Below are positions 1 to 64,000 of a stretch of 64,000 nucleotides of DNA, piece by piece. The notes beneath the pieces are model-generated. The model made no database searches, was not told where the DNA came from, and saw only the letters and a program-made list of their open reading frames with translations. The stretch lies in contig NZ_AP023243.1 of the NCBI RefSeq assembly GCF_016756495.1, positions 6,948,501 through 7,012,500 of the forward strand, in the 5' to 3' direction. Both the position numbers and the translations under genes were made by a program. Source of the DNA: Mesorhizobium sp. 113-3-3 (GTDB lineage: Bacteria > Pseudomonadota > Alphaproteobacteria > Rhizobiales > Rhizobiaceae). Within the stretch, counting starts at the first letter, position 1, and each line of letters starts with the position of its first letter.

Positions 1-446
1 CGGACTCCCAAGTCTTCATCGACTACGCATCCTCACAGGGTTTTACGATGAAGGTGCCGGAGGGCTGGGCGCGATCGGATCGTGCCGACGGCGCAAGCTT
101 CATTGATAAGCTCGACGGCGTTGTTGTCTCTGCGTCCAAGGCGGCCACCGCGCCGACGGTCGAGAGCGCCAAGGCAACGTCTGTTCCGGAGCTGGAGAAG
201 GCCGAACGCGCCGTGAAGGTTACCGCAGTCAAGGAGGTCAAGCTGCCGGCAGGTCCAGCCATCCGCATCGTTTACACATCCAATTCCGAACCCAATGCCG
301 TCACCAACAAGCAAATCCGGCTCGAGAACGAGCGCTACCTCTATTTCAAGGATGGCAAGCTGGTCACGCTTGAACTCTATGCGCCCAAGGGCGCGGACAA
401 CGTCGATCAATGGCAGCTGATGTCCAACTCGTTCACGTGGAAGTGA
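1..446 (+). CDS. C-terminal part of a secreted PsbP/LpqN-like protein (5' end outside window)
   Basis: The reading frame is open to the left edge, so only about the last 148 residues are visible; the ATG at 48 is internal, because in-frame residues before it (FIDYASSQGFT) continue sensibly. The visible part has the pattern of small PsbP/LpqN-like beta-sandwich proteins: a KVPEGW motif near the start, alternating hydrophobic strands, and a closing segment with YFKDGK, LELYAPKGADN and SFTWK. The stop lies one base before the ATPase gene at 448, so it heads or joins the ABC operon. It is probably an envelope-bound accessory of that transporter. Family assignment is by overall pattern only; the signal peptide or lipobox cannot be seen. 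Confidence 0.6.
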   Translation, partial: DSQVFIDYASSQGFTMKVPEGWARSDRADGASFIDKLDGVVVSASKAATAPTVESAKATSVPELEKAERAVKVTAVKEVKLPAGPAIRIVYTSNSEPNAVTNKQIRLENERYLYFKDGKLVTLELYAPKGADNVDQWQLMSNSFTWK

Positions 447-447
447 C

Positions 448-1110
448 ATGCCTATCCTTGAAGCGCATGAGCTCTACCGGTTCTTCCACATCGGGGATGA
501 CGAGACCGCCGCATTGCGCGGCGTTAGTTTTCAGCTCTCCGCCGGCGAGATCGTTGCATTGACGGGGCCGTCGGGGAGCGGCAAGTCCACGCTTCTATCC
601 TGCCTAACCGGGCTGGACGAGCCTGATGGCGGCCATGTCGAAGTGTCCGGGATGCGTTTGACCCGGCGATCGGAGGCTGAACGCACACGCATCCGCGCCG
701 CCAGTTTCGGCATCCTCCTGCAGTCTGGGAACCTGTACGGACATCTGACCGTCGAACAGAACCTTCGCTTCCAGATGCTCCTGGCCGGAAAACCGGACGA
801 GAAGCGACTAGCCGCCCTCCTGGAGGGGGTCGGCTTGTCGCACCGTGCAACGGCATTTTCCACCCAGCTGTCCGGTGGCGAAACGGCGCGTGCGGGCCTC
901 GCCGTGGCCTTGGCCGCCGACCCTCCCATTCTGGTTGCCGATGAACCCACTGCCGAAGTCGATCGCGAGACGGAATCCAGGCTCATTGGCCATTTCGAGG
1001 CGAGGCGCGAGGCGGGATTGGCAACCCTCCTGGCGACGCACAGCGAAGCGCTGGCGCACCGAGCCGACCGGATTGTCAGGCTGAAAGACGGGAGGATCGT
1101 CAGTGAGTGA
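448..1110 (+). CDS. ABC transporter ATP-binding protein (LolD/MacB type)
   Basis: A 220-residue ATPase with all nucleotide-binding motifs: Walker A GPSGSGKS (40-47), Q-loop LQSG (about 91), signature LSGGE (141-145) and Walker B ILVADE (161-166), followed by an H-loop THSEA. Length and sequence fit the LolD/MacB/FtsE branch that partners FtsX-type permeases. The last 8 bases overlap the next gene, also an ATPase, and the two probably form a heterodimer under the permease at 1780. Such systems are usually mechanotransmission machines or lipoprotein/peptide exporters rather than importers; the substrate cannot be told here. Confidence 0.9.
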   Translation: MPILEAHELYRFFHIGDDETAALRGVSFQLSAGEIVALTGPSGSGKSTLLSCLTGLDEPDGGHVEVSGMRLTRRSEAERTRIRAASFGILLQSGNLYGHLTVEQNLRFQMLLAGKPDEKRLAALLEGVGLSHRATAFSTQLSGGETARAGLAVALAADPPILVADEPTAEVDRETESRLIGHFEARREAGLATLLATHSEALAHRADRIVRLKDGRIVSE

Positions 1111-1783
1111 AACACTCGTTGTTGGCAAAGGCCTCGGCCGAGACTTCCACGACGGCAACGCCGGCCTGGTCAGGGTCTTGAGCGACGTCGACTGCGAGAT
1201 CGTCAGCGGTGCGCGCATTGCCCTGGTTGGCCCCTCCGGAAGCGGCAAGTCCACCCTGCTGCATATTCTTGGCGGACTGGATAAGCAGACAGCGGGCACA
1301 GTGGAATGGCCTGGCCTCGGTTCGTTCGAGGAACTGAGGCCGCGTCACATCGGATTCGTATTCCAGACCCCTAGCTTGTTTCCAGCGCTCACAGCGGTTC
1401 AGAATGTCGAATTGCCGCTGATATTGGGCGGCAAAGTCCCCACGGACAACGCCACAGCGATGTCGCTACTTGAGGCCTTTGGCCTTGCCGAGGTCGCCGA
1501 TAAATTGCCGGAGGAGTTGTCAGGAGGACAGGCACAGAGAGTGGCAATGGCCCGCGCGCTTGTAATTGGGCCAAAACTCATTCTGGCGGACGAGCCGACA
1601 GGGCAGTTGGACAGCGTGACGGCGCAACTCTTCTTTGACGTCCTTCTCAAAGGATTGGAAGGCACAGACGTGGCCCTCGTCATCGCGACACATGACGAGG
1701 CTGTGGCCGCCCGGATGGCGACGCGCTGGACAATGGACCATGGACGCCTTGTTTGTGGTCGTCGCAGAAACGAGGCGGCATGA
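1103..1783 (+). CDS. ABC transporter ATP-binding protein (second, LolD/MacB type)
   Basis: A 226-residue ATPase with Walker A GPSGSGKS (43-50), Q-loop FQTP (about 87), signature LSGGQ (139-143), Walker B LILADE (159-164) and H-loop THDEA. It overlaps the upstream ATPase gene by 8 bases and the permease gene by ATGA at 1780-1783, so the three are translationally coupled. Its signature is the canonical LSGGQ while the upstream ATPase has LSGGE, which suggests an asymmetric heterodimer. Clear family assignment, unknown substrate. Confidence 0.9.
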   Translation: MSETLVVGKGLGRDFHDGNAGLVRVLSDVDCEIVSGARIALVGPSGSGKSTLLHILGGLDKQTAGTVEWPGLGSFEELRPRHIGFVFQTPSLFPALTAVQNVELPLILGGKVPTDNATAMSLLEAFGLAEVADKLPEELSGGQAQRVAMARALVIGPKLILADEPTGQLDSVTAQLFFDVLLKGLEGTDVALVIATHDEAVAARMATRWTMDHGRLVCGRRRNEAA

Positions 1784-4434
1784 TGTATTTCCTCTGGGTC
1801 CGTGGGATACTCGCCCGCCGCTCTCTCCGTGTCGCCGGCTCGACCGCCGGCGTGGCCCTGGCAGTGATGCTCCTTGCCGTGGTGGGCCTGTTCCTCGTCA
1901 ACGCCGGAAACTCCATGACGGCCCGCGCCATCTCGGCCGTTCCAATCGATTGGCAGGTGCAGGTGATCCCAGGAGCCGATCCCGACCTTGTCGGCAAGGC
2001 CTTAAGTGACGCCGCAGGGGTTAAAACTGTCCACCGCGTCCGCTATGCCGATGTCGCAGGTTTTGAGGCGCAGACCGGAGGCACAACACAGACCACGGGA
2101 CCCGGGCAGGTCGTGGCCTTTGACAGCGGCTACGTGAAGGACTTCCCGGCGGAAGTGCGGCCGCTTGCCGGGGATACTAACGGTGTGCTCATTGCCCAGC
2201 AAACGGCGGCCAACCTACACGTCGGCCCTGGCGACATGATCTCGATCAAGCGGATCGGGCTGCCTTCGGCAAACGTCAAGGTCGCCGGCGTGATTGATCT
2301 GCCCGATGCGGATTCCCTGTTCCAGGCGGTGGGCTTGCCGCCCCAGGCAGCCCCCCAGGCCCCACCGGACAACGTGCTGATCATGCCGCCGCAGGATTGG
2401 CAGCAATTGTTTGAAGCTCAGCAGAAAATGCGCCCTGACACCGCCAGGCTGCAGTTGCATGTGCGACTTGATCACACCACGCTGCCGCCCGACCCGGTCT
2501 CGGCATACAATTTCGTTACTGGCGCGGAGAAGAACTTTGAAGCGAAGGTCGCGGGTCAAGCCCTGGTCGCCAACAATCTCGGTGCGCGCCTTGACGCCGT
2601 CCGCCAGGACGCGCTCTACGCCTCCGTCCTGTTCCTTTTTCTTGGCCTGCCCGGTATCGCACTGGCCGTGGTCCTCACCTTTGCCGTGACATCGTCAGGC
2701 GCCGCACGCCGGCGCATCGAACAGGCCCTGCTCCGAGTTCGTGGCGCCACCACCGGCACAATCATGTCCTTGTCAGCCACCGAAGCTGCGATAGCAGCGC
2801 TTGGCGGCACCGCGATCGGTCTTGCTGGCACCGTGCTCTTCGGCATTCTGGTTCCCGGTATGCTCGAAACGTCATCCGTCAGCGTTCCGATGCTGGTTTT
2901 TGTCGTCGGCGTGGGATTGTTGCTGGGCTTCACTGCCTTTCTGTGGCCGGCCTGGCGCGACGCACGTTGGATCACGGTAAGTTCTGCCCGTCACGTTGTC
3001 GTCCGCACGAGAACGCCCCTTTGGCAGCGCCTGTGGCTGGACTTGATCCTGCTGGCCGCCGCCGGACTCTTCTTCTGGCAGTCGGCGAGCACCGGATATC
3101 AGATCGTACTCGCCCCTGAAGGCGTCGCCGCGACAGCGGTCGACTACAAGGCGTTCATCGCGCCGGCGCTGTTCTGGCTCGGCCTAGCCCTGCTTACCAT
3201 CCGTCTGTCGGCGTCGATCATCTCGCGCAACGGCGTCATGTTGCGCGGTATCGTGAGGCCGGTCTCAGGGCCTCTGGCTTCCGTCGTGTCGGCGGCCTTG
3301 TCGAGACAGCAGCAGCGCTTGACCATCGGCATCGCGATGACCGCGCTGGCGATATCATACGCCACGTCAACCGCCATCTTCAACACCACTTACAACGCAC
3401 AGGCCCGCGTCGATGCCGAACTGACCAATGGCTCCGACGTCACCGTGTTCGGGACTTCGGATAGGCCGGCGGGGAAACAACTGAGCCTTCTGGCGACGTC
3501 GCCAGAAGCTGCCGCGGTCGAACCCATGCAGCATCGCTTCGCCTACGTTGGAGCCGATCTGCAGGATCTCTACGGCATCGACCCTCTCCGCATCGAACGC
3601 GCGACAAACCTGTCCGACGCTTATTTCAGCGGTGGCAGTGCGGCCGCCATTTTGCACCGGCTCGCTTCAACACCCGACGGCGTGCTCGTGTCGGAGGAGA
3701 CGGTCCAGGACTTCCAGCTCCAGCAAGGCGACACGATCAATTTGCGCCTCTTGAGCGCGGGCGACCACCAGTATCATCCAGTTCCATTCAAATTCATCGG
3801 TGTGGCGCGCGAATTTCCGACGGCGCCGAAGGATTCGTTCCTGGTCGCCAACGCGGCTTATGTCGCCCGCATGACAGGGTCGAATGCCTTCGAATACGTG
3901 TTGATGAGAGCAAAAGGCGATCCCGTCGCACTAGCACGACAGGTCTCGTCGGCAGTCGCGCAAGATCCGTCGTTGAAAGTTTCCGATATCAGCCAGGCGA
4001 AGCACCTTATCGGTTCGAGTCTCACCGCAGTCGACCTCGGCGGATTGACGACGATCGAACTCGGGTTTTCTGTGGTCATGGCGGCAGCTGCGGCCGGGCT
4101 GATGCTGGCGTTGGGATTCATTGAAAGGCGCCGGAACTTCGCCATTCTCAGTGCCGTCGGTGCCAAGCCCCGGCAATTGGCCGCATTCCTGTGGAGTGAG
4201 GGGCTCCTCGTTGTTGCCGGCGGCATCGTGTTCGGTCTGGCATCGGGTCTCATGACCGCTTGGATGCTGGTCAAACTGCTGACCGGGGTGTTCGATCCTC
4301 CGCCCGAGGCGCTTTCGATTCCATGGACCTACCTGGCGATCGTACTCAGTCTTGTGATCGCATCGGTCGTCATCGCGGTCCTGTCCGCGAGGCCCTCGCC
4401 GGGGCACGACGCAGAGCACTTGCGGGATATCTAA
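1780..4434 (+). CDS. FtsX-like ABC transporter permease
   Basis: An 884-residue membrane protein starting at the ATG that overlaps the preceding stop as ATGA; a TTG 27 bases upstream is less likely. It has an N-terminal transmembrane helix, a large periplasmic region, then a first FtsX block (helices near residues 290-400), three central helices, a second periplasmic region and a C-terminal FtsX block. In the C-terminal block ERRRNFAILSAVGAK is the typical cytoplasmic loop contacting the ATPase. Two FtsX blocks in one chain match the large permeases of peptide/lipoprotein-type exporters. It forms an operon with the two ATPases upstream. Substrate unknown. Confidence 0.88.
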   Translation: MMYFLWVRGILARRSLRVAGSTAGVALAVMLLAVVGLFLVNAGNSMTARAISAVPIDWQVQVIPGADPDLVGKALSDAAGVKTVHRVRYADVAGFEAQTGGTTQTTGPGQVVAFDSGYVKDFPAEVRPLAGDTNGVLIAQQTAANLHVGPGDMISIKRIGLPSANVKVAGVIDLPDADSLFQAVGLPPQAAPQAPPDNVLIMPPQDWQQLFEAQQKMRPDTARLQLHVRLDHTTLPPDPVSAYNFVTGAEKNFEAKVAGQALVANNLGARLDAVRQDALYASVLFLFLGLPGIALAVVLTFAVTSSGAARRRIEQALLRVRGATTGTIMSLSATEAAIAALGGTAIGLAGTVLFGILVPGMLETSSVSVPMLVFVVGVGLLLGFTAFLWPAWRDARWITVSSARHVVVRTRTPLWQRLWLDLILLAAAGLFFWQSASTGYQIVLAPEGVAATAVDYKAFIAPALFWLGLALLTIRLSASIISRNGVMLRGIVRPVSGPLASVVSAALSRQQQRLTIGIAMTALAISYATSTAIFNTTYNAQARVDAELTNGSDVTVFGTSDRPAGKQLSLLATSPEAAAVEPMQHRFAYVGADLQDLYGIDPLRIERATNLSDAYFSGGSAAAILHRLASTPDGVLVSEETVQDFQLQQGDTINLRLLSAGDHQYHPVPFKFIGVAREFPTAPKDSFLVANAAYVARMTGSNAFEYVLMRAKGDPVALARQVSSAVAQDPSLKVSDISQAKHLIGSSLTAVDLGGLTTIELGFSVVMAAAAAGLMLALGFIERRRNFAILSAVGAKPRQLAAFLWSEGLLVVAGGIVFGLASGLMTAWMLVKLLTGVFDPPPEALSIPWTYLAIVLSLVIASVVIAVLSARPSPGHDAEHLRDI

Positions 4435-4617
4435 AAGCCTAGGCTTACCTAATTGTAAAGCCACGGCCATTCCCCCGAAAACTCTGAAGCCTAGGCTGAT
4501 GCCATCTTCTCAAGGTGAGAGAGATGATCCGGAGGCCAAGCTTCTCCGGATCGCCCTAGCTGCCGCGCCGGGCTCGAGGCCCCTTTGCGGCACAAACAAC
4601 CCTACAAGGAATTGAAA
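4435..4617. promoter_or_regulatory. Intergenic region with two AAGCCTAGGCT palindromes and a hairpin, upstream of the DUF1344 gene
   Basis: The perfect palindrome AAGCCTAGGCTT lies at 4435-4446, immediately after the permease stop, and a second copy of AAGCCTAGGCT at about 4491. A 9-bp inverted repeat (GATCCGGAG / CTCCGGATC at 4526-4534 and 4544-4552) follows. The paired palindromes look like a two-site operator, and the hairpin may be a terminator or 5'-UTR element. No known regulator is recognised. Confidence 0.35.
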
Positions 4618-4872
4618 ATGAAGAAATCAATCATGGCTACTGCAATGGTGCTGGCCGTCGCCACTTCCACCGGCGCGTTCGCCAAGGCAACCACCGGCAC
4701 GATCACCAGCGTCGACAAGAATGGCGACTCCATCACGTTGTCCGACGGGCAGACCTTTACCCTCCCGGAAGGCATCGAAGCCGAGACGCTCAAAGTCGGT
4801 GAGAAGGTAAGTGTCACCTACACTGTCAAGGCCGGCAAACTGTCGGTTTCGAGCATTCACCAAGCCAAGTAG
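4618..4872 (+). CDS. DUF1344 small secreted protein
   Basis: An 84-residue protein. The start is the ATG at 4618, preceded by an AAGGAA ribosome binding site; upstream in-frame codons are not needed. It has a signal peptide (MKKSIMATAMVLAVATSTGAFA) followed by a compact beta-rich domain with GTITSVDKNGD, LPEGIEAETLKVGEKV and a C-terminal VSSIHQAK, which is the DUF1344 pattern of small rhizobial periplasmic proteins. Function unknown. It is separated from the ABC operon by 183 bases containing palindromes and is followed by a strong hairpin, so it is probably its own transcript. Confidence 0.82.
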   Translation: MKKSIMATAMVLAVATSTGAFAKATTGTITSVDKNGDSITLSDGQTFTLPEGIEAETLKVGEKVSVTYTVKAGKLSVSSIHQAK

Positions 4873-4882
4873 GTTCGCAAAC

Positions 4883-4911
4883 GGACCGGGTCGGCTGTGC
4901 CGATCCGGTCC
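4883..4911. terminator. Hairpin terminator between convergent genes
   Basis: A 13-bp stem (one G-T pair) GGACCGGGTCGGC / GCCGATCCGGTCC with a 3-base loop, 10 bases after the DUF1344 stop and before the 3' end of the convergent PAP2 gene. The T-tract is short, but position and symmetry suit a bidirectional terminator. Confidence 0.65.
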
Positions 4912-4951
4912 TTCAATCGGGCGGATGCCCAGGTCGGGAATTAAGATCGGC

Positions 4952-5494
4952 TTACAGGATCCCTGTTGCAATCCGGTCAAGCCGGTTCCCCTCCCGGTAG
5001 AGCACGGACACCAGCCCAGCGGCGCAGATGCCCATGAGCGCTCCGCCAAGGACGTCCGTCATATAGTGGGTTCCGACGTAAACCCGGGACCAGGCAACCA
5101 GAACCGCCATTAAGCCGAAGATGATAGCTCTTCGGGGCAAGGCCTGAACCGCGAAAGCGGCAACGATCGCGAAGGCGGCCGTCGCGTGATCCGAAGGAAA
5201 CGACCAGTCGGCACTCGTAGGGATGATGAGGTGGGTGATTCCAGCCTCATACGGGCGCGTGCGGTGTACAAAAAGCAGGATGATCTGGTTGGCGCCAAGC
5301 CCGATCAAGAACGCCAGTCCCGCCACGATCGTCGCATGGCGAACATGCACCCGGTCCGTCTTGCTCCACCATTGAAGGGCTACGCAGGCGATGAGAAGCG
5401 GAACCCCTAACGTCGTCACCCCGACCATCATTCTGTCCAGCACAGGGTTGGTTCCCGCTGCCGCGTTGATCCATTGCGTAATCGCCACGTCCAT
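4952..5494 (-). CDS. PAP2-family membrane phosphatase
   Basis: A 180-residue integral membrane protein with five or so hydrophobic segments and the three phosphatase signature motifs: a basic stretch ending RTRP (motif C1), SFPSDHA (C2, catalytic His) and SRVYVGTHYMTDVLGG (C3, catalytic His and Asp). This is the BcrC/YodM-like group that dephosphorylates lipid pyrophosphates or phosphatidic acid at the periplasmic face; undecaprenyl pyrophosphate is a plausible substrate. It diverges from the DUF2127-like gene, sharing a short 40-base promoter region. Confidence 0.88.
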   Translation of the reverse strand: MDVAITQWINAAAGTNPVLDRMMVGVTTLGVPLLIACVALQWWSKTDRVHVRHATIVAGLAFLIGLGANQIILLFVHRTRPYEAGITHLIIPTSADWSFPSDHATAAFAIVAAFAVQALPRRAIIFGLMAVLVAWSRVYVGTHYMTDVLGGALMGICAAGLVSVLYREGNRLDRIATGIL

Positions 5495-5534
5495 GAAATT
5501 GCCTTATCGTTGTTTGTTACCAATCAGGAGACCC

Positions 5535-6002
5535 GTGAACGAGCATCGCGTCCATCAGATTTTCGAGGTCAGCCTGTTGCTCAAGGGCGCACACGCGCTC
5601 ATTGAGTGTGTAGGCGGCATCGTACTGGCGTTCGTCAGCACCAACACGATCGTTTCCCTGGCCAATAGGCTGACACAGGATGAGCTTGTTGAGGATCCCC
5701 ATGATTTCATCGCCAGCCATTTGATGATGCTGGCCAGCAACTTCTCCGTCAGCACTCAGCATTTTTACGCATTCTATCTTCTCAGCCATGGGATCGTGAA
5801 ACTGGCCCTCGTCGTTGCTTTGCTGAAAAACAAGCTATGGGCATACCCGTCATCCTTGATCGTCCTGGGGTTGTTCGAACACACCGCTGCCGAGACGAAT
5901 TTCTATTCGGTTAAGAGGCCAGATGGCGAGTACATCGATTTGATCGAAGACTGGTTGGCTGAAATCGAATCTGCCGCCGCTCTGCGAGACTTCAAGATTT
6001 AA
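5535..6002 (+). CDS. DUF2127-like membrane protein with atypical C-terminus
   Basis: The start is the GTG at 5535 behind AGGAG; the longer open frame runs into the divergent PAP2 gene. The first 115 residues fit DUF2127: an FEVSLLLKGAHAL opening, a first helix, an amphipathic loop with LASNFSVSTQHFYAFYLLSHG and a helix ending in a KNKLWAYPSSLIVLGLF segment. Members normally continue with further membrane helices ending in a WHEYR-like motif. Here the last 43 residues (EHTAAETNFYSV to ALRDFKI) are hydrophilic and unlike the family. I infer a truncated DUF2127 gene whose frame runs into foreign sequence near 5875, possibly the left end of the mobile island. Confidence 0.7.
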   Translation: MNEHRVHQIFEVSLLLKGAHALIECVGGIVLAFVSTNTIVSLANRLTQDELVEDPHDFIASHLMMLASNFSVSTQHFYAFYLLSHGIVKLALVVALLKNKLWAYPSSLIVLGLFEHTAAETNFYSVKRPDGEYIDLIEDWLAEIESAAALRDFKI

Positions 6003-6044
6003 GAACCTAGCATCGACCGCAGGCGCGACAGCGGGCGCACACCG

Positions 6045-6293
6045 CTATGTTCGTAAACCATTAGGCTCTTCAATCCGCGCCGTTGCGAGCGCCGCTTTCG
6101 CCTTTTCGACCCACAGCACCCGCGCGTGTTCTCCACCTTCGCTTTTGAGCTTGGCGGCGATCCAAAGCAACGCTCCGTAGATGATGGCGCGATCGTCGTT
6201 GGTTAGATCAACGATGCCTGCCTTGACGACAAGACCGCCGAGTTCGATCAGGTGTCGGGTACGCTTGCGGCGGCCGATCTGCCAGGTGCGCAT
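6045..6293 (-). CDS. traD: Conjugal transfer protein TraD (relaxosome accessory)
   Basis: An 82-residue basic protein with the TraD pattern of Ti-type systems: MRTWQIGRRKRTRHLIELGGLV, then VDLTNDDRAIIYGALLWIA. TraD is a small accessory of the TraA/TraC relaxosome at oriT. Its ATG lies one base after the traC stop (TGACATG), so the two are translationally coupled. In Ti and rhizobial plasmids traG (coupling protein) follows traD; here nothing resembling traG is present and the next gene is chromosomal. Confidence 0.85.
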   Translation of the reverse strand: MRTWQIGRRKRTRHLIELGGLVVKAGIVDLTNDDRAIIYGALLWIAAKLKSEGGEHARVLWVEKAKAALATARIEEPNGLRT

Positions 6294-6294
6294 G

Positions 6295-6621
6295 TCATGC
6301 CGAGCCAGAGCCGCTTGCCGGCGATTGTGTGCTGCCTGGTTGCGCCGAAGCGCTGCGAGGGTTGCGCTGAGATTCCGGAGCAGTTCGCCGGGCCCGGCTC
6401 TCGAAAAACATCACTCCACGCTTGGCCCATGCCTCACGCTTTCCGGTATCCTTCGTTTCAACGATGGCGACCAGCGCGCCGGCCAGCTCGTCGCTGCTGA
6501 GCTGATCGGCACCGGTGGCGATCACCAGCTCGCCAAGCTGCTGCACCTTTCGCGTTTTGAGCTCTCGCGCTTTTTCTTCCAGCGCCTTCAGTTCTGCGTC
6601 GAAATCGCGTGGTTTGCGCAT
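6295..6621 (-). CDS. traC: Conjugal transfer protein TraC
   Basis: A 108-residue protein beginning MRKPRDFDAELKALEEKAREL and continuing with TRKVQQLGELVIATGAD and a SSDELAGALVAIVE block, the conserved core of TraC in Ti-like plasmids. The start chosen is the ATG at 6621, because GGAGA sits eight bases upstream and forms part of an earlier in-frame ATG (6633). The C-terminal 35 residues are rich in Ser, Pro and Arg and probably disordered. It is divergent from traA, with the oriT region between them, the same arrangement as in Agrobacterium. TraC is thought to help TraA bind oriT. Confidence 0.87.
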   Translation of the reverse strand: MRKPRDFDAELKALEEKARELKTRKVQQLGELVIATGADQLSSDELAGALVAIVETKDTGKREAWAKRGVMFFESRARRTAPESQRNPRSASAQPGSTQSPASGSGSA

Positions 6622-6730
6622 GGCTGTCTCCATCGGTTGTCGATCGGAGGATGATAGGGGAGCGGCTGCCGGAAGGCTTCAGGGTTGCCGAGACAGCCCG
6701 GGACGGGCTGGTCCATCCCGAGATTTTTTC

Positions 6731-6763
6731 GAGGGAGGGCGCGCTTATACGTCGTGCCGACGT
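6731..6763. other. oriT: Origin of transfer (oriT) core, pTi/RSF1010 type
   Basis: On the minus strand the sequence TATAAGCGCGCCCTCCC occurs here, nearly the same as the RSF1010 nic region (TAAGTGCGCCCTCCC) and close to the Ti-plasmid oriT core (TATAATTGCGCCCT). Next to it is the inverted repeat ACGTCG-TGC-CGACGT (6749-6763), as expected for a relaxase binding hairpin. It lies in the 172-base gap between divergent traC and traA, where Ti-type oriT sites are found. Comparison sequences are from memory; the exact nick position is not assigned. Confidence 0.8.
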
Positions 6764-6793
6764 GCGCTTTGACGTGCAAATGATCCTGTCGCG

Positions 6794-9700
6794 ATGGCGA
6801 TCTATCATCTTCACGTCAAGGTCATTGGCCGCAAGGCAGGCTCAAGCGCTGTCGCGTCGGCCGCCTACCGCTCGGCTTCGCGGCTGCGTGACGAGCGCAT
6901 CGAACGCACTCACGACTTCTCGGCCAAGCGTGGCGTCGTCCATTCCGAAGTAATGCTGCCGGAGAATGCGCCGGAAGCCTGGCGCGACCGCGAGCGGCTG
7001 TGGAACGATGTCGAGGCGGTCGAGGTACGCAAGGATGCGCAGCTTGCCCGCGAGGTCGAGTTTGCGCTCCCGCGTGAACTCAGCCAGGCGCAAGGGATCG
7101 AACTGGCGCGCGATTTTGTTCAGGCCGAGTTTGTCAGCAAGGGCATGGTCGCCGATCTCAATGTGCACTGGGACAGGGCAGAGGATGGCAGTCCCAAGCC
7201 GCATGCTCATGTCATGCTCACTATGCGGTCCGTGGACGAGAATGGTTTTGGGTCAAAGGTTCGAGATTGGAACCGCACCGAACTGGTCGAGCGCTGGCGC
7301 GAGCGATGGGCGGAACTGGCCAATGAGCGCCTGGCCGAGCTGGACATCGATGTCCGCATCGATCATCGCAGTCTGGAAGCGCAGGGCATAGCGTTAGAGC
7401 CGCAAACCCAGATTGGTGCACCAGCCCAGCGTCTTGAGAATGGCGGCCTTGCTGCCGGCAGTGAAGCCGATCGCGCCGAACTGCATCGCGAGATCGCGCG
7501 CAACAATGGTGCGCGCATCATTGTCGATCCATCCGTGGCGCTGGATGCCATCACCCATCAGCAATCGACATTCACCCGAAAGGACATCGCGAAGTTTGCG
7601 CATCGCCACAGCGATGGAGTGGAGCAGTTCAACACGGTGGTGGCAGCCATCAGCAACGCACCCGATCTGCTCGAACTCGGCAAGGACGGACGCGGCGAAG
7701 ACCGTTTAACGACAAGGCAGATGATCGAGACCGAACAGCGCCTTCACCGCGCGGCGGAGCGTATCGATTTGGACGAGCGCCACGCGGTGAGTGACGCACA
7801 TCGCGAGGCAGCGCTGGCGCGGGCTGCGCAAGGCGGTCTTATCCTTTCGGGCGAGCAGACCGATGCGCTTGCGCATATCACCGATGGTCACGGTCTTGGT
7901 GTCGTTGTCGGCTTTGCCGGGACGGGCAAGAGCGCCATGCTGGGTGTCGCGCGCCAGGCATGGGCAGCGGCGGGTTATGAGGTTCGAGGCGCGGCACTCT
8001 CCGGCATTGCCGCCGAGAATCTGGAAGGCGGATCAGGCATCTCGTCACGTACCATCGCCAGTATGGAGCATAGCTGGGGACAGGGCAGGGATCTTCTCAC
8101 CACGCGCGATGTCCTGGTGATCGATGAGGCCGGCATGGTCGGCACGCGCCAGTTGGAGCGCGTGCTCTCCCATGCGGCGGACGTTGGCGCGAAAGTCGTC
8201 CTCGTCGGTGATCCCCAGCAGTTGCAGGCGATCGAAGCCGGCGCTGCATTCCGCTCCATCCATGAGCGTCATGGCGGCGTCGAAATCGGTCAGGTGCGTC
8301 GGCAGCACGACGACTGGCAGCGCGATGCCACGCGCGACCTGGCAACCGGCAGGATCGGCGCCGCGATCAGCGCCTATGACGCGCAAGGCATGGTGCATCA
8401 AGCTGCAACGCGCGATGAAGCGCGAGCTGAACTCGTCGAGCGCTGGGATCGCGACAGGCAGGCGCATCCAGAGGCAAGCCGGATCATTCTCACCCACACA
8501 AACGACGAGGTGCGCGCCCTGAACGAGGCAGCGCGCGAGCGCATGCGCGCTGCCGGCGATCTCGGCGACGATGTTCAGGCAAGCGTCGAACGAGGTGCAA
8601 GGGCCTTCGCCAGCGGCGACCGGGTCATGTTCCTGCGCAACGAGCGCGGGCTTGGCGTCAAGAACGGCACGCTTGGCCTGATCGAAGAGGTCACCACACA
8701 GAGCATGACGGTTCAAACCGACGACGGCAAATCTGTTCGCTTCGACCTGAAAGACTACGCGCACATCGACCACGGCTATGCGGCGACCATTCACAAGGCG
8801 CAGGGCATGACCGTCGACCGGACCCATGTGCTCGCAACGCCGGGCATGGATGCGCATGGCAGTTACGTCGCGCTGTCGCGGCATCGAGACAGGATGGACC
8901 TGCACTACGGCGGCGGCGACTTCAACACGCGGGAGCGGCTGGACCGTACGCTGTCACGGGACCGCGCCAAGGACATGGCGTCGGATTACGAGCAGGTCGA
9001 CCCGGCGCAAGACTATGCAGAGCGGCGCGGGATCTCCTTCCGAAAGCGCGTGGTCGAGATCGTGCGCCGGATCGTTCCGGAGAAGCTGCGCGACAGGATC
9101 GGCGGATTGCTGGACGGGTTGCGCTCGCCCGGAGATGGCGAGCCCCTGCAGGAAGGTGGACCTGGGCCGGTAAGGGAGAGTGTCGGGGCGCAGATCGGAG
9201 ATGCACGGCCCATGCTCGGCGGAGAAAATCTCGCCACCGGCGTGTCGCGCGACACGAATGTGCCGGTGGACGCTGAAGCCGCGTTGCGCAGCGCTCGTAC
9301 GAAGGCGCTTGTTCGTCACGCGCGCGCTCTCGACGCGATCCTCAGTACTGGAAATGCGGACGGGCAGGGGACTCCCGAGCAGATGGGCGAATTGAGAGAT
9401 GCGCGCAACGCTTTTGAGAAGGTTCGGCCTCATGGTTGGCGCGATGCCGAAGCGGCTTATGTGAAAAATCCCGAACTCGTTCGTGAAGCGAGCGCCGGCC
9501 GCGTCAGCCGCATCGTGCTTGCTCTCCAGCTTGAAACGGAAATCCGCACCGGACTGGACATCGATCCCGGCCGCCGCGCCGACCGGTTCGTCGAACGCTG
9601 GCAAAGGCTCGACCGGACGGGACGGGAGCAATATCAGGCCGGCGACATGTCCGGCTACGAGTCAACGCGTTCGGCAATGTCCGATATGGCCAAGAGTCTT

Positions 9701-9844
9701 GAACGCGACCCTCAACTTGAATCTCTACTGGCCAATCATAAGAAGGCGCTCGGCATTCAGATCGAATCCGGCCGTCGTCTCGGGGCGGAACTCGCCTTTA
9801 ACCACGGCATCGGGCTCGGCCGAGGCAAAGGCATCGGAATCTGA
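6794..9844 (+). CDS. traA: Conjugative relaxase-helicase TraA (MobQ/Ti type)
   Basis: A 1016-residue protein with an N-terminal MobA/MobL relaxase domain (about 1-200) and a RecD/TraI-like helicase domain (about 340-740). Visible residues: catalytic Tyr25 in SAAYRS, metal-binding PHAH (His137, His139), Walker A GFAGTGKS (373-380), Walker B DEAG (444-447), VGDPQQLQAIEAGAAF and a late AATIHKAQGMTVDRTHV helicase motif VI-like segment. It nicks oriT, stays bound to the 5' end and unwinds the strand. The gene appears intact and somewhat shorter than Ti-plasmid TraA. It diverges from traC over the oriT. Being intact while surrounding genes are decayed suggests recent mobilisability. Confidence 0.93.
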   Translation: MAIYHLHVKVIGRKAGSSAVASAAYRSASRLRDERIERTHDFSAKRGVVHSEVMLPENAPEAWRDRERLWNDVEAVEVRKDAQLAREVEFALPRELSQAQGIELARDFVQAEFVSKGMVADLNVHWDRAEDGSPKPHAHVMLTMRSVDENGFGSKVRDWNRTELVERWRERWAELANERLAELDIDVRIDHRSLEAQGIALEPQTQIGAPAQRLENGGLAAGSEADRAELHREIARNNGARIIVDPSVALDAITHQQSTFTRKDIAKFAHRHSDGVEQFNTVVAAISNAPDLLELGKDGRGEDRLTTRQMIETEQRLHRAAERIDLDERHAVSDAHREAALARAAQGGLILSGEQTDALAHITDGHGLGVVVGFAGTGKSAMLGVARQAWAAAGYEVRGAALSGIAAENLEGGSGISSRTIASMEHSWGQGRDLLTTRDVLVIDEAGMVGTRQLERVLSHAADVGAKVVLVGDPQQLQAIEAGAAFRSIHERHGGVEIGQVRRQHDDWQRDATRDLATGRIGAAISAYDAQGMVHQAATRDEARAELVERWDRDRQAHPEASRIILTHTNDEVRALNEAARERMRAAGDLGDDVQASVERGARAFASGDRVMFLRNERGLGVKNGTLGLIEEVTTQSMTVQTDDGKSVRFDLKDYAHIDHGYAATIHKAQGMTVDRTHVLATPGMDAHGSYVALSRHRDRMDLHYGGGDFNTRERLDRTLSRDRAKDMASDYEQVDPAQDYAERRGISFRKRVVEIVRRIVPEKLRDRIGGLLDGLRSPGDGEPLQEGGPGPVRESVGAQIGDARPMLGGENLATGVSRDTNVPVDAEAALRSARTKALVRHARALDAILSTGNADGQGTPEQMGELRDARNAFEKVRPHGWRDAEAAYVKNPELVREASAGRVSRIVLALQLETEIRTGLDIDPGRRADRFVERWQRLDRTGREQYQAGDMSGYESTRSAMSDMAKSLERDPQLESLLANHKKALGIQIESGRRLGAELAFNHGIGLGRGKGIGI

Positions 9845-9971
9845 CTATCCGATTTGCCGCCGTTTCCGCGCCACATCGCGGTGGGGCGGGAATGAGTCTT
9901 GCCTGACCGATGCAGCCTGTTTCGTGTGAACCATCAGATATCAGAGGCACTCAGGAGGAGACAGGCGAGCC

Positions 9972-10178
9972 ATGCCCGAACCCGATCGCATCATCCGCAG
10001 CAGAACTGTCCTTGCCCGGACCGGCCTGTCTCGCTCAACCATGTATCGCAAGATCGCCGAAGGCACGTTCCCGGCTCAGATCAAGATCAGCATCAACGGT
10101 GCGGGCTGGCGCGAATCCGATATCAATCGGTGGGTGGAAGATCCGGTATCTTGGAGGCCGAGGCGAGAGGGTGATTAA
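9972..10178 (+). CDS. AlpA-family helix-turn-helix regulator/excisionase
   Basis: A 68-residue protein with the AlpA pattern: RIIRSRTVLARTGLSRSTMYRKIAEGTFPAQIKI, then GWRESDINRWVEDP. The first part is a MerR-like winged helix-turn-helix and W(R)ESDINRW is the usual end of the domain. Small AlpA proteins act as excisionases or activators of integrase genes in phages and integrative elements. The start at 9972 has an AGGAGG tract about 10 bases upstream. It lies 127 bases after traA in the same direction and probably controlled the element's lost integrase. Confidence 0.82.
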   Translation: MPEPDRIIRSRTVLARTGLSRSTMYRKIAEGTFPAQIKISINGAGWRESDINRWVEDPVSWRPRREGD

Positions 10179-10478
10179 ACCCGAAAAATCCGGTTGCGAG
10201 CGCTGGTGAAATGATAGCATCTATATCAACTTGCCATGCTTTTTCTGTGGATAATGGAACCGAAGCACCGGTATGATTTTAGATTGGGTAATTTTGAGGG
10301 TATCGATCAATATCCTCACTGAGGATTTCTCATTAAATTCAAATACATAGCTTACACTTCGATTCCGCCTCTGGCACCATTCTTTTTAAGCACTTAGATC
10401 GCCGTCCCATTCATGTTGCAGCCGTGTTGGGACTGAAATAGGTTGGATTCCAACGGTTCTAGCCGGCACGCGGCCTAG
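10179..10478. other. AT-rich gene-free segment with inverted repeats
   Basis: No credible gene. The base composition is clearly more AT-rich than the surroundings. It contains the perfect 15-bp inverted repeat ATCCTCA-C-TGAGGAT at 10312-10326, with a related TGAGGGTAT copy about 10 bases upstream, and the tRNA-3'-end-like sequence at 10358-10379. The composition and repeats suit an integration or control region of the mobile element. Confidence 0.45.
10358..10379 (+). other. tRNA/tmRNA 3'-end-like sequence, candidate attachment site
   Basis: The sequence begins TTCGATTCCGCC and ends CTCTGGCACCA, which looks like a T-loop, T-stem and acceptor end with terminal CCA. Upstream bases do not fold into a tRNA body and are AT-rich, so it is not a functional gene. 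Duplicated 3' ends of tRNA-type genes are the usual scars of tyrosine-recombinase integration. No second copy was noticed in the window. Confidence 0.4.
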
Positions 10479-10658
10479 CGGACGCGACATGGTATGCGAA
10501 ATGATCGACGACTTCGGATAGGCCACGGAAGAGCGTTAGAACGGTGTATTGGGGGCCGCCGCCTATATCGTGGCGAAACACGGTCGGCCTATCCTTCAGC
10601 GGAGCGCGAGCTGGAAGCCTTGCAGCCGCGTGATCGATTTGCAACTGCACCCCGGTTC
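10479..10658 (+). pseudogene. Decayed small conserved gene (integrase-neighbour type)
   Basis: Reading across frames gives WYAK, then MIDDFG-stop-ATEER-stop-NGVLGAAAYIVAKHGRPILQR and, after a further shift near 10600, ERELEALQPRDRFATA. I recall this ATEER..AAAYIV..HG....IF.RLERELEA pattern from a small protein of unknown function in Rhizobiales genomic islands, next to the small DNA-binding gene that follows here. Two in-frame stops (10519 and 10537) and at least two frameshifts show that the gene is dead. Confidence 0.5.
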
Positions 10659-10866
10659 ATGACGGACGAACAGTTCCGCGCGTATTTTTTCGGCTTGACG
10701 GAGCGCGCCTTGACCCGACTGCGGCTGAGAAAGGGTTTCCCCCACAAAGACGCGCTGCTCAACAAGACCGACAGGAAGGCCGTCGATCGACACTTCGATG
10801 TTCGGGCCGGTCTCAAAAAAGCGCGATGCCCTTGTGGTTGAAGACGGGCTAGAGAACTTTGACTGA
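10659..10866 (+). pseudogene. Small helix-turn-helix-like gene with a frameshift in an A6 run
   Basis: From the ATG at 10659 the frame reads MTDEQFRAYFFGLTERALTR, then LRLRKGFPHKDALLNKTDRKAVDRHFDVRAGLKK. It then ends abnormally as ARCPCG at 10841. Removing one A from the AAAAAA run at 10815-10820 restores a continuous tail, RDALVVEDGLENFD, stopping at 10866. That tail resembles the E(E/N)FD ending I recall for this family of small DNA-binding proteins found near integrases in rhizobial islands. It is a frameshift mutation, a sequencing error, or less likely slippage on the A-run. Confidence 0.55.
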
Positions 10867-11137
10867 CAAAGAAGGGCCACTCCGAAGGAGCGGCCTCATT
10901 CATCTCGCCAGACTACCCATCCCATCGGCTGATCTGCGGCCAGGATTGCTGCAATCGGCTTTCCCGAACTCAGGAAGCCACCTCCCAGCATTCCGCCGTG
11001 CTAGGACGTCCCGTTGCCGAAGACAAATGAGGAGCCGCGCCGCACGGAGACCGTGCCCGCCCTGTATGTCGATGTCATTGCGCCTATCTGCCAGTAGCCT
11101 AGGATGAAGAAAGAAGATTCGAGCAGACGGGGGCGCT

Positions 11138-11845
11138 TTGGAGACGATTTATGTCACAAAACACTGCAAACCGGCCGATCGCGAATACATGCTTTCGGGA
11201 AGCTTTCGGATTGGCACTCATTCCGGTTTCTACAGTGGCGAAAGCACTCTGTATGACGATCGAGATGAGGGAAAAGGCGAGAGCAATTTAACCGGCGACG
11301 TTTTCAATTTATCTGGCAGTATAGGTAACATAGTACACATGTCCGGTGTTACCGTCGTTAACATCAAAAATGCCGTTTCATATCAGCACAATGTCGATTT
11401 CAACGTATTTTGCAGCTCAATTGGGCCATACTCAGAAATTCGTCACCGGCTTCTTATGGATGGGCGAGGAGCATACACTGGCAGCAAGAGCATGACGGCT
11501 TGGCTAGTACTAGACGTTGCAAAGTTGAGAATCGCTCTTGAGGCCGTCGCAACGCATTGCTTCGCGCGCACGATCGTAATCGAGAAGCCGGTTAGCTACG
11601 GCAGACGAACACGCGAGTTCAGTCAGAGCACAATTGGAGCAAATTTTGCGACGTCAACCTTGCTGTCTCGCGATATAGAGTTCGCCTTTGTCAAACCATC
11701 GCTATTCAGCGTGGAGGAGGAATACCGCCACTGCATGATACCCGTTGGTGCCCCTCCTGAGCCAATCCTGACCAATCGGCTGCCCCGATATATTCGCCGC
11801 CTGTTTGTCCAAGCGATACATGACCCGGGCGGGATTGTGATCTAA
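11138..11845 (+). CDS. Hypothetical protein of the mobile island, AT-rich
   Basis: A 235-residue protein I do not recognise. It opens ETIYVTKHCKPADREYMLSGSFRIGT, then SGFYSGESTLYDDRDEGKGE and a short repetitive beta-like stretch (NLTGDVFNLSGSIGNIVHMSG). A Cys-rich strand NVFCSSIG follows, and later KPVSYGRRTREFS. The layout (short N-terminal helix, FRIGT, D-EG box, CSS box) loosely recalls DUF2971-type proteins, but the similarity is weak. No signal peptide or membrane segment. The start is uncertain: TTG at 11138 has only a G-rich tract before it. Base composition is lower in GC than its neighbours, which marks recent acquisition. It stands alone in an island, so an accessory role such as phage defence is possible but unproven. 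Confidence 0.6.
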   Translation: METIYVTKHCKPADREYMLSGSFRIGTHSGFYSGESTLYDDRDEGKGESNLTGDVFNLSGSIGNIVHMSGVTVVNIKNAVSYQHNVDFNVFCSSIGPYSEIRHRLLMDGRGAYTGSKSMTAWLVLDVAKLRIALEAVATHCFARTIVIEKPVSYGRRTREFSQSTIGANFATSTLLSRDIEFAFVKPSLFSVEEEYRHCMIPVGAPPEPILTNRLPRYIRRLFVQAIHDPGGIVI

Positions 11846-11849
11846 AGCC

Positions 11850-12150
11850 GGCGCGCGAAACCTTGCTATCGCGCAGTGAGCCGCGAATGGTGATGTTTGC
11901 AGAGAGACCTGAAGTTGCACCAAACGGGGCTGCAGATGTGGATGGGAGCGCACGCTCAGATGTGATCGACCTCGCTGGCGCGATCATGCAGCCGAGATGC
12001 GAGCACATAGGATTTGTCGCGAGGAACCGGCGCGCGGGCGGCGCGCCAGGCGGCGTAGCCGCAGTTGTGCGAACTACCGCGCTGGCGCTCGCGATCGGCC
12101 CTGGCCGTCGCCTGGCATGGGCAGAGCATGCCCACCGATCCTGGAGCCAT
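11850..12150 (-). pseudogene. Decayed phage-type HNH endonuclease
   Basis: Pieces of one HNH protein are found in three frames on the minus strand: GSSHNCGYAAWRAARA, then RFLATNPMCSHLGCMIAPA after a shift near 12030, then ASEVDHI in the first frame. Finally VWCNFRSLCKHHHSRLTAR appears in the third frame (LCKHHH encoded at 11887-11904), followed by a stop. The order G-Y..W..AR, RFLA..P.C, VDHI, N..SLCK.HH..LTA is that of the small HNH nucleases found beside phage terminase genes. At least three frameshifts plus stops make it non-functional. Confidence 0.6.
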
Positions 12151-12197
12151 TCACCGTTTCAAGGAAACGGCAGCCTGCTCGAACTCTTTGTTTCAAT
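12146..12197 (-). repeat. Rhizobial interspersed repeat, copy A
   Basis: On the minus strand: AAACAAAGAGTTCGAGC, then GCCGTTTCCTTGAAACGG and TGAATGGCTC. A related copy on the plus strand at about 21578-21627 reads CAAAGAGTTGGAGC, GCCGTTTCCATGACACGG, TGAAACGTTCTAG. The pattern CAAAGAG(N)(N)(N)GAGC followed by a short GTTTCC/GGAAAC palindrome is a common intergenic repeat in rhizobia. It lies between the HNH relic and the DJ-1 gene, that is, at the right edge of the island. Confidence 0.55.
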
Positions 12198-12210
12198 GCA
12201 ATACCGCAAC

Positions 12211-12231
12211 GGAAAGCGCTATGCGCTTTCC
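12211..12231. repeat. Short perfect palindrome
   Basis: GGAAAGCGC-TAT-GCGCTTTCC, a 9-bp perfect stem with a 3-base loop, next to the CAAAGAG-type repeat; the two are probably parts of one repeat element. Confidence 0.5.
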
Positions 12232-12240
12232 CGGGGGCCG

Positions 12241-12262
12241 CCGGCGCGCTGGCGCGCGCCGG
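12241..12262 (-). terminator. GC-rich hairpin after the DJ-1/PfpI gene
   Basis: CCGGCGCGC-TGGC-GCGCGCCGG, a 9-bp perfect stem 12 bases after the stop of the minus-strand DJ-1 gene. There is no T-tract, so it may act as an mRNA-end stabiliser or a Rho-assisted terminator for the ABC operon. Confidence 0.4.
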
Positions 12263-12274
12263 CCGATCTTGGCG

Positions 12275-12868
12275 TCAGGCGTGGCGGATCTCGGTTCCCA
12301 GCACCTTCAGGCATTCGCGGATGAACGCGGCAAGTGCTGTCCAGCCCTTGGCGGACACCATCGTCCCGTCCACATAAGCATCGGTGGGAGACAGGTCGAT
12401 GTAAGTGCCGCCGGCAAGCGTCACCTCCGGTTCGCAAGCCGCGAGAGCACCAACCTTCTTGCCACGGACGACACCGTCGACCGCGATCAGAATCTGGACG
12501 CCGTGGCAGATCGTGAAGATCGGCTTCTTGGTTTCGTGGAAATGGCGCACGATCGCCTGCACGCGCTTGTCGGTCCGAATGTATTCCGGCCCGCGGCCGC
12601 CCGCGCAGTAGACGGCATGATACTGGTCGAGCTGTCTTTCGGCTTCCGAGAACGTCTTGTTGATCAGCGCGTAGTGGCCGAGCTTTTCAGTGTAGGTCTG
12701 GTCGCCCTCGAAATCGTGCAGCGAGGTCTTGATCAGGTCTCCGGCGTTCTTGTCCGGGCACACGACGTGAACCGTGTGGCCCACGGCCTCCATCGCCTGC
12801 TGGTAGACGAAGATCTCGTATTCCTCGGTGAACTCACCAGTCAGCATCAGTATTTTCTTGCCTGGCAT
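12275..12868 (-). CDS. DJ-1/PfpI family protein
   Basis: A 197-residue protein of the DJ-1/PfpI glutamine-amidotransferase-like superfamily. The N-terminal KKILMLTGEFTEEYEI strand-helix carries the conserved Glu, YCAGGRGPEY is the oxyanion loop, and TICHGVQIL contains the nucleophile Cys121 followed by His122. It resembles the group that includes PfpI-like proteases and deglycases. It is the last gene of the minus-strand operon, 74 bases after the sugar-binding protein gene; that gap contains a small GGCGCG-GTT-CGCGCC hairpin. Membership of an uptake operon suggests a role in handling or detoxifying the imported compound or its aldehyde intermediates. Confidence 0.85.
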   Translation of the reverse strand: MPGKKILMLTGEFTEEYEIFVYQQAMEAVGHTVHVVCPDKNAGDLIKTSLHDFEGDQTYTEKLGHYALINKTFSEAERQLDQYHAVYCAGGRGPEYIRTDKRVQAIVRHFHETKKPIFTICHGVQILIAVDGVVRGKKVGALAACEPEVTLAGGTYIDLSPTDAYVDGTMVSAKGWTALAAFIRECLKVLGTEIRHA

Positions 12869-12942
12869 GGCTCTTCCTCCTCAATGTTTTGGGCTGGGCA
12901 AGGCGCGGTTCGCGCCCTGCGGTTGCGTGAAATGGGACAGGG

Positions 12943-13893
12943 TCAGAACGGCGATTCCGGGAAATAGTATTCCTTGGCATTGGCCTGGGTGATCAGCGGC
13001 GCGTCGAGCTTGACAGTGCCGCGGACGGGTGCCTGGCCGATCAGGTTCGCGACGGTCATGTAGATCGCCGTCTTGATCATCGACGGCGGGTACGGCGTCT
13101 CGACCGGTGTCATCGCGTCGCCGTCGATCACCTTCTTCACGATGTCCTTCATGCCGTTGCCGCCAAGCGCCAGTTTGATGTCGGTCCGGCCCGACTGCTT
13201 TACGGCCTCCAGCACGCCAAGCAGCATGTCGTCGTCATTGGCCCACACCGCATCGATATGCGGATATTTGGCCAAATAGTCCTGCATCAGCTTGAAGGCC
13301 TCGTCGCTGTTCCAGTGGGCATACTGAATGTCCAGCACCTTCAGTCCGGTGCCCTTGATCGTGTCCTGGAAGCCTTTGATGCGCTCGTCATCGATGACGG
13401 TCGGAATGCCGCGCAGCACGACGAGGTCGCCCTTGCCACCCAGCTTGTCGATCATGAACTTGGCGGTATTGGCGCCCACCGCGATGTTGTCGCCGGCGAG
13501 ATAGAGGTCCTGGATCGAGGAGTCCGTCAGGCCCCGGTCAACGACGGTGATGAAGGTCCCCGCACCCTTGATGGCCTTGACCGGCTGGGTGAGTTCCTCC
13601 GAGCTGTACGGCAGGATGACCAGGGCATCCAGCTTGCGGCTGGCGGACAGATCCTCGAGTGCGCTCACCTGTTCGGCTGCCGACGGCGACGTCTTGACGA
13701 CCACTTCCACGTCCGGGAAAGCCGCATTGATTTCCTTGGCGGCCTGCTGGGCGTGGTATACGACACCCGCGGTCCAGCCATGGTCGGCCGCCGGTATCGA
13801 CACCGCGACGACCTTCTTGTCTTGCGCCATGGCCTGTCCGGCCAGGAGCAGCGAGCCAAGGGCGGCAGCCGCGATCCATTTTCTACTCAACAT
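12943..13893 (-). CDS. Sugar-type ABC transporter periplasmic binding protein
   Basis: A 316-residue protein starting at the ATG at 13893, which has GGAGAAGA before it; the longer frame lacks support. There is a signal peptide (MLSRKWIAAAALGSLLLAGQAMA). The mature protein has the type-I periplasmic binding fold of ribose/galactose-like proteins: KKVVAVSIPAADHGWTAGV, then DALVILPYSSEELTQPV, FITVVDRGLT and VWANDDDMLLGVLEA. It belongs with the permease and ATPase genes just upstream. The ligand cannot be read; the neighbouring catabolic genes point to a small hydroxy-acid, polyol or sugar-derived compound. Confidence 0.9.
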   Translation of the reverse strand: MLSRKWIAAAALGSLLLAGQAMAQDKKVVAVSIPAADHGWTAGVVYHAQQAAKEINAAFPDVEVVVKTSPSAAEQVSALEDLSASRKLDALVILPYSSEELTQPVKAIKGAGTFITVVDRGLTDSSIQDLYLAGDNIAVGANTAKFMIDKLGGKGDLVVLRGIPTVIDDERIKGFQDTIKGTGLKVLDIQYAHWNSDEAFKLMQDYLAKYPHIDAVWANDDDMLLGVLEAVKQSGRTDIKLALGGNGMKDIVKKVIDGDAMTPVETPYPPSMIKTAIYMTVANLIGQAPVRGTVKLDAPLITQANAKEYYFPESPF

Positions 13894-13926
13894 TCTCTTC
13901 TCCCATTGGACCTGCAAAAACCGGCT

Positions 13927-13947
13927 CCCGTGTGGTCCGGACACGGG
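13927..13947 (-). promoter_or_regulatory. Intercistronic hairpin between permease and binding protein genes
   Basis: CCCGTGT-GGTCCGG-ACACGGG, a 7-bp perfect stem lying between the permease stop (13949) and the binding protein start (13893). Hairpins at this place often protect the abundant binding-protein mRNA and allow higher expression than the membrane components. Confidence 0.45.
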
Positions 13948-13948
13948 G

Positions 13949-14947
13949 CTATTTCGAATTGGAAAACCGCTGGATGAGCATGGCGATGATGATGATGACG
14001 CCCTGAACGGCGGCAACGAGGTATTCGGAAACGAAGTCCGACAGCACCATGAGGTTGGCGATCAGCTCCAGGATGACCGCGCCGGCGACCGTTCCCCACA
14101 CATGACCCTTGCCGCCCCGCAATGCGGTGCCGCCGATCACCACGGCGGTGATCACCTGCAATTCCCAGAGCTGTCCGGTTGTCGGCGTGGCGGCGCCCAG
14201 GCGCGGTACGTAGCAGATCGCGGCGATCGCCACGCAGGCGCCCTGGACGATATAGGCAATGGTGCGGGTCTTGATGACCGAGATGCCGGAGTAGCGCGCG
14301 ACATCCTCATTGGCGCCCACGGCCGCGCATTTGCGCCCGTACTTCATCTTGTAGAGGATGAAGGATGCGACGGCGGCAACCGCGACGGAAATCAGGATCG
14401 GGATCGGAATGCCGGCGACCGTGCCGAAATAGACAGGCCGGTAGGCTTCGCGCAGCGACCGGTCGATCGGTATCGTGCCGCCGTCGGTCAGATAGGTGAT
14501 CAGCGCCCGGAAAATCCCCATCGTGCCGAGCGTCGCGATGAACGGTTCTATCCGCCCCACTGTCACGATCAGCCCGTTGGCCAGCCCGCACAGCAGGCCG
14601 ACCAGGATTGCCACGACCATCCCGGCGGGAATCGCCCAGAGGCCGGCATGCGGCGCCGCCGCGTTCATGAACATGATGGTGATGCCGGTGACGAAAGCGG
14701 CCATCGAGCCGACGGAAAGATCGAGCCCTCCCGACGAGATCACGAACGTCGCACCAACCGCTATGATCGCGATGAAGGCGCTGCGGGTGATCACATTGGC
14801 AAGGTTGGTGGCCGAGAGAAAGTCCGGATTGACAAGGAAGCCCGCCACGAGCAGGGCAGCCAATGCCAGGAAGGGCCCGACATCGGTCCAGGTGAGGTTC
14901 AGATCGCTGATCCGGCGTGCGGATGGGGATTCGGTCATGACAGCCAT
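13949..14947 (-). CDS. Sugar-type ABC transporter permease (RbsC family)
   Basis: A 332-residue integral membrane protein of the RbsC/XylH/AraH family with about ten hydrophobic segments. The diagnostic stretch ISSGGLDLSVGSMAAF is followed by NGLIVTVGRIEPFIATLGTM and by a VVIGGTALRGGKG loop, which contacts the ATPase. It starts 13 bases inside the ATPase gene end (ATG at 14947, another at 14938). It forms the membrane channel, probably as a homodimer, because only one permease gene is present. Confidence 0.92.
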   Translation of the reverse strand: MAVMTESPSARRISDLNLTWTDVGPFLALAALLVAGFLVNPDFLSATNLANVITRSAFIAIIAVGATFVISSGGLDLSVGSMAAFVTGITIMFMNAAAPHAGLWAIPAGMVVAILVGLLCGLANGLIVTVGRIEPFIATLGTMGIFRALITYLTDGGTIPIDRSLREAYRPVYFGTVAGIPIPILISVAVAAVASFILYKMKYGRKCAAVGANEDVARYSGISVIKTRTIAYIVQGACVAIAAICYVPRLGAATPTTGQLWELQVITAVVIGGTALRGGKGHVWGTVAGAVILELIANLMVLSDFVSEYLVAAVQGVIIIIAMLIQRFSNSK

Positions 14948-16530
14948 TCTGTTCCTCCCTCGGCTTCTGGCCTCGGCTTGGAGCCGCTGGTCGCCAGCAG
15001 CGCCACATTGCTTTCAGTCATTTCGGCGCCACTGACCTCACCGGTGACGTGGCCCTCACGCATTACCAGGATGCGATCGCACAGGCCGATCAGTTCCTGC
15101 ATCTCCGATGAGATGACGATGCAGGCCTTGCCCTTGGCGACCAGCCCGTGGATGAAGGCGTAGATCTGCGCCTTGTTGGCGATGTCGATGCCGCGCGTCG
15201 GCTCGTCGATGATGACCACCGACGGGTTGGTCAAAAGAACCTTGGCCAGCAGCAGTTTCTGCTGGTTGCCGCCCGAGAGCTGGGCCGCATTGGCGCCCGG
15301 GCTCTTCACCCTGATGTCATAGGTCTCGACGGCCTTTTCCAAGGCCTCCGTTTCGCGGCGGCGGCCCATCGAAAGGCCGGGATGGAACACATCCAGCGCG
15401 GACAGCGTCAGATTGGGCGCCAGGCGCTCCTGCAGCAGCAGTCCCTTGCCCTTGCGGTCCTCGGTCAGGTAGCCGACGCCGGCGTCGATCGCGGCGCGCT
15501 GCGAATGGAAGTGGACCGGCTTGCCCTCGAGCTCGACCGTCGCGGTTGCCGGACGCAGTCCGGTGATGCCCTCGAACAGTTCGGTCCGGCCGGCGCCAAC
15601 CATGCCGGCAAAGCCGAGGATCTCGCCCTTGTGAACCGTGAACGATACGTTCTGGGCATAGCCGGCAACGGTGGCGTTCCTGACGCTCAGCATCGGCACA
15701 TCCGACGGCGCCACCCGCTTTTCAGGATAGAGCGCGGCCAGTTCGCGGCCGACCATCAGGCGCGCCATGTCCATCTGATTGAGGGTCTTGCCTGGATAGG
15801 TGCCGACCATCTTGCCGTCGCGCAGCACGGTCACCTTGTCGGCAACACGCTGCACCTCGTCCAGCCTGTGGCTGATATAGAGCACGGCGGTGCCGTGAGC
15901 CTTCAGCTGCAGGACAATTTCCAGCAGCCGCTCGACTTCGCCGCCGGTCAGCATGGCGGTCGGTTCGTCGAAGATCACCAGCTTGAAGTCGTCGAGCAAC
16001 GCGCGGGCGATCTGCACCATCTGCCGGTCGGCCAGCGAGATGTCGCGCACCAGTGCCGTCGGCGATACGAAGCAGCCGATCCCCGCCAGCTTCTCGGCCG
16101 CCTGACGCCGCATCGTCCGGTCATCCACGAAGGGGCCGCGCGAAAGCTCGCGCCCGAGAAACAGATTGTCCGCCAACGTCAGCGCCTCGGCGAGCAGGAT
16201 TTCCTGATGCACCAGCGCGATGCCGGCATCCTGTGCCTGGCTGGGCTTGGTGAACCTCACCGGCTGGCCATTCATCGACAAGGTGCCGGCCGTAGGCTCG
16301 ATATAGCCGGACAGCAGCCGCATCAATGTCGACTTGCCGGCGCCGTTCTCGCCGATGATGGCGTGGATCTCGCCGGGCAGGACGTCGAGCACGACATCCG
16401 ACAGGACCGTCACCGGGCCGTATTGTTTCGACAGGCGCTCGGCCCGCAGCACCGGTTCGACGGCGCCCGGCACGCCACCAAAAGGCAACGTGCCTCCTCC
16501 CTCTCCGGCGATGTTGGCGGCAATGGACAT
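14935..16530 (-). CDS. Sugar-type ABC transporter ATP-binding protein (RbsA/MglA family)
   Basis: A protein of about 531 residues with two ATPase domains in tandem, as in RbsA and MglA. The first has Walker A GENGAGKST, LADRQ in place of the signature, and FDEPTAML. The second has a degenerate Walker A (GMVGAGRTELF), LSGGNQQK and IDEPTRGIDI. The start chosen is the ATG at 16530; an earlier TTG at 16545 overlaps the regulator stop. It energises uptake through the adjoining permease. Confidence 0.92.
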   Translation of the reverse strand: MSIAANIAGEGGGTLPFGGVPGAVEPVLRAERLSKQYGPVTVLSDVVLDVLPGEIHAIIGENGAGKSTLMRLLSGYIEPTAGTLSMNGQPVRFTKPSQAQDAGIALVHQEILLAEALTLADNLFLGRELSRGPFVDDRTMRRQAAEKLAGIGCFVSPTALVRDISLADRQMVQIARALLDDFKLVIFDEPTAMLTGGEVERLLEIVLQLKAHGTAVLYISHRLDEVQRVADKVTVLRDGKMVGTYPGKTLNQMDMARLMVGRELAALYPEKRVAPSDVPMLSVRNATVAGYAQNVSFTVHKGEILGFAGMVGAGRTELFEGITGLRPATATVELEGKPVHFHSQRAAIDAGVGYLTEDRKGKGLLLQERLAPNLTLSALDVFHPGLSMGRRRETEALEKAVETYDIRVKSPGANAAQLSGGNQQKLLLAKVLLTNPSVVIIDEPTRGIDIANKAQIYAFIHGLVAKGKACIVISSEMQELIGLCDRILVMREGHVTGEVSGAEMTESNVALLATSGSKPRPEAEGGTEWLS

Positions 16531-16541
16531 CAGTTCCGATC

Positions 16542-17243
16542 TCAATCGAAGGCCGGAAGCAAGCGATCGCGCGAATGCTCGATATGGATGCGCATCGCCT
16601 TTTGGGCGGCATCGGGATCGGCGGCGCCGAACGCGGCGAGGATCGCCTCGTGTTCGTCGAGCGCCTCCTCGGTCACGCGGGCATGATACATCAAGCGAAA
16701 GATATGGAAGTGGGTGTGCTGGTGGCTCAACGTCTGCCGGATGAGTTCGTTTTCGGAAAACTCCATGATCTTGTCGTGGAAGATCGCGTCCTGCCGGGCG
16801 AAATTCGAATAACGCAGGCGCTCGTCCTTGCCTTCGCGCCGTGACATCACGCCGGCCGCTTCCAGCAAGATGTTGAGCTTGGCTTCGTCCATGGCAGCGG
16901 CGGCTTTCGCCGCGGCATGCGGCTCAAGCAGAAGGCGCATCTCGTACAATTCGTCGAAGCGGCGCCGCGTGATTTGCGGTGCCGCGCGATAGCCGATCAG
17001 GTGCGTCTTGAGCACAAGGCCTTCGCCTTCGAGGCGGCCGAGCGCCTCGCGGATCGGGGTGTGCGAGACGTTGAATTCCTTGACCAGGCTGTCGACGGTG
17101 ATGCGCGAACCCGGCGCGATCTTCAGCGCCATCAACTGCGCGAAGATCGCTTCGTAGACATCCTCGACCAGGCTGTTGGAGCGCTGGATGCGACCGCCGA
17201 GGGCGGTGGTTTCGGTCGTGTCGGTCGGGTTCGCGATCTGCAT
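16542..17243 (-). CDS. GntR family transcriptional regulator (FCD domain)
   Basis: A 233-residue regulator with an N-terminal winged helix-turn-helix (about 20-90: VDSLVKEFNVSHTPIREALGRLEGEGLV in two pieces) and a C-terminal helical FCD ligand domain. The FCD part carries the metal-binding pattern, with DAIFH and HQHTHFH/EHEAIL His residues. It is the first gene of the ABC operon and diverges from the alcohol dehydrogenase operon, so it most likely represses both. A tandem TCCTATA repeat in the 200-base divergent promoter region is a candidate operator. FCD regulators usually respond to small carboxylic acids. Confidence 0.9.
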   Translation of the reverse strand: MQIANPTDTTETTALGGRIQRSNSLVEDVYEAIFAQLMALKIAPGSRITVDSLVKEFNVSHTPIREALGRLEGEGLVLKTHLIGYRAAPQITRRRFDELYEMRLLLEPHAAAKAAAAMDEAKLNILLEAAGVMSRREGKDERLRYSNFARQDAIFHDKIMEFSENELIRQTLSHQHTHFHIFRLMYHARVTEEALDEHEAILAAFGAADPDAAQKAMRIHIEHSRDRLLPAFD

Positions 17244-17296
17244 CTTTTTACCTCTTGACAGTGTGGACTGCTAACACGATGCTCCAGCAGATGCAA

Positions 17297-17310
17297 TCCT
17301 ATATCCTATA
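17297..17310. promoter_or_regulatory. Tandem TCCTATA repeat, candidate GntR operator
   Basis: Two adjacent copies of TCCTATA (17297-17303, 17304-17310) in an AT-rich stretch between the divergent GntR and alcohol dehydrogenase genes. Position and symmetry with the TATAGGA complement suit a FadR-type dimer site. Inference only. Confidence 0.35.
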
Positions 17311-17445
17311 CGATTTTAAAGCGGATATGTTTTTCGGGTCGTTACATGGGTGCTGTAGGGGCGACCAGGCGCCGTTGCGGACAGATGGCGGATCCGTCGC
17401 GATAACCCCTCCAGTTTAGCCGCCGTCAAAGGACAAAAGATCATC

Positions 17446-18672
17446 ATGAGCCTCTTCGCCGCCCTCCGGCTTCCGCGTGAAATCCTTTTCGGGAAAGGCC
17501 AGCGCCATGCGCTGCCGACAGTCGCCGGCAGGTTCGGCCGGCGCGCCCTGGTCTGTACCGACGAGCGTTTCGCCGGCACGGCGGTGTTCGCGGAAATCGT
17601 CAAATCGCTCGAGGACGCCTCGATCGAGGTGCTGGTGCATGACCGCGTGCTTCCCGACGTGCCGCGCGACAGTGTCGGCATTTGCGTCGACGAGGCCAGG
17701 AAATTCCGACCCGAGATGGTGATCGGCATCGGCGGCGGCAGTTGCCTCGACTTCGCCAAATGCGCCGGCTTGCTGCTCAGCCATGGCGGCAAACTCCAGG
17801 ACTATTATGGGGAGTTCAAGGTGCCCGGCCCGACGTTGCCGCTGATCGCGGTGCCCACCACGGCGGGTACAGGCTCCGAGGTGACGCCCGTCGCGGTGAT
17901 CTCCGATCCCGACCGGACGCTCAAGGTCGGCATATCGAGCCCCTATCTGATCGCGGCGGTTGCCTTGTGCGACCCGGAACTGACGATGACCTGCCCCCCT
18001 GCCCTGACCGCGATAGCCGGCGCCGATGCATTGACCCATGCGATCGAGGCCTTCACCGCGAAACAGCGCGGTGAAGATCCAAGCCTGCCGCAACAGCATG
18101 TCTTCATCGGCAAGACGGCGCTGACAGACCATTTCGCCCTGCTGGCCATAAAACTGCTGGGCCGCAGCCTGGAGAAAGCCTGCGCCGACGGCACCGATGC
18201 CGATGCGCGCGCCGATGTGATGATGGGCGCGCTGGCGGCGGGCTGCGCGTTCGGTACCGCCGGAACGGCGGCGGCGCATGCCGTGCAATACCCGGCCGGC
18301 GCCCTCACCCACACCGCGCACGGATTGGGCGTGGCGACGATGATGCCTTACGTCATGACCTATAACAGCCGCGTGGTCGCCGCCGAAATGGCCGAGATCG
18401 GCGGGGCGCTTGGCCTCGAGGCCAAGGGACGGAGCGTCGAGGAGATGGCGGACGCCACCATCAAGGAAATCCGGCGGTTATTCACGGCGATCGGCATCAC
18501 GCCGACGCTGGCCGACCTCGGCCTTCCCGCCGACAAGCTCGACTGGACCGCCGATCAGGCGCTCGGCATCGACCGCCTGATCAAGAACAACCCGCGCTCC
18601 TTCGATCTCGTCGCCATGCGACGCCTGGTTCAGGCAGCCCATGACGGCGACCTCGCAGCCTGCGCCATGTGA
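17446..18672 (+). CDS. Iron-containing alcohol dehydrogenase
   Basis: A 408-residue group III alcohol dehydrogenase. Visible motifs: cofactor loop GIGGGS (94-99), PTTAGTGSE (137-145), metal-binding region GADALTHAIEAF with Asp194 and His198, and later AAAHAVQYPAGALTHTAHG supplying two more His ligands. It is followed at 16 bases by a succinate-semialdehyde-type dehydrogenase and then a hydrolase. With that partner, oxidation of a 4-hydroxybutyrate-like hydroxy acid to the semialdehyde is the most natural reaction, as for BlcB/AttL in Agrobacterium. Other primary alcohols or maleylacetate-type substrates remain possible. Confidence 0.85.
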   Translation: MSLFAALRLPREILFGKGQRHALPTVAGRFGRRALVCTDERFAGTAVFAEIVKSLEDASIEVLVHDRVLPDVPRDSVGICVDEARKFRPEMVIGIGGGSCLDFAKCAGLLLSHGGKLQDYYGEFKVPGPTLPLIAVPTTAGTGSEVTPVAVISDPDRTLKVGISSPYLIAAVALCDPELTMTCPPALTAIAGADALTHAIEAFTAKQRGEDPSLPQQHVFIGKTALTDHFALLAIKLLGRSLEKACADGTDADARADVMMGALAAGCAFGTAGTAAAHAVQYPAGALTHTAHGLGVATMMPYVMTYNSRVVAAEMAEIGGALGLEAKGRSVEEMADATIKEIRRLFTAIGITPTLADLGLPADKLDWTADQALGIDRLIKNNPRSFDLVAMRRLVQAAHDGDLAACAM

Positions 18673-18688
18673 TCCACGGAACAAGATA

Positions 18689-20176
18689 ATGAACCTTCCT
18701 CCCAATGCGCTGCGGATCGACCAGGACGGCTATGACGTTCGCGGCTTCTCGCACGGACTTTACATCGACGGCAGATGGCGACCATCTTCCGATGGCCGGG
18801 TCATTGACGTCGTCGATCCCTCGTCGGGGTCTGTGATTGCAGCGGTCCCCGACGCGACGCTTGAGGATGCCTTGGCCGCCGTCGATGCGGCTGGCAAGGC
18901 GGCGACGGCATGGCGGGAGACGGCGCCACGCAAGCGCTCGGAAATCCTCAGGCGCTGTTTCGAACTCATGGTCGAACGGTCGGAAACGCTTGCCATGCTG
19001 ATCTCGCTGGAGAACGGCAAGGCTCTGCGCGACGCGCGCGGCGAGGTTGCGTACGCCGCCGAGTTCTTCCGCTGGAACGCGGAAGAAGCGGTTCGCATCA
19101 CCGGCGAGTTCGGCACAGCGCCGTCCGGCACCAACCGCATCGTGGTCGACTACGAGCCGATCGGCATTTGCGTGCTGATCACGCCCTGGAATTTTCCTGC
19201 CGCGATGGCGACACGAAAGATCGCGCCGGCATTGGCCGCCGGTTGCACGGTGATCCTGAAGCCGGCCAGCGAAACGCCGCTGACGGCCTATGCGCTGGCC
19301 GCGCTCTACAACGAGGCCGGCGTCCCGGCGGGCGTCGTCAACGTGCTCACCACGACCAGTCCCGGTCCGCTGACATCGGCCATGCTGGCCGATCCGCGGG
19401 TCAGGAAGCTTTCTTTCACCGGTTCGACAGGCGTCGGACGAAGCCTGCTTGGCGAAGCCGCCAGGCATGTGGTCTCCTGCTCGATGGAACTCGGCGGCAA
19501 TGCACCCTTCGTCGTCTTCGACGATGCCGACCTCGATGCCGCGCTCGACGGCGCCATGATCGCAAAGATGCGCAATGCCGGCGAGGCCTGTACGGCCGCC
19601 AATCGCATCTATGTTCAGTCGGGCATCCATGACGCATTCGCCGACGGCCTTCGCAAGCGCATGGCAGCTCTCAAGGTCGGACCAGGCATGAGCGCGGATA
19701 CCGAGTGCGGACCGATGATCACCAGAAAGGCGGTCGACAAGATCGACCGCCTGGTCAAGGACGCCGTGGCCCGGGGAGCCAAGGTGCTTTGCGGCGGCTC
19801 GATCCCGGAAGAGGAAGGCTTCTTTTACCCGCCGACGGTCCTGTCGCAGGTTTCGCCCGACGCCGACATGGCGCATGAGGAGATTTTCGGGCCGGTAGCG
19901 CCCATCACGCGATTCGAGACCGAGGCCGAAGCCATCATGCACGCCAACAACACGGAATACGGTCTTGCCGCCTACATCTATACGCGCGATGTAGGCCGGG
20001 GATTGCGTGTGGCATCGAGGATCGAGGCCGGCATGATCGGCCTCAACCGGGGGCTGATGTCGGACCCCGCGGCACCCTTCGGCGGCGTCAAGCAGAGCGG
20101 CCTGGGTCGCGAGGGCGGCCAGCATCACGGCATCGCCGAGTTCATGGAGGCGAAGTACATCGCCGTGACCTTCTGA
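18689..20176 (+). CDS. NAD(P)-dependent aldehyde dehydrogenase, succinate-semialdehyde type
   Basis: A 495-residue aldehyde dehydrogenase starting at ATG 18689; the frame extends 48 bases further up into the preceding gene but needs no earlier start. It has TPWNFP (165-170), FTGSTGVG (243-250), catalytic Glu267 in MELGGNAPF and catalytic Cys301 in GEACTAANR. Sequence around these residues is closest to the succinate-semialdehyde dehydrogenase (GabD) group. It probably takes the semialdehyde made by the adjacent iron alcohol dehydrogenase to the dicarboxylate. The operon continues with a hydrolase two bases downstream. Confidence 0.87.
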   Translation: MNLPPNALRIDQDGYDVRGFSHGLYIDGRWRPSSDGRVIDVVDPSSGSVIAAVPDATLEDALAAVDAAGKAATAWRETAPRKRSEILRRCFELMVERSETLAMLISLENGKALRDARGEVAYAAEFFRWNAEEAVRITGEFGTAPSGTNRIVVDYEPIGICVLITPWNFPAAMATRKIAPALAAGCTVILKPASETPLTAYALAALYNEAGVPAGVVNVLTTTSPGPLTSAMLADPRVRKLSFTGSTGVGRSLLGEAARHVVSCSMELGGNAPFVVFDDADLDAALDGAMIAKMRNAGEACTAANRIYVQSGIHDAFADGLRKRMAALKVGPGMSADTECGPMITRKAVDKIDRLVKDAVARGAKVLCGGSIPEEEGFFYPPTVLSQVSPDADMAHEEIFGPVAPITRFETEAEAIMHANNTEYGLAAYIYTRDVGRGLRVASRIEAGMIGLNRGLMSDPAAPFGGVKQSGLGREGGQHHGIAEFMEAKYIAVTF

Positions 20177-20178
20177 TC

Positions 20179-21003
20179 ATGCAGAAAGATCCCTTCCGCA
20201 CCCGCGACCACGTCGCCGACTTCGACGACATCGTGGCCGATATCGTGGCGCGCAGCGCTGCCACCCGGGCGACGCTGCCCATGGTGGCTGATGTCGCCTA
20301 TGGCAACAGCGCGGCCGAGAGGCTCGACCTGTTCTTTCCGCCGGGCGGGCGCAAGAATCTGCCGGTTCATATTTTCATCCACGGCGGCTACTGGCGCATG
20401 TTTTCAAGGAGCGACCATTCCTATGTGGCGGAGACAGTCACCAAAGCCGGTGCGATCGCGGTCATCGTCGATTATGCGCTGATGCCCGGGGTCAGGATGG
20501 CGGCGATCGTGGAACAGGTCCGGCGCGCCAAACAATGGGTGCTGGACAACGTCGTCGACCATGGCGGCGATCCCGGCCGGATAAGCGTCAGCGGCCATTC
20601 GGCCGGTGCGCACCTGGCCACATTCCTCTTCGAAAAGGCGCCAATGCCATCATGCGTCCGAGCGGCGCTGCTGCTGGGCGGCCTCTACGACCTGAAGCCC
20701 CTGCAGAAATCCTTCCTCGAGCCGCTGATCGGCATCACCGACGAGGAGACTGCCGCCTTCACGCCAATGACCCGCTTGCACGACCCCAAGACGGCAGTGA
20801 CCATTCTCGTCGGGGACCATGAAACGCCGCCCTTCCACCAGCAAGCGGCCGACTTCGGAGCGCTCCTGCGCGCCCGGGGGCACAGTGTGCGCGATCTCCG
20901 CCTGAATGACCGGAACCACATGAACAGCTTGCGGGATCTGGGCATCATCGGCACACAGGCTGGGGACTGCCTGATGCAGACGATTGAAGCAACCCTCGCC
21001 TAG
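20179..21003 (+). CDS. Alpha/beta hydrolase, kynurenine-formamidase-like
   Basis: A 274-residue soluble alpha/beta hydrolase with the oxyanion motif HGGYW (68-72) and nucleophile elbow GHSAG (139-143, Ser141). A likely acid is in VGDHET and the catalytic His in DRNHMN. HGGYW plus GHSAGAHLA is the pattern of arylformamidase-like and carboxylesterase enzymes. The gene begins two bases after the aldehyde dehydrogenase, so it belongs to that operon and probably hydrolyses an ester, lactone or amide that feeds it. In the Agrobacterium blc operon this step is done by an unrelated metallo-lactonase. Confidence 0.82.
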   Translation: MQKDPFRTRDHVADFDDIVADIVARSAATRATLPMVADVAYGNSAAERLDLFFPPGGRKNLPVHIFIHGGYWRMFSRSDHSYVAETVTKAGAIAVIVDYALMPGVRMAAIVEQVRRAKQWVLDNVVDHGGDPGRISVSGHSAGAHLATFLFEKAPMPSCVRAALLLGGLYDLKPLQKSFLEPLIGITDEETAAFTPMTRLHDPKTAVTILVGDHETPPFHQQAADFGALLRARGHSVRDLRLNDRNHMNSLRDLGIIGTQAGDCLMQTIEATLA

Positions 21004-21109
21004 CGCCCAGCGAAACAGCTTTGCTCTCATTGGCCATTCAGCGGATTCGATTTGCTTGGTGATCCCCCACCCTTAGGGCAAACTCCCTGCCGGGGCTGCA
21101 GGAGGTGAA

Positions 21110-21550
21110 ATGAGAGCACGCGCAGCAACGCTCGGGGATCTCGAGGATGTCTTTCATGGCCTGTCCAAGCGGATGTCGGAGGAGTACGCGGCGGCCGGCA
21201 AGGACAGCAAGATCGCCTACGACAATCTGATGATGAATTTGAAGGAAGGCCGGGCGCACGCGCTGGTCGAGGGCGAGAAGGCCGTGGCGATCATCGCCTG
21301 GCATGAGAACAGCGACGCCGCCGATACGCTGTTTGCCGCCCAGGAGGACTTCTTCCGCCCCTCGACGGTGCGCTTCTGCAAGCGGCATATCAGGCACATC
21401 CAGGCGCTCGCCGGCAACCTTCCCATCCACTCGCGCAGCTGGCTGCAGGGGCCTGATGTCGCCCGATGGTTCGGCATTATCGGCTATGTCGAGCGCGGCC
21501 GGGAGAATGGCGCCAACCTGTTCGAACTGCCGCCGGCTCGTGCCGCATAG
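21110..21550 (+). CDS. Hypothetical protein, acyltransferase-like fold
   Basis: A 146-residue protein with a strong GGAGG site before the ATG. It begins MRARAATLGDLEDVFHGLS, typical of a GNAT beta1-alpha1 start, then GRAHALVEGEKAVAIIAWHE (strand pair), and ends SRSWLQGPDVARWFGIIGYV and a short tail. This recalls the small phage internal (virion) protein/GNAT-like family, in which the acetyl-CoA loop is not obvious. No operon partner: 106 bases follow the hydrolase and a repeat follows it. Function unknown. Confidence 0.55.
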   Translation: MRARAATLGDLEDVFHGLSKRMSEEYAAAGKDSKIAYDNLMMNLKEGRAHALVEGEKAVAIIAWHENSDAADTLFAAQEDFFRPSTVRFCKRHIRHIQALAGNLPIHSRSWLQGPDVARWFGIIGYVERGRENGANLFELPPARAA

Positions 21551-21577
21551 AGCGGTGGATGGCTTGCTGGCCTGCGC

Positions 21578-21627
21578 AAAGAGTTGGAGCTCTTCGCCGT
21601 TTCCATGACACGGTGAAACGTTCTAGC
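21578..21627 (+). repeat. Rhizobial interspersed repeat, copy B
   Basis: CAAAGAGTTGGAGC, then GCCGTTTCCATGACACGG and TGAAACGTTCTAG. It matches the minus-strand copy at 12146-12197 over about 50 bases. It lies between the convergent 21110 and sulfotransferase genes, where such repeats are usually found. Confidence 0.55.
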
Positions 21628-22366
21628 GCCCGAATATGGCGTTCATCAGCGGCAGCCTGAAGCGGCCACCCGAAGGACGTCGGGCGGCCTCTTTCGCAAT
21701 CCCGCGGCGCTTCTCCTGCGCGATGGACTCCAACTCCCGGAACAATCCAGCGTCATAGAACCGAAAGGCCTCGACCTTTCGGAACGCCTTGACGCCGGCA
21801 TTCGAGATCCACTCCTCGCCGCCTTGCTTGGTGACGACGACGTGGGTTTCGTTCTTCACAATGCGCGCCAGGCGCTTTTCATCGGGTTTCTCTCCCGGCG
21901 CAAAGAACGGGATGACCTTCCTCAAGGTCCCTTGCGGGTCGGACACAAAATCTTCGTACTCCACCAGCAGACGCTCGAATTTAACCCGGCTGTCCACCCA
22001 CTTTGCCATGAAGCCAGCCCATCCATCGGCTCGGATGAGCGCGAATTCCTTAAAGCTTTCCTTGGTGTCCGCGCCGCCGTCGAGGAGATACAGTTCAAAG
22101 TCCGAGACCGTTGCAGGCATGAACGACCGATGCTGGACCAGATAAGGAACATCCGGCAGGATCCGCCCCGATAGATCGAAATCATGGTTCTTCGAGAATT
22201 TGACCCCCGGCCGGATGCACGGAAAGGTGCGGCAACAATCAGGATTATCAGAGGGATAAAACAGGCAGTAATTGAAATCGTTGCCGAAATAGCTCAGGGC
22301 GAGCCGATGCATCAGGTGATGTCCACTGCGCGGCCAGCTTATGCCGGCGACGTATCTGATTTTCAC
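21623..22366 (-). CDS. Sulfotransferase-domain protein
   Basis: A 247-residue protein with the sulfotransferase 5'-phosphate loop near the N-terminus (SWPRSGHHLMHRL, where PRSG(S/T)H is the usual pattern). Further on come a RADGWAGFMAKWVDSR segment and LLVEYEDFVSDPQGTLRKVI, the typical YEDL-type motif that packs against PAPS. Two Cys-rich turns (PDCCRTFPC) are unusual. Its acceptor is unknown; surface polysaccharide or lipid sulfation would suit a rhizobium. It stands alone, with no nod genes nearby, so it should not be equated with NodH. Confidence 0.72.
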   Translation of the reverse strand: MKIRYVAGISWPRSGHHLMHRLALSYFGNDFNYCLFYPSDNPDCCRTFPCIRPGVKFSKNHDFDLSGRILPDVPYLVQHRSFMPATVSDFELYLLDGGADTKESFKEFALIRADGWAGFMAKWVDSRVKFERLLVEYEDFVSDPQGTLRKVIPFFAPGEKPDEKRLARIVKNETHVVVTKQGGEEWISNAGVKAFRKVEAFRFYDAGLFRELESIAQEKRRGIAKEAARRPSGGRFRLPLMNAIFGR

Positions 22367-22582
22367 TTTGGACGATCCTCGAGTCAGCCCTCTTTTGATA
22401 TCGATTAGCTAGCGGGCGAACCGGGAGAAGTCTACCGACTTTGACGGGTACCAACCGACATTCAGAGCCGCCTTACGGACTGCCCCAGCAAGCGGCTTGC
22501 GCAGGGCAACGATTGGCGGGATGTTACTGGACGGGCAACCGGGGCCAAACCGGCAGGCCGAGATCGATATGGCTGCTGGAAA

Positions 22583-23071
22583 ATGTCGCGAGCTTGCTTT
22601 GCCTTTCTTGCCTTTGTCGTCTTGCTGACGCCGGTTGAGGCAAGCGAGCGCATGTCTCATCTGCTTGACCGCTCCAACTTGCCGATCGCCTATTTTCGCG
22701 AACCAGATCTTGTGACCGCATACACGACTGCAATGGCGCGCTTCCGTTTGCAGTTCACAGGGCGTCCCGGCGAAACCAATCTTGCGGTCTCTCTCGAACC
22801 ATCGCTTTTGCGGGCGGAGTTCCGTGCGCGGACATGGCGCTCTGCGGACGGCAGCTTGTTGCAAGGCTTCGCCGGCAAGGGGGGCTTCCGATTGACTATC
22901 GGTAACTGCCTGGCGCGCATCTGCGCCGCCAGCGAATGCAGCGACGCCGGTTGGCCGGTTTACGCCTGCAGCGACGGACGCAAGCGCAAGATGTCCGTCA
23001 CGGATTTTGTGACGGCAAGCTTCGATGGCGTCCCCTATCGTCGATTGAGCGCTTCCCCTTCACAGGAATAA
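22583..23071 (+). CDS. Hypothetical secreted protein
   Basis: A 162-residue protein with a signal peptide (MSRACFAFLAFVVLLTPVEA). The mature part has four Cys (CLARICAASEC and VYAC), likely forming two disulfides, and a beta-rich segment ARFRLQFTGRPGETNLAVSL. No family recognised. It is preceded by a 216-base gap in which nothing definite is seen, and it converges on the esterase gene with a 13-base gap. Confidence 0.55.
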   Translation: MSRACFAFLAFVVLLTPVEASERMSHLLDRSNLPIAYFREPDLVTAYTTAMARFRLQFTGRPGETNLAVSLEPSLLRAEFRARTWRSADGSLLQGFAGKGGFRLTIGNCLARICAASECSDAGWPVYACSDGRKRKMSVTDFVTASFDGVPYRRLSASPSQE

Positions 23072-23084
23072 TAGCGCGAGGTGC

Positions 23085-23996
23085 CTACCGAGGCAGGCGG
23101 TCGGCAAAGGCGGTATTCCTTTCCCTCACCGCAAATGCCGCCTGCACCGCACGGTTGACCGTTACGGGCAGGATCGACATGTGGTTTTCGCCGGCGTGCA
23201 GTTCGAAGCTGGCGCGTAGCCCGGGCAGCGCGCCGAGGCGCTCGGCCATCGCCCGCGCGAATTCGTCGGTGCGTATAATTTTCTTCTGCTGCAGGCGCTT
23301 TTCCTCGTCCTCCGCGCCGATTTGGAACGGCGCCAGCTTTTCTGTCTCATACTCGCCGGCCGACAGGATCACATCCGCCGTTAGGCCATCAGGGACGGCC
23401 ACCTCGAAGTCTTCGAGAAAACGGTCGATGGCGCGATCCTCCCAATAGATGGCGGGGCTGGCGGCGATGAATGTCCCGAACGCGCGCGGGCGGGTGAACA
23501 GAGCGTAGAGCGCGAACAGGCCGCCGAAGGAATGGCCGTAAAGCGCCTGGCGCGTCTCGTCGATCCTGGTCCGGCCGGCGACCCACGGCTTCAGCTCATC
23601 CTCGATGAAGGCCAGGAAATCCCTTGCCCCGCCGGTCCTGACTTCAGGCGTGCCCTCATAGAAGGGCGGATAGGACTTGCCCGGCGGCGGGCCGAGGTCC
23701 CACGAGCGGCGCAGCGGGTCATAGGCGCCATCGACCGGATAGCCGATGGCGACGATGACGCCCCAACCGACATTGGTGCCTAAGGGATAGAAAGCCTGCG
23801 CGCGCATGGCGTCGACCGCCGTGCCGATGACGGCGTTGCCGTCGGTCATATAGAGCACCGGCCAGCCGGCCTTGGGCGCCGGTCCGGACGGCACGTGGAT
23901 GAAGACCCGCCAGGGGTCGCCACCCACATTCGCACCAAGATCATGGACAGTGGTGTCGGCGATCAACGCGGGCGATGCGTTCGGCGGGGCGGTCAT
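23085..23996 (-). CDS. Siderophore-esterase-like alpha/beta hydrolase
   Basis: A 303-residue hydrolase of the esterase D / enterobactin-esterase (Fes/IroE) superfamily: VLYMTDGNAVIG, then YGHSFGGLFALYALF with Ser156, ASPAIYWED and the catalytic His in HAGENHMS. The start is ATG 23996 with GGAGATA upstream; a much longer open frame extending to 24812 is an accident of GC-rich sequence over the permease gene. It is the last gene of the siderophore uptake operon and lacks a signal peptide, so it probably cleaves the imported ferri-siderophore in the cytoplasm to release iron. Confidence 0.85.
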   Translation of the reverse strand: MTAPPNASPALIADTTVHDLGANVGGDPWRVFIHVPSGPAPKAGWPVLYMTDGNAVIGTAVDAMRAQAFYPLGTNVGWGVIVAIGYPVDGAYDPLRRSWDLGPPPGKSYPPFYEGTPEVRTGGARDFLAFIEDELKPWVAGRTRIDETRQALYGHSFGGLFALYALFTRPRAFGTFIAASPAIYWEDRAIDRFLEDFEVAVPDGLTADVILSAGEYETEKLAPFQIGAEDEEKRLQQKKIIRTDEFARAMAERLGALPGLRASFELHAGENHMSILPVTVNRAVQAAFAVRERNTAFADRLPR

Positions 23997-24016
23997 GACT
24001 ATCTCCGGGGCAAAAC

Positions 24017-26065
24017 TCAGCGGCGCCGTAACAGCCACATCAGCACCGGCCCGCCGATCAGCGTGGCGACGATGCCGGCCGGGATCTGGCGCGGGAAGAT
24101 GGCGGTACGGCCGATCCAGTCGGCGCAAACCATGATCAGTGCACCGGCGAGCACCGCGCCGACGGCTTGCGGCAGCGCGCGCGACAGGCCGAGGCGGCGG
24201 GCAAGGTGCGGCGCCATCAGGCCGATGAAGGTCAGCGGCCCGACCACAAGTGTCGAAGCGGCGGTGAGTGCTGCCACCATCAAAAGCACCAGAAGCCGCG
24301 TTGCCCGCAGATTGACGCCGAGGCTTTGCACCGCGGCCGATCCGAGCGGCAGCATGTCTAGCCAGCGCATGTAGAGCGGAGCGAGCAGGAACAGGCAGAG
24401 GGCAGTCGACGAGGTCAAAAGCGCCGAGTTCGCGTCGACGCCATAGGTCGAACCGGTGAGCCAATTGAGCAGAAGCATGGCGCGCGGGTCGCCCGTGGCG
24501 GTGAGCACCAGGATCAACGCGTCGAACAGGGCCGTCAGCGCGACGCCGGCAAGCAGCAGCCGTTCCGGCGCATAGGCGGCGCGCCTGCCGATGGCCAGCG
24601 TCACCAGTAAGGCGGCGAAAGCGCCGATGGTGGCGGCTGCAGTCTGCGCGGGACGGCCGGCATCGGACAGCGAAAACAGCGCCACCATCATGCCGAGCGC
24701 GGCACCGGCGCTGATGCCGAGCACTTCTGGGCTGGCCATCGGATTGCCGGTCAGCCGCTGCATCATCAGTCCGGCCAGCGCCAGCATGGCGCCGGCGGCC
24801 AGTGCGGCACATACGCGAGGCAGCCGCCAGGACAATAAGGGTTGCAGCTGGTCGCCGGATGCGAACGTCCAGCCATGCGGCCCTGGCGCGTAGAGCAGGG
24901 CCAGCCCGACGAGCAGAAGCAGGAGGCCGCCGATCGCCGCCAGCACCAGACCAGTATTATGGACGCGCGGCAGCTGCTGCGACCCGAATACCGGCGTTTC
25001 CAGGCCGAGCGCCAGGCGCGGCAGCAGCCACAGCAGCAGCGGCGCGCCGAGAAGTGCTGTCATCGCGCCGGTCGGCAACAAGTCGCCTTGCGGTCCGGTC
25101 GCGACCTGCACGCCCTGGTCGGCCGCCCACAGCAAGGCGCCGCCGATGAGCGGCGCCATTACCAATTGCTGGCCGAGCCGCCGGGCGCCGCCGATACGGG
25201 CAAGGGTCGCGGCGGCGAGGCCGACGAAACCGATGACGCCGACGGCAGCGACGACAAAGGCAATCAGCGCGACCGCTGCCGCCAGTCCAGCGAAGCGATA
25301 GGCGCCGAGCGGCACGCCGAGGCTGCGCGCGCCTTCATCATCGAGGCCGAGCAAGGTCAGCGGCCGCACCATCAGGCCGATCAGCAGCGCGGCGGCGCCC
25401 AGGCGCGGCAGGAGCCACAGTGTCGTCGACCAGTCCTGCTGGCCGAGCGACCCGGCGCCCCAGATGAACAGGCTGGCCAGCCATTCATGCCGCAACACTA
25501 CCAGGGCGGCACCGATGGCGCCGGCATAGAGGCTGACGACAAGCCCGGCGAGCACCACCGAAAGCGGCGACAGGCCCTTGTGCCAGGACAGCGCGAAGAC
25601 CGCGGCAAGGGCGGTGAAAGCGCCCGCAAGCGCCACCCATTCGCGGCCGAAGGCAAGCAGCGACGGCGCAAGCAGCGTCGCCAGCGCCAGCGCCAGATAG
25701 GCGCCGGCCGAGACGCCGACGGTTTCGGGCGCGGCAAGCGGGTTGCGCAGAACCTGCTGCAGCACCGTGCCAGCCAGACCGAGGGCGGCGCCGCAGAGAA
25801 GGCTGACCGCAAGTCTGGGCAGGAAGGCGTAGTGGACGAGCACCTGCCGCATATCGTCGATATCAGGGCTTGCAAGCGCGTCGAGCCAAAGCGCCGGCGG
25901 CAACTGCACTGTCATGTTGGAGACGGTCGCGACGGCGGCGGCACCCAGAAGCACGACGCAAAGCAGGATCGCGCCCAGGGGATATCTGTCTGATAGGCGA
26001 GCCGTCGACCGACGATCGGAGGCGAGGCTGGCGTCGTCGGACAGGCTTGCTTGCTGCTCAGCCAC
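24017..26065 (-). CDS. fhuB: Iron-siderophore ABC transporter permease, fused FhuB type
   Basis: A 682-residue membrane protein made of two FecCD-type permease halves in one chain, as in FhuB. Each half carries a copy of the (N/G)NPLA(A/S)PE.(L/V)G(V/I)SAGA motif (RNPLAAPETVGVSAGAYLA and GNPMASPEVLGISAGAALG) and a GxIGFVGL-type segment (GVIGFVGLAAATLAR, and PLTFIGLMAPHLAR at the end). The start is GTG 26065, overlapping the binding protein gene by 8 bases. It imports hydroxamate ferri-siderophores with FhuD. No ATPase (fhuC) gene is present here, so the ATPase must come from elsewhere. Confidence 0.92.
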   Translation of the reverse strand: MAEQQASLSDDASLASDRRSTARLSDRYPLGAILLCVVLLGAAAVATVSNMTVQLPPALWLDALASPDIDDMRQVLVHYAFLPRLAVSLLCGAALGLAGTVLQQVLRNPLAAPETVGVSAGAYLALALATLLAPSLLAFGREWVALAGAFTALAAVFALSWHKGLSPLSVVLAGLVVSLYAGAIGAALVVLRHEWLASLFIWGAGSLGQQDWSTTLWLLPRLGAAALLIGLMVRPLTLLGLDDEGARSLGVPLGAYRFAGLAAAVALIAFVVAAVGVIGFVGLAAATLARIGGARRLGQQLVMAPLIGGALLWAADQGVQVATGPQGDLLPTGAMTALLGAPLLLWLLPRLALGLETPVFGSQQLPRVHNTGLVLAAIGGLLLLLVGLALLYAPGPHGWTFASGDQLQPLLSWRLPRVCAALAAGAMLALAGLMMQRLTGNPMASPEVLGISAGAALGMMVALFSLSDAGRPAQTAAATIGAFAALLVTLAIGRRAAYAPERLLLAGVALTALFDALILVLTATGDPRAMLLLNWLTGSTYGVDANSALLTSSTALCLFLLAPLYMRWLDMLPLGSAAVQSLGVNLRATRLLVLLMVAALTAASTLVVGPLTFIGLMAPHLARRLGLSRALPQAVGAVLAGALIMVCADWIGRTAIFPRQIPAGIVATLIGGPVLMWLLRRR

Positions 26066-26990
26066 CGGCGCGCTCCGCCGTCAGCGCCTGGGCCAGCAGC
26101 CGGGCAAAGCGGCTCGCCGAAGGCAGAGTGCCGAACATCAGCACCGGGGGCAGGCGCATGATCGAGCGGTTGCGCACGAAAGGCATGGCGCTCCAGACCG
26201 GGCTTTCGATCAGCGTGCCACCCGCCCCTTCGGGCAAGGGTTCGAGATAGGCAAGGCGGGCATCATCAGACGTCGCCAGCCCGTCGATGCCGACGGTTGC
26301 AAATCCCCAGTAATTGGTCTCGCCGGTCCAGGCGTTGCGGATGCCGATGCGGTCGAACACCGCCTGAAACAGACTTTTTTCGCCATAGACGCGCACATTG
26401 CGCGGGTCGAGGAAGCTGACGACGTAGATCGGCCGCGCCGAAAGCGGCTCCAGCCTCTGCCTGACATCAGAGAAATAGGCCTGCGTCGCGGCGACCAGCG
26501 CCTCGCCCTCGCTTTCCTTGCCGACCAGTGCCGCGAGCTGCCGGGTCGCCTCGATGGCGCGCCGATAGGGCTGGCCGTCCGGCGTGTAGATGCCGATCGT
26601 CGTCACCGGCGCGACGCGCTCGAGCAGCGGCTTGATGCCGTCGAGATAGGGGATGGAGAGGATGATGTCGGGGCGAAGCTGCTGCAGGAATTCGAGATTG
26701 GGCTCCAGGATCGTGCCGATATCGGCAATTTCGGGCGGCAGCTTCGGCTCGACCACCCACTTCTCCCAGACCTCGCGGTCGGCGACGGCGACCGGCGTGA
26801 CGCCGAGCATGAGCAAGGTCTCCGCCAGCCCGTCGTCGAGGCAGACGATGCGCAACGGCTTCGCCCCGGCTGCTCGTGGCATGAATGCGGCCAAAGGCAG
26901 CCCGAACAGCGCCAGCGCGCCGCGCCGCGTCATCCAACCGCCGGAGCGATTGGCCGGCTCTGCTGGGGTGATCTCGTGATCTGTTTCCAA
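26058..26990 (-). CDS. fhuD: Iron-siderophore periplasmic binding protein, FhuD-like
   Basis: A 310-residue protein from TTG 26990, or 291 residues from ATG 26933, which begins directly at the twin-arginine-like signal MTRRGALALFGLPLAAFMPRA. The mature part has the type III binding fold: RIVCLDDGLAETLLMLGV, then LEPNLEFLQQLRPDIILS and the long backbone helix near ATRQLAALVGK. FhuD proteins bind ferric hydroxamates such as ferrichrome. It is the first gene of the operon fhuD-fhuB-esterase and lies just downstream of a perfect inverted repeat, probably its iron-responsive operator. The true start is uncertain because neither site has a good ribosome binding site. Confidence 0.87.
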   Translation of the reverse strand: METDHEITPAEPANRSGGWMTRRGALALFGLPLAAFMPRAAGAKPLRIVCLDDGLAETLLMLGVTPVAVADREVWEKWVVEPKLPPEIADIGTILEPNLEFLQQLRPDIILSIPYLDGIKPLLERVAPVTTIGIYTPDGQPYRRAIEATRQLAALVGKESEGEALVAATQAYFSDVRQRLEPLSARPIYVVSFLDPRNVRVYGEKSLFQAVFDRIGIRNAWTGETNYWGFATVGIDGLATSDDARLAYLEPLPEGAGGTLIESPVWSAMPFVRNRSIMRLPPVLMFGTLPSASRFARLLAQALTAERAGG

Positions 26991-27036
26991 TTTGGCGTGC
27001 CTGTCTGCGGACTCCGGCCTCGATCGGCCTATGCCG

Positions 27037-27068
27037 GTTGACTATGAAACATGACTTTCATAGTCAAC
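27037..27068. promoter_or_regulatory. Perfect 32-bp inverted repeat, candidate iron-responsive operator
   Basis: GTTGACTATGAAA (27037-27049), spacer CATGAC, TTTCATAGTCAAC (27056-27068): 13-bp perfect arms about 47 bases upstream of the first fhuD start codon. It includes a TTGACT -35-like box on the minus strand. The sequence is not a classical Irr box; an RirA, Fur-family or other iron regulator is inferred from position alone. The remaining 300 bases up to the small membrane protein gene at 27368 show no gene. Confidence 0.6.
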
Positions 27069-27367
27069 ATTTAAGATGTACGCGGGAGTCAACAATCGGG
27101 CTGACCCACGTCTGGCGCTGCGACTCCCCGCCGCAGCCGCAAGGCGTGCTGGCGCTGAATTGATCGGCGAACACGGTCCAAATAGAATAGGATGGTCGCG
27201 CGCCATCCGAGCGCGGATGCTTGTTGCATTCGAGCCGGTGGCCGAAAAACCGGTGACAAGCGCCGCCGGAACGTGTTGAAGATGACGGCCGACGCGGTGA
27301 GGGGCGTGCGATCGGGTTGCACTCGGCAAGTGTTGATGGTTTGTTGCCGGTCTGCGGAGAATGAGTG

Positions 27368-27709
27368 ATGCGAGAATCGATCGGTCAAGACGAATATGGG
27401 TCGGCGAACCCCTTCGATCCGGACGACCTGCCCAATCTGAATGCGATCGGGCCAGGGATCGGCAACAATGATTTCGAGAAATACGCGGTCGCCGTGATCA
27501 TTGTGTTCGGTGCCCTGATCATCGGCGGGCTGATGGCCGCGTCGATGACCTTCGGTCATCGCAACGGGTTCCTCTTTGCGCTTGGCGGCGCCACCTCGGC
27601 CTGGATTTCCGGAAACGCGCTTCTGCTCGACCGGCCGCGCATCTATGCGCTGTTCGTCGGCATCGCCGCCCTGATGCTGATCGCATCAACCGTCACATTG
27701 ATTACCTGA
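27368..27709 (+). CDS. Small hypothetical membrane protein
   Basis: A 113-residue protein starting at ATG 27368 (a GTG one codon earlier is equally placed) with GGAG upstream. It has an acidic hydrophilic N-terminus (DEYGSANPFDPDDLPNLNA), then three hydrophobic segments: VAVIIVFGALIIGGLMAA, FLFALGGATSAWISGNAL and YALFVGIAALMLIASTVTL. No family is recognised. It is divergent from fhuD and convergent with ggt. Confidence 0.55.
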   Translation: MRESIGQDEYGSANPFDPDDLPNLNAIGPGIGNNDFEKYAVAVIIVFGALIIGGLMAASMTFGHRNGFLFALGGATSAWISGNALLLDRPRIYALFVGIAALMLIASTVTLIT

Positions 27710-27757
27710 CGGCCGTCGCCGGGCCGTGAACCGGCGCCTGTCCAAGAGACCCGGCAT

Positions 27758-29497
<1,740 letters not shown>

Positions 29498-29596
29498 GGC
29501 GGGTTCTCCTGGCGCGGATGCCTAGAAGAACCCGTTGCAGTGGCCGAGTCCACCATCAACGGTGGGCCAGACGCATCAATTCAGATGTCAGGCGTG

Positions 29597-30889
29597 TCAG
29601 ACAATTCCGCCCGATCCGCCGGCGACAGCCGGGCGCTCGGCCGCGACCTTGGCGCGGTAGCCTGCCGCCCGGTAGGCGGCGACCGGATCGATGGCGCCGC
29701 CGGTGTTCAGCCGTGCCATGGCCAGGATCGGCTCGACATCGGTGCGGTAGGCGCTTTTGAGCGTCTGCGTCGCCATCAGCGCGTCGTTGGCCTCCTGGAA
29801 ACCTTCCAGCGCCTTGCGGTCGACCAGCAGCGCCTGTGCATAAGCGCGCTGCACCTCGACCGCCGACAGCATCAGGCTTTCGATCGGATCGGTGACGTTG
29901 TGGCTCTGGTCGAGCATGTGGGCGGGATCGAACCCCTCGGCGCCGGACAGTTCGGCATCGACGAGTTCGTTGAAGACCAGGAACAGCCGGTAAGGATCGA
30001 TCGAACCGGCGTCGAGATCGTCGTCGCCATATTTCGAATCGTTGAAGTGGAAGCCGCCGAGCTTCTTGAACTGGATCAACCGCGAGACGATCATCTCGAT
30101 GTTGACGTTGGGCGCGTGGTGGCCGAGGTCGACGAGACAGAACGCCTTGTCGCCCAATTCCTTTGATATGAGGTAGTTGGTGCCCCAATCCTGCACGACC
30201 GTGGAATAGAAGGCCGGCTCGTACATCTTGTGTTCGGTGAACAGCTTCCAGTCGGCGGGCAGCCCGGCATAGACCTCCTTCATGGCGTCGAGATAGCGCT
30301 CGAACGCCTTGGCGAAATTGACCTGGCCGGGAAAGTTCGAGCCGTCGCCGATCCACACCGTCAGCGCCTTGGAGCCGAGCGTCTTGCCGATCTCGATGCA
30401 TTCGAGATTGTGCTCGACCGCCTGACGACGTGTGCCGGCATCGGCATGCGACAGCGAGCCGAATTTGTAGGAGAGTTTCTGGTCCCTGGCGTCGGAGAAG
30501 GTGTTGGAATTCATCGCATCGAAGCCGAGGCCGAAGCGCGAGGCCGCCTGCTTCAGCCGGTTCGGATCCGCCTTGTCCCATGGAATGTGCAGCGAGACGG
30601 TCGGCGTCGCCTGCGTCAACTGGCTGATGACGGCGCAATCCTCGATCTTGTCGAAGATGTCGCGCGGTTCGCCGGCGCCGGGAAAGCGGGCAAAGCGCGT
30701 GCCGCCGGTGCCGACGCCCCAGGAGGGGATGGCAACGGCGAATTTCTCGACCTTGCCGCGGATGGCGTCGATGGCGATGCCGCGACGGTCCAGGCGTTCG
30801 CCAAGCGAGGCATAGTCGCGCTCGAGGTCGGGCTTGCGGGCGGCGTTGTGGCTGGCGACGACGTCGGCGGAGATGATGGTTTCGGACAA
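29597..30889 (-). CDS. rhaI: L-rhamnose isomerase
   Basis: A 430-residue isomerase of the xylose-isomerase-like TIM-barrel superfamily, the RhaI type of rhizobia rather than enteric RhaA. Visible: WGVGTGGTRFARFPG, then HIPWDKADPNRLK, FNDSKYGDDDLDAGSIDPYRL and FTEHKMYEPAFYSTV, with metal-binding Glu, Asp and His. It begins at TTG 30889, supported by GGAGG eight bases upstream. It converts L-rhamnose to L-rhamnulose. It is downstream of rhaD on the same strand, with a palindromic repeat between them. Confidence 0.9.
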   Translation of the reverse strand: MSETIISADVVASHNAARKPDLERDYASLGERLDRRGIAIDAIRGKVEKFAVAIPSWGVGTGGTRFARFPGAGEPRDIFDKIEDCAVISQLTQATPTVSLHIPWDKADPNRLKQAASRFGLGFDAMNSNTFSDARDQKLSYKFGSLSHADAGTRRQAVEHNLECIEIGKTLGSKALTVWIGDGSNFPGQVNFAKAFERYLDAMKEVYAGLPADWKLFTEHKMYEPAFYSTVVQDWGTNYLISKELGDKAFCLVDLGHHAPNVNIEMIVSRLIQFKKLGGFHFNDSKYGDDDLDAGSIDPYRLFLVFNELVDAELSGAEGFDPAHMLDQSHNVTDPIESLMLSAVEVQRAYAQALLVDRKALEGFQEANDALMATQTLKSAYRTDVEPILAMARLNTGGAIDPVAAYRAAGYRAKVAAERPAVAGGSGGIV

Positions 30890-30940
30890 ACTGCTATTCC
30901 TCCCAATATGTTCGGGCCGCTGCCCCTCACCGCCTGCCGG

Positions 30941-30972
30941 CCCTTCTCCCCGTATAGTGACGGGGAGAAGGG
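30941..30972. repeat. Palindromic repeat between rhaD and rhaI
   Basis: CCCTTCTCCCCGT, loop ATAGTG, ACGGGGAGAAGGG: a perfect 13-bp stem. CTTCTCCCCGT...ACGGGGAGAAG is a very common intergenic palindrome in Mesorhizobium and related genomes. Here it lies between two genes of one operon and may stabilise or attenuate the message. Confidence 0.6.
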
Positions 30973-30980
30973 CGAAGCGT

Positions 30981-33083
30981 CTATCGCGTAAAGCTCTGTG
31001 CGTTGCCGGCGTCGACGTTGATGATGTTGCCGGTCGATTTGGCCGACATGTCGGAAGCGAAGAAATAGATCGCTTCGGCGATGTCTTCCGGAAAGACCGA
31101 GCGCTTCAGCATCGAGCGCGAGCGGTAATGCTCCTCCAGATCGTCGGTCGACATCTTGTAGGCGGCGGCGCGCTGTTCCTTCCACTCGCCAGTCCAGATT
31201 TTTGAGCCGCGCAGCACCGCGTCCGGATTGACGACATTGACCCTGATCTGGGCTTCCGCGCCTTCCAGCGCCAGACAGCGGGCGAGATGGATCTCCGCGG
31301 CCTTTGCGGTGCAGTAGGCGGCGGCGTTGGGCGAAGCGGCAAGGCCGTTCTTGGAAGCGACAAAGACGACATTGCCGCCGATCTTCTGCACCCTGAACAG
31401 CCGAAAGGCTTCCCGCGAGACCAGGAAGTAGCCGGTCGACAATATGTCCATGTTCTTGTTCCACAGCGCCAGTGTCGTCTCCTCGATCGGCGCCGAGGAG
31501 GCGAGACCGGCATTCGACACCAGAATGTCGATGCCGCCGAACTCGACCGCCGTCTCGGCAAAACCGGCAACGACCTGATCCTCCGAGGTGACGTTGATGA
31601 CCACAGGGCGGACGAAATCCTTGCCATAGGCCTTGGCCAGTTCCTCATTGGCGCTGGCGAGCGCTGTTTCATCGATGTCGGCCAGCACGACGCAGGCGCC
31701 TTCGCGCAGCAGGCGGTTGGCGGTCGCCCGGCCAATGCCACCGGCGCCACCGGTGACCAACGCGATCTGGCCGGCGAGCGACTTCGGCTTCGGCATGCGC
31801 TGCAGCTTCAGATCCTCGAGCAGCCAGTATTCGATGTCGAAAGCTTCCTGCGCCGGCAGGCCGACATAGGACGAGACGGTCGAGGCGCCGCGCATTACGT
31901 TGATGGCGTTGACATAGAATTCGCCCGAGATGCGCGCCGTCGCCTTGTCGCCGGCGAAGGTGAACATGCCGACGCCGGGCATCAGATAGACCACGGCGTT
32001 GGGGTCGCGGATGGCCGGCGAGTCCGGATGCTTGCAGCTGTCGTAATAGGCCTGGTAGCCGACGCGGTATTCGGCGATGTCGTCGGCGAGGCGCGCGATG
32101 ACCGCATCGACATCAGGCTTTGCCGGATCGAACTCGATGACCAGCGGCCGGATCTTGGTGCGCAGGAAATGGTCGGGGCATGAGGTGCCGAGTGCCGCCA
32201 GCGGACGCAGATCCCTAGAGTTGACGAATTCGAGCACGGCGGCGGAGTCGTCGAAATGGCCGAGCTTGTGGCTCTTTTCCGAGATCAGGCCGCGGATTTT
32301 CGGCATCAGTTTCGCAGCGATGGCACGTCGTTGCTTGACATCGAGCGACTTGACCACTTCGCCGCCGAAAATGGCGAGGCCCTCGGAGCGGCGCTCGAAC
32401 CACTCGATCGCCTGGTTGATCACCGAGATCGTCGTCTCGTAGCACTCCTTGGGCGTGTCGCCCCAGGTGAACAGGCCGTGGCTTTCCAGAATGACACCCT
32501 TGGCGGCGGGATTTTCCGTGCAGAATTTCTCCAGCCACAGGCCAAGCTCGAAGCCCGGCCGCTTCCACGGCAGCCAGCCAATGGCGTCGCCGAAGATCTC
32601 GTTGGTCAGCGCTTTGGAATCCTTCGCGGCGGCAATCGCGATGATGGCATCGGGATGCATGTGGTCGACAAAAGGCCTGGGCACATAGGCGTGAAGCGGC
32701 GTGTCGATCGAGGCCGCGCGCGGGTTGAGATTGAACGTGCAGTGGGGCAGATATCCCACCATCTCGTCCTCATGCTCGACGCCGCGATAAAGGCCCTTCA
32801 GCGCCCGCAACTTGTCCATGTAGAGCGTGGCGAAGCCGTCGAGCTTGATGGAGGCGCTGTCGCCGCCGGAGCCCTTGACCCACAGCACTTCGACGGTCTC
32901 GCCGCTGAGCGGGTCCTTCTGCCAAATCTTGGAGGAGGTGTTGCCACCGCCATAGTTGGTGACGCGCTTGTCGGAACCCAGCGTGTTCGAGCGATAGACC
33001 AGAAGCTCGGGATCGCTCATCCCCTTGGCTTTCGCATCATCCCACAGATTGGCAAGGCGCGAGCCGGAGCGCTTGTCGAGCAT
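30981..33083 (-). CDS. rhaD: Bifunctional rhamnulose-1-phosphate aldolase / short-chain dehydrogenase
   Basis: A 700-residue fusion. Residues 1 to about 425 are a class II aldolase domain with zinc-binding His residues in FVDHMHPDAI and VILESHGLFTWG. From about 430 a short-chain dehydrogenase follows with LVTGGAGGIGRATANRL, VSNAGLASSAP and the catalytic AAYCTAKAAE. In rhizobia RhaD cleaves L-rhamnulose-1-phosphate to dihydroxyacetone phosphate and L-lactaldehyde, and the dehydrogenase half is thought to oxidise the lactaldehyde. Strong start: GGGAGGATACCTATG. It diverges from rhaR. Confidence 0.92.
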   Translation of the reverse strand: MLDKRSGSRLANLWDDAKAKGMSDPELLVYRSNTLGSDKRVTNYGGGNTSSKIWQKDPLSGETVEVLWVKGSGGDSASIKLDGFATLYMDKLRALKGLYRGVEHEDEMVGYLPHCTFNLNPRAASIDTPLHAYVPRPFVDHMHPDAIIAIAAAKDSKALTNEIFGDAIGWLPWKRPGFELGLWLEKFCTENPAAKGVILESHGLFTWGDTPKECYETTISVINQAIEWFERRSEGLAIFGGEVVKSLDVKQRRAIAAKLMPKIRGLISEKSHKLGHFDDSAAVLEFVNSRDLRPLAALGTSCPDHFLRTKIRPLVIEFDPAKPDVDAVIARLADDIAEYRVGYQAYYDSCKHPDSPAIRDPNAVVYLMPGVGMFTFAGDKATARISGEFYVNAINVMRGASTVSSYVGLPAQEAFDIEYWLLEDLKLQRMPKPKSLAGQIALVTGGAGGIGRATANRLLREGACVVLADIDETALASANEELAKAYGKDFVRPVVINVTSEDQVVAGFAETAVEFGGIDILVSNAGLASSAPIEETTLALWNKNMDILSTGYFLVSREAFRLFRVQKIGGNVVFVASKNGLAASPNAAAYCTAKAAEIHLARCLALEGAEAQIRVNVVNPDAVLRGSKIWTGEWKEQRAAAYKMSTDDLEEHYRSRSMLKRSVFPEDIAEAIYFFASDMSAKSTGNIINVDAGNAQSFTR

Positions 33084-33148
33084 AGGTATCCTCCCTGGGA
33101 CGCAAAAAACCGCGGTCCGTTTTGCCAGGAATGTCTACGCACGCAGGC

Positions 33149-33223
33149 TGATTGTCAATCACAAACGATCAAGATCAATCATATTGCACTGCACAATGAA
33201 ATTACATGATCGGAAATGATTGA
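33149..33223. promoter_or_regulatory. CAATCA-type inverted repeats, candidate RhaR operators
   Basis: The perfect palindrome TGATTG-T-CAATCA lies at 33149-33161, a TCAATCAT half-site at 33175-33182 and its complement ATGATTGA at 33216-33223. All are in the 184-base gap between divergent rhaD and rhaR. Three sites in one divergent promoter suit DNA looping by a DeoR-type repressor such as RhaR. Inference from position and symmetry. Confidence 0.5.
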
Positions 33224-33267
33224 CACTGCTTGTTTTGAGTGCCTAGATGGCCAGGCAGGGAGGAACC

Positions 33268-34071
33268 ATGCACGAAAAAGAGCGCCACAGGATCATTCTG
33301 TCCGCCGTCCAGGAAAAGCCTGTGGTGACGGTGCAGGAGATGGTCGACCTGACGGAGTCGTCCGAGGCGACGATCCGGCGCGATATCGCGGCTCTCCATG
33401 TCCAGAAGCGCCTGCGCCGGGTGCGCGGCGGCGCCGAGGCAATCTCGCCGCCGCAGTTCATCGGCCTGGCCGGCCGGCCGTTTTCCGTCAACGAAACGAT
33501 CAACGCTTCGCAAAAGCGGGCGATCGCCCGCGAAGCGGTCGAGCTCTGTGGAGATGGCGAGCCGATCATCATCAATGGCGGCACCACCACCTTCCAGATG
33601 GTGCATTTCCTGACCGGTCGCCGCATGCCGATCTTCACCAATTCATTCCCCATCGCCGAGCATCTGCTCAAGCACTCCAAGAACACGGTGATGCTGTCGG
33701 GCGGCACCATCTATCGCGAGCAGAACATCATCCTGTCGCCCTTCGACAATGACGTGACTCGCAATTTCTACGCGCGCCGGATGTTCATGGGCGCGCAGGG
33801 ACTGGGACCGCTTGGCCTGATGGAAGGCGACCCGCTGTTGATCCAGGCGGAGCAGAAACTGATCGACCAGGCCGACGAGCTGGTGGTGCTGGTCGATTCC
33901 TCGAAATTCCGCAAACGCTCCAGCCTGATCCTGTGCGGCCTGTCGCGCATCGCCACCGTCATCACCGATGACGGCATCGAGGATCGCGAAGCCAAGATGT
34001 TGGAGACCGCGGGCGTGACGCTGATCGTCGCCCGCAAATCGGCGAAGGAAGAATCTTCGCTGCAGGCCTGA
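33268..34071 (+). CDS. rhaR: DeoR-family regulator of rhamnose catabolism RhaR
   Basis: A 267-residue DeoR-type regulator. The start is ATG 33268 with GGAGG four bases upstream; an ATG at 33247 is less well placed. The N-terminal helix-turn-helix reads VTVQEMVDLTESSEATIRRDI and is followed by the DeoR linker LHVQKRLRRVRGGA. The C-terminal sugar-phosphate-binding (DeoRC) domain has IINGGTTTFQM and LVVLVDSSKF. In R. leguminosarum this gene heads the rhaRSTPQUK cluster and represses it and rhaDI until a rhamnose intermediate is present. Confidence 0.9.
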   Translation: MHEKERHRIILSAVQEKPVVTVQEMVDLTESSEATIRRDIAALHVQKRLRRVRGGAEAISPPQFIGLAGRPFSVNETINASQKRAIAREAVELCGDGEPIIINGGTTTFQMVHFLTGRRMPIFTNSFPIAEHLLKHSKNTVMLSGGTIYREQNIILSPFDNDVTRNFYARRMFMGAQGLGPLGLMEGDPLLIQAEQKLIDQADELVVLVDSSKFRKRSSLILCGLSRIATVITDDGIEDREAKMLETAGVTLIVARKSAKEESSLQA

Positions 34072-34119
34072 GACGCCCGCAGCGGCGATGGAAATGCAAC
34101 GCTCAAGGGAGGATATACG

Positions 34120-35115
34120 ATGAGTTTTCTGAAGAAATTGATGGTGACGGCCGCGTTCTCGGCCGCCATGTTCGTGAATGCCGCCTATGCCGAGAACGTC
34201 AAGATCGCACTGGTGGTGAAGTCGCTCGGCAACGGCTTCTTCGACGCCGCCAACAAGGGCGCCGAAGAGGCGGCCAAGGAACTCGGCGATGTCGACATCA
34301 TCTACACCGGCCCGACCAAGGCGACCGCCGAAGCGCAGATCGAAGTGGTCAATTCGCTGATCGCGCAAAAGGTCAACGCCATCGCCATTTCGGCCAATGA
34401 CGCCGACGCACTGGTGCCGGTGCTGAAGAAGGCCATGGAGCGCGGCATCACCGTGATCTCCTGGGATTCCGGCGTCGCCAAGGAAGGCCGCCAGCTTCAT
34501 CTCAACCCGTCCGACACCGGCCTGATCGGCGAGACCATCATCAAGCTTGCCGCCGACTATCTGCCGGAAGGCGGCGATGTCGCCATCCTGTCGGCCTCCT
34601 CGACCGCGACCAACCAGAACGCCTGGATCGACGCGGCCAAGAAGGTGCTGCCGGAGAAGTTCCCCAAGATCAAGCTGGTCGCCACCGTCTATGGCGATGA
34701 CGATTCGGCCAAGAGCACCGACGAAGCCAAGGGCCTGCTGAAGTCCTACCCGAACCTCAAGGCGATCATCGCGCCGACCACCGTCGGCGTCGTTGCCGCG
34801 GCCCAGGTGGTCACCGACGAGAACCTGATCGGCAAGGTCAATGTCACGGGCCTTGCGCTGCCTTCCGAGTTCAAGAAGTTCATCGACAACGGTGCTTCAC
34901 AGGCCGTGGCTCTTTGGAACCCGATCGACCTCGGCTACTCCGCCGTCTACCTCGCCCACGACCTGGCGGTGAAGAAGGAAGAGGCCAAGCCCGGTGCGAC
35001 GCTGTCGATCGGCCGCGTCGGCAAGGTCACGCTCGACGACTCGAACTCGGCTGCGATGGCTCCGCCCTTCCAGTTCGACAAGACCAACATCGAGAAATTC
35101 TCCAAGATCTATTGA
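34120..35115 (+). CDS. rhaS: L-rhamnose ABC transporter binding protein RhaS
   Basis: A 331-residue periplasmic binding protein with a signal peptide (MSFLKKLMVTAAFSAAMFVN then AAYA). The mature part has the ribose-type fold: KIALVVKSLGNGFFDAANKGAEE (in two pieces), NAIAISANDADALVPVLKKA, VISWDSGVA and DLGYSAVYLAHDLA. Rhizobial RhaS binds L-rhamnose. A strong hairpin follows the stop and probably gives it a higher transcript level than the rest of the transporter. Confidence 0.92.
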   Translation: MSFLKKLMVTAAFSAAMFVNAAYAENVKIALVVKSLGNGFFDAANKGAEEAAKELGDVDIIYTGPTKATAEAQIEVVNSLIAQKVNAIAISANDADALVPVLKKAMERGITVISWDSGVAKEGRQLHLNPSDTGLIGETIIKLAADYLPEGGDVAILSASSTATNQNAWIDAAKKVLPEKFPKIKLVATVYGDDDSAKSTDEAKGLLKSYPNLKAIIAPTTVGVVAAAQVVTDENLIGKVNVTGLALPSEFKKFIDNGASQAVALWNPIDLGYSAVYLAHDLAVKKEEAKPGATLSIGRVGKVTLDDSNSAAMAPPFQFDKTNIEKFSKIY

Positions 35116-35134
35116 TCTGAGACCCGCTCAAGCT

Positions 35135-35164
35135 GTCGCGGCGGGGCTCACGTCCCGCCGCGAC
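35135..35164 (+). promoter_or_regulatory. Intercistronic hairpin rhaS-rhaT
   Basis: GTCGCGGCGGG, 8-base loop, CCCGCCGCGAC: an 11-bp perfect stem between the rhaS stop and the rhaT start, followed by TTTAAA. It is typical of partial terminators or stabilising hairpins behind binding-protein genes. Confidence 0.6.
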
Positions 35165-35199
35165 TTTAAACGGACCTTGTTTCAGGGCTTGATACTGAT

Positions 35200-36741
35200 A
35201 TGGACACGACAGCCCAGCACGGCACGGTGAAGGAGAGGCCAGCGGCCTCCACGCCACGCCTGACGCTGTCCGGCATCTCGAAAAGCTTTCCCGGTGTGCG
35301 CGCGCTGCACAATGTCAGCCTGTCGCTCTATCCCGGCCAAGTGACGGCACTGATCGGCGAGAACGGTGCCGGCAAGTCGACGCTGGTCAAGATCATGACC
35401 GGTATCTACCAACCGGATTCCGGCACGATCAGCATCGACGGCCAGGCGGTCACGCTGCCCAGCGCGCATGCCGCCTTCGGCCACGGCGTCACCGCCATCC
35501 ACCAGGAAACCGTGCTGTTCGACGATCTCAGCGTCGCCGAAAACATCTTTCTCGGCCACGCGCCGCGCACGCGTTTCGGCACCATCGACTGGCGCACGAT
35601 GCGCAAGAATGCACGCGAAGTGCTCGACACCATGCATGCCGGCCACATCGACGCCGATGCGCGACTGAAGGATCTCGGCATCGCCAACAAGCATCTGGTC
35701 GCCGTGGCCCGCGCCATGTCGATCGACGCCCAGATCGTCATCATGGACGAACCGACCGCCGCGCTGTCGATGAAAGAGATCGAGGAGCTGTTTTTGCTCA
35801 TCGAATTCCTCAAGGAGGAAGGCAAAGCGATCCTGTTTATCAGCCACAAGTTCGACGAGATCTACCGCATCGCCGACCGCTACACCGTGTTCCGCGACGG
35901 CGAGATGGTCGGCGAAGGCCTGATCAAGGATGCCGGCCAGAGCCAGATCGTGCGCATGATGGTCGGCCGTTCGGTCGACCACATCTTCCCGCAGCGCAAG
36001 GCCGAGATCGGCGCGCCGGTGCTCTCCGTTGCCGGCCTGTCGCATCCGACCGAATTCAGGGATATCGGCTTCGAACTGCACAAGGGCGAAATCCTCGGCT
36101 TCTACGGCCTCGTCGGCGCCGGCCGCAGCGAGGTGATGCAGGCGATATCAGGCATTACCCGCACATCGGGCGGGACGATCACGCTGGACGGCAAGGCGAT
36201 CGCGCCGAAGTCGGCGGCGGACTCAATCGAGGCCGGCATCGTCTACGTGCCCGAGGAACGCGGCAAGCAAGGCGTGGTGATCGGCCTGCCGATCTTCCAG
36301 AACGTCTCGCTGCCGTCGCTCAACCGCACCTCCAAGTCCGGTCTGCTGCGGCTGGCGGAAGAGTTTTCGCTCGCCCGATCCTACACCGAACGGCTCGACC
36401 TCAGGGCCTCTTCGCTCAGCCAGGATGTCGGCACGCTGTCGGGCGGCAACCAGCAGAAGATCGTCATCGCCAAATGGCTGGCGACCGCGCCCAAGGTGAT
36501 CATCCTGGACGAGCCGACCAAGGGCATCGACATTGGTTCCAAGGCCGCTGTGCACGGCTTCATGGCCGAACTGGTGGCGCAGGGCCTGTCGGTGATCATG
36601 GTGTCGTCGGAACTGCCGGAGATTCTCGGCATGTCCGACCGTGTCGTAGTCATGCGCGAAGGCCTGGTCGCTGCGGTCTACGACAATAAGGGGCTGGACG
36701 CCGAGACGCTGGTCCGGACGGCAGCGGGGATCGCGGCATGA
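35200..36741 (+). CDS. rhaT: L-rhamnose ABC transporter ATP-binding protein RhaT
   Basis: A 513-residue tandem ATPase. Domain 1 has Walker A GENGAGKST and MDEPTAALS. Domain 2 has GLVGAGRSEV, LSGGNQQK and LDEPTKGIDIG. This is the RbsA-like layout of monosaccharide importers. It ends in an ATGA overlap with rhaP. The name follows the rhizobial nomenclature and must not be confused with the enteric RhaT rhamnose/proton symporter, an unrelated protein. Confidence 0.92.
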   Translation: MDTTAQHGTVKERPAASTPRLTLSGISKSFPGVRALHNVSLSLYPGQVTALIGENGAGKSTLVKIMTGIYQPDSGTISIDGQAVTLPSAHAAFGHGVTAIHQETVLFDDLSVAENIFLGHAPRTRFGTIDWRTMRKNAREVLDTMHAGHIDADARLKDLGIANKHLVAVARAMSIDAQIVIMDEPTAALSMKEIEELFLLIEFLKEEGKAILFISHKFDEIYRIADRYTVFRDGEMVGEGLIKDAGQSQIVRMMVGRSVDHIFPQRKAEIGAPVLSVAGLSHPTEFRDIGFELHKGEILGFYGLVGAGRSEVMQAISGITRTSGGTITLDGKAIAPKSAADSIEAGIVYVPEERGKQGVVIGLPIFQNVSLPSLNRTSKSGLLRLAEEFSLARSYTERLDLRASSLSQDVGTLSGGNQQKIVIAKWLATAPKVIILDEPTKGIDIGSKAAVHGFMAELVAQGLSVIMVSSELPEILGMSDRVVVMREGLVAAVYDNKGLDAETLVRTAAGIAA

Positions 36742-37715
36742 GGGCTTTCCTGAAATACCGCGAGATCTGGCTGGCCGCGGCGATCGTCGTTTTGATCGGC
36801 CTGATCTCGACGCGTTTTCCCGCCTTCGCCGATCCCGGCAATCTGCGCCAGGTGTTCAACGACACCTCGATCCTGATGATCCTGGCGCTCGGCCAGATGG
36901 TGGTGATCCTGACGCGATCGATCGACCTGTCGATGGCCTCGAACCTGTGCTTCACCGGCATGGTGGTGGCGATGCTGAACGCAGCACACCCGGCGATCCC
37001 GATTCCGCTGCTGATCGTCATCGCACTCGCCGTCGGGCTGGTGCTCGGTGCCATCAATGGCCTGCTCGTGTGGCGGCTGAACATCCCTTCGATCGTCGTC
37101 ACATTGGGTACGCTCACCATCTATCGCGGCGCCACCTTCGTCCTGTCCGGCGGCGCCTGGGTGAATGCCGACAAGATGAGCCCTGAGTTCATCGGCTTCC
37201 AGCGCGCCGCCTTCCTCGGCATTCCGGTGCTGTCGTGGATCGCCATTCTGGTCATCGCGCTGTTCTTCGTGCTGATGACGCGGACGGCACTCGGCCGCTC
37301 TATCTATGCCATCGGTGTCAACCCGACAGCATCGGTCTATACCGGCATCGATGTCGGCCGCACGAAATTCATCGTCTTCTGCATCTCCGGCATGATCGGC
37401 GGCCTTGCCGGCTACCTCTGGATCTCGCGCTATGTGATCGCCTCGGTCGAGGTCGCCAGTGGCTATGAGCTCAACATCATCGCCGCCTGCGTCATCGGCG
37501 GCATCTCGATCGCAGGCGGTATCGGCTCGGTCGGCGGCGCGGTGCTCGGCGCGCTGTTTCTCGGCATCATCTCCAACGCGTTGCCGGTCATCAACATCTC
37601 ACCGTTCTGGCAGATGGCGATTTCGGGCAGCGCCATCATCCTGGCCGTCGTGCTCAACGCGCGCGGCGAACGCCAGCAGGGGCGCATCATCCTGAGAAAG
37701 ATGGAGGCGGCATGA
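36738..37715 (+). CDS. rhaP: L-rhamnose ABC transporter permease RhaP
   Basis: A 325-residue RbsC-family permease with about ten membrane segments. It carries LTRSIDLSMASNLCF, NGLLVWRLNIPSIVVTLGTL and an ACVIGGISIAGGIGSV loop for contact with the ATPase. It overlaps rhaT and rhaQ by four bases each (ATGA), so the three are translationally coupled. RhaP and RhaQ form the heterodimeric channel. Confidence 0.92.
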   Translation: MRAFLKYREIWLAAAIVVLIGLISTRFPAFADPGNLRQVFNDTSILMILALGQMVVILTRSIDLSMASNLCFTGMVVAMLNAAHPAIPIPLLIVIALAVGLVLGAINGLLVWRLNIPSIVVTLGTLTIYRGATFVLSGGAWVNADKMSPEFIGFQRAAFLGIPVLSWIAILVIALFFVLMTRTALGRSIYAIGVNPTASVYTGIDVGRTKFIVFCISGMIGGLAGYLWISRYVIASVEVASGYELNIIAACVIGGISIAGGIGSVGGAVLGALFLGIISNALPVINISPFWQMAISGSAIILAVVLNARGERQQGRIILRKMEAA

Positions 37716-38707
37716 GCGACATCCCTGCCCCGCGCCACATCCCCGATCGGCTCGACAAGCCGTTCCGCTCGGCGATCTTTTCCTGGGAGGCGCTGCTGGT
37801 CGTGGTGGCTGTCGCCATCTTCGCCATCAACAGCTTCGCCTCGCCTTATTTCCTCGACCCTTATTCGCTGTCGGACCTGACCTTCAATTTCACCGAGAAG
37901 GGTCTGATCGCCTTTGCCATGGCGTTGCTGATCATTTCGGGCGAGATCGACCTGTCGGTTGCGGCTATCATCGCTCTCGCCTCGACCATGATGGGCATGG
38001 CCGTGCAGGCAGGCGCCGGCACACCGGTGCTGGTGGCGATCGGCATCTTCGTCGGGCTTGGCTGCGGCGCCTTCAACGGGCTCTTGGTGACCAGGCTTGG
38101 GCTGCCGTCGATCGTCGTCACCATCGGCACGATGAGCCTGTTTCGCGGCATCGCCTTCATCATCCTCGGCGACCAGGCCTATAAGGGTTATCCCTCGAGC
38201 TTCGCCTTCTTCGGCCAGGGCTATGTCTGGTGGGTGGTGTCGTTCGAGCTCGTGCTCTTCCTCATCGCGGCCGTTGTCTACTGGTTCCTGCTGCACCGCA
38301 CGAGTTTCGGCCGCCGTGTCTTCGCCATCGGCAACAATCCGGTCGCGGCACAGTTTTCCGGCGTGCGCGTCGGGCGTATCAAATTCATCCTGTTCTGCCT
38401 GACCGGGCTGATGTCGGGCATCGCCTCGGTGCTGATCACTTCGCGGCTCGGCTCGACAAGGCCGTCGATCGCGCAGGGTTATGAGCTGGAAGTCATCACC
38501 ATGGTGGTGCTCGGCGGCGTCAGCATCCTCGGCGGCGCCGGCAGCATTCTCGGCGTCGTGCTCGCCGCCTTCATCATGGGGCTGGTGACGTTCGGGCTCG
38601 GCCTGCTCAACGTGCCCGGCATTGTCATGTCGATCTTCATCGGCCTGCTGCTGATCATCGTCATCGCCCTGCCGATCGTCTGGCGGCGGCTGCGCGGGGG
38701 GCACTGA
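37712..38707 (+). CDS. rhaQ: L-rhamnose ABC transporter permease RhaQ
   Basis: A 331-residue permease of the same family as RhaP, with [36 protein letters not shown] and [16 protein letters not shown]. It overlaps the genes on both sides (4 bases with rhaP, 1 base with rhaU). Having two different permease genes distinguishes this locus from the single-permease sugar transporter at 13-16 kb. Confidence 0.92.
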
Positions 38708-39024
38708 TGCCGGAAAAGTACGCGTTCAAGATGAAGCTCAAGCCCGGCATGAAGGCCGAGTACAGGAAACGTCACGACGAGATCTGGCCGTCGCTGGTTA
38801 CGCTCTTGAAACAGGCCGGCGTGTCCGATTACTCGATCCATCTCGATGAAGAGACCGACATCCTGTTCGGCGTGCTGTGGCGGCGCGACGATCACGGCAT
38901 GGGTGAATTGCCCGGACATCCGGTGATGCAGCGCTGGTGGGCACACATGGCCGACATCATGGAGACGAAGCCGGACAACGAGCCGGTGGCCGTGCCCTTG
39001 GAAACTGTGTTCCACATGGCATGA
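38707..39024 (+). CDS. rhaU: L-rhamnose mutarotase RhaU
   Basis: A 105-residue protein of the RhaM/RhaU mutarotase family: [24 protein letters not shown] at the N-terminus with the catalytic His, then [15 protein letters not shown] and [14 protein letters not shown]. It interconverts the alpha and beta anomers of L-rhamnose so that isomerase or kinase can act. It shares one base with the rhaQ stop (TGATG) and overlaps rhaK by ATGA. Confidence 0.93.
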
Positions 39025-40397
39025 GTGCTCTGCGCCACATCGCCGTCATCGACATCGGCAAGACCAACGCCAAGGTGGCGCTGGTCGACCTCGCGACCTT
39101 GAGCGAGGTGGCGCTGCGCAGGATGGCCAATGCGCCGCTGCGGCAGGCGCCCTACCCGCATCACGATGTCGAGGCGCTGTGGACATTCATCCTCGACAGC
39201 CTGGCCGGCCTCAACCGCGAACAGCGCATCGACGCCATTTCGATCACCACCCATGGCGCAACCGGCGCGCTGGTCGATGCCGCGGGCGACCTTGTGCTGC
39301 CTGTGCTCGACTATGAGTTCGATGGTCCCGACAGGCTGGCGGCGGAGTATGAGACGGTTCGCCCGCCCTTTTCCGAGACCGGCACGCCGCGCCTGCCGCT
39401 CGGTCTCAATCTCGGCGCACAGTTCTTCTGGCAGCAGAAAACCTTCCCGACGGAATTCGCCAAGGCCGCCACGCTGCTGATGTACCCGCAATACTGGGCG
39501 CTGCGCCTGACCGGCATCGCGGCCAACGAGGTAACCTCGCTTGGTTGCCACACCGATCTGTGGAACCCGTGGACCGCTGACTTTTCGTCACTGGTCGATC
39601 GGATGGGTTGGCGCCGCCTGATGGCACCGGTGCGGCCGGCCGGGGATAGCCTCGGCCCTATTCTGCCGGCGCTTGCCGCGCGAACCGGGCTCGATGCGCA
39701 AACCCCTGTGTTCTGCGGCCTGCACGATTCCAACGCTTCGCTGCTGCCGCATCTCCTGTCCGACGCGCCACCTTTCTCGGTCGTCTCGACCGGGACCTGG
39801 GTGGTGTCGATGGCGGTGGGCGGCAGGACGGTCGACCTCGATCCGGCGCGTGATACGTTGGTCAACGTCAACGCGCTCGGCGCCTCCGTCCCTTCGGCTC
39901 GTTTCATGGGTGGTCGCGAATTCTCGCTGCTGACCGAAGGGCAGCCGGAGAACTGGACCGAAGACGATATTGGCGCCGTGCTGGCGCAAAAGACGCTGCT
40001 GCTGCCTTCGACCCAGCAAGGATCAGGTCCATTCCCACACCAGGCCGCGACCTGGCTTGATGCCGACGGCATCAACAATGGCCGGCGCTTCGCCGCCATC
40101 TCGTTCTATCTGGCGCTGATGACGGCGACCTGCCTCGAGCTGATCGGCGCCGATGGCCCGACCACGGTCGAAGGACCTTTTGCCCGCAACCGGCTCTTCG
40201 TCGGCATGCTGGCGGCAGGCACAGGCCGCACCGTCATCGCCTCCGAGGCCGCCACCGGAACCAGCATCGGCGCGGCACTGCTGGCGTCCGATCAGGTCGC
40301 GACGCATGGCAAGGGGGAAAGAATAGAACCGCCGACCGACCCGGCCTGGGCCGGCTATGCCAGCGCCTGGCGCGCGGCGGTCGAAGCACGGGGCTGA
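39021..40397 (+). CDS. rhaK: Sugar kinase RhaK (FGGY family)
   Basis: A 458-residue FGGY carbohydrate kinase starting at the ATG that overlaps the rhaU stop. The phosphate loop is [18 protein letters not shown], followed by [29 protein letters not shown] and [13 protein letters not shown]. RhaK phosphorylates rhamnulose, and in R. leguminosarum it is also needed for activity of the RhaSTPQ transporter. This is the last gene of the cluster; the next gene is convergent and begins right after the stop. Confidence 0.9.
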
Positions 40398-42224
40398 TCA
40401 GAGGATCCGCTTGCCGAAGGCCGACATGACGAAGTTCACGGTGTCGGCGCCAATCCTGGGCTCCAGATCAGCGGTCAGGCCCGAGACATCCATCGACAGC
40501 AGGCCGCCGGAGAGTGCGATCGCCTCCATCGCCTGATGCGTCTCGCGCACGGTCAGCCCGCCGGAGCCGGCCGCCCAGCCGGCGAATTCGGTGGCCGTCA
40601 GGGAATAGCTGACATGAAAGCCTTGTGTGCCCGATGTGGCGATGCGAATCGCCTCATGCATCAGGTCGCGCATGCCCATGGCGTCGATATCGGTCATGGT
40701 GAAGGCCGATACGCGCGAATCCTTCAGCACCCGCGCTTCGGCCGGATCGGCATGTCGCAGGCCGACGATGACGACATTTTCCGGCGACAGCTGCGGCTGC
40801 AGCGCGCCGGCCTTGTGGTCGAGACCGAGCGCACGCGCCAGAACCGAACCCTCCGGCAGGTCGATGCCCTCCTCGTCCTCGGGCATCAGCGCGGCGATGG
40901 AATCGATCCAGATCAGGCCGAAGGAGTGCGTCGCGCGCGCGGTCGCCGTCAGCGCCTTGTGGGCGATGCGGCGATCGGCGCCAGCGGCGAGTCGGATCAA
41001 CCCTGAAGGCGGCCGCTCGACATCGGCGAGTTCCACGACGTCGAAATTCATCGCCTCCAGCCGCGCGCCGGTTCCCTCGCGGGCGAGGATGCCGGCGGCT
41101 TCCTGCTCGGCCGAGATCGACACCATCTTGCGGCCGGAAAAGTCGGCGACGTCGTGCATCGGCGCCTTCTCGACATATTCCGACGTCATCGCCAGGAGCA
41201 TGGCGCCGTAGCTCATGCGGAAGGCGACGCGGTCGCCGACGGCGGGCCGCGGGTCGGCATCCTGCACGTCGAGCAGCAGATGATCGCTGGAGGCGCCGAG
41301 CACGCGAATCCCCTTGGCGATCGGCGTCAGCCCCTCGACCAGCACATCCTCGCGGCCGATATTGGCGATGGCGCGCAGCCTGTCGCCCTCGTCGGGAAAA
41401 ACCGGCTGGTTGCCGAAGGCGTCGTAGCCGGACTCGCCGATCGGCCGTGACGGCTTCAGCTTGACCTCGATGATGTCGCTGGTCAGGCGGCAGGCATCGG
41501 GTTCGAGTTCGGCCCATGGCACATCGCGGAAGGTCTCGACGCCGCCCTGCAGGATCGCCTCGCCGACCCTGAGATTGTTGATGCCGGCCGGCAGCTTGCC
41601 TTCGAGCAGCAGCGTGAGCGATGACGAGGCACCGCCCGAGATCCAATCGAGGCTTTTGCCCGACAGACGCTCGGTCTTGTAGGCATGGGCGACGAGCTGG
41701 CCGAGATTCTCCGGCGTCGGCATGATGGCGCCGAAACAGCCGAGATTGGTGCCTATGCCGGCGATTCGCACGCCCTTGAACTCAAGGATTCGCTCGACGG
41801 TGGGGATCAGGTCGCTCGGCCAGATGCCTTCGCGGAGATCGCCGAGATCGATCATCAGCATGATGTCGTGGACGCGGCCCATGCGCTCGGCGATGCGCGA
41901 GATCTCGCGGATTGTGGCGAGTTCCGACTGCAGGCTGATGTCGACGGTGCGCACAACCTCCTCGACGCGCGCCATGGGCGGGCTGCGCAGCAGCATGATC
42001 GGCGCATTGATGCCGCTGTCGCGCAGCCGGCGGATGTTTTCGAAACGCGATTCGGCGATGCCGGCGACGCCGCCACGCAGCATGGCGCGCGCCACTTGCG
42101 GCATGCCGCACATGCCCTTGGTGACGCCGAACACCTTGATGCCAGACGATGCGCAGCGGTCGACGATGGTTCGGGCGTTGCGCTCGATGCGGCCAAGGTC
42201 GATGGCGACTTGCGGTCCCGACAT
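40398..42224 (-). CDS. Orr-type PLP amino-acid racemase fused to a metal-site-less ureohydrolase domain
   Basis: A 608-residue fusion from ATG 42224 (a TTG at 42284 is possible). Residues 1 to about 365 are a fold-III PLP racemase of the ornithine/alanine racemase (Orr, YhfX-like) type: Lys36 in FGVTKGMCG, IDLGDLREGIWP, GIGTNLGCFG and ISGGASSSLTLLLEG. Residues about 370-608 have the arginase/agmatinase order: IWIDSIAALMP (438-448), PENVVIVGLR (481), FTMTDID, GFHVSYSLTATEF (535-547), GGLTVRETHQAMEAIA and the ending FGKRIL. The metal ligands are missing: DAHAD is DSIAA, SxDxDxxDP is S539-Y-S-L-T-A-T-E-F, and GGDHS is AGADRR. The second domain is therefore probably not catalytic. Substrate unknown; ornithine or arginine is a guess. 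Confidence 0.8.
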   Translation of the reverse strand: MSGPQVAIDLGRIERNARTIVDRCASSGIKVFGVTKGMCGMPQVARAMLRGGVAGIAESRFENIRRLRDSGINAPIMLLRSPPMARVEEVVRTVDISLQSELATIREISRIAERMGRVHDIMLMIDLGDLREGIWPSDLIPTVERILEFKGVRIAGIGTNLGCFGAIMPTPENLGQLVAHAYKTERLSGKSLDWISGGASSSLTLLLEGKLPAGINNLRVGEAILQGGVETFRDVPWAELEPDACRLTSDIIEVKLKPSRPIGESGYDAFGNQPVFPDEGDRLRAIANIGREDVLVEGLTPIAKGIRVLGASSDHLLLDVQDADPRPAVGDRVAFRMSYGAMLLAMTSEYVEKAPMHDVADFSGRKMVSISAEQEAAGILAREGTGARLEAMNFDVVELADVERPPSGLIRLAAGADRRIAHKALTATARATHSFGLIWIDSIAALMPEDEEGIDLPEGSVLARALGLDHKAGALQPQLSPENVVIVGLRHADPAEARVLKDSRVSAFTMTDIDAMGMRDLMHEAIRIATSGTQGFHVSYSLTATEFAGWAAGSGGLTVRETHQAMEAIALSGGLLSMDVSGLTADLEPRIGADTVNFVMSAFGKRIL

Positions 42225-42316
42225 TTTTTCACTCAGCGTTTGTAGAATCTGTCTGCCAGATGCATCTTCCAGATCGTCGCCCAATGCTTGTCAAACGTAG
42301 CGCAGTGACGGTCTCA

Positions 42317-42580
42317 ATGTTGGAAACCAGAGCAATTGTATGTGGCCATGTCTTTCGATCGGAGAGACCAGTGACACTGGTCATTCATCATTCCGATGGT
42401 GAGTGGCAACTGACGTGCGGTGAACATGATCACCCCGCAGACTGCGGGGATTTCGAAGTCGTCGGTCTCCGCCATCTGACCGCCAGGCAGGATAACTTGG
42501 CACAGATTGGGCAGCTTGAGCGGGGGTGGCTTGCCGAATGGATGCAGGGCGAATGGACTCGGTGCCAACACGACGACTAG
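42317..42580 (+). CDS. Small conserved hypothetical protein
   Basis: An 87-residue soluble protein starting at ATG 42317, with ETRAIVCGHVFRSERPVTLV, then HHSDGEWQLTCGEHDHPADC, FEVVGLRHLTARQDNLAQIG and LERGWLAEWMQGEW. The C-H-V...R.V...DG.W...CG..H pattern with a closing GW.AE is found in a widespread uncharacterised family. Cys and His are suitably placed for metal binding. It diverges from the racemase fusion gene (start 42224) and converges on the D-amino-acid dehydrogenase gene, six bases from its end. Confidence 0.65.
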   Translation: MLETRAIVCGHVFRSERPVTLVIHHSDGEWQLTCGEHDHPADCGDFEVVGLRHLTARQDNLAQIGQLERGWLAEWMQGEWTRCQHDD

Positions 42581-42586
42581 TGCTCC

Positions 42587-43837
42587 TCAGTTCACGTAGA
42601 TCAACCCTTGCGGATCGATTTCAGGCTTTCGCCCGGCAACGATGTCGGCCAGGAATTTTCCGGAGCCGCAGGCCATCGTCCAGCCGACATGGCCATGGCC
42701 GGTGTCGAGATAGAGGTTTTTGTAGCGCGCCTGGCCGATGACCGGCACGGAGTTCGGCATCATCGGCCTGAGCCCCGCCCAGAGCACGGCTTTCTTCTCG
42801 TCGAACGCGCCAGGGAAAAGATCCCTGGCGGTCCGGAACATGGTGGCGAAGTCGCTGGGCTTGTGGGTTCGGTCGAAGCCGGTGAATTCGGCGGTGGAGG
42901 CCAGCCGCAGCCGGTTGCCGAGCCTGGAATAGGCCATCAGCTGGTCCTCGTCGGCGCCGCCCATGGTTGGGCCCTTGCTCTCGTCTTCCAGCGGAATGGT
43001 CGCGGTATAGCCCTTCACCGGATAGACCGGCAGGTCGATGCCGTAACGGCGGCCGAGCAGGCCGCTTTCCGGCCCCATCGAAATGACCACGGCGTCGCCT
43101 GCAATCGGACCGGCCGAGGTCATCACCGCGCGCACGCGGTCGCCGTCGATATCGAGGCCTTCGACGGTGGTATCGAACAGGAATTTGACGCCAAGCTTTT
43201 CGCTGGCATAGGCGGCGAGATTGTCGACGAACATTCTGGAATCGCCGGTCTGGTCGATCGGCGAATAGACGCCGCCGGCGATCTTTTCCTTCACGCCGGC
43301 AAGGCCCGGCTCAAGCTCGACCAGCCGGTCGCGGCCGACGATCTCGATCGGCAGGCCATGCTCGGCGAGGTAACGGTAATTGTCGGTGCCGGTGTCGAGG
43401 CTGTGCTGCGAGCGGAAGAAGTAGAGGATGCCTTTCTTGCGCTCGTCATAATGGATGCCGGTGTCGGCCGAGATGGCATTGATGCAGTCGCGCGAATAGA
43501 GCGCCAGCCGCAGCTTGACCTCACTGTTGGCGCGCAGCCGAGCCACCGTGCATTGACGCAGGAAACGCAGGCTCCAGGCAAGGAAATAGGGATCGAAGCG
43601 CAGCCTGACCTTGATGCCGAGGTCATGGTTCCAGAGCGCGCGCAAAAATGTCTTCAGAGCTGCCGGCGAGGCCCAGGCCGTGGCATCGCCCGGCGAGACC
43701 AGCCCGGCATTGGACTGGCTGGTGCCGCGCGCCGGCGCTGGATGCCGCTCGATCACGGTGACCTCGTGACCGTCGGCCGCCAAGTAATAGGCGGCGGCCG
43801 TACCGACAACGCCGGCGCCGAGCACAATTATCTTCAT
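42587..43837 (-). CDS. dadA: D-amino-acid dehydrogenase
   Basis: A 416-residue FAD enzyme of the DadA group. The dinucleotide fold is IIVLGAGVVGTAAAYYLA, followed by SQSNAGLVSPGDATAWASP. YPVKGYTATIPL lies in the substrate domain, and the C-terminal FAD contact is LYLDTGHGHVGWTMACGSGK. DadA oxidises D-amino acids to 2-oxo acids and ammonia, feeding electrons to the respiratory chain at the membrane. It is upstream, on the same strand, of the racemase fusion gene but with a plus-strand gene between, so co-transcription is uncertain; the pairing of racemase and D-amino-acid dehydrogenase is functionally sensible. Confidence 0.88.
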   Translation of the reverse strand: MKIIVLGAGVVGTAAAYYLAADGHEVTVIERHPAPARGTSQSNAGLVSPGDATAWASPAALKTFLRALWNHDLGIKVRLRFDPYFLAWSLRFLRQCTVARLRANSEVKLRLALYSRDCINAISADTGIHYDERKKGILYFFRSQHSLDTGTDNYRYLAEHGLPIEIVGRDRLVELEPGLAGVKEKIAGGVYSPIDQTGDSRMFVDNLAAYASEKLGVKFLFDTTVEGLDIDGDRVRAVMTSAGPIAGDAVVISMGPESGLLGRRYGIDLPVYPVKGYTATIPLEDESKGPTMGGADEDQLMAYSRLGNRLRLASTAEFTGFDRTHKPSDFATMFRTARDLFPGAFDEKKAVLWAGLRPMMPNSVPVIGQARYKNLYLDTGHGHVGWTMACGSGKFLADIVAGRKPEIDPQGLIYVN

Positions 43838-43939
43838 GCCATCCCCCTAAGCTCTTCGCGGCGAGGCGCCTCCACGCCGTGTCGCGACTGCTTCCATAGC
43901 GCGTCACCACGCGCCTTGCGAGCCCTTGGGGGCTTGGCT

Positions 43940-44935
43940 TCAGCCGCGCGCGGAGTTCTTGCTGGTCAGGATACGCTCCCAGGCGAGCGCATCGGCAACG
44001 ATCTGGTCGAGGTCGTCGCGTTGCGGGGTCCAGCCGAGTTCAGCCCGGGCAAGGTCCGAATTGGCGACAACAGCGGCGGCGTCACCGGCGCGGCGGTCGC
44101 CCATCTTCACCTCGAAATCGCGGCCAAAGGCACGCCGAACGCTGTCAATGACCTCGAGCACCGAATAGCCATGGCTGTAGCCGCAATTGGCGACAAGGCT
44201 CCCGCCCCCGGCGCGCAACCGCTCCAAGGCCAGCCGATGCGCCGCCGCGAGGTCGCTGACATGGATATAGTCGCGCATGCAGGTGCCGTCCGGCGTCGGG
44301 TAGTCGGTGCCGAACACCTGCATGAACGGACGCTTGCCGAGCGCGGTCTCGCAGGCAACCTTGATGAGATGCGTGGCGCCCGGCGTCGACTGGCCGGTGC
44401 GGCCCCTGGGGTCGGCGCCGGCAACGTTGAAATAGCGCAATGCGGTGTAGCGGATATCGTGCGCAAGGCCGGCATCACGCAACATCCACTCGCTCATCAG
44501 CTTGGACAGACCGTACGGCGATTCCGGCGCCAGGCGGGCATCCTCGCGCACCGGCTCCAGCCCGGCGCCGCCATAGACGGCGGCAGTCGAGGAGAAGATG
44601 AAATGCGGCACGCCCTCACGCACCGCGGTTTCGATCAGCGTGCGCGTCTTCGAGGTGTTGTTTTCGTAATAGGCGAGCGGGTCGGCGACCGATTCCGGAA
44701 CCACGATGGAACCGGCAAAATGGATGATCGCGTCGACCTTATTGTCCCTGATGATCGAACCGACCAATTCCTTGTCGGCGACATCGCCGACAACCAGCTT
44801 TGCCTCCGGCGCCACCGCCCATTCGAAGCCGGTGGAAAGCCGGTCGAGAACGACCACGCTTTCGCCCGCGTCCAGCAATTCCCAGACCATGTGGCTGCCT
44901 ATATAGCCGGCACCACCTGTCACCAAAACCGTCAT
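43940..44935 (-). CDS. galE: UDP-glucose 4-epimerase
   Basis: A 331-residue extended short-chain dehydrogenase. The start is ATG 44935, supported by GAGGA six bases upstream; the frame extends seven codons further to 44956. It has NAD-binding TGGAGYIGSH, catalytic Ser in FSSTAAVYG, and YGLSK with the catalytic Tyr and Lys. GTDYPTPDGTCMRDYIHVSDLA is the GalE hallmark (shown here as GTCMRDYIHV). It interconverts UDP-glucose and UDP-galactose for surface polysaccharide synthesis and galactose use. Confidence 0.92.
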   Translation of the reverse strand: MTVLVTGGAGYIGSHMVWELLDAGESVVVLDRLSTGFEWAVAPEAKLVVGDVADKELVGSIIRDNKVDAIIHFAGSIVVPESVADPLAYYENNTSKTRTLIETAVREGVPHFIFSSTAAVYGGAGLEPVREDARLAPESPYGLSKLMSEWMLRDAGLAHDIRYTALRYFNVAGADPRGRTGQSTPGATHLIKVACETALGKRPFMQVFGTDYPTPDGTCMRDYIHVSDLAAAHRLALERLRAGGGSLVANCGYSHGYSVLEVIDSVRRAFGRDFEVKMGDRRAGDAAAVVANSDLARAELGWTPQRDDLDQIVADALAWERILTSKNSARG

Positions 44936-45215
44936 CCGCGTCCTCGCATTATCCAAGATTTATCGGAAACTGTCTCAAACCCCGCTCTACTGGAAAGCCT
45001 GCCGCATGGCCATTAGAACCCTCGGTAACCGGCGTTCACCAAATGTGGCATCATGCTGAAACAAAAGCGATCCACAGAGCGTGTCGTGGAATGGGAATAG
45101 GCCACGATCCGCCATCGTTAGGAACAGGTGCGGGGCGTGGCATTTTGACCAAAACGGCCCGGTGGACGACCAATAGGCCAATGACTATGATCCCGCGCAA
45201 AATTGGGAAGCCGAC

Positions 45216-46493
45216 ATGAACTACCAGCGGTTCTTCGAAGAAGCGATCGACCAGCTCCATGCGGAGCGTCGCTATCGTGTCTTCGCCGACCTCGAGCGCA
45301 TCGCGGGCAAGTTTCCGCGCGCCATATGGCGTTCCAACGGCCGCGCCGAGGAAATCACCGTCTGGTGCTCCAACGACTATCTCGGCATGGGCCAGCACCC
45401 CGACGTCATCGCCGCGTTCCAGGACGCGGCCGGCAAGATGGGGTCGGGCGCCGGCGGCACCCGCAACATTTCCGGCACCTCCAACCCCCTGGTGGAACTC
45501 GAGCATGAGCTTGCCGACCTGCACGGCAAGGACGCGGCCCTGGTCTTCACCTCCGGCTTCGTCTCCAACGAAGCCTCGATCTCGACCATCGCCCGGCTCT
45601 TGCCCAATTGCCTGATCATCTCGGACGAACTGAACCACGCCTCGATGATCGAAGGCGTGCGCCGCTCCGGCGCCGAGAAGAAGATCTTCCGGCACAATGA
45701 CGTCGCGCATCTGGAAAGCCTGCTTCAGGCGGCGGGCCGCGAACGCGCCAAGCTGATCGTGTTCGAAAGCGTCTATTCGATGGATGGCGACATCGCACCG
45801 ATCCGGGAGATCGTCGAGCTCGCCGAGCGCTACAATGCCATGACCTATATCGACGAGGTCCATGCTGTGGGCATGTACGGGCCGCGCGGCGGCGGCATCA
45901 CCGAGCGCGAGGGCCTGGCCGACCGCATCGACATCATCGAAGGCACGCTGGCCAAGGCATTCGGCACGCTGGGCGGCTATATCACCGGCACCAGTGCGGT
46001 GATCGACGCGGTGCGCTCCTATGCGCCGGGCTTCATCTTCACCACGGCGCTGCCGCCGGCGATCGCGGCCGCGGCCACCACCTCGATCCGCCATCTCAAG
46101 AACTCTCAGGCCGAGCGTGACGCCCAGCAGCAGCAGGCAGCGCGGACCAAGCAGATCCTGTCTGCGGCCGGCCTGCCGGTGATGGAGTCTCCGACCCATA
46201 TCGTGCCGGTGCTGGTCGGCGATCCCGAACTCTGCAAGATGGCCAGCGACCGCCTGCTCGGCGTGCACGGCATCTACATCCAGCCGATCAACTACCCGAC
46301 CGTGCCGCGAGGCACCGAACGCCTGCGCATCACGCCGACGCCATTCCATTCCGACACGCTGATCGCGGGACTGCAGGACGCGCTGGTCGAGACCTGGGAT
46401 GCGCTCGGCATCCCCTACGGCTCCACAGGACGGCCCGCCGTGGCCAAGAGCGATCGGATCGTTCCGCTCCTGGTGCCCAAGTCGGGCGGCTGA
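45216..46493 (+). CDS. hemA: 5-aminolevulinate synthase
   Basis: A 425-residue PLP enzyme of the alpha-oxoamine synthase family, the Shemin-pathway HemA typical of Alphaproteobacteria. It has [14 protein letters not shown] (glycine-rich substrate loop), [23 protein letters not shown] and the PLP lysine Lys247 in [12 protein letters not shown]. It condenses glycine with succinyl-CoA, the first step of haem synthesis. The 280 bases upstream are non-coding and must hold the promoter; no specific operator is recognised. A palindromic repeat follows the gene. Confidence 0.95.
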
Positions 46494-46545
46494 AGCCCGT
46501 TTGAAACTCTACTCCGGCGGCCATCTGACGCGGGTTTCTGCGCTT

Positions 46546-46649
46546 CTACAGCGCCGCGCGTCCATCGGACGCGCAAAGGACGCTGTAGCAATTTCCATTT
46601 GGCGCATGACCCTTTTCAAAGATCGAACCCGATCTTCGGCGTCATGCGC
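46546..46649. repeat. RIME-like palindromic repeat element
   Basis: Two nested hairpins. First: CTACAGCG (46546-46553) pairs with CGCTGTAG (46581-46588), enclosing GCGCGTCC-ATC-GGACGCGC (46556-46574). Second: GCGCATGAC (46602-46610) pairs with GTCATGCGC (46641-46649), enclosing AAGATCG-AACC-CGATCTT (46619-46636). This double palindrome is a highly repeated intergenic element in Rhizobiales, resembling the RIME class. It lies between the convergent hemA and aminotransferase genes and may act as a bidirectional terminator. Confidence 0.65.
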
Positions 46650-46749
46650 GTGCTCACGGACCTGAATGTCCGCTGCGCGCCGGTTCTCGAAACCCACGCC
46701 AGCTGACTCGTCGGAGCGATTTTCAATTCGGGTTTCGGCGGCGGCTCGG

Positions 46750-47916
46750 CTACACAGTCTTCATCCATTTCGCCAGCCGGTGCGCGGCCTCCCCGAGCTG
46801 GTCGAGGCGGCGGTGGAAGCATAGCCGCAGGAAGGCTTCGCCGCCGGGGCCGAAGGCGGTGCCCGGCGCCAGGCCGACATTGGCCTTGTCGACGATGTCG
46901 AAGGCCGCGGTCCGGGAATCGGTGATGCCGTCGACGGTGAAGAACAAGTAGAAAGCGCCCTGCGGCACGGTAAACCGCGCACGGCCGGTGGCGCCGAGAA
47001 TGCCACAGACCAGGTCGCGCGCTTTCCTCGCCCGCTCCACCTGCTCGGCGACGAAACCATCGCCCTCATCGAGCGCGGCAACAGCACCGCGCTGCATAAA
47101 CTGGGCAACGCCGGAATTCGAATACTGGATCAGGTTCTCGAACACCTGCTGGAGGCTCGGATGCGTCTTGATCCAGCCGACGCGCCAGCCGGTCATCGCC
47201 CAGTTCTTGGAAAAGGAGTTGACGAACAGGATGCGGTCTTCCTCCGTCGCGATGTCGAGGAAGGATGGCGCACGGCCATGGCCATAGTGGAACAGCGAAT
47301 AGATCTCGTCGGCAATGATCCAGATGTTCCTGGCGCGCGCCAGGTCAAGGATCGCCTGCAAGGTCTCGTGATCGGCGGTCCAGCCGGTCGGGTTCGACGG
47401 CGTGTTGATGAACAGCGCCCTGGTGCGCGACGTGATCGCCGCGGCGATCTTCTCGACGTCGCAGGACCAGCCATTTCCGGAATGATCGAGCGTGACCGGT
47501 ACCGGAACGGCGCCTGACAGGGCGGCGGCGGCGTCGAAATTCGGCCAGGCCGGCGACAGATAGATCACCTCGTCGCCGGCGCCGGCGAGAGCGGTAAGCG
47601 ACATCTGGATGGCATGCATGCCGGATCCGGTGACGATGAACTGCTCCTCCGGGAACGTCTTGCCAAAGTGCCTGGCGTAATAGCGCGCCAGCGCCTGCCT
47701 GAGATCAGGGATGCCCCTTTGCCAGGTGTAGAACGTCTCGCCGCCGGCCAGCGCCTTCGACGCGGCATCGGTGATGAAGGCGGGAGTCGGCAGATCCCCC
47801 TCGCCGGCCCACAGCGGGATCAGGCCCTCACGCAGGCGGCCGTAGTTGACGACGGCGACAATGCCGCTTTCCGGCGCGGCGCGGGCTTCGGCGCGAAAGC
47901 TATCGATCAGGCTCAT
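46750..47916 (-). CDS. PLP-dependent aminotransferase (class I/II)
   Basis: A 388-residue fold-I aminotransferase. The start is ATG 47916 (MSLIDSFRAEARAAPESGIV); the frame extends further upstream without need. It has LWAGEGDLPTPAFI, VTGSGMHAIQMSLTAL, NTPSNPTGW, IADEIYSLFHYG and the PLP lysine in SFSKNWAMTGWRVGW, with the substrate arginine in FLRLCFHR. It belongs to the aspartate-aminotransferase-like subgroup; the amino donor cannot be told from sequence alone. It stands alone, downstream of mscL on the same strand with a terminator between. Confidence 0.88.
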   Translation of the reverse strand: MSLIDSFRAEARAAPESGIVAVVNYGRLREGLIPLWAGEGDLPTPAFITDAASKALAGGETFYTWQRGIPDLRQALARYYARHFGKTFPEEQFIVTGSGMHAIQMSLTALAGAGDEVIYLSPAWPNFDAAAALSGAVPVPVTLDHSGNGWSCDVEKIAAAITSRTRALFINTPSNPTGWTADHETLQAILDLARARNIWIIADEIYSLFHYGHGRAPSFLDIATEEDRILFVNSFSKNWAMTGWRVGWIKTHPSLQQVFENLIQYSNSGVAQFMQRGAVAALDEGDGFVAEQVERARKARDLVCGILGATGRARFTVPQGAFYLFFTVDGITDSRTAAFDIVDKANVGLAPGTAFGPGGEAFLRLCFHRRLDQLGEAAHRLAKWMKTV

Positions 47917-47969
47917 GGACAGATCCGTTTTCCCTTGGAGTTGCCGCTCTTTACCAGATACGAAAACAG

Positions 47970-47999
47970 AAAACCCCAGCCGCGAACGACCGGGGTTTT
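47970..47999 (-). terminator. Rho-independent terminator after mscL
   Basis: AAAACCCC and GGGGTTTT arms (47970-47977 and 47992-47999). On the minus strand the second arm is followed by CTGTTTTC, about 22 bases after the mscL stop. Confidence 0.7.
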
Positions 48000-48021
48000 G
48001 GTCCAGCAATGGTTGGCTGAA

Positions 48022-48444
48022 CTATCGTTTCGCAAGCAGATCGCGGATTTCGGTGAGCAGCGCGACATCGGCGGGCGGCGGTGCGGCCGGGGCAGCCGGC
48101 TTTTCGCGCTCGAGCCGCCGGCGTAGATTGTTCACCGCCTTGACCATCAGAAAGATGATGAAGGCAAGGATAATGAAGTTCAGTACGACAGTGATGAAGC
48201 TGCCATACGCAAAAACGGCGCCCTGCTTTTTGGCGTCAGCAAGCGATGTCGCGTTGACGGCAGAGGACAGCCCAAAGAAGTAGTTGTTGAAGTCCAAGCC
48301 GCCCAAAATCGCGCCGATGATCGGCATGATGATGTCGTTGACAAGGGAATCGACGATCTTGCCGAAAGCCGCGCCGATGATGACGCCGACGGCCAAGTCC
48401 ATCACATTGCCCTTGGAAATGAATTCCTGGAATTCTTTCAGCAT
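48022..48444 (-). CDS. mscL: Large-conductance mechanosensitive channel
   Basis: A 140-residue inner membrane protein. The start is ATG 48444 with AAGGAGGG before it. It has the MscL N-terminal amphipathic helix [20 protein letters not shown], then TM1 with [20 protein letters not shown], a periplasmic loop and TM2 [21 protein letters not shown] charged C-terminal helix follows, with a Pro/Ala-rich linker ([22 protein letters not shown]). It opens under membrane tension to release solutes on osmotic downshock. Ordinary length and sequence. Confidence 0.95.
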
Positions 48445-48540
48445 TCGACCCTCCTTGTCATGACCGGCCGCGCTGCCGTTCCGTCCTTGCGGCATCGACC
48501 CGGCGACAACATAACAAAAACCTGAAGTTGCAACATGGGC

Positions 48541-48569
48541 AAAAAGGAGAAAGCAACCGCTTTCTCCTT
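48541..48569 (-). terminator. Hairpin plus T-run on the minus strand upstream of mscL
   Basis: Arms AAGGAGAAAGC (48544-48554) and GCTTTCTCCTT (48559-48569) with loop AACC. Read on the minus strand, the stem is followed by a run of T at 48545-48541, the form of an intrinsic terminator. No minus-strand gene precedes it before the divergent histidine kinase gene, so it may end a short non-coding RNA or leader. Confidence 0.5.
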
Positions 48570-48704
48570 CCGTCACGGCAATACGAACTTCCTCCTGAAT
48601 CTTGCGCCCGCTCATGCTGCCAAAGCCGCAATGGACATAGGGCTCAAGCTGTGATTGCGTTCGCATAAGCCGGACAAAAAACGGCAAAGGAGGAAATTCC
48701 GGGC

Positions 48705-51700
48705 GTGCAAGGCTTGTTCATCGTCATCATCGCGATCGCCTATGTGACGCTGCTGTTCGCCATCGCCAGCCTGGGCGACCGCCGCTCGGCCATCTCAGGG
48801 CCCGGCCGGGCACGGCCGTTCATCTATGCGCTCAGCCTGGCGATCTACTGCACCTCGTGGACCTTCTTCGGCTCGGTCGGGCTCTCCTCAGAGCGCGGCC
48901 TGGAGTTCCTCGGCATCTATACCGGCCCGGTTTTGGTGTTCGTGTTCGGTTTTCCGCTGCTCAACCGCATCGTGCGGCTGGCCAAGACCGAGAAGATCAC
49001 CTCGATCGCCGACTTCCTCGGCGCGCGCTACGGCAAAAGCTTTACCGTCGCGGCGATCGCCACGCTGATCGCCACCATCGGGGCGGTGCCCTATATCGCG
49101 CTGCAGCTGAAGGCGATTTCCGGTTCGGTCAGCCTGATGGTCGAGCACTATACGGGATCGCCACCCTCCTTCGATCCGTTCGTCAGCGACATTTCGCTGG
49201 TCGTCGCCATGCTGCTGGCCCTATTTGCGGTGCTGTTCGGCACCCGCCATGCCGACGCCACCGAGCACCAGGATGGGCTGGTGCTGGCGGTGGCGGTCGA
49301 AACCGTGGTCAAGCTCGCCGCCTTCCTGGCGATCGGCCTGATGGTCACCTTCCTGATCTTCGGCGGCCCGGGCGACATGTTCGCCAAGCTGGCGCAGAAT
49401 GCACAGGTGCGCGAGGCGATGGGCTACAACACCTCGCTCGCCACCTGGCTGGTGCTGACGGGGTTGAGCGGCTTTGCCATCATCATGCTGCCGCGGCAGT
49501 TCTACGTCACCATCGTCGAGAATCGCGGCGAGGCTGAGCTGCGCACCGCGACCTGGGTGTTTCCGCTCTACCTTGTGGCGATCAACCTGTTCGTGCTGCC
49601 GATCGCCTTCGCCGGCCTGTCGCTGGTCGGCACCGGCACCAGCAGCGACCTCTACGTGCTGTCGCTGCCCCTGTTCAGCGGCCACGACGTACTCGCCATG
49701 GCCGCCTTCATCGGCGGGCTGTCGGCGGCAACGGCCATGGTCATCGTCGAAAGCGTGGCGCTGTCGATCATGATCTCCAACGACCTCGTCATTCCGCTGT
49801 TCGTGCGCCGCCTGCTCAAGACCTCGACCTCCGAGAACGAGGACTGGTCGACGCTCATCCTCAATGTGCGGCGCGGTGCGATCTTCATCATGTTGTTCAT
49901 CGCCTTTCTCTACTATCGCGAGAGCACCAACTCAGCGCGGCTGTCGTCGATCGGCCTGATGTCCTTCGCGGCCATCGCGCAGTTCGCGCCGGCGTTGATC
50001 GGCGGGCTGATCTGGCGCGGCGCCAATGGCAGGGGTGCCGCACTCGGCATGGTCGCCGGCATCCTCGTCTGGGGTTACACGCTGCTCCTGCCCTCGCTTG
50101 TCGCGCCCGACACCGACATCGTCGTGCACGGCCTGTTCGGCTTCGAGGCGCTGCGGCCGCAAGCGCTGTTCGGCACGGTGGCCGAACCGCTGAACCACGG
50201 CGTGTTGTGGAGCCTGTCGATCAACACGCTGTTCTTCGTCCTTGGCTCGCTGTCGCGCGCGTCGGTGCCGCTGGAGCGCATCCAGGCGTCGATCTTCGTG
50301 CCGCGCGACGCCGGCCCGATGCCGAGCCTGCGCCGCTTCCGTACCGCCATCACCGTCAACGACCTCAAGGACACGATCTCGCGCTATCTCGGCGTCGAGC
50401 GCACCGAGCGCTCCTTCCAGTCGTTCGAGAAGACCAACGGCGCCTCGCTGCACGGCAAGGAGCAGGCGAGCATGGACGTCATCCGCTTCTCCGAGCAGCT
50501 TCTGGCCAGCGCCGTCGGCTCCTCCTCGGCGCGGCTGATCCTGTCGCTGCTGTTCCGGCGCCACGACCGCGAATCCCGCGATGCCTTCCGTCTGCTCGAC
50601 GACGCCACCGAGGCGCTGCAGCACAACCGCGACCTGCTGCAGATCGCGCTCGACCAGATGGAGCAAGGCATCACCGTCTTCGACCGCGATTTCCGGCTGA
50701 TCTGCTGGAACCGACAGTACCGGACGCTGTTCGACCTGCCCGACGAGATGGGCCAGGTCGGCGTCTCGCTCGACCAGATCCTGCGCCATCTCGCCGAGCG
50801 CGGCGACATTCCCGCCGACCAGCGGGTGACGATGCTCAACCGGCTGACCAGTTTCGTCAGCCCCTGGCAGATGGAGCTGAAGACCAGCGGCCGCATCCTG
50901 GAATTGCGCTCCAACGAGATGCCGGATGGCGGCATCGTCGCCACCTATGCCGACATTTCCGGACGCGTCGAGCAGGATCTGGCGCTGAAGCGCGCCAATG
51001 AATCGCTGGAGCAGCGCGTGAAAACCCGCACCATCGAGCTGACCCGGGTCAACGAAGAACTGGCGCAGGCGCAAATGCTTGCCGAGGAGGCCAATCTCGG
51101 CAAGACGCGCTTCCTTGCAGCCGCCGGCCACGACATCCTGCAGCCGCTGAACGCCGCCCGGCTCTATTGCTCGTCGCTGATCGAGAAGGCCGGCAAGGGT
51201 CCGGCCGGCAAAGCGGCGGTCAACATCGAATCCTCGCTGGAATCGGTCGAGACCATTTTGGGCGCCGTGCTCGACATCTCGCGCCTCGATGCCGGCGCGA
51301 TGAAGCCGGACGACACCGCCTTCAGCCTCGACGGATTGCTGCGCCAGATCGGCAATGATTTCCGGCCCATGGCCGCGGAGAAAAGGCTCGGCCTGACGAT
51401 CATGCCATCGTCGCTGACGGTGGTGACCGACCGCAATCTGCTGCGCCGCCTGATCCAGAACCTCGTCTCCAACGCGATCAAATATACCCGCCGGGGCCGC
51501 ATCCTGGTCGGCGTGCGGCGTCGCGGTGAACTGGCGGAAATCCAGGTGATCGATACCGGCATCGGCATTGCCGGCGAGAAGCTGAACACGGTCTTCCACG
51601 AGTTCACGCGGCTGGATGAAGGCGCGCGCGAAGCAGAGGGCCTTGGCCTCGGCCTCTCCATCGTCGACCGCATCGCCCGGGTGCTCAGGCTCGAAATTCG

Positions 51701-52193
51701 CATTTTCTCAAATCCGGGCAAGGGCACGCGCTTTTCCGTCATCCTGCCCGTCGCGGCGGTGCAGGAGCCGCGACGCGAGGTCGAAACCAAGGCTCCCGCC
51801 CGTACCACGGCTTCGCTGGCCGGGCTGCATGTGCTCTGCATCGACAATGACGCTCGCATCCTCGAAGGCATGCGGCTCCTGCTCGAAGGCTGGGGATGCA
51901 ACGTCGACACGGTATCCGGCTCGCGGGACCTGGAGAAGGCCGCACCCCACCGCCCGGACATCGTGCTTGCCGACTACCATCTCGACGGCGAAACCGGTCT
52001 CGACATCATCGCACGGCTGCGTGCCATCCATGGCGACGACCTGCCGGCGGTGCTGGTCACCGCCGACCGCTCCAACGAAGTGCGGGCGGCGGCAGGAGGG
52101 CTCGAGATTGCGGTGATCAACAAGCCGCTGAAACCCGCGGTGCTGCGCTCGATGATGGCCAGGGTCAGGCTGCTGGCATCTGCCGCCGAGTGA
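48705..52193 (+). CDS. Hybrid sensor histidine kinase with N-terminal sodium/solute symporter domain
   Basis: A 1162-residue protein. Residues 1 to about 540 are an SSS-family (PutP-like) transporter domain with about 13 helices. A PAS domain follows (near 640-760; [22 protein letters not shown] in pieces), then a coiled linker. The HisKA has phospho-acceptor His809 in [12 protein letters not shown], and the HATPase has [16 protein letters not shown] and GLGLGLSI. The C-terminal receiver domain has Asp1090 in [11 protein letters not shown]. It starts at GTG 48705 with AGGAGG upstream. The layout matches CbrA/NahK-type kinases, which sense or import a nutrient and set carbon/nitrogen use. No response regulator is adjacent. 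Confidence 0.9.
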
Positions 52194-52195
52194 CG

Positions 52196-52861
52196 TCAAC
52201 GGGCCGGCCGGACGAAGCCGGCGACGTCAGCCCTGTGGCCCAGGCTTCCCAAGTAGGCGCAGAACATGTCGGCCATCGCATCGGCATAGGTCTCGATCTC
52301 GGCTGGTGTTCGCGGGCTTTCCGAAAAATCCTTCCCCACCGCGCTGAGTGTCGTTTTGATCAGATCGCCGGCCAGGGCGCGGACGGCCTCCGGGGCCTCG
52401 GGCAATGCCTCCCGCAGAAAGGTCTGGACGGTTCGTTCCCCCGAGGCTCTGGCTTCGTGCGCCTCCGGTGCGTCACGATAGAGAGGTGCGGCGTCATTGA
52501 GCGCCACGCGCACCGCGGCCTCGTCGCACTCCGAGCGGATGAAGGCATGGACAAGGGCACGCAGCCGTTCAAGCGGAGGTCGCTGGTCGTCTTCGAGTAT
52601 GGTGCGCAGCAGGCCACCTGTCTGGCGCCATTCATCGCTCTGCAGCCTGAACAGAAGTGCGGCCTTGTTGGGGAAATATTGATAGAGCGACCCAACGCTG
52701 ACGCCGGCCTTTTCCGCCACCCGGGTGGTGGTGAAACGCTGTGCGCCTTCGCTCGCCAAAACCTGAACAGCCGCCTGCAAAATCGCCTCGACAAGGTCTG
52801 CGGCGCGAGCCTGCTTTGGCTGTTTCCGTGAGGAAATCGAGTGGCTTAGGCGTCCCGTCAT
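52196..52861 (-). CDS. TetR family transcriptional regulator
   Basis: A 221-residue regulator from ATG 52861; the open frame extending to 53083 covers the divergent methyltransferase start and is ignored. The N-terminal helix-turn-helix reads VEAILQAAVQVLASEGAQRF, then TTTRVAEKAGVSVGSLYQYFPNK in pieces, the classic TetR pattern. The C-terminal helical domain begins LLFRLQSDEWRQT. It diverges from an O-methyltransferase gene with a 94-base gap and most likely controls it. Confidence 0.9.
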   Translation of the reverse strand: MTGRLSHSISSRKQPKQARAADLVEAILQAAVQVLASEGAQRFTTTRVAEKAGVSVGSLYQYFPNKAALLFRLQSDEWRQTGGLLRTILEDDQRPPLERLRALVHAFIRSECDEAAVRVALNDAAPLYRDAPEAHEARASGERTVQTFLREALPEAPEAVRALAGDLIKTTLSAVGKDFSESPRTPAEIETYADAMADMFCAYLGSLGHRADVAGFVRPAR

Positions 52862-52955
52862 GTGTTGGCTCGGCAATGCGAATTGGAAACCTGAAGGATT
52901 ATTCGTATTTTCAGCATGACACAAGCATGCAGCCATTTTCGACCGGAGAGTTTTC

Positions 52956-53612
52956 ATGACAACGCTGACCGACGCCCCGCTGGCACCCCTGCTCGCTCGC
53001 CTCTTCGAAGAAGCCAATGCCGCGACCAGTTCCGCAGCGGCCGCACTCTCGCACGAGGAGCGGGCGCGCCTGCTCAACAGCAAGACCGAATATGTCGATT
53101 TCTACGGGCGGCTGAAGGACCTCTGGCTGGCGATCTCGCCGGAGACCGGCACGCTGCTCTACATGCTGGCGCGCAGCAGCGGCGCGCGCATCATCATCGA
53201 GTTCGGCACCTCGTTCGGCATCTCGACGCTCTATCTTGCGGCAGCGCTCAGGGACAATGGCGGCGGCCGCCTGATCACCACCGAATTCGAACCGTCCAAG
53301 GTGATGCGGGCCAAGGCCAATCTGACCGAGGGCGGCCTCATGGACCTGGTGGAGATCCGCGAGGGAGACGCGCTTGAAACGCTGAGCGGCGACCTCCCCG
53401 AGACGATCGACCTTTTGCTGCTCGACGGCGCCAAGGCGATCTACCCGGAGATCCTCAGCCTGGTCGAGAGCCGCTTGCGGCCAGGCGCCCTGGTCATCGC
53501 CGACAATGCCGATCTCTCGCCCGAATACCTGGAGCGGGTGCGCTCGCCGGCATCGGGCTACATGTCCACGCCGTTTGGCGAGGACGTCGAACTGTCCGTG
53601 CGGCTCAGTTGA
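52956..53612 (+). CDS. Class I SAM-dependent O-methyltransferase
   Basis: A 218-residue methyltransferase: SAM-binding motif I IIEFGTSFGISTLYLA, then RLITTEFEPSKVMRAKANL (motif II), DLLLLDGAKAIY (DG of motif III) and GALVIADNAD. This is the layout of cation-dependent catechol-type O-methyltransferases (methyltransferase 3/24 family). The start ATG has GGAGAG upstream. Natural substrate unknown; probably a small phenolic whose presence is sensed by the adjacent TetR protein. Confidence 0.88.
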   Translation: MTTLTDAPLAPLLARLFEEANAATSSAAAALSHEERARLLNSKTEYVDFYGRLKDLWLAISPETGTLLYMLARSSGARIIIEFGTSFGISTLYLAAALRDNGGGRLITTEFEPSKVMRAKANLTEGGLMDLVEIREGDALETLSGDLPETIDLLLLDGAKAIYPEILSLVESRLRPGALVIADNADLSPEYLERVRSPASGYMSTPFGEDVELSVRLS

Positions 53613-53623
53613 ACGCTTCCATC

Positions 53624-53648
53624 GCCGCATGGGTTTCAACCATGCGGC
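53624..53648. terminator. Hairpin after the O-methyltransferase gene
   Basis: GCCGCATGG, 7-base loop, CCATGCGGC: a perfect 9-bp stem 12 bases after the stop, with only a weak T-rich tail. The following 100 bases up to the MFS gene hold nothing recognisable. Confidence 0.45.
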
Positions 53649-53756
53649 TCAAATCTTCCTGTCGCTCCAGGCGACCGTAGGCGTTTACGTCAACCAACGC
53701 GCAACCCCCCTGGCCTTCGACAATGACAGTCGAGGCCACCATGCGCAGGTGACGTC

Positions 53757-55040
53757 ATGATCGACACGCTTCTTTCCTTCTTTCGCGCTGCCCCGCGCCC
53801 AGCCCTGTTGGGGCTTCTGCTTTTCTTCTGTGCCGGTTTCGCCGATGGCGCGCTGATGCCTTTCTTTCCGCTCTGGGCAAGCAGCGAGGCTGGCATTCCC
53901 GTCGGCGCGATCGGCCTGCTGTTCGGCTGCTATGCCGGCGGCGAACTGCTGGCGGCACCGCTGATCGGCGGTATTGCCGACCGGATCGGCCGGCGACCGG
54001 TGCTGATTGCCTCGTCGCTCGGCGTCGGCGCAGGCTTCCTGGCGCTGTTCTTCGTGCATGGCGTCGCCGTTACCGCGATCGTGCTGCTTCTGACCGGCAT
54101 GTGCGAATCCGTGCTTCATCCAACGATCCTGACCGCGATCGCCGATGTGACCGCGCCATCCGCACATCCACGCTGGTTCGGCCTGGCGCGCGTGAGTTCA
54201 AGCGCCGGGCAGATCTTGGGACCGGCCTGCGGCGCCCTGCTTGCGCTCGTGTCGCTGCGCAGCGTTTTCCTCGCTGGCGGCACGATGCTTGCGCTGGGCG
54301 GCATCGTGATGCTCTTCGCCCTCAACGAGACGATCGGCATCGGCCGCGCTGCCGGCGACGATCGCCACGACGAAGAAGGCGATGAAGACGAGGAGGAAGG
54401 TCTGTCCGCGCTGCTTCCGGCGTTCCGCGACGGCCGGCTGGCCAAGCTGCTGCTTTGGGTCGTGCTGTTCGAGGTCGCCGGCAACTGGATCGAGGCGGTG
54501 ATCCCGCTTTACGCGCAGGATGCCGGGACTTTGACGCCATCCGGCGTCGGCGCGCTGTTCGCCTATGCCGCCGCCCTGACGGTCGGCCTGCAGATGCTGG
54601 TCAGCCGCATGGTCGAGGCACGGTCAGCGCTGTGGCTGACCGTCGGCGCCGGCCTTGCGACGATACTTGCCTTCGCGCTGCTGGCCGCCTCGCCGGCGAT
54701 GCTGGCGTTGATCGGAGCCGTCAGCCTGTGCTCCATCGCGCAGATGCTGGTCGGGCCACTGGTGCCGACCGCCGTCAATGCGCTGGCACCGCCCGCACGG
54801 CGCGCCTCCTACATGGCGGCTTCGTCCGTGGCGGTCGACCTCAAGGACTCGCTTGGGCCTTCGATCGGGACGGCGCTTTACGCGCTGGCACCGCGCCTGC
54901 CCTGGATCGCCGGCATCCCGCTGGTGGCGATCGCATCGCTTGGCCTTGGCGCGGCCATCGGCCGGGCGCGCAATCCTTCGCGGCCGACCGAGGATGATGC
55001 CACGCCGCAACAGGGCTCAGCCGTCGAAAACTATCGCTGA
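53757..55040 (+). CDS. MFS transporter with acidic central loop
   Basis: A 427-residue, 12-helix major facilitator. The loop 2-3 motif is GGIADRIGRRPVLIASS, the MFS motif A. The central cytoplasmic loop carries a striking acidic run, GDDRHDEEGDEDEEEG, between helices 6 and 7. The second half has VVLFEVAGNWIEAVIPLYAQ. It resembles DHA1-type drug or metabolite exporters. It follows the methyltransferase by 144 bases in the same direction and could export the methylated product, but the spacing argues for its own promoter. Confidence 0.85.
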   Translation: MIDTLLSFFRAAPRPALLGLLLFFCAGFADGALMPFFPLWASSEAGIPVGAIGLLFGCYAGGELLAAPLIGGIADRIGRRPVLIASSLGVGAGFLALFFVHGVAVTAIVLLLTGMCESVLHPTILTAIADVTAPSAHPRWFGLARVSSSAGQILGPACGALLALVSLRSVFLAGGTMLALGGIVMLFALNETIGIGRAAGDDRHDEEGDEDEEEGLSALLPAFRDGRLAKLLLWVVLFEVAGNWIEAVIPLYAQDAGTLTPSGVGALFAYAAALTVGLQMLVSRMVEARSALWLTVGAGLATILAFALLAASPAMLALIGAVSLCSIAQMLVGPLVPTAVNALAPPARRASYMAASSVAVDLKDSLGPSIGTALYALAPRLPWIAGIPLVAIASLGLGAAIGRARNPSRPTEDDATPQQGSAVENYR

Positions 55041-55078
55041 GATATTCGGCGTCATTACACAGACGCGGGTCGACTGCC

Positions 55079-55987
55079 TCAGACGGGGCTGTCGACCATC
55101 TGCGAATTGCGGAACCGGGGCTTCGCGCCGTTGGCCGCGGGCGACGGACGATGCTCGCGAAACGCCATGGCAAGGGTGCGCAATGCATCGCGCGATTGAG
55201 CGTCCGAGAGCGTGGACAAGAGCATGATCTCCGACGCCGGCAGCGGCGGCAGGCCGAATTTACGGCTGACCTCGATGGTGCCGGGCGGAACCAGGCGAGA
55301 CGAGAAGGCCCCGGCGGCGAGGCCGGCGGAAACGGCCTCGGCAACGGCGAAGGAGCCGCAGCCGAGGAAAACCTGCGTCCACGGTATTCCTACCGCATCG
55401 AGCGTGCCGGTGATGACGTCGCGGATGCTGCAGGAAGGCGCGGAGGCGGCCAGCCGCAGCGGCTCGCCGGCGCGGTAGACGAAATCCGGCGTGGCGTACC
55501 AGCCGAAATGTTCGGGTGCCAGGACCTCGCCGTCGCGGCGGTCGTCCTCGCGACGGACGATCGCGGCATCGATGTCGCCACGATCGAACGCCGCGATCAA
55601 CTCGCGCGTATCATCGAGCCGCACCTCGATGGTCAAGGCCGGATCATGCGCATTGAGGCGCGCCAGCAAGGTCGGCACTTCGGCCCCGCCGACATGGGTG
55701 GCAATGCCCAGCCGAAAGTGGCGGCGAACAGCGGCGAGGCTGGCGACGGCCCGGTCGTGCGCGGCGAGGAAGTCGCGCGCCGGTTCGAGGAACACGGCAC
55801 CACGCGCTGAAAGGCGCACCAGCCGCGGCGTCCGCTCGATCAGCTTCTGCCCCACCCGATCCTCCAGCCGCTTCAGCTTGACACTGATTGCGCCTTGCGT
55901 GCTGCCCAATGCCTCGGCCGCGCGGGTGAAACTGCGTAACTCGGCGACGGCGACAAAGGCCTTCACCGCATCTACGTCCAACGTCAT
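55079..55987 (-). CDS. LysR family transcriptional regulator
   Basis: A 302-residue LysR regulator from ATG 55987 (MTLDVDAVKAFVAVAELRS). The helix-turn-helix reads FTRAAEALGSTQGAISVKLK and is followed by the linker helix and the periplasmic-binding-like effector domain (FRLGIATHVGGAEVPTLLAR onward). It diverges from the DHA2 exporter gene with a 143-base gap and is its probable activator. The usual T-N11-A site cannot be placed with confidence. Confidence 0.9.
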   Translation of the reverse strand: MTLDVDAVKAFVAVAELRSFTRAAEALGSTQGAISVKLKRLEDRVGQKLIERTPRLVRLSARGAVFLEPARDFLAAHDRAVASLAAVRRHFRLGIATHVGGAEVPTLLARLNAHDPALTIEVRLDDTRELIAAFDRGDIDAAIVRREDDRRDGEVLAPEHFGWYATPDFVYRAGEPLRLAASAPSCSIRDVITGTLDAVGIPWTQVFLGCGSFAVAEAVSAGLAAGAFSSRLVPPGTIEVSRKFGLPPLPASEIMLLSTLSDAQSRDALRTLAMAFREHRPSPAANGAKPRFRNSQMVDSPV

Positions 55988-56130
55988 GTCAGCTATCTCA
56001 CTTTGTTGTCTCTGAAATAGCCAATCATGCAATTCCAAAATGATCAAGCCTCGCCTACCGTGGCGCTTCGGCACCAGCGAGCAGCCCTTGCAGGCCTGCC
56101 GGTAGCGTCCACAGAGCGAAAGGTTTGATC

Positions 56131-57639
56131 ATGCCCACTGCCCTCACCCGTCGAGGCATCGTCGTTCTGTTGGCCGCCTGCCTGGCATGCCTGATGTTCG
56201 GGCTGGAGATTTCAAGCGTGCCCACCATCCTGCCGACACTGGAGCAAGAGCTGCACGCCGATTTCAGGCAACTGCAATGGGTGATGAACGCCTACACGAT
56301 CGCGGTCACCACCGTGCTGATGGCGGTCGGCACCATCGCGGACCGCTACGGACGCAAGCGCGTCTTCCTGGTCTCCATCGCTGCCTTCGGCCTGATGTCG
56401 CTGATCTGCGGCCTGGCGGACGATGTGTCGACCCTGATCATCGCCCGGTTCCTGCAGGGCTTGAGCGGCGGCGCGATGCTGATCTGCCAGCTCGCCGTGC
56501 TGTCGCACGCATTCAGGGAAGGGCGTGAGCGCGCCGTCGCCTGGGGCTGGTGGGGCGTCATCTTCGGTGTCGGCCTCGGCTTCGGGCCTATCATCGGCGG
56601 TGGCATCGTCGCGGCCTCGAGCTGGGAATGGGTGTTCCTCATCCATGTGCCGGCAGCGGCCGTGGCCTTCGTGCTGGCTTTGACCGGTGTCCATGAATCG
56701 AAGGACCCGCAGGCGGGCAAGCTCGACCTGGCGGGCATCGTGACACTGGCGCCGTCGGTCTTCTGCCTGGTCTTCTACATCACGCAGGGGCCGGACCTTG
56801 GTTTCGCCAGTCCGGCCGCGCTGACGATCCTCGGCATCTCGGCCGCGAGCTTCATCGCCTTCCTCATCGCCGAGCGGGTCAGCAAACGGCCGATGTTCGA
56901 TTTCTCGGTCTTCCGCATCCGGCCGTTCTCCGGCGCGATCGTCGGCTCGGCCGCCATGAACCTCTCCTACTGGCCGTTCATGATCTACCTGCCGATCTGG
57001 TTCCATGCCGGACTGGGCTATGACAGCGTCTCCACCGGTCTTGCCTTGCTTGCCTACACGCTGCCGACGCTCGTCATGCCGCCCCTGGCGGAGCGGCTTT
57101 CGCTGCGCTACCAGCCCGGCATCATCATTCCGGCCGGGCTCGCCATCATCGGCGTCGGCTTCATCGTGATGAAGCTCGGCAGCGCCGCCGGGCGGCCGGA
57201 TTGGCTGACGATGCTGCCCGGCTGCCTGATCGCCGGAGCCGGTCTTGGCATCACCAACACGCCCGTCACCAACACGACGACCGGCTCCGTTTCGAGCGAC
57301 AGGGCGGGCATGGCCTCGGGCATCGACATGAGCGCCCGCATGGTTTCGCTGGCGGTGAACATAGCGGTGATGGGCTTCATCCTGGCGAGCGGCGTGCTGG
57401 CGTATCTGGGCACAGCACTGCCCGACCTCGACGCCAGCCAGCTGCGTCTCTTCGCCGACGGGATCGCGGCCGGAAATCCCAACCCCGGTCTTGCCGATGC
57501 AGTCGTCCACGATGCGCTGCGCAACGGCTTTGGCTTGGCGATGCTCTATGGCGGCATCGGCGTCTGGATCATGGCCGCCATCAGCTTTGTAAGCTTCAAC
57601 GCCCGAAGGGTCCAGACAGAGGTTCAGTGTCCCGATTGA
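56131..57639 (+). CDS. MFS drug-resistance transporter, EmrB/QacA (DHA2) type
   Basis: A 502-residue protein with about 14 hydrophobic segments. It has VPTILPTLEQELHADFRQLQ, WVMNAYTIAVTTVLMAVGTI and motif A GTIADRYGRKRVFLVS, typical of 14-helix drug:proton antiporters. The start is ATG 56131. No membrane-fusion partner gene is next to it, so it probably works alone in the inner membrane. It is controlled in all likelihood by the divergent LysR protein. Confidence 0.9.
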   Translation: MPTALTRRGIVVLLAACLACLMFGLEISSVPTILPTLEQELHADFRQLQWVMNAYTIAVTTVLMAVGTIADRYGRKRVFLVSIAAFGLMSLICGLADDVSTLIIARFLQGLSGGAMLICQLAVLSHAFREGRERAVAWGWWGVIFGVGLGFGPIIGGGIVAASSWEWVFLIHVPAAAVAFVLALTGVHESKDPQAGKLDLAGIVTLAPSVFCLVFYITQGPDLGFASPAALTILGISAASFIAFLIAERVSKRPMFDFSVFRIRPFSGAIVGSAAMNLSYWPFMIYLPIWFHAGLGYDSVSTGLALLAYTLPTLVMPPLAERLSLRYQPGIIIPAGLAIIGVGFIVMKLGSAAGRPDWLTMLPGCLIAGAGLGITNTPVTNTTTGSVSSDRAGMASGIDMSARMVSLAVNIAVMGFILASGVLAYLGTALPDLDASQLRLFADGIAAGNPNPGLADAVVHDALRNGFGLAMLYGGIGVWIMAAISFVSFNARRVQTEVQCPD

Positions 57640-57656
57640 ACGGGCGACGCCGGCAC

Positions 57657-58316
57657 TCAGTTGTTGGTCTGCAACGGGTCGCTGCCGATCTTGGACAGGA
57701 GGATCACCGCCTGGGTGCGGCTGTCGACGCCGAGCTTCTGCAGGATGGCCGAGACATGCGCCTTGATGGTCGCCTCGGAGACGCCTAGCTCATAGGCGAT
57801 CTGCTTGTTGAGCAAGCCTTCGGCCAGCATGCCGAGCACGCGGGTCTGCTGCGGCGTCAGCGCCTGCAGCCGCTTGATCAGGTCCGATATTTCGGGATCG
57901 CGCTCGACGCCGAGATCGACGCCGACAGGCGCGGCGATGTCGCCGGCCAGCACCGATTGCACGGCGTTGCGGATCTCCTCCATGCTGGCCGATTTGGAGA
58001 TGAAGCCGGATGCGCCAAGATCGAGTGCGCGCCTGATGGTCGCCGGATCGTCATGCGCCGAGACCACGATAAGCGGCACCGCCGGATGGATGCCGCGCAG
58101 CGAAATCAGGCCTGAGAGGCCGCTGGCGCCCGGCATCGACAAATCGAGCAGCACCAGATCGACATCCTCATTAGCCACAACCAATGCCTTGGCGCTTTCG
58201 AAATCGCCGGCCTCGTGGATGGCCGCGACATTGCCGATGCCGGCAAGCGCTTCGCGCAGCGCACCGCGAAACAGCGGGTGATCGTCGGCGATAACGAAAG
58301 AATAGCCTGACGGCAA
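57657..58316 (-). CDS. NarL/LuxR-type response regulator
   Basis: A 219-residue two-domain regulator. The receiver domain (1-125) has the acidic pair DD (11-12), phospho-acceptor Asp58 in VLLDLSMPG, Ser/Thr in VVSAHDD and Lys in FISKSAS. The C-terminal LuxR helix-turn-helix (about 150-210) reads LTPQQTRVLGMLAEGLLNKQ, then IAYELGVSEATIKAHVSAIL. No kinase is adjacent. The symporter-type hybrid kinase at 48.7 kb is the only kinase in the window and similar kinases pair with NarL-type regulators, so it is a candidate partner. Confidence 0.92.
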   Translation of the reverse strand: MPSGYSFVIADDHPLFRGALREALAGIGNVAAIHEAGDFESAKALVVANEDVDLVLLDLSMPGASGLSGLISLRGIHPAVPLIVVSAHDDPATIRRALDLGASGFISKSASMEEIRNAVQSVLAGDIAAPVGVDLGVERDPEISDLIKRLQALTPQQTRVLGMLAEGLLNKQIAYELGVSEATIKAHVSAILQKLGVDSRTQAVILLSKIGSDPLQTNN

Positions 58317-58442
58317 ATGTTCCTCCCCGAATCCCGTCGATGATTTTTAAGCTTTTCGGGACCAGTCGGACGATTATGAGGGGCCGCGCGCTGTTTTCAA
58401 GCGGCAAAACCAGGGCGCCGTGTTTTCCCTTGCCTATGGCCC

Positions 58443-58877
58443 TCAGGTCTTCTGCGAATTGAGCTGCGCGCCGTTGCCGTTATCCTTGTCCATTTCCTTG
58501 ACGATGCCCATGAAGCCCTTCAGGAAGCGCTCCATGTAGCTCATCGTCTTGTTGAAATCCTCCTCGCTCGGCAGTTTCGATTCCAGCCGGGCGGAGAGCG
58601 AATTCTCGAGCTTGGTGACGCGCTCGTCCATTGCTTTCACCGAGGTCTGCAGGCGGTCGATTTCGTCCTGGAAAGCAGCGCGTTCGTCGGCCGCCACCTT
58701 GCAGACGAGCTGGCCCGAACGTTCCTCGCAGATCGACATCGCGCCGGTCTGGGTATCCATGCGGACATAGCCGTTGGCGGACTTTTCCAACCGGTAGCGG
58801 TCGGTTTCTTCCGAATAGGCGGAGGCCGCTACCAGTGAAACGAGCGCGGCGGGGATCAAGATGTGTTGCAGACGCAT
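58443..58877 (-). CDS. Hypothetical secreted coiled-coil protein
   Basis: A 144-residue protein from ATG 58877 with GGAGG five bases upstream. Signal peptide: MRLQHILIPAALVSLVAASA. The mature part has YRLEKSANGYVRMDTQTGAM, then SICEERSGQLVCKVAADERA with two Cys, and a heptad-like coiled coil (FQDEIDRLQTSVKAMDERVT onward) leading to a hydrophilic tail. The N-terminal segment is common in small rhizobial periplasmic proteins of unknown role. It is upstream of the response regulator on the same strand, 126 bases away. Confidence 0.7.
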   Translation of the reverse strand: MRLQHILIPAALVSLVAASAYSEETDRYRLEKSANGYVRMDTQTGAMSICEERSGQLVCKVAADERAAFQDEIDRLQTSVKAMDERVTKLENSLSARLESKLPSEEDFNKTMSYMERFLKGFMGIVKEMDKDNGNGAQLNSQKT

Positions 58878-58984
58878 GTTGTCCTCCATGGCCAAAGCCT
58901 GAAATATCGCATGTTTGCGCCGGAAATGGGGAAGACCCTTGGCGTGGCCTTCCCCGCACGACTGGTTCGGACTATAGCGCAACC

Positions 58985-59335
58985 ATGTCTCAGTTTATCT
59001 ACAAGATAACCCCGCAAGCACTTTGGCGCGAGGCCGAAGCGAATGGCCGCTTCACCGGCGCGCCGATCGACGTCGCCGACGGCTTCATCCACTTCTCCAC
59101 GGCAGCGCAGGTCCGGGAAACCGCGGCAAAGCATTTTTCCGGCCAGACAGACCTTCTGCTGGCCGCCATCGACGACGCCAGCCTGGGCGACGCCCTGAAA
59201 TACGAGGTTTCGCGCGGCGGAGCGCTGTTTCCGCATCTCTATGGCGTGCTGGAGTTGAACGCCGTGCTGTGGGTCAAGCCGCTGCCGCTTGGCGCCGATG
59301 GCGTGCATCAATTCCCGCCGCTGGAGGATGAATGA
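58985..59335 (+). CDS. DUF952 domain protein
   Basis: A 116-residue soluble protein starting at ATG 58985: FIYKITPQALWREAEANGRF, then GAPIDVADGFIHFSTAAQVR, KYEVSRGGALFPHLYGVLEL and a closing V.W...L. This is the complete DUF952 pattern, a fold related to ADP-ribosyltransferase-like small domains. Function unknown. It overlaps pyrD by ATGA, an arrangement that implies translational coupling. Confidence 0.88.
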   Translation: MSQFIYKITPQALWREAEANGRFTGAPIDVADGFIHFSTAAQVRETAAKHFSGQTDLLLAAIDDASLGDALKYEVSRGGALFPHLYGVLELNAVLWVKPLPLGADGVHQFPPLEDE

Positions 59336-60411
59336 GCGTGCTCGACCGGTTCGGCCAAAAACTGCTGTTTGCCTTCGATCCGGAAACCGCACATGGCCTG
59401 TCGATCGCGGCGCTGCGATGCGGCCTGCCAGCCGGCGCGCGGACGGTGCGCGACACCAGGCTGAAGATCAGCCTTTGCGGCCTCGATTTCCCCAACCCGC
59501 TCGGCATGGCAGCTGGCTACGACAAAAACGCCGAGGTGCCCGATGCACTGCTTGGCCTCGGTTTCGGCTTTGCCGAGGTCGGCACGATCACGCCGCTGCC
59601 GCAGGCCGGCAACCCGAAGCCGCGCATCTTCCGGCTGACGGCGGATGAGGCGGTGATCAACCGGCTGGGCTTCAACAATGAGGGCCATGCGGCGGCCGAA
59701 AAACGCCTTGCCGGCCGCAAGGGGCGCCCTGGCATTGTCGGCGTCAATATCGGCGCCAACAAGGACAGCACCGACCGCATCGGCGACTATGAGCGCGGCG
59801 TCGCGCTTTTCGCGCGCTACGCCAGCTATTTGACCGTGAACATCTCCTCGCCCAACACACCCGGCCTGCGCAACATGCAAGCGCGCGAGCAGCTCGGCGA
59901 ACTTTTGTCGCGAGTCATGGCTGCGCGTGCGTCGGCCGCGGCCCAACCGCCGGTCTTCCTCAAGATCGCGCCGGATCTGGTCGAGGCCGAGCTGGAGGAC
60001 ATCGCCGCCGAGGTCGTTGAAAAACGGATCGACGGCGTCATCGTCTCCAACACCACCATTTCGCGGCCGCCGCTGCGCAGCGGCAATGCGGCGCGCGAAG
60101 CCGGCGGGCTTTCGGGAAAACCGCTGTTCGAACGCTCGACCATCGTGCTGGCGAAGATGCGCAAGCTGCTTGGTCCGGACATCGTCATTGTCGGCGTGGG
60201 CGGCGTCGATTCCGCGGAGGCTGCGCTGGAGAAGATCCGTGCGGGTGCGGATCTGGTGCAGCTCTACACCGGCATGATCTATGCCGGACCCGCACTGCCG
60301 GGCCGGATCGTCGCCGGCATGGCGCGCTTTTGCGAGACGGAGCGGCTGAAATCCATCCGCGAGTTGCGCGACAGGCACCTCGATCGGTGGGCATCCAAGC
60401 CGCTCAGCTGA
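59332..60411 (+). CDS. pyrD: Dihydroorotate dehydrogenase (quinone)
   Basis: A 359-residue class 2 enzyme: N-terminal membrane-associating helices, then NPLGMAAGYDKNAEVPDALL, VGTITPLPQAGNPKPRIFRL, the NISSPNTPGLR loop with the catalytic Ser, VSNTTISRP, and FMN-phosphate binding near GVGGVDSAEAALEKI. It oxidises dihydroorotate to orotate with ubiquinone in pyrimidine synthesis. Its start overlaps the DUF952 stop; its 3' end overlaps the convergent MATE gene by 8 bases. Confidence 0.95.
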   Translation: MSVLDRFGQKLLFAFDPETAHGLSIAALRCGLPAGARTVRDTRLKISLCGLDFPNPLGMAAGYDKNAEVPDALLGLGFGFAEVGTITPLPQAGNPKPRIFRLTADEAVINRLGFNNEGHAAAEKRLAGRKGRPGIVGVNIGANKDSTDRIGDYERGVALFARYASYLTVNISSPNTPGLRNMQAREQLGELLSRVMAARASAAAQPPVFLKIAPDLVEAELEDIAAEVVEKRIDGVIVSNTTISRPPLRSGNAAREAGGLSGKPLFERSTIVLAKMRKLLGPDIVIVGVGGVDSAEAALEKIRAGADLVQLYTGMIYAGPALPGRIVAGMARFCETERLKSIRELRDRHLDRWASKPLS

Positions 60412-61819
60412 ACGCCGTGCGCACCCGAAATTGCAGAATCGTCAGCAGGCTGAAGCCGCGCGCCAGCAGGAAGACGTGCAGCGCCGCCCACAGGCCGTGA
60501 TTGCCGAAGGCAGGGGCCAGCGTCAGCAGCGCGACGGCAAAGACCAGGAACGACAGCAGCATCATGTTGCGCATGTCGCGCGACCAGGTCGCCCCGATGA
60601 AGACGCCATCCATCTGGAACGCCAGCACGCCGCTGAGCGCCGTGAACGCCGCCCAGGGCAAGTAGGTGTCGGCCACCGAGCGGACCTCCTGTGACGTCGT
60701 CACGATGGCGACCAGATTGGCGCCGGCCGACAGCAGCACCAGCGTCGCGGCGCCGGCCAGCCCGAATCCCCAGAACAGGGTCAGCCTCACCGCCTGTCGG
60801 AAGGGCTGCTCGGCCCGCGCGCCGACGGCGCGGCCCGCGAGCTGTTCGGCGGCGGTGGCAAAACCGTCGAGGAAATAGCCGGCGACGAGGAAGAAATTCA
60901 TCAGCACCGCATTGGCGGCCAGCGTCACCGTGCCGAACTGCGCGCCCTGGCGGGTGAACAGCGCGAAGGCGGCAAGCAGTGAGAAGGAGCGGATCATGAT
61001 GTCGCGGTTGAGCGACAGCATGCGCAGGAAGGCCGTCATGTCGAGCAGCCGATGGCGCGGCAAGGGCGGGGCCGCGCGGAAGCGGCGGACCACTATGGCG
61101 AGACCCAGCAGCATGGCCAGGAATTCGCCCGTCACGGTTGCCCATGCGACGCCGGCGACGCCCCAGCCAAGTTCCAGGCCAAACAGGAAACAGAGCCCGA
61201 TGTTGATGCCGTTGAGCACCAGCTGCAGCACAAGGCCGAGCCCACCCTCGCCGCGCCCCAGCACATAGCCGAGAATGGCGTAGTTGATCAGCGAGAACGG
61301 GGCGGCGAGCAGCCTGATCCTGATGTAGACGCCCATCGCCTCGCTGACGCGCGGTTCGGCGCCCATGAACCACTGGCCGCCGACGGCGATCAGCGGCGAA
61401 AGCGCCGCCAGCACGATGCCGGCGACGACCGCGATCAGCACGGCGCGCCAGAATACGGCCTGCTCCTCGAGCGCGTCGCCACGCCCGAAAGCCTGGGCGA
61501 CGAGGCCGGTGGTGCCCGAACGCAGGAAATTGAAGCTGGTGAAGACGACGTCGAAAACAAGCGCGCCCGCCGCAAGGCCGCCGAGCAAAGCCGCGTCGCC
61601 GAACTGCCCGACAACAGCCGTGTCGACCAGGCCAAGCATCGGCGTCGTCAGATAGGCGAGCGTCATCGGCACCGCTATGGCGAGCACGGAACGGTTGGTG
61701 ACGACAAAAGATCTGGCGTCGACTGGAATTGCGCCCTTGTCCAAGGGATTGCTGCCTTGCGGATTTGCGGCTTGATCGAAGAGCCGATGTGCCCCATTTT
61801 CCGGCCACCGCGCAATCAT
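60404..61819 (-). CDS. MATE family efflux transporter (DinF-like)
   Basis: A protein of about 471 residues from ATG 61819 (the frame extends to 61879, over the divergent gene's start). Twelve hydrophobic segments in two related halves; the opening VLAIAVPMTLAYLTTPMLGL and VDTAVVGQFGDAALLGGLA segments are diagnostic of MATE/DinF. The second half has GAQFGTVTLAANAVLMNFFL and FATAAEQLAGRAVGAR. It exports cationic compounds using an ion gradient. Substrate unknown. It shares a 58-base promoter gap with the deacetylase-like gene. Confidence 0.88.
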   Translation of the reverse strand: MIARWPENGAHRLFDQAANPQGSNPLDKGAIPVDARSFVVTNRSVLAIAVPMTLAYLTTPMLGLVDTAVVGQFGDAALLGGLAAGALVFDVVFTSFNFLRSGTTGLVAQAFGRGDALEEQAVFWRAVLIAVVAGIVLAALSPLIAVGGQWFMGAEPRVSEAMGVYIRIRLLAAPFSLINYAILGYVLGRGEGGLGLVLQLVLNGINIGLCFLFGLELGWGVAGVAWATVTGEFLAMLLGLAIVVRRFRAAPPLPRHRLLDMTAFLRMLSLNRDIMIRSFSLLAAFALFTRQGAQFGTVTLAANAVLMNFFLVAGYFLDGFATAAEQLAGRAVGARAEQPFRQAVRLTLFWGFGLAGAATLVLLSAGANLVAIVTTSQEVRSVADTYLPWAAFTALSGVLAFQMDGVFIGATWSRDMRNMMLLSFLVFAVALLTLAPAFGNHGLWAALHVFLLARGFSLLTILQFRVRTAFS

Positions 61820-61877
61820 TCTTCCCACGATGGCCAACCGAAATTCCGGTCTGGCGCGAAGCCGCTGGATTCCGTTC

Positions 61878-62780
61878 ATGGCCCTGCAGATCGTCCACCA
61901 TCCCGACTACGACGCCGGCTTTGCCAGCAACCATCGCTTCCCGATGAGCAAATACCCGCTCCTGATGGAGGCCTTGCGCGCACGCGGCCTGGCCGGGCCC
62001 GGGGCGCTCAACACCGCGGACCCGGCACCGGCATCATGGCTCAGCCTTGCCCACGCGGCCGACTATGTCGACCAGGTCATCAGCTGTTCGGTGCCGGAAA
62101 AAATCGAACGCGAGATCGGCTTTCCGGTCGGCCCGCGCGTTTCGCTGCGCGCACAGCTTGCCACCGGCGGCACGATGCTGGCGGCGCGGCTCGCCTTGCG
62201 CCACGGCATTGCCTGCAACACCGCCGGCGGCAGCCATCATGCTCGGCGCGCGCAAGGCGCCGGCTTCTGTACCTTCAACGATGTCGCCGTCGCCTCGCTG
62301 GTGCTGCTCGACGAGGGCGCCGCACAAAACATCCTGGTCGTCGATCTCGACGTGCATCAGGGCGACGGCACCGCCGACATTCTTGGCGACGAACCAGCTG
62401 TGTTCACCTTCTCCATGCATGGCGAGCGCAACTATCCCGTGCGCAAGATCGCCTCCGATCTCGACATCGCGCTTCCCGACGGCACAGGCGATGCCGCCTA
62501 TCTGGAGAGGCTGGCCACCATCCTGCCGGAGCTGTCGGCGCGGGCGCGCTGGGACATCGTTTTCTACAATGCCGGCGTCGACGTCCATGCCGAGGATCGG
62601 CTTGGCAGGCTGGCGCTTTCCAATGACGGCCTGCGCGCCCGCGACGAGATGGTCATCGGCCATTTTCGCGCGCTCGGCATTCCCGTCTGCGGCGTCATCG
62701 GCGGCGGCTATTCCAACGATGTGCCGGCCCTTGCCGCGCGGCACGCCATCCTGTTCGAGGTCGCGTCCAGCGTGGCTTGA
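61878..62780 (+). CDS. Histone-deacetylase-superfamily amidohydrolase
   Basis: A 300-residue zinc enzyme of the class II HDAC / acetylpolyamine amidohydrolase superfamily. It has YDAGFASNHRFPMSKYP at the start, GGSHHA with the tandem His (120-121), LVVDLDVHQGDGT with zinc ligands Asp158 and His160, NAGVDVHAED with the third ligand Asp, and GGGYSND with the catalytic Tyr. Bacterial members deacetylate polyamines or other small amides. The start is ATG 61878 (MALQIVHHP); an ATG at 61830 is possible. Confidence 0.9.
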   Translation: MALQIVHHPDYDAGFASNHRFPMSKYPLLMEALRARGLAGPGALNTADPAPASWLSLAHAADYVDQVISCSVPEKIEREIGFPVGPRVSLRAQLATGGTMLAARLALRHGIACNTAGGSHHARRAQGAGFCTFNDVAVASLVLLDEGAAQNILVVDLDVHQGDGTADILGDEPAVFTFSMHGERNYPVRKIASDLDIALPDGTGDAAYLERLATILPELSARARWDIVFYNAGVDVHAEDRLGRLALSNDGLRARDEMVIGHFRALGIPVCGVIGGGYSNDVPALAARHAILFEVASSVA

Positions 62781-62824
62781 TGCACCATGTCTTCGACCTG
62801 AAGCTCGCGAGCCGAAGACGTAGT

Positions 62825-64000
62825 TTACAAGCTTCTGAGGAATGTCAGGCTGGGAGCAAAAAAGTACTCGCCTCCCTGCATCTTGACGAAACCCTGAAAT
62901 GACAGCGTTGCGTCTCCAGCAGCCAGGTTGTCCCACTCTTTTTGCCAATGTTGCCCAGCGACGGGGCCCTGGCCAATGATGGGGTCGAGCTTCGACGGTT
63001 GCCCGCCCGCGGGAAAGGTAGGGTTGTTGGCCCAAGTCTGCTGCGTGAATTCGAACTGCGTGGCCAGTTCGCGATTATAGGCCATGAAGAGAAGCCCCAC
63101 CTCGCCGGTTGGCAGTAGCGGACCTACCTTCGTATCAAATTCCGCGAGCGACTTGCTGTCAGGAATATCCGAAGGGTGAACCTGCCGGGGAACATCCTCA
63201 TATGGGATACCGCGGCGCGGCATCAGATGCTTGCGTTCGTTTTCCGGCGTTTCAAAGCCGCCGGTGCCGCGCGGATTGACCTTGCGGATATGAGCCTGGA
63301 ACGGACACCGGGCACCTTGGTCATTGTTATAGTTGAAGTCGTTGGGCGGATTGACCGCCTTTGCTTCGTCCGAGAGCGTCACAGGGGTGCCGTCCTCGAA
63401 CCGCCCCACCACCATTGCTCCGGCCAATTCACGATCTTCACCGGTGAAGCCCAGTGCGGTTGCCAATTCCTGCTCTTTGCGTTTGAACAGGCGGACGTTT
63501 TGATCCAGCTTGCGGAAGATGAAGTAACTTCCAAAACTTATTCCGTCGGCGGAACCTGGGTCCGGGACAAGGGCAACGTCGAGAGGGGCCTCAGGATCCC
63601 ATTCGGCGATTCCTGCGTCGCGCGCTTCCTTGGCGCTGTCTTCCACAAGCATCAAAGGCTGGCTACGACCATCCACATAACCGAAATGCTCGATGCCATC
63701 ATTGGCCTTGTTGAAAATGGCTTTGCCGTGCTGCTCCTTGACGATCGTGGCTCCCGCGCCCGTCAAGAGCGTCGCGATCGCATCACGTTTCAGCCGCAGG
63801 GCCGTATCATTTTCGCTGCCCACAAGAACCATTCCATCGATCTTGCCTCGGAACGGCGCCTCCCAGGAGGCAACAGGCGGATCGCCCAATACGGCCGCCT
63901 TCATGCCTGTTCTGAAACCCGGATCGGATGGTACGGCGCCGGAGGCCACTCCAAGCGCGGAATAGCCGGTGGCGGAAAGGAAAACCGAGACAAACGGCTT
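62825..64000 (-). CDS. Dyp-type peroxidase, C-terminal part (5' end outside window)
   Basis: The frame is open to the right edge; about 391 residues are visible. In-frame residues before the GTG at 63949 (FVSVFLSATGYSALGVA) continue the family sequence, so the true start lies beyond the window. Features of dye-decolourising peroxidases: FGYVDGRSQP (the GxxDG motif with the distal Asp), GSYFIFRKLDQNVRLF, CPFQAHIRKVNPR with the proximal haem His, RRGIPYED and GLLFMAYNRELATQFEF. It uses haem and hydrogen peroxide. No encapsulin gene is visible at the 3' side. Confidence 0.87.
   Translation of the reverse strand, partial: KPFVSVFLSATGYSALGVASGAVPSDPGFRTGMKAAVLGDPPVASWEAPFRGKIDGMVLVGSENDTALRLKRDAIATLLTGAGATIVKEQHGKAIFNKANDGIEHFGYVDGRSQPLMLVEDSAKEARDAGIAEWDPEAPLDVALVPDPGSADGISFGSYFIFRKLDQNVRLFKRKEQELATALGFTGEDRELAGAMVVGRFEDGTPVTLSDEAKAVNPPNDFNYNNDQGARCPFQAHIRKVNPRGTGGFETPENERKHLMPRRGIPYEDVPRQVHPSDIPDSKSLAEFDTKVGPLLPTGEVGLLFMAYNRELATQFEFTQQTWANNPTFPAGGQPSKLDPIIGQGPVAGQHWQKEWDNLAAGDATLSFQGFVKMQGGEYFFAPSLTFLRSL

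Follow-up and report, generated by a model that had tools for sequence, protein, structure and literature searches.

An amino-acid racemase fused to an arginase fold that has lost its metal site in Mesorhizobium sp. 113-3-3

Results

A racemase and an arginase fold in one gene

The window, the whole stretch of 64,000 nucleotides of contig NZ_AP023243.1 that was analysed, holds at positions 40398..42224 a gene for a protein of 608 aa. The preliminary description had placed it at these coordinates, which fit, but the gene runs on the minus strand, from the ATG at 42224 to the stop at 40398-40400; over this interval the minus strand is open, and stops are found on the plus strand. All coordinates within the gene given below refer to the minus strand. 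The protein starts with a racemase domain of alanine-racemase-like PLP fold (residues 1-356, 41157..42224), continues with a linker (residues 357-365, 41130..41156; pLDDT below 50 at residues 361-363 of the AlphaFold2 model), and finishes with a pseudo-arginase domain (residues 366-608, 40401..41129), whose last residues are FGKRIL (603-608). Both parts match Pfam families above cutoff: Ala_racemase_N (PF01168) over residues 8-224 with 95.2 bits (cutoff 24.1), PLP lysine K36 included, and Arginase (PF00491) over residues 409-588 with 64.8 bits (cutoff 22). With an open minus strand and two such matches, a chance or wrong frame was rejected. A search for RNA families gave no match within 38000-46500.

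A structure prediction, named beforehand as a check, found an arginase fold in the C-terminal half: the fold predicted for the second domain is that of an arginase. At the level of NCBIfam, rocF_arginase (TIGR01229) was matched with 75.4 bits, below its cutoff of 227.6. The best NCBIfam match is racem_Orr (NF040742), aligned over residues 4-353 with 395.9 bits, below the cutoff of 480. The racemase had been described as complete and Orr-type, with Lys36 as PLP lysine; the lysine, the Pfam match and the type stand, but judged by its sequence the domain does not reach Orr itself. The racemase machinery is intact, as Lys36 (42117..42119) is K in 230 of 235 fusions (see below) and a gap in the 5 others, while R219, H315 and Y339 are each present in 235 of 235. 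Among the proteins listed, NCBI names give these fusions as 'alanine racemase', which is probably misleading. The fusion architecture already appears in one database name, 'predicted amino acid racemase/arginase family enzyme'.

The metal site is lost in all the fusions examined

The relatives reported by two protein searches numbered 2322 and 760, counting free-standing racemases. The best 120 of each were taken, which together with the window protein gave 239 different proteins, and 4 of these, shorter than 540 aa, were dropped. The 235 remaining fusions were compared with 27 free-standing arginases, each of at least 275 aa. Another 57 rows were kept outside this comparison: the 4 dropped proteins, 4 rows that are short or mixed, and P0240-P0288, which came up as closer hits in the search that gave the arginases. 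Many of P0240-P0288 are pieces of fusions (P0252, for instance, starts inside the racemase domain), and a separate alignment of the 57 found 0 to 3 metal ligands kept.

In the window protein, AGADRR (residues 414-419, 40968..40985) stands in place of GGDHS, DSIAA (441-445, 40890..40904) in place of DAHxD, and SYSLTATEF (539-547, 40584..40610) in place of SxDxDxxDP. These replacements remove five of six metal ligands and leave only the first Asp, D441 (D in 228 of 235 fusions). These motifs and the final FGKRIL are as first described. All six ligands are intact in 27 of 27 free-standing arginases, whereas among the 235 fusions, drawn from the best 120 each of 2322 and 760 relatives, none has intact arginase motifs: no ligand is kept in 1 of them, one in 174, two in 59 and three in 1. 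At position 418, where arginases have the first metal His (27 of 27), R is found in 208 fusions, as in the window protein, and H in 21 of the 235. An Asp is present at 541 in 27 and at 543 in 6 of the 235. The proton-shuttle His and the catalytic Glu are lost as well; in 109 of 235 fusions the alignment shows a gap in place of this His. A basic residue occupies 418 or 443 in 224 of 235 fusions, and could fill the empty metal pocket.

Chance is excluded as the source of the motif pattern, because 2322 and 760 relatives were reported and the same losses and retentions run through all 235 fusions. Median dN/dS was low in both parts, 0.092 in the racemase and 0.106 in the arginase domain (55 of 60 coding sequences usable, mostly from Mesorhizobium and Aminobacter; 1485 pairs, not independent of each other), which means that the fusion is under purifying selection. 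A damaged or single mutated copy is ruled out, since 235 fusions share the loss and dN/dS is low. The survey thus bears out the earlier view of the second domain as an arginase-fold pseudoenzyme; with no intact motifs among the 235 fusions, this copy is not simply a mutated pseudogene.

Residues of the subunit contact are retained

We then looked at what the dead domain had kept. Among the 27 arginases, 42 columns are identical in all, and 12 of them persist in 90% or more of the 235 fusions: G436, D441, R490, T509, M510, D514, G517, G556, R560, E561, E567 and G604. The 30 columns lost include all the metal ligands but D441, plus the catalytic His and Glu. Four of the retained residues lie at the subunit contact: D514 (40683..40685; D in 232 of 235 fusions and 27 of 27 arginases), R560 and E561 (40542..40547; 233 and 234 of 235) and E567 (40524..40526; 234 of 235). 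They correspond to D199, R249, E250 and E256 of Bacillus caldovelox arginase, counted by hand on the 1cev alignment; the same count puts D226 and D228 at metal-ligand positions. We take the four to be D204, R255, E256 and E262 of human arginase I, so that the equivalents of Asp204, Glu256 and Glu262, contact residues of the arginase-type trimer, are present as D514, E561 and E567. The chance that all four contact columns fall among a random 12 of 42 is about 0.004, a value qualified by the columns not being independent and by our having picked the four with the literature in mind, after their conservation was known.

In the arginase trimer, Arg308 is described as forming salt bridges to Glu262 and Asp204, and in B. 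caldovelox arginase, which has no Arg308, an L-Arg molecule is described at this interface (PMC7925462). The window protein stops at GKRIL, without the C-terminal tail that carries Arg308. The subunit-contact residues are retained in nearly all the fusions, though they may be kept for folding alone.

A D-amino-acid dehydrogenase gene accompanies the fusion

Directly upstream of the fusion, on the same minus strand, lies a dadA-like gene for a D-amino-acid dehydrogenase (42587..43837; NF001933, 460.6 bits, cutoff 383), separated from it by a spacer of 362 bases (42225..42586). The linkage was analysed in the 67 loci having enough upstream sequence, 10 others (short, partial or free-standing) being left out and one genome, L105/L132, being counted twice. 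A dadA-like gene was found directly upstream and on the same strand in 64 of these 67 full-length fusion loci. The gap between the two genes is 6-65 bases in 56 of the 64 (6-16 bases in 54), 114 in one and 349-374 in seven. No upstream dadA was found at L109, L110 and L131 of the 67, nor at L208 and L210; L208 and L110 are apparently the same contig. We conclude that the fusion is linked to the dehydrogenase gene.

Sequences 80-90% identical, over the aligned part, to the 362-base insert of the window were seen in L061, L086, L091, L096, L108, L112 and L115. A plus-strand open frame (42149-42580) overlaps this spacer, without Pfam match at 1e-5. Among solved structures, the nearest to the window dehydrogenase are glycine oxidases (87 bits), and no D-arginine dehydrogenase was among its matches at 1e-10. 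On the other side, tail to tail with the fusion, the plus strand at 35200-40397 carries a sugar-type ABC transporter, identified by reading the sequence only, then an L-rhamnose mutarotase and an FGGY kinase.

Free-standing racemases of the family have another neighbour: where the fusions have dadA, a DUF1611 gene adjoins the racemase in 30 of 32 loci (L016, L028-L058), the two without it being L050, on a short contig, and L057. DUF1611 is, we presume, the DgcN (D-glutamate N-acetyltransferase) family. One racemase family may serve several D-amino-acid routes.

Distribution and origin of the fusion

A full-length fusion is present in 13 of 37 genomes of the same genus; one more genome has it split over two contigs, and one has it internally deleted. 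When genomes were drawn more widely, with a threshold of 1e-20, full-length fusions turned up in 9 of 397 genomes of the order. The sample of the class yielded 1 in 385, which was the window's own, and that of the phylum 4 in 398, each belonging to the window's family; the remaining matches in these samples were racemase-only. Two Mesorhizobium losses occur with the neighbours present, at L127, where only the first 54 residues of the fusion are left, and at L135, where an internal part is missing.

In a tree with 63 sampled fusions, a single branch with a support of 100/100 separates the dead domains from the 27 arginases. The racemase-domain tree (32 fusions, 35 free-standing racemases) left a single origin unsettled: it gave 2 changes, 1 change being found in 12% of bootstrap trees, and L017 sits on a very long branch.

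A second clade can be discerned, as 100 of the 235 fusions resemble the window protein less than they do P0134, a divergent fusion of 579 aa that is named from Amaricoccus. The P0134 model is confident (pLDDT 92.8). The 50 rows listed by the structural look-up were all racemase-fold chains, with no arginase among them, which says nothing against an arginase fold there. Searched with P0134, the family of Methylobrevis gave a match in Methylobrevis alone (1 of 20), and 345 genomes of another alphaproteobacterial family gave none at 1e-90, a result that is uninformative. Of the five loci of this clade that were examined (clade B: L131, L201-L204), L131 (Methylobrevis) and L201 have an agmatinase-family gene directly upstream of the fusion; the L131 protein, the one whose metal motifs were checked, is nearest to agmatinase 4dz4 and not to a guanidinobutyrase. 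No dadA was found in the fetched stretches of the clade B loci. In L201-L204, the fusion has a MATE transporter gene as its neighbour or one gene further off, hinting at export of a product.

Gene runs of relatives suggest arginine as the substrate

On a Shinella plasmid, the fusion belongs to a run made of an agmatinase-type ureohydrolase, a 5-guanidino-2-oxopentanoate decarboxylase, an aldehyde dehydrogenase and a protein annotated as biotin carboxylase, followed by a C45 hydrolase, the D-amino-acid dehydrogenase, the fusion and a RidA-family protein. At L142 (3214-5691), the annotated biotin carboxylase and the C45 hydrolase lie inside the arginine run with no step in the pathway proposed below. 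A decarboxylase homologue was found in the run of the fusion in 7 loci (L107, L128, L129, L130, L140, L142 and L143), some records also annotating it so; that of L107 scores 752.8 bits for 5-guanidino-2-oxopentanoate decarboxylase (cutoff 500). L143 (NZ_CP084753.1), labelled Roseateles sp. XES5 (UNVERIFIED_ORG), has a Shinella-like gene run with 91-97% identity, and this species label is probably wrong. A ureohydrolase is part of the run in L107, L128, L129, L140, L105/L132 and L207, the last being the Roseateles-labelled plasmid again. The ureohydrolase of L105, beside dadA and the fusion, has its metal motifs and is closest to the P. aeruginosa guanidinobutyrase 3nio (498 bits, the next at 309). 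The fusions of L105 and L107 are 76% and 73% identical to that of the window.

The window itself has a smaller set, the dehydrogenase and the fusion, plus an aldehyde dehydrogenase of 39% identity 20 kb away (18752-20161). No homologue of the decarboxylase, the guanidinobutyrase or the Rid protein was found in the window, and the same holds for the named Mesorhizobium loci, L105 excepted. Elsewhere in this genome there is an unlinked decarboxylase-like gene, 46% identical; such a gene is present in 35 of the 37 same-genus genomes, against 13 of 37 for the full-length fusion.

Read together, the genes of these runs spell out a route from arginine to D-arginine, to 5-guanidino-2-oxopentanoate, to 4-guanidinobutyrate, and to GABA plus urea. 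Some of its steps are general knowledge and others are described in the literature (PMC5619798, PMC7268258). Iminoarginine is described as acted on by Rid2 and Rid3 and not by RidA proteins (PMC5619798). For S. meliloti IlvB1, a rhizobial homologue of AruI, a sevenfold preference for the ornithine-derived oxo acid is given (PMC7268258), so that ornithine stays a candidate. It is because of the guanidino-compound enzymes in these runs that the operons of relatives suggest arginine, rather than ornithine, as the substrate.

Discussion

What the dead domain may be for

Our best explanation, held at somewhat less than even confidence, is that the fusion is a PLP-dependent catabolic racemase, most likely of arginine, with a chemically dead arginase fold kept as a trimerising scaffold. 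The PLP racemase would convert L-arginine into D-arginine, the FAD dehydrogenase encoded next door would oxidise D-arginine to 5-guanidino-2-oxopentanoate, and in some relatives the same gene run would lead on to 4-guanidinobutyrate, then to GABA and urea. Racemases of the alanine-racemase-like fold are dimers. Arginases are described mostly as trimers or dimers of trimers, with monomeric and dimeric ones too (PMC6988801, PMC3197605). By combining racemase dimers with arginase trimers, the fusion could therefore build a racemase hexamer; the dead domain would have been retained because it still trimerises as arginases do, assembling the racemase dimers into a larger particle. A scaffold is the most likely mechanism for this domain. 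We infer that arginine is the substrate and that the domain trimerises, as well as whatever influence arginine may have on the trimer. Against arginine speak the lack of decarboxylase, guanidinobutyrase and Rid homologues in the window, the presence of the unlinked decarboxylase-like gene in far more genomes of the genus than hold the fusion, the glycine oxidases as nearest solved structures of the dehydrogenase, the oxo acid preferred by IlvB1, and the action of Rid2 and Rid3, but not RidA, on iminoarginine. The agmatinase-like ureohydrolase of Methylobrevis and the broken copies at L127 and L135 also count against the explanation as a whole. The preliminary description had offered either a regulatory ligand site or the building of an oligomer, and the oligomer now appears to be the better-supported half, because residues that the literature places at the subunit contact have been preserved. 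Binding of a ligand in the old active site finds no support, as the metal ligands other than D441, the proton-shuttle His and the catalytic Glu are gone; an arginine site at the subunit interface is possible. A doubtful addition to the scaffold reading is that free L-arginine at the D514/E567 interface makes a trimer of racemase dimers more stable and increases racemase activity. If true, arginine would switch on its own breakdown by way of a dead enzyme from the same class of substrate.

That interface is also where an arginine sensor would most plausibly reside. Here the dead domain would bind arginine at the inter-subunit Asp/Glu pair and switch or stabilise the racemase. The near-invariance of D514 (232 of 235) and E567 (234 of 235), the lack of the Arg308 tail, as in the B. 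caldovelox arginase with L-Arg at that interface (PMC7925462), and arginine as the likely substrate all speak for it. However, D514 and E567 are equally kept in ordinary arginases (27 of 27) and therefore need not mean sensing, and the old pocket is not conserved; we regard the sensor as unlikely. Distinctly unlikely, in our estimate, is a racemase of ornithine or of basic amino acids broadly, whose arginase domain would be the vestige of a former arginine-to-D-ornithine enzyme. An arginase fusion would fit a passage from arginine to ornithine, the neighbouring dehydrogenase family is not specific for arginine, IlvB1 offers a precedent (PMC7268258), and racem_Orr, an ornithine racemase, is the nearest curated family name; its 395.9 bits are nevertheless under the Orr cutoff of 480, and the runs of relatives carry guanidino-compound enzymes.

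In L131 (Methylobrevis) and L201 the gene just upstream of the fusion is of the agmatinase family, and several clade A runs hold a guanidinobutyrase-type gene. This raises another idea, that the dead domain docks onto an active ureohydrolase and joins it to the racemase. MetCb, which has five of six ligands replaced and functions as a partner subunit, pairs with MetCa in this manner (PMC11271267). Yet only 2 of the 5 clade B loci (L131, L201-L204) have such a neighbour, in the set of named loci to which L105 and L107 belong only these two showed an agmatinase-family gene, and the partner would be of agmatinase type, no sister of the dead domain, which makes docking very unlikely. That the domain is an inert remnant of a fusion, tolerated without function, we find hardly credible. 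Many genomes of the genus have no fusion or a broken one, and it is broken at L127 and L135 too, but the dN/dS of the domain is low (0.106), its contact residues are retained, and the model of P0134 is confident for the divergent clade, even though the look-up listed no arginase there. The scaffold is our preferred reading.

If that reading is right, the fold of one enzyme has been put to use, and conserved, as a scaffold within a second enzyme that acts on the same substrate, and the line between the chemistry it lost and the assembly residues it kept is sharp and testable. A D-amino-acid route would also join the ways in which rhizobia break down arginine. Arginine supplied by the plant has been proposed as a driver of nitrogen fixation in these bacteria, and a transaminase is described as making the same oxo acid, 5-guanidino-2-oxopentanoate (PMC7268258); by term count, 'racemase' and 'D-arginine' occur zero times in the main text of that paper.

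Comparison with known systems

Searching the open-access literature, which leaves most subscription journals uncovered, by title and start of abstract gave no publication on a racemase/arginase fusion. Already known are Orr-like racemases, pseudo-arginases as subunits, a decarboxylase/arginase fusion and, in one database name, the architecture itself. To judge from the open-access literature, it is new that the metal site is lost in every fusion examined, that the contact residues persist, and that an arginine gene run accompanies the fusion in relatives.

With Orr (NF040742) and the alanine/ornithine racemase family, the fusion shares the PLP lysine, conserved motifs and an alignment over the whole domain; it differs from Orr in falling below the Orr cutoff and in being fused to a pseudo-arginase. 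With bacterial arginases (B. caldovelox 1cev, Thermus 2ef5) it has in common the fold, the C-terminus and the subunit-contact residues, but five of six metal ligands and the catalytic His and Glu are lost. A fusobacterial protein treated by Mothersole in 2022 reportedly unites an ornithine decarboxylase and an arginase, arginase function being lost in some species. By the title of that paper, the partner differs, being a racemase here, and here the loss extends to all 235 fusions examined. In the dadAX operon, a D-amino-acid dehydrogenase is paired with a racemase. Like this operon and P. aeruginosa DauA/DauB, the present locus couples a D-amino-acid dehydrogenase to racemisation, but Pseudomonas is described as racemising arginine with two dehydrogenases (PMC5619798), whereas here a PLP racemase would do so. 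MetCb, the metal-free partner subunit of metformin hydrolase, is likewise described as a pseudoenzyme of the arginase family, five of its six ligands having been replaced (PMC11271267); it is a separate protein that pairs with an active sister, unlike the dead domain studied here, which shares its chain with a PLP racemase.
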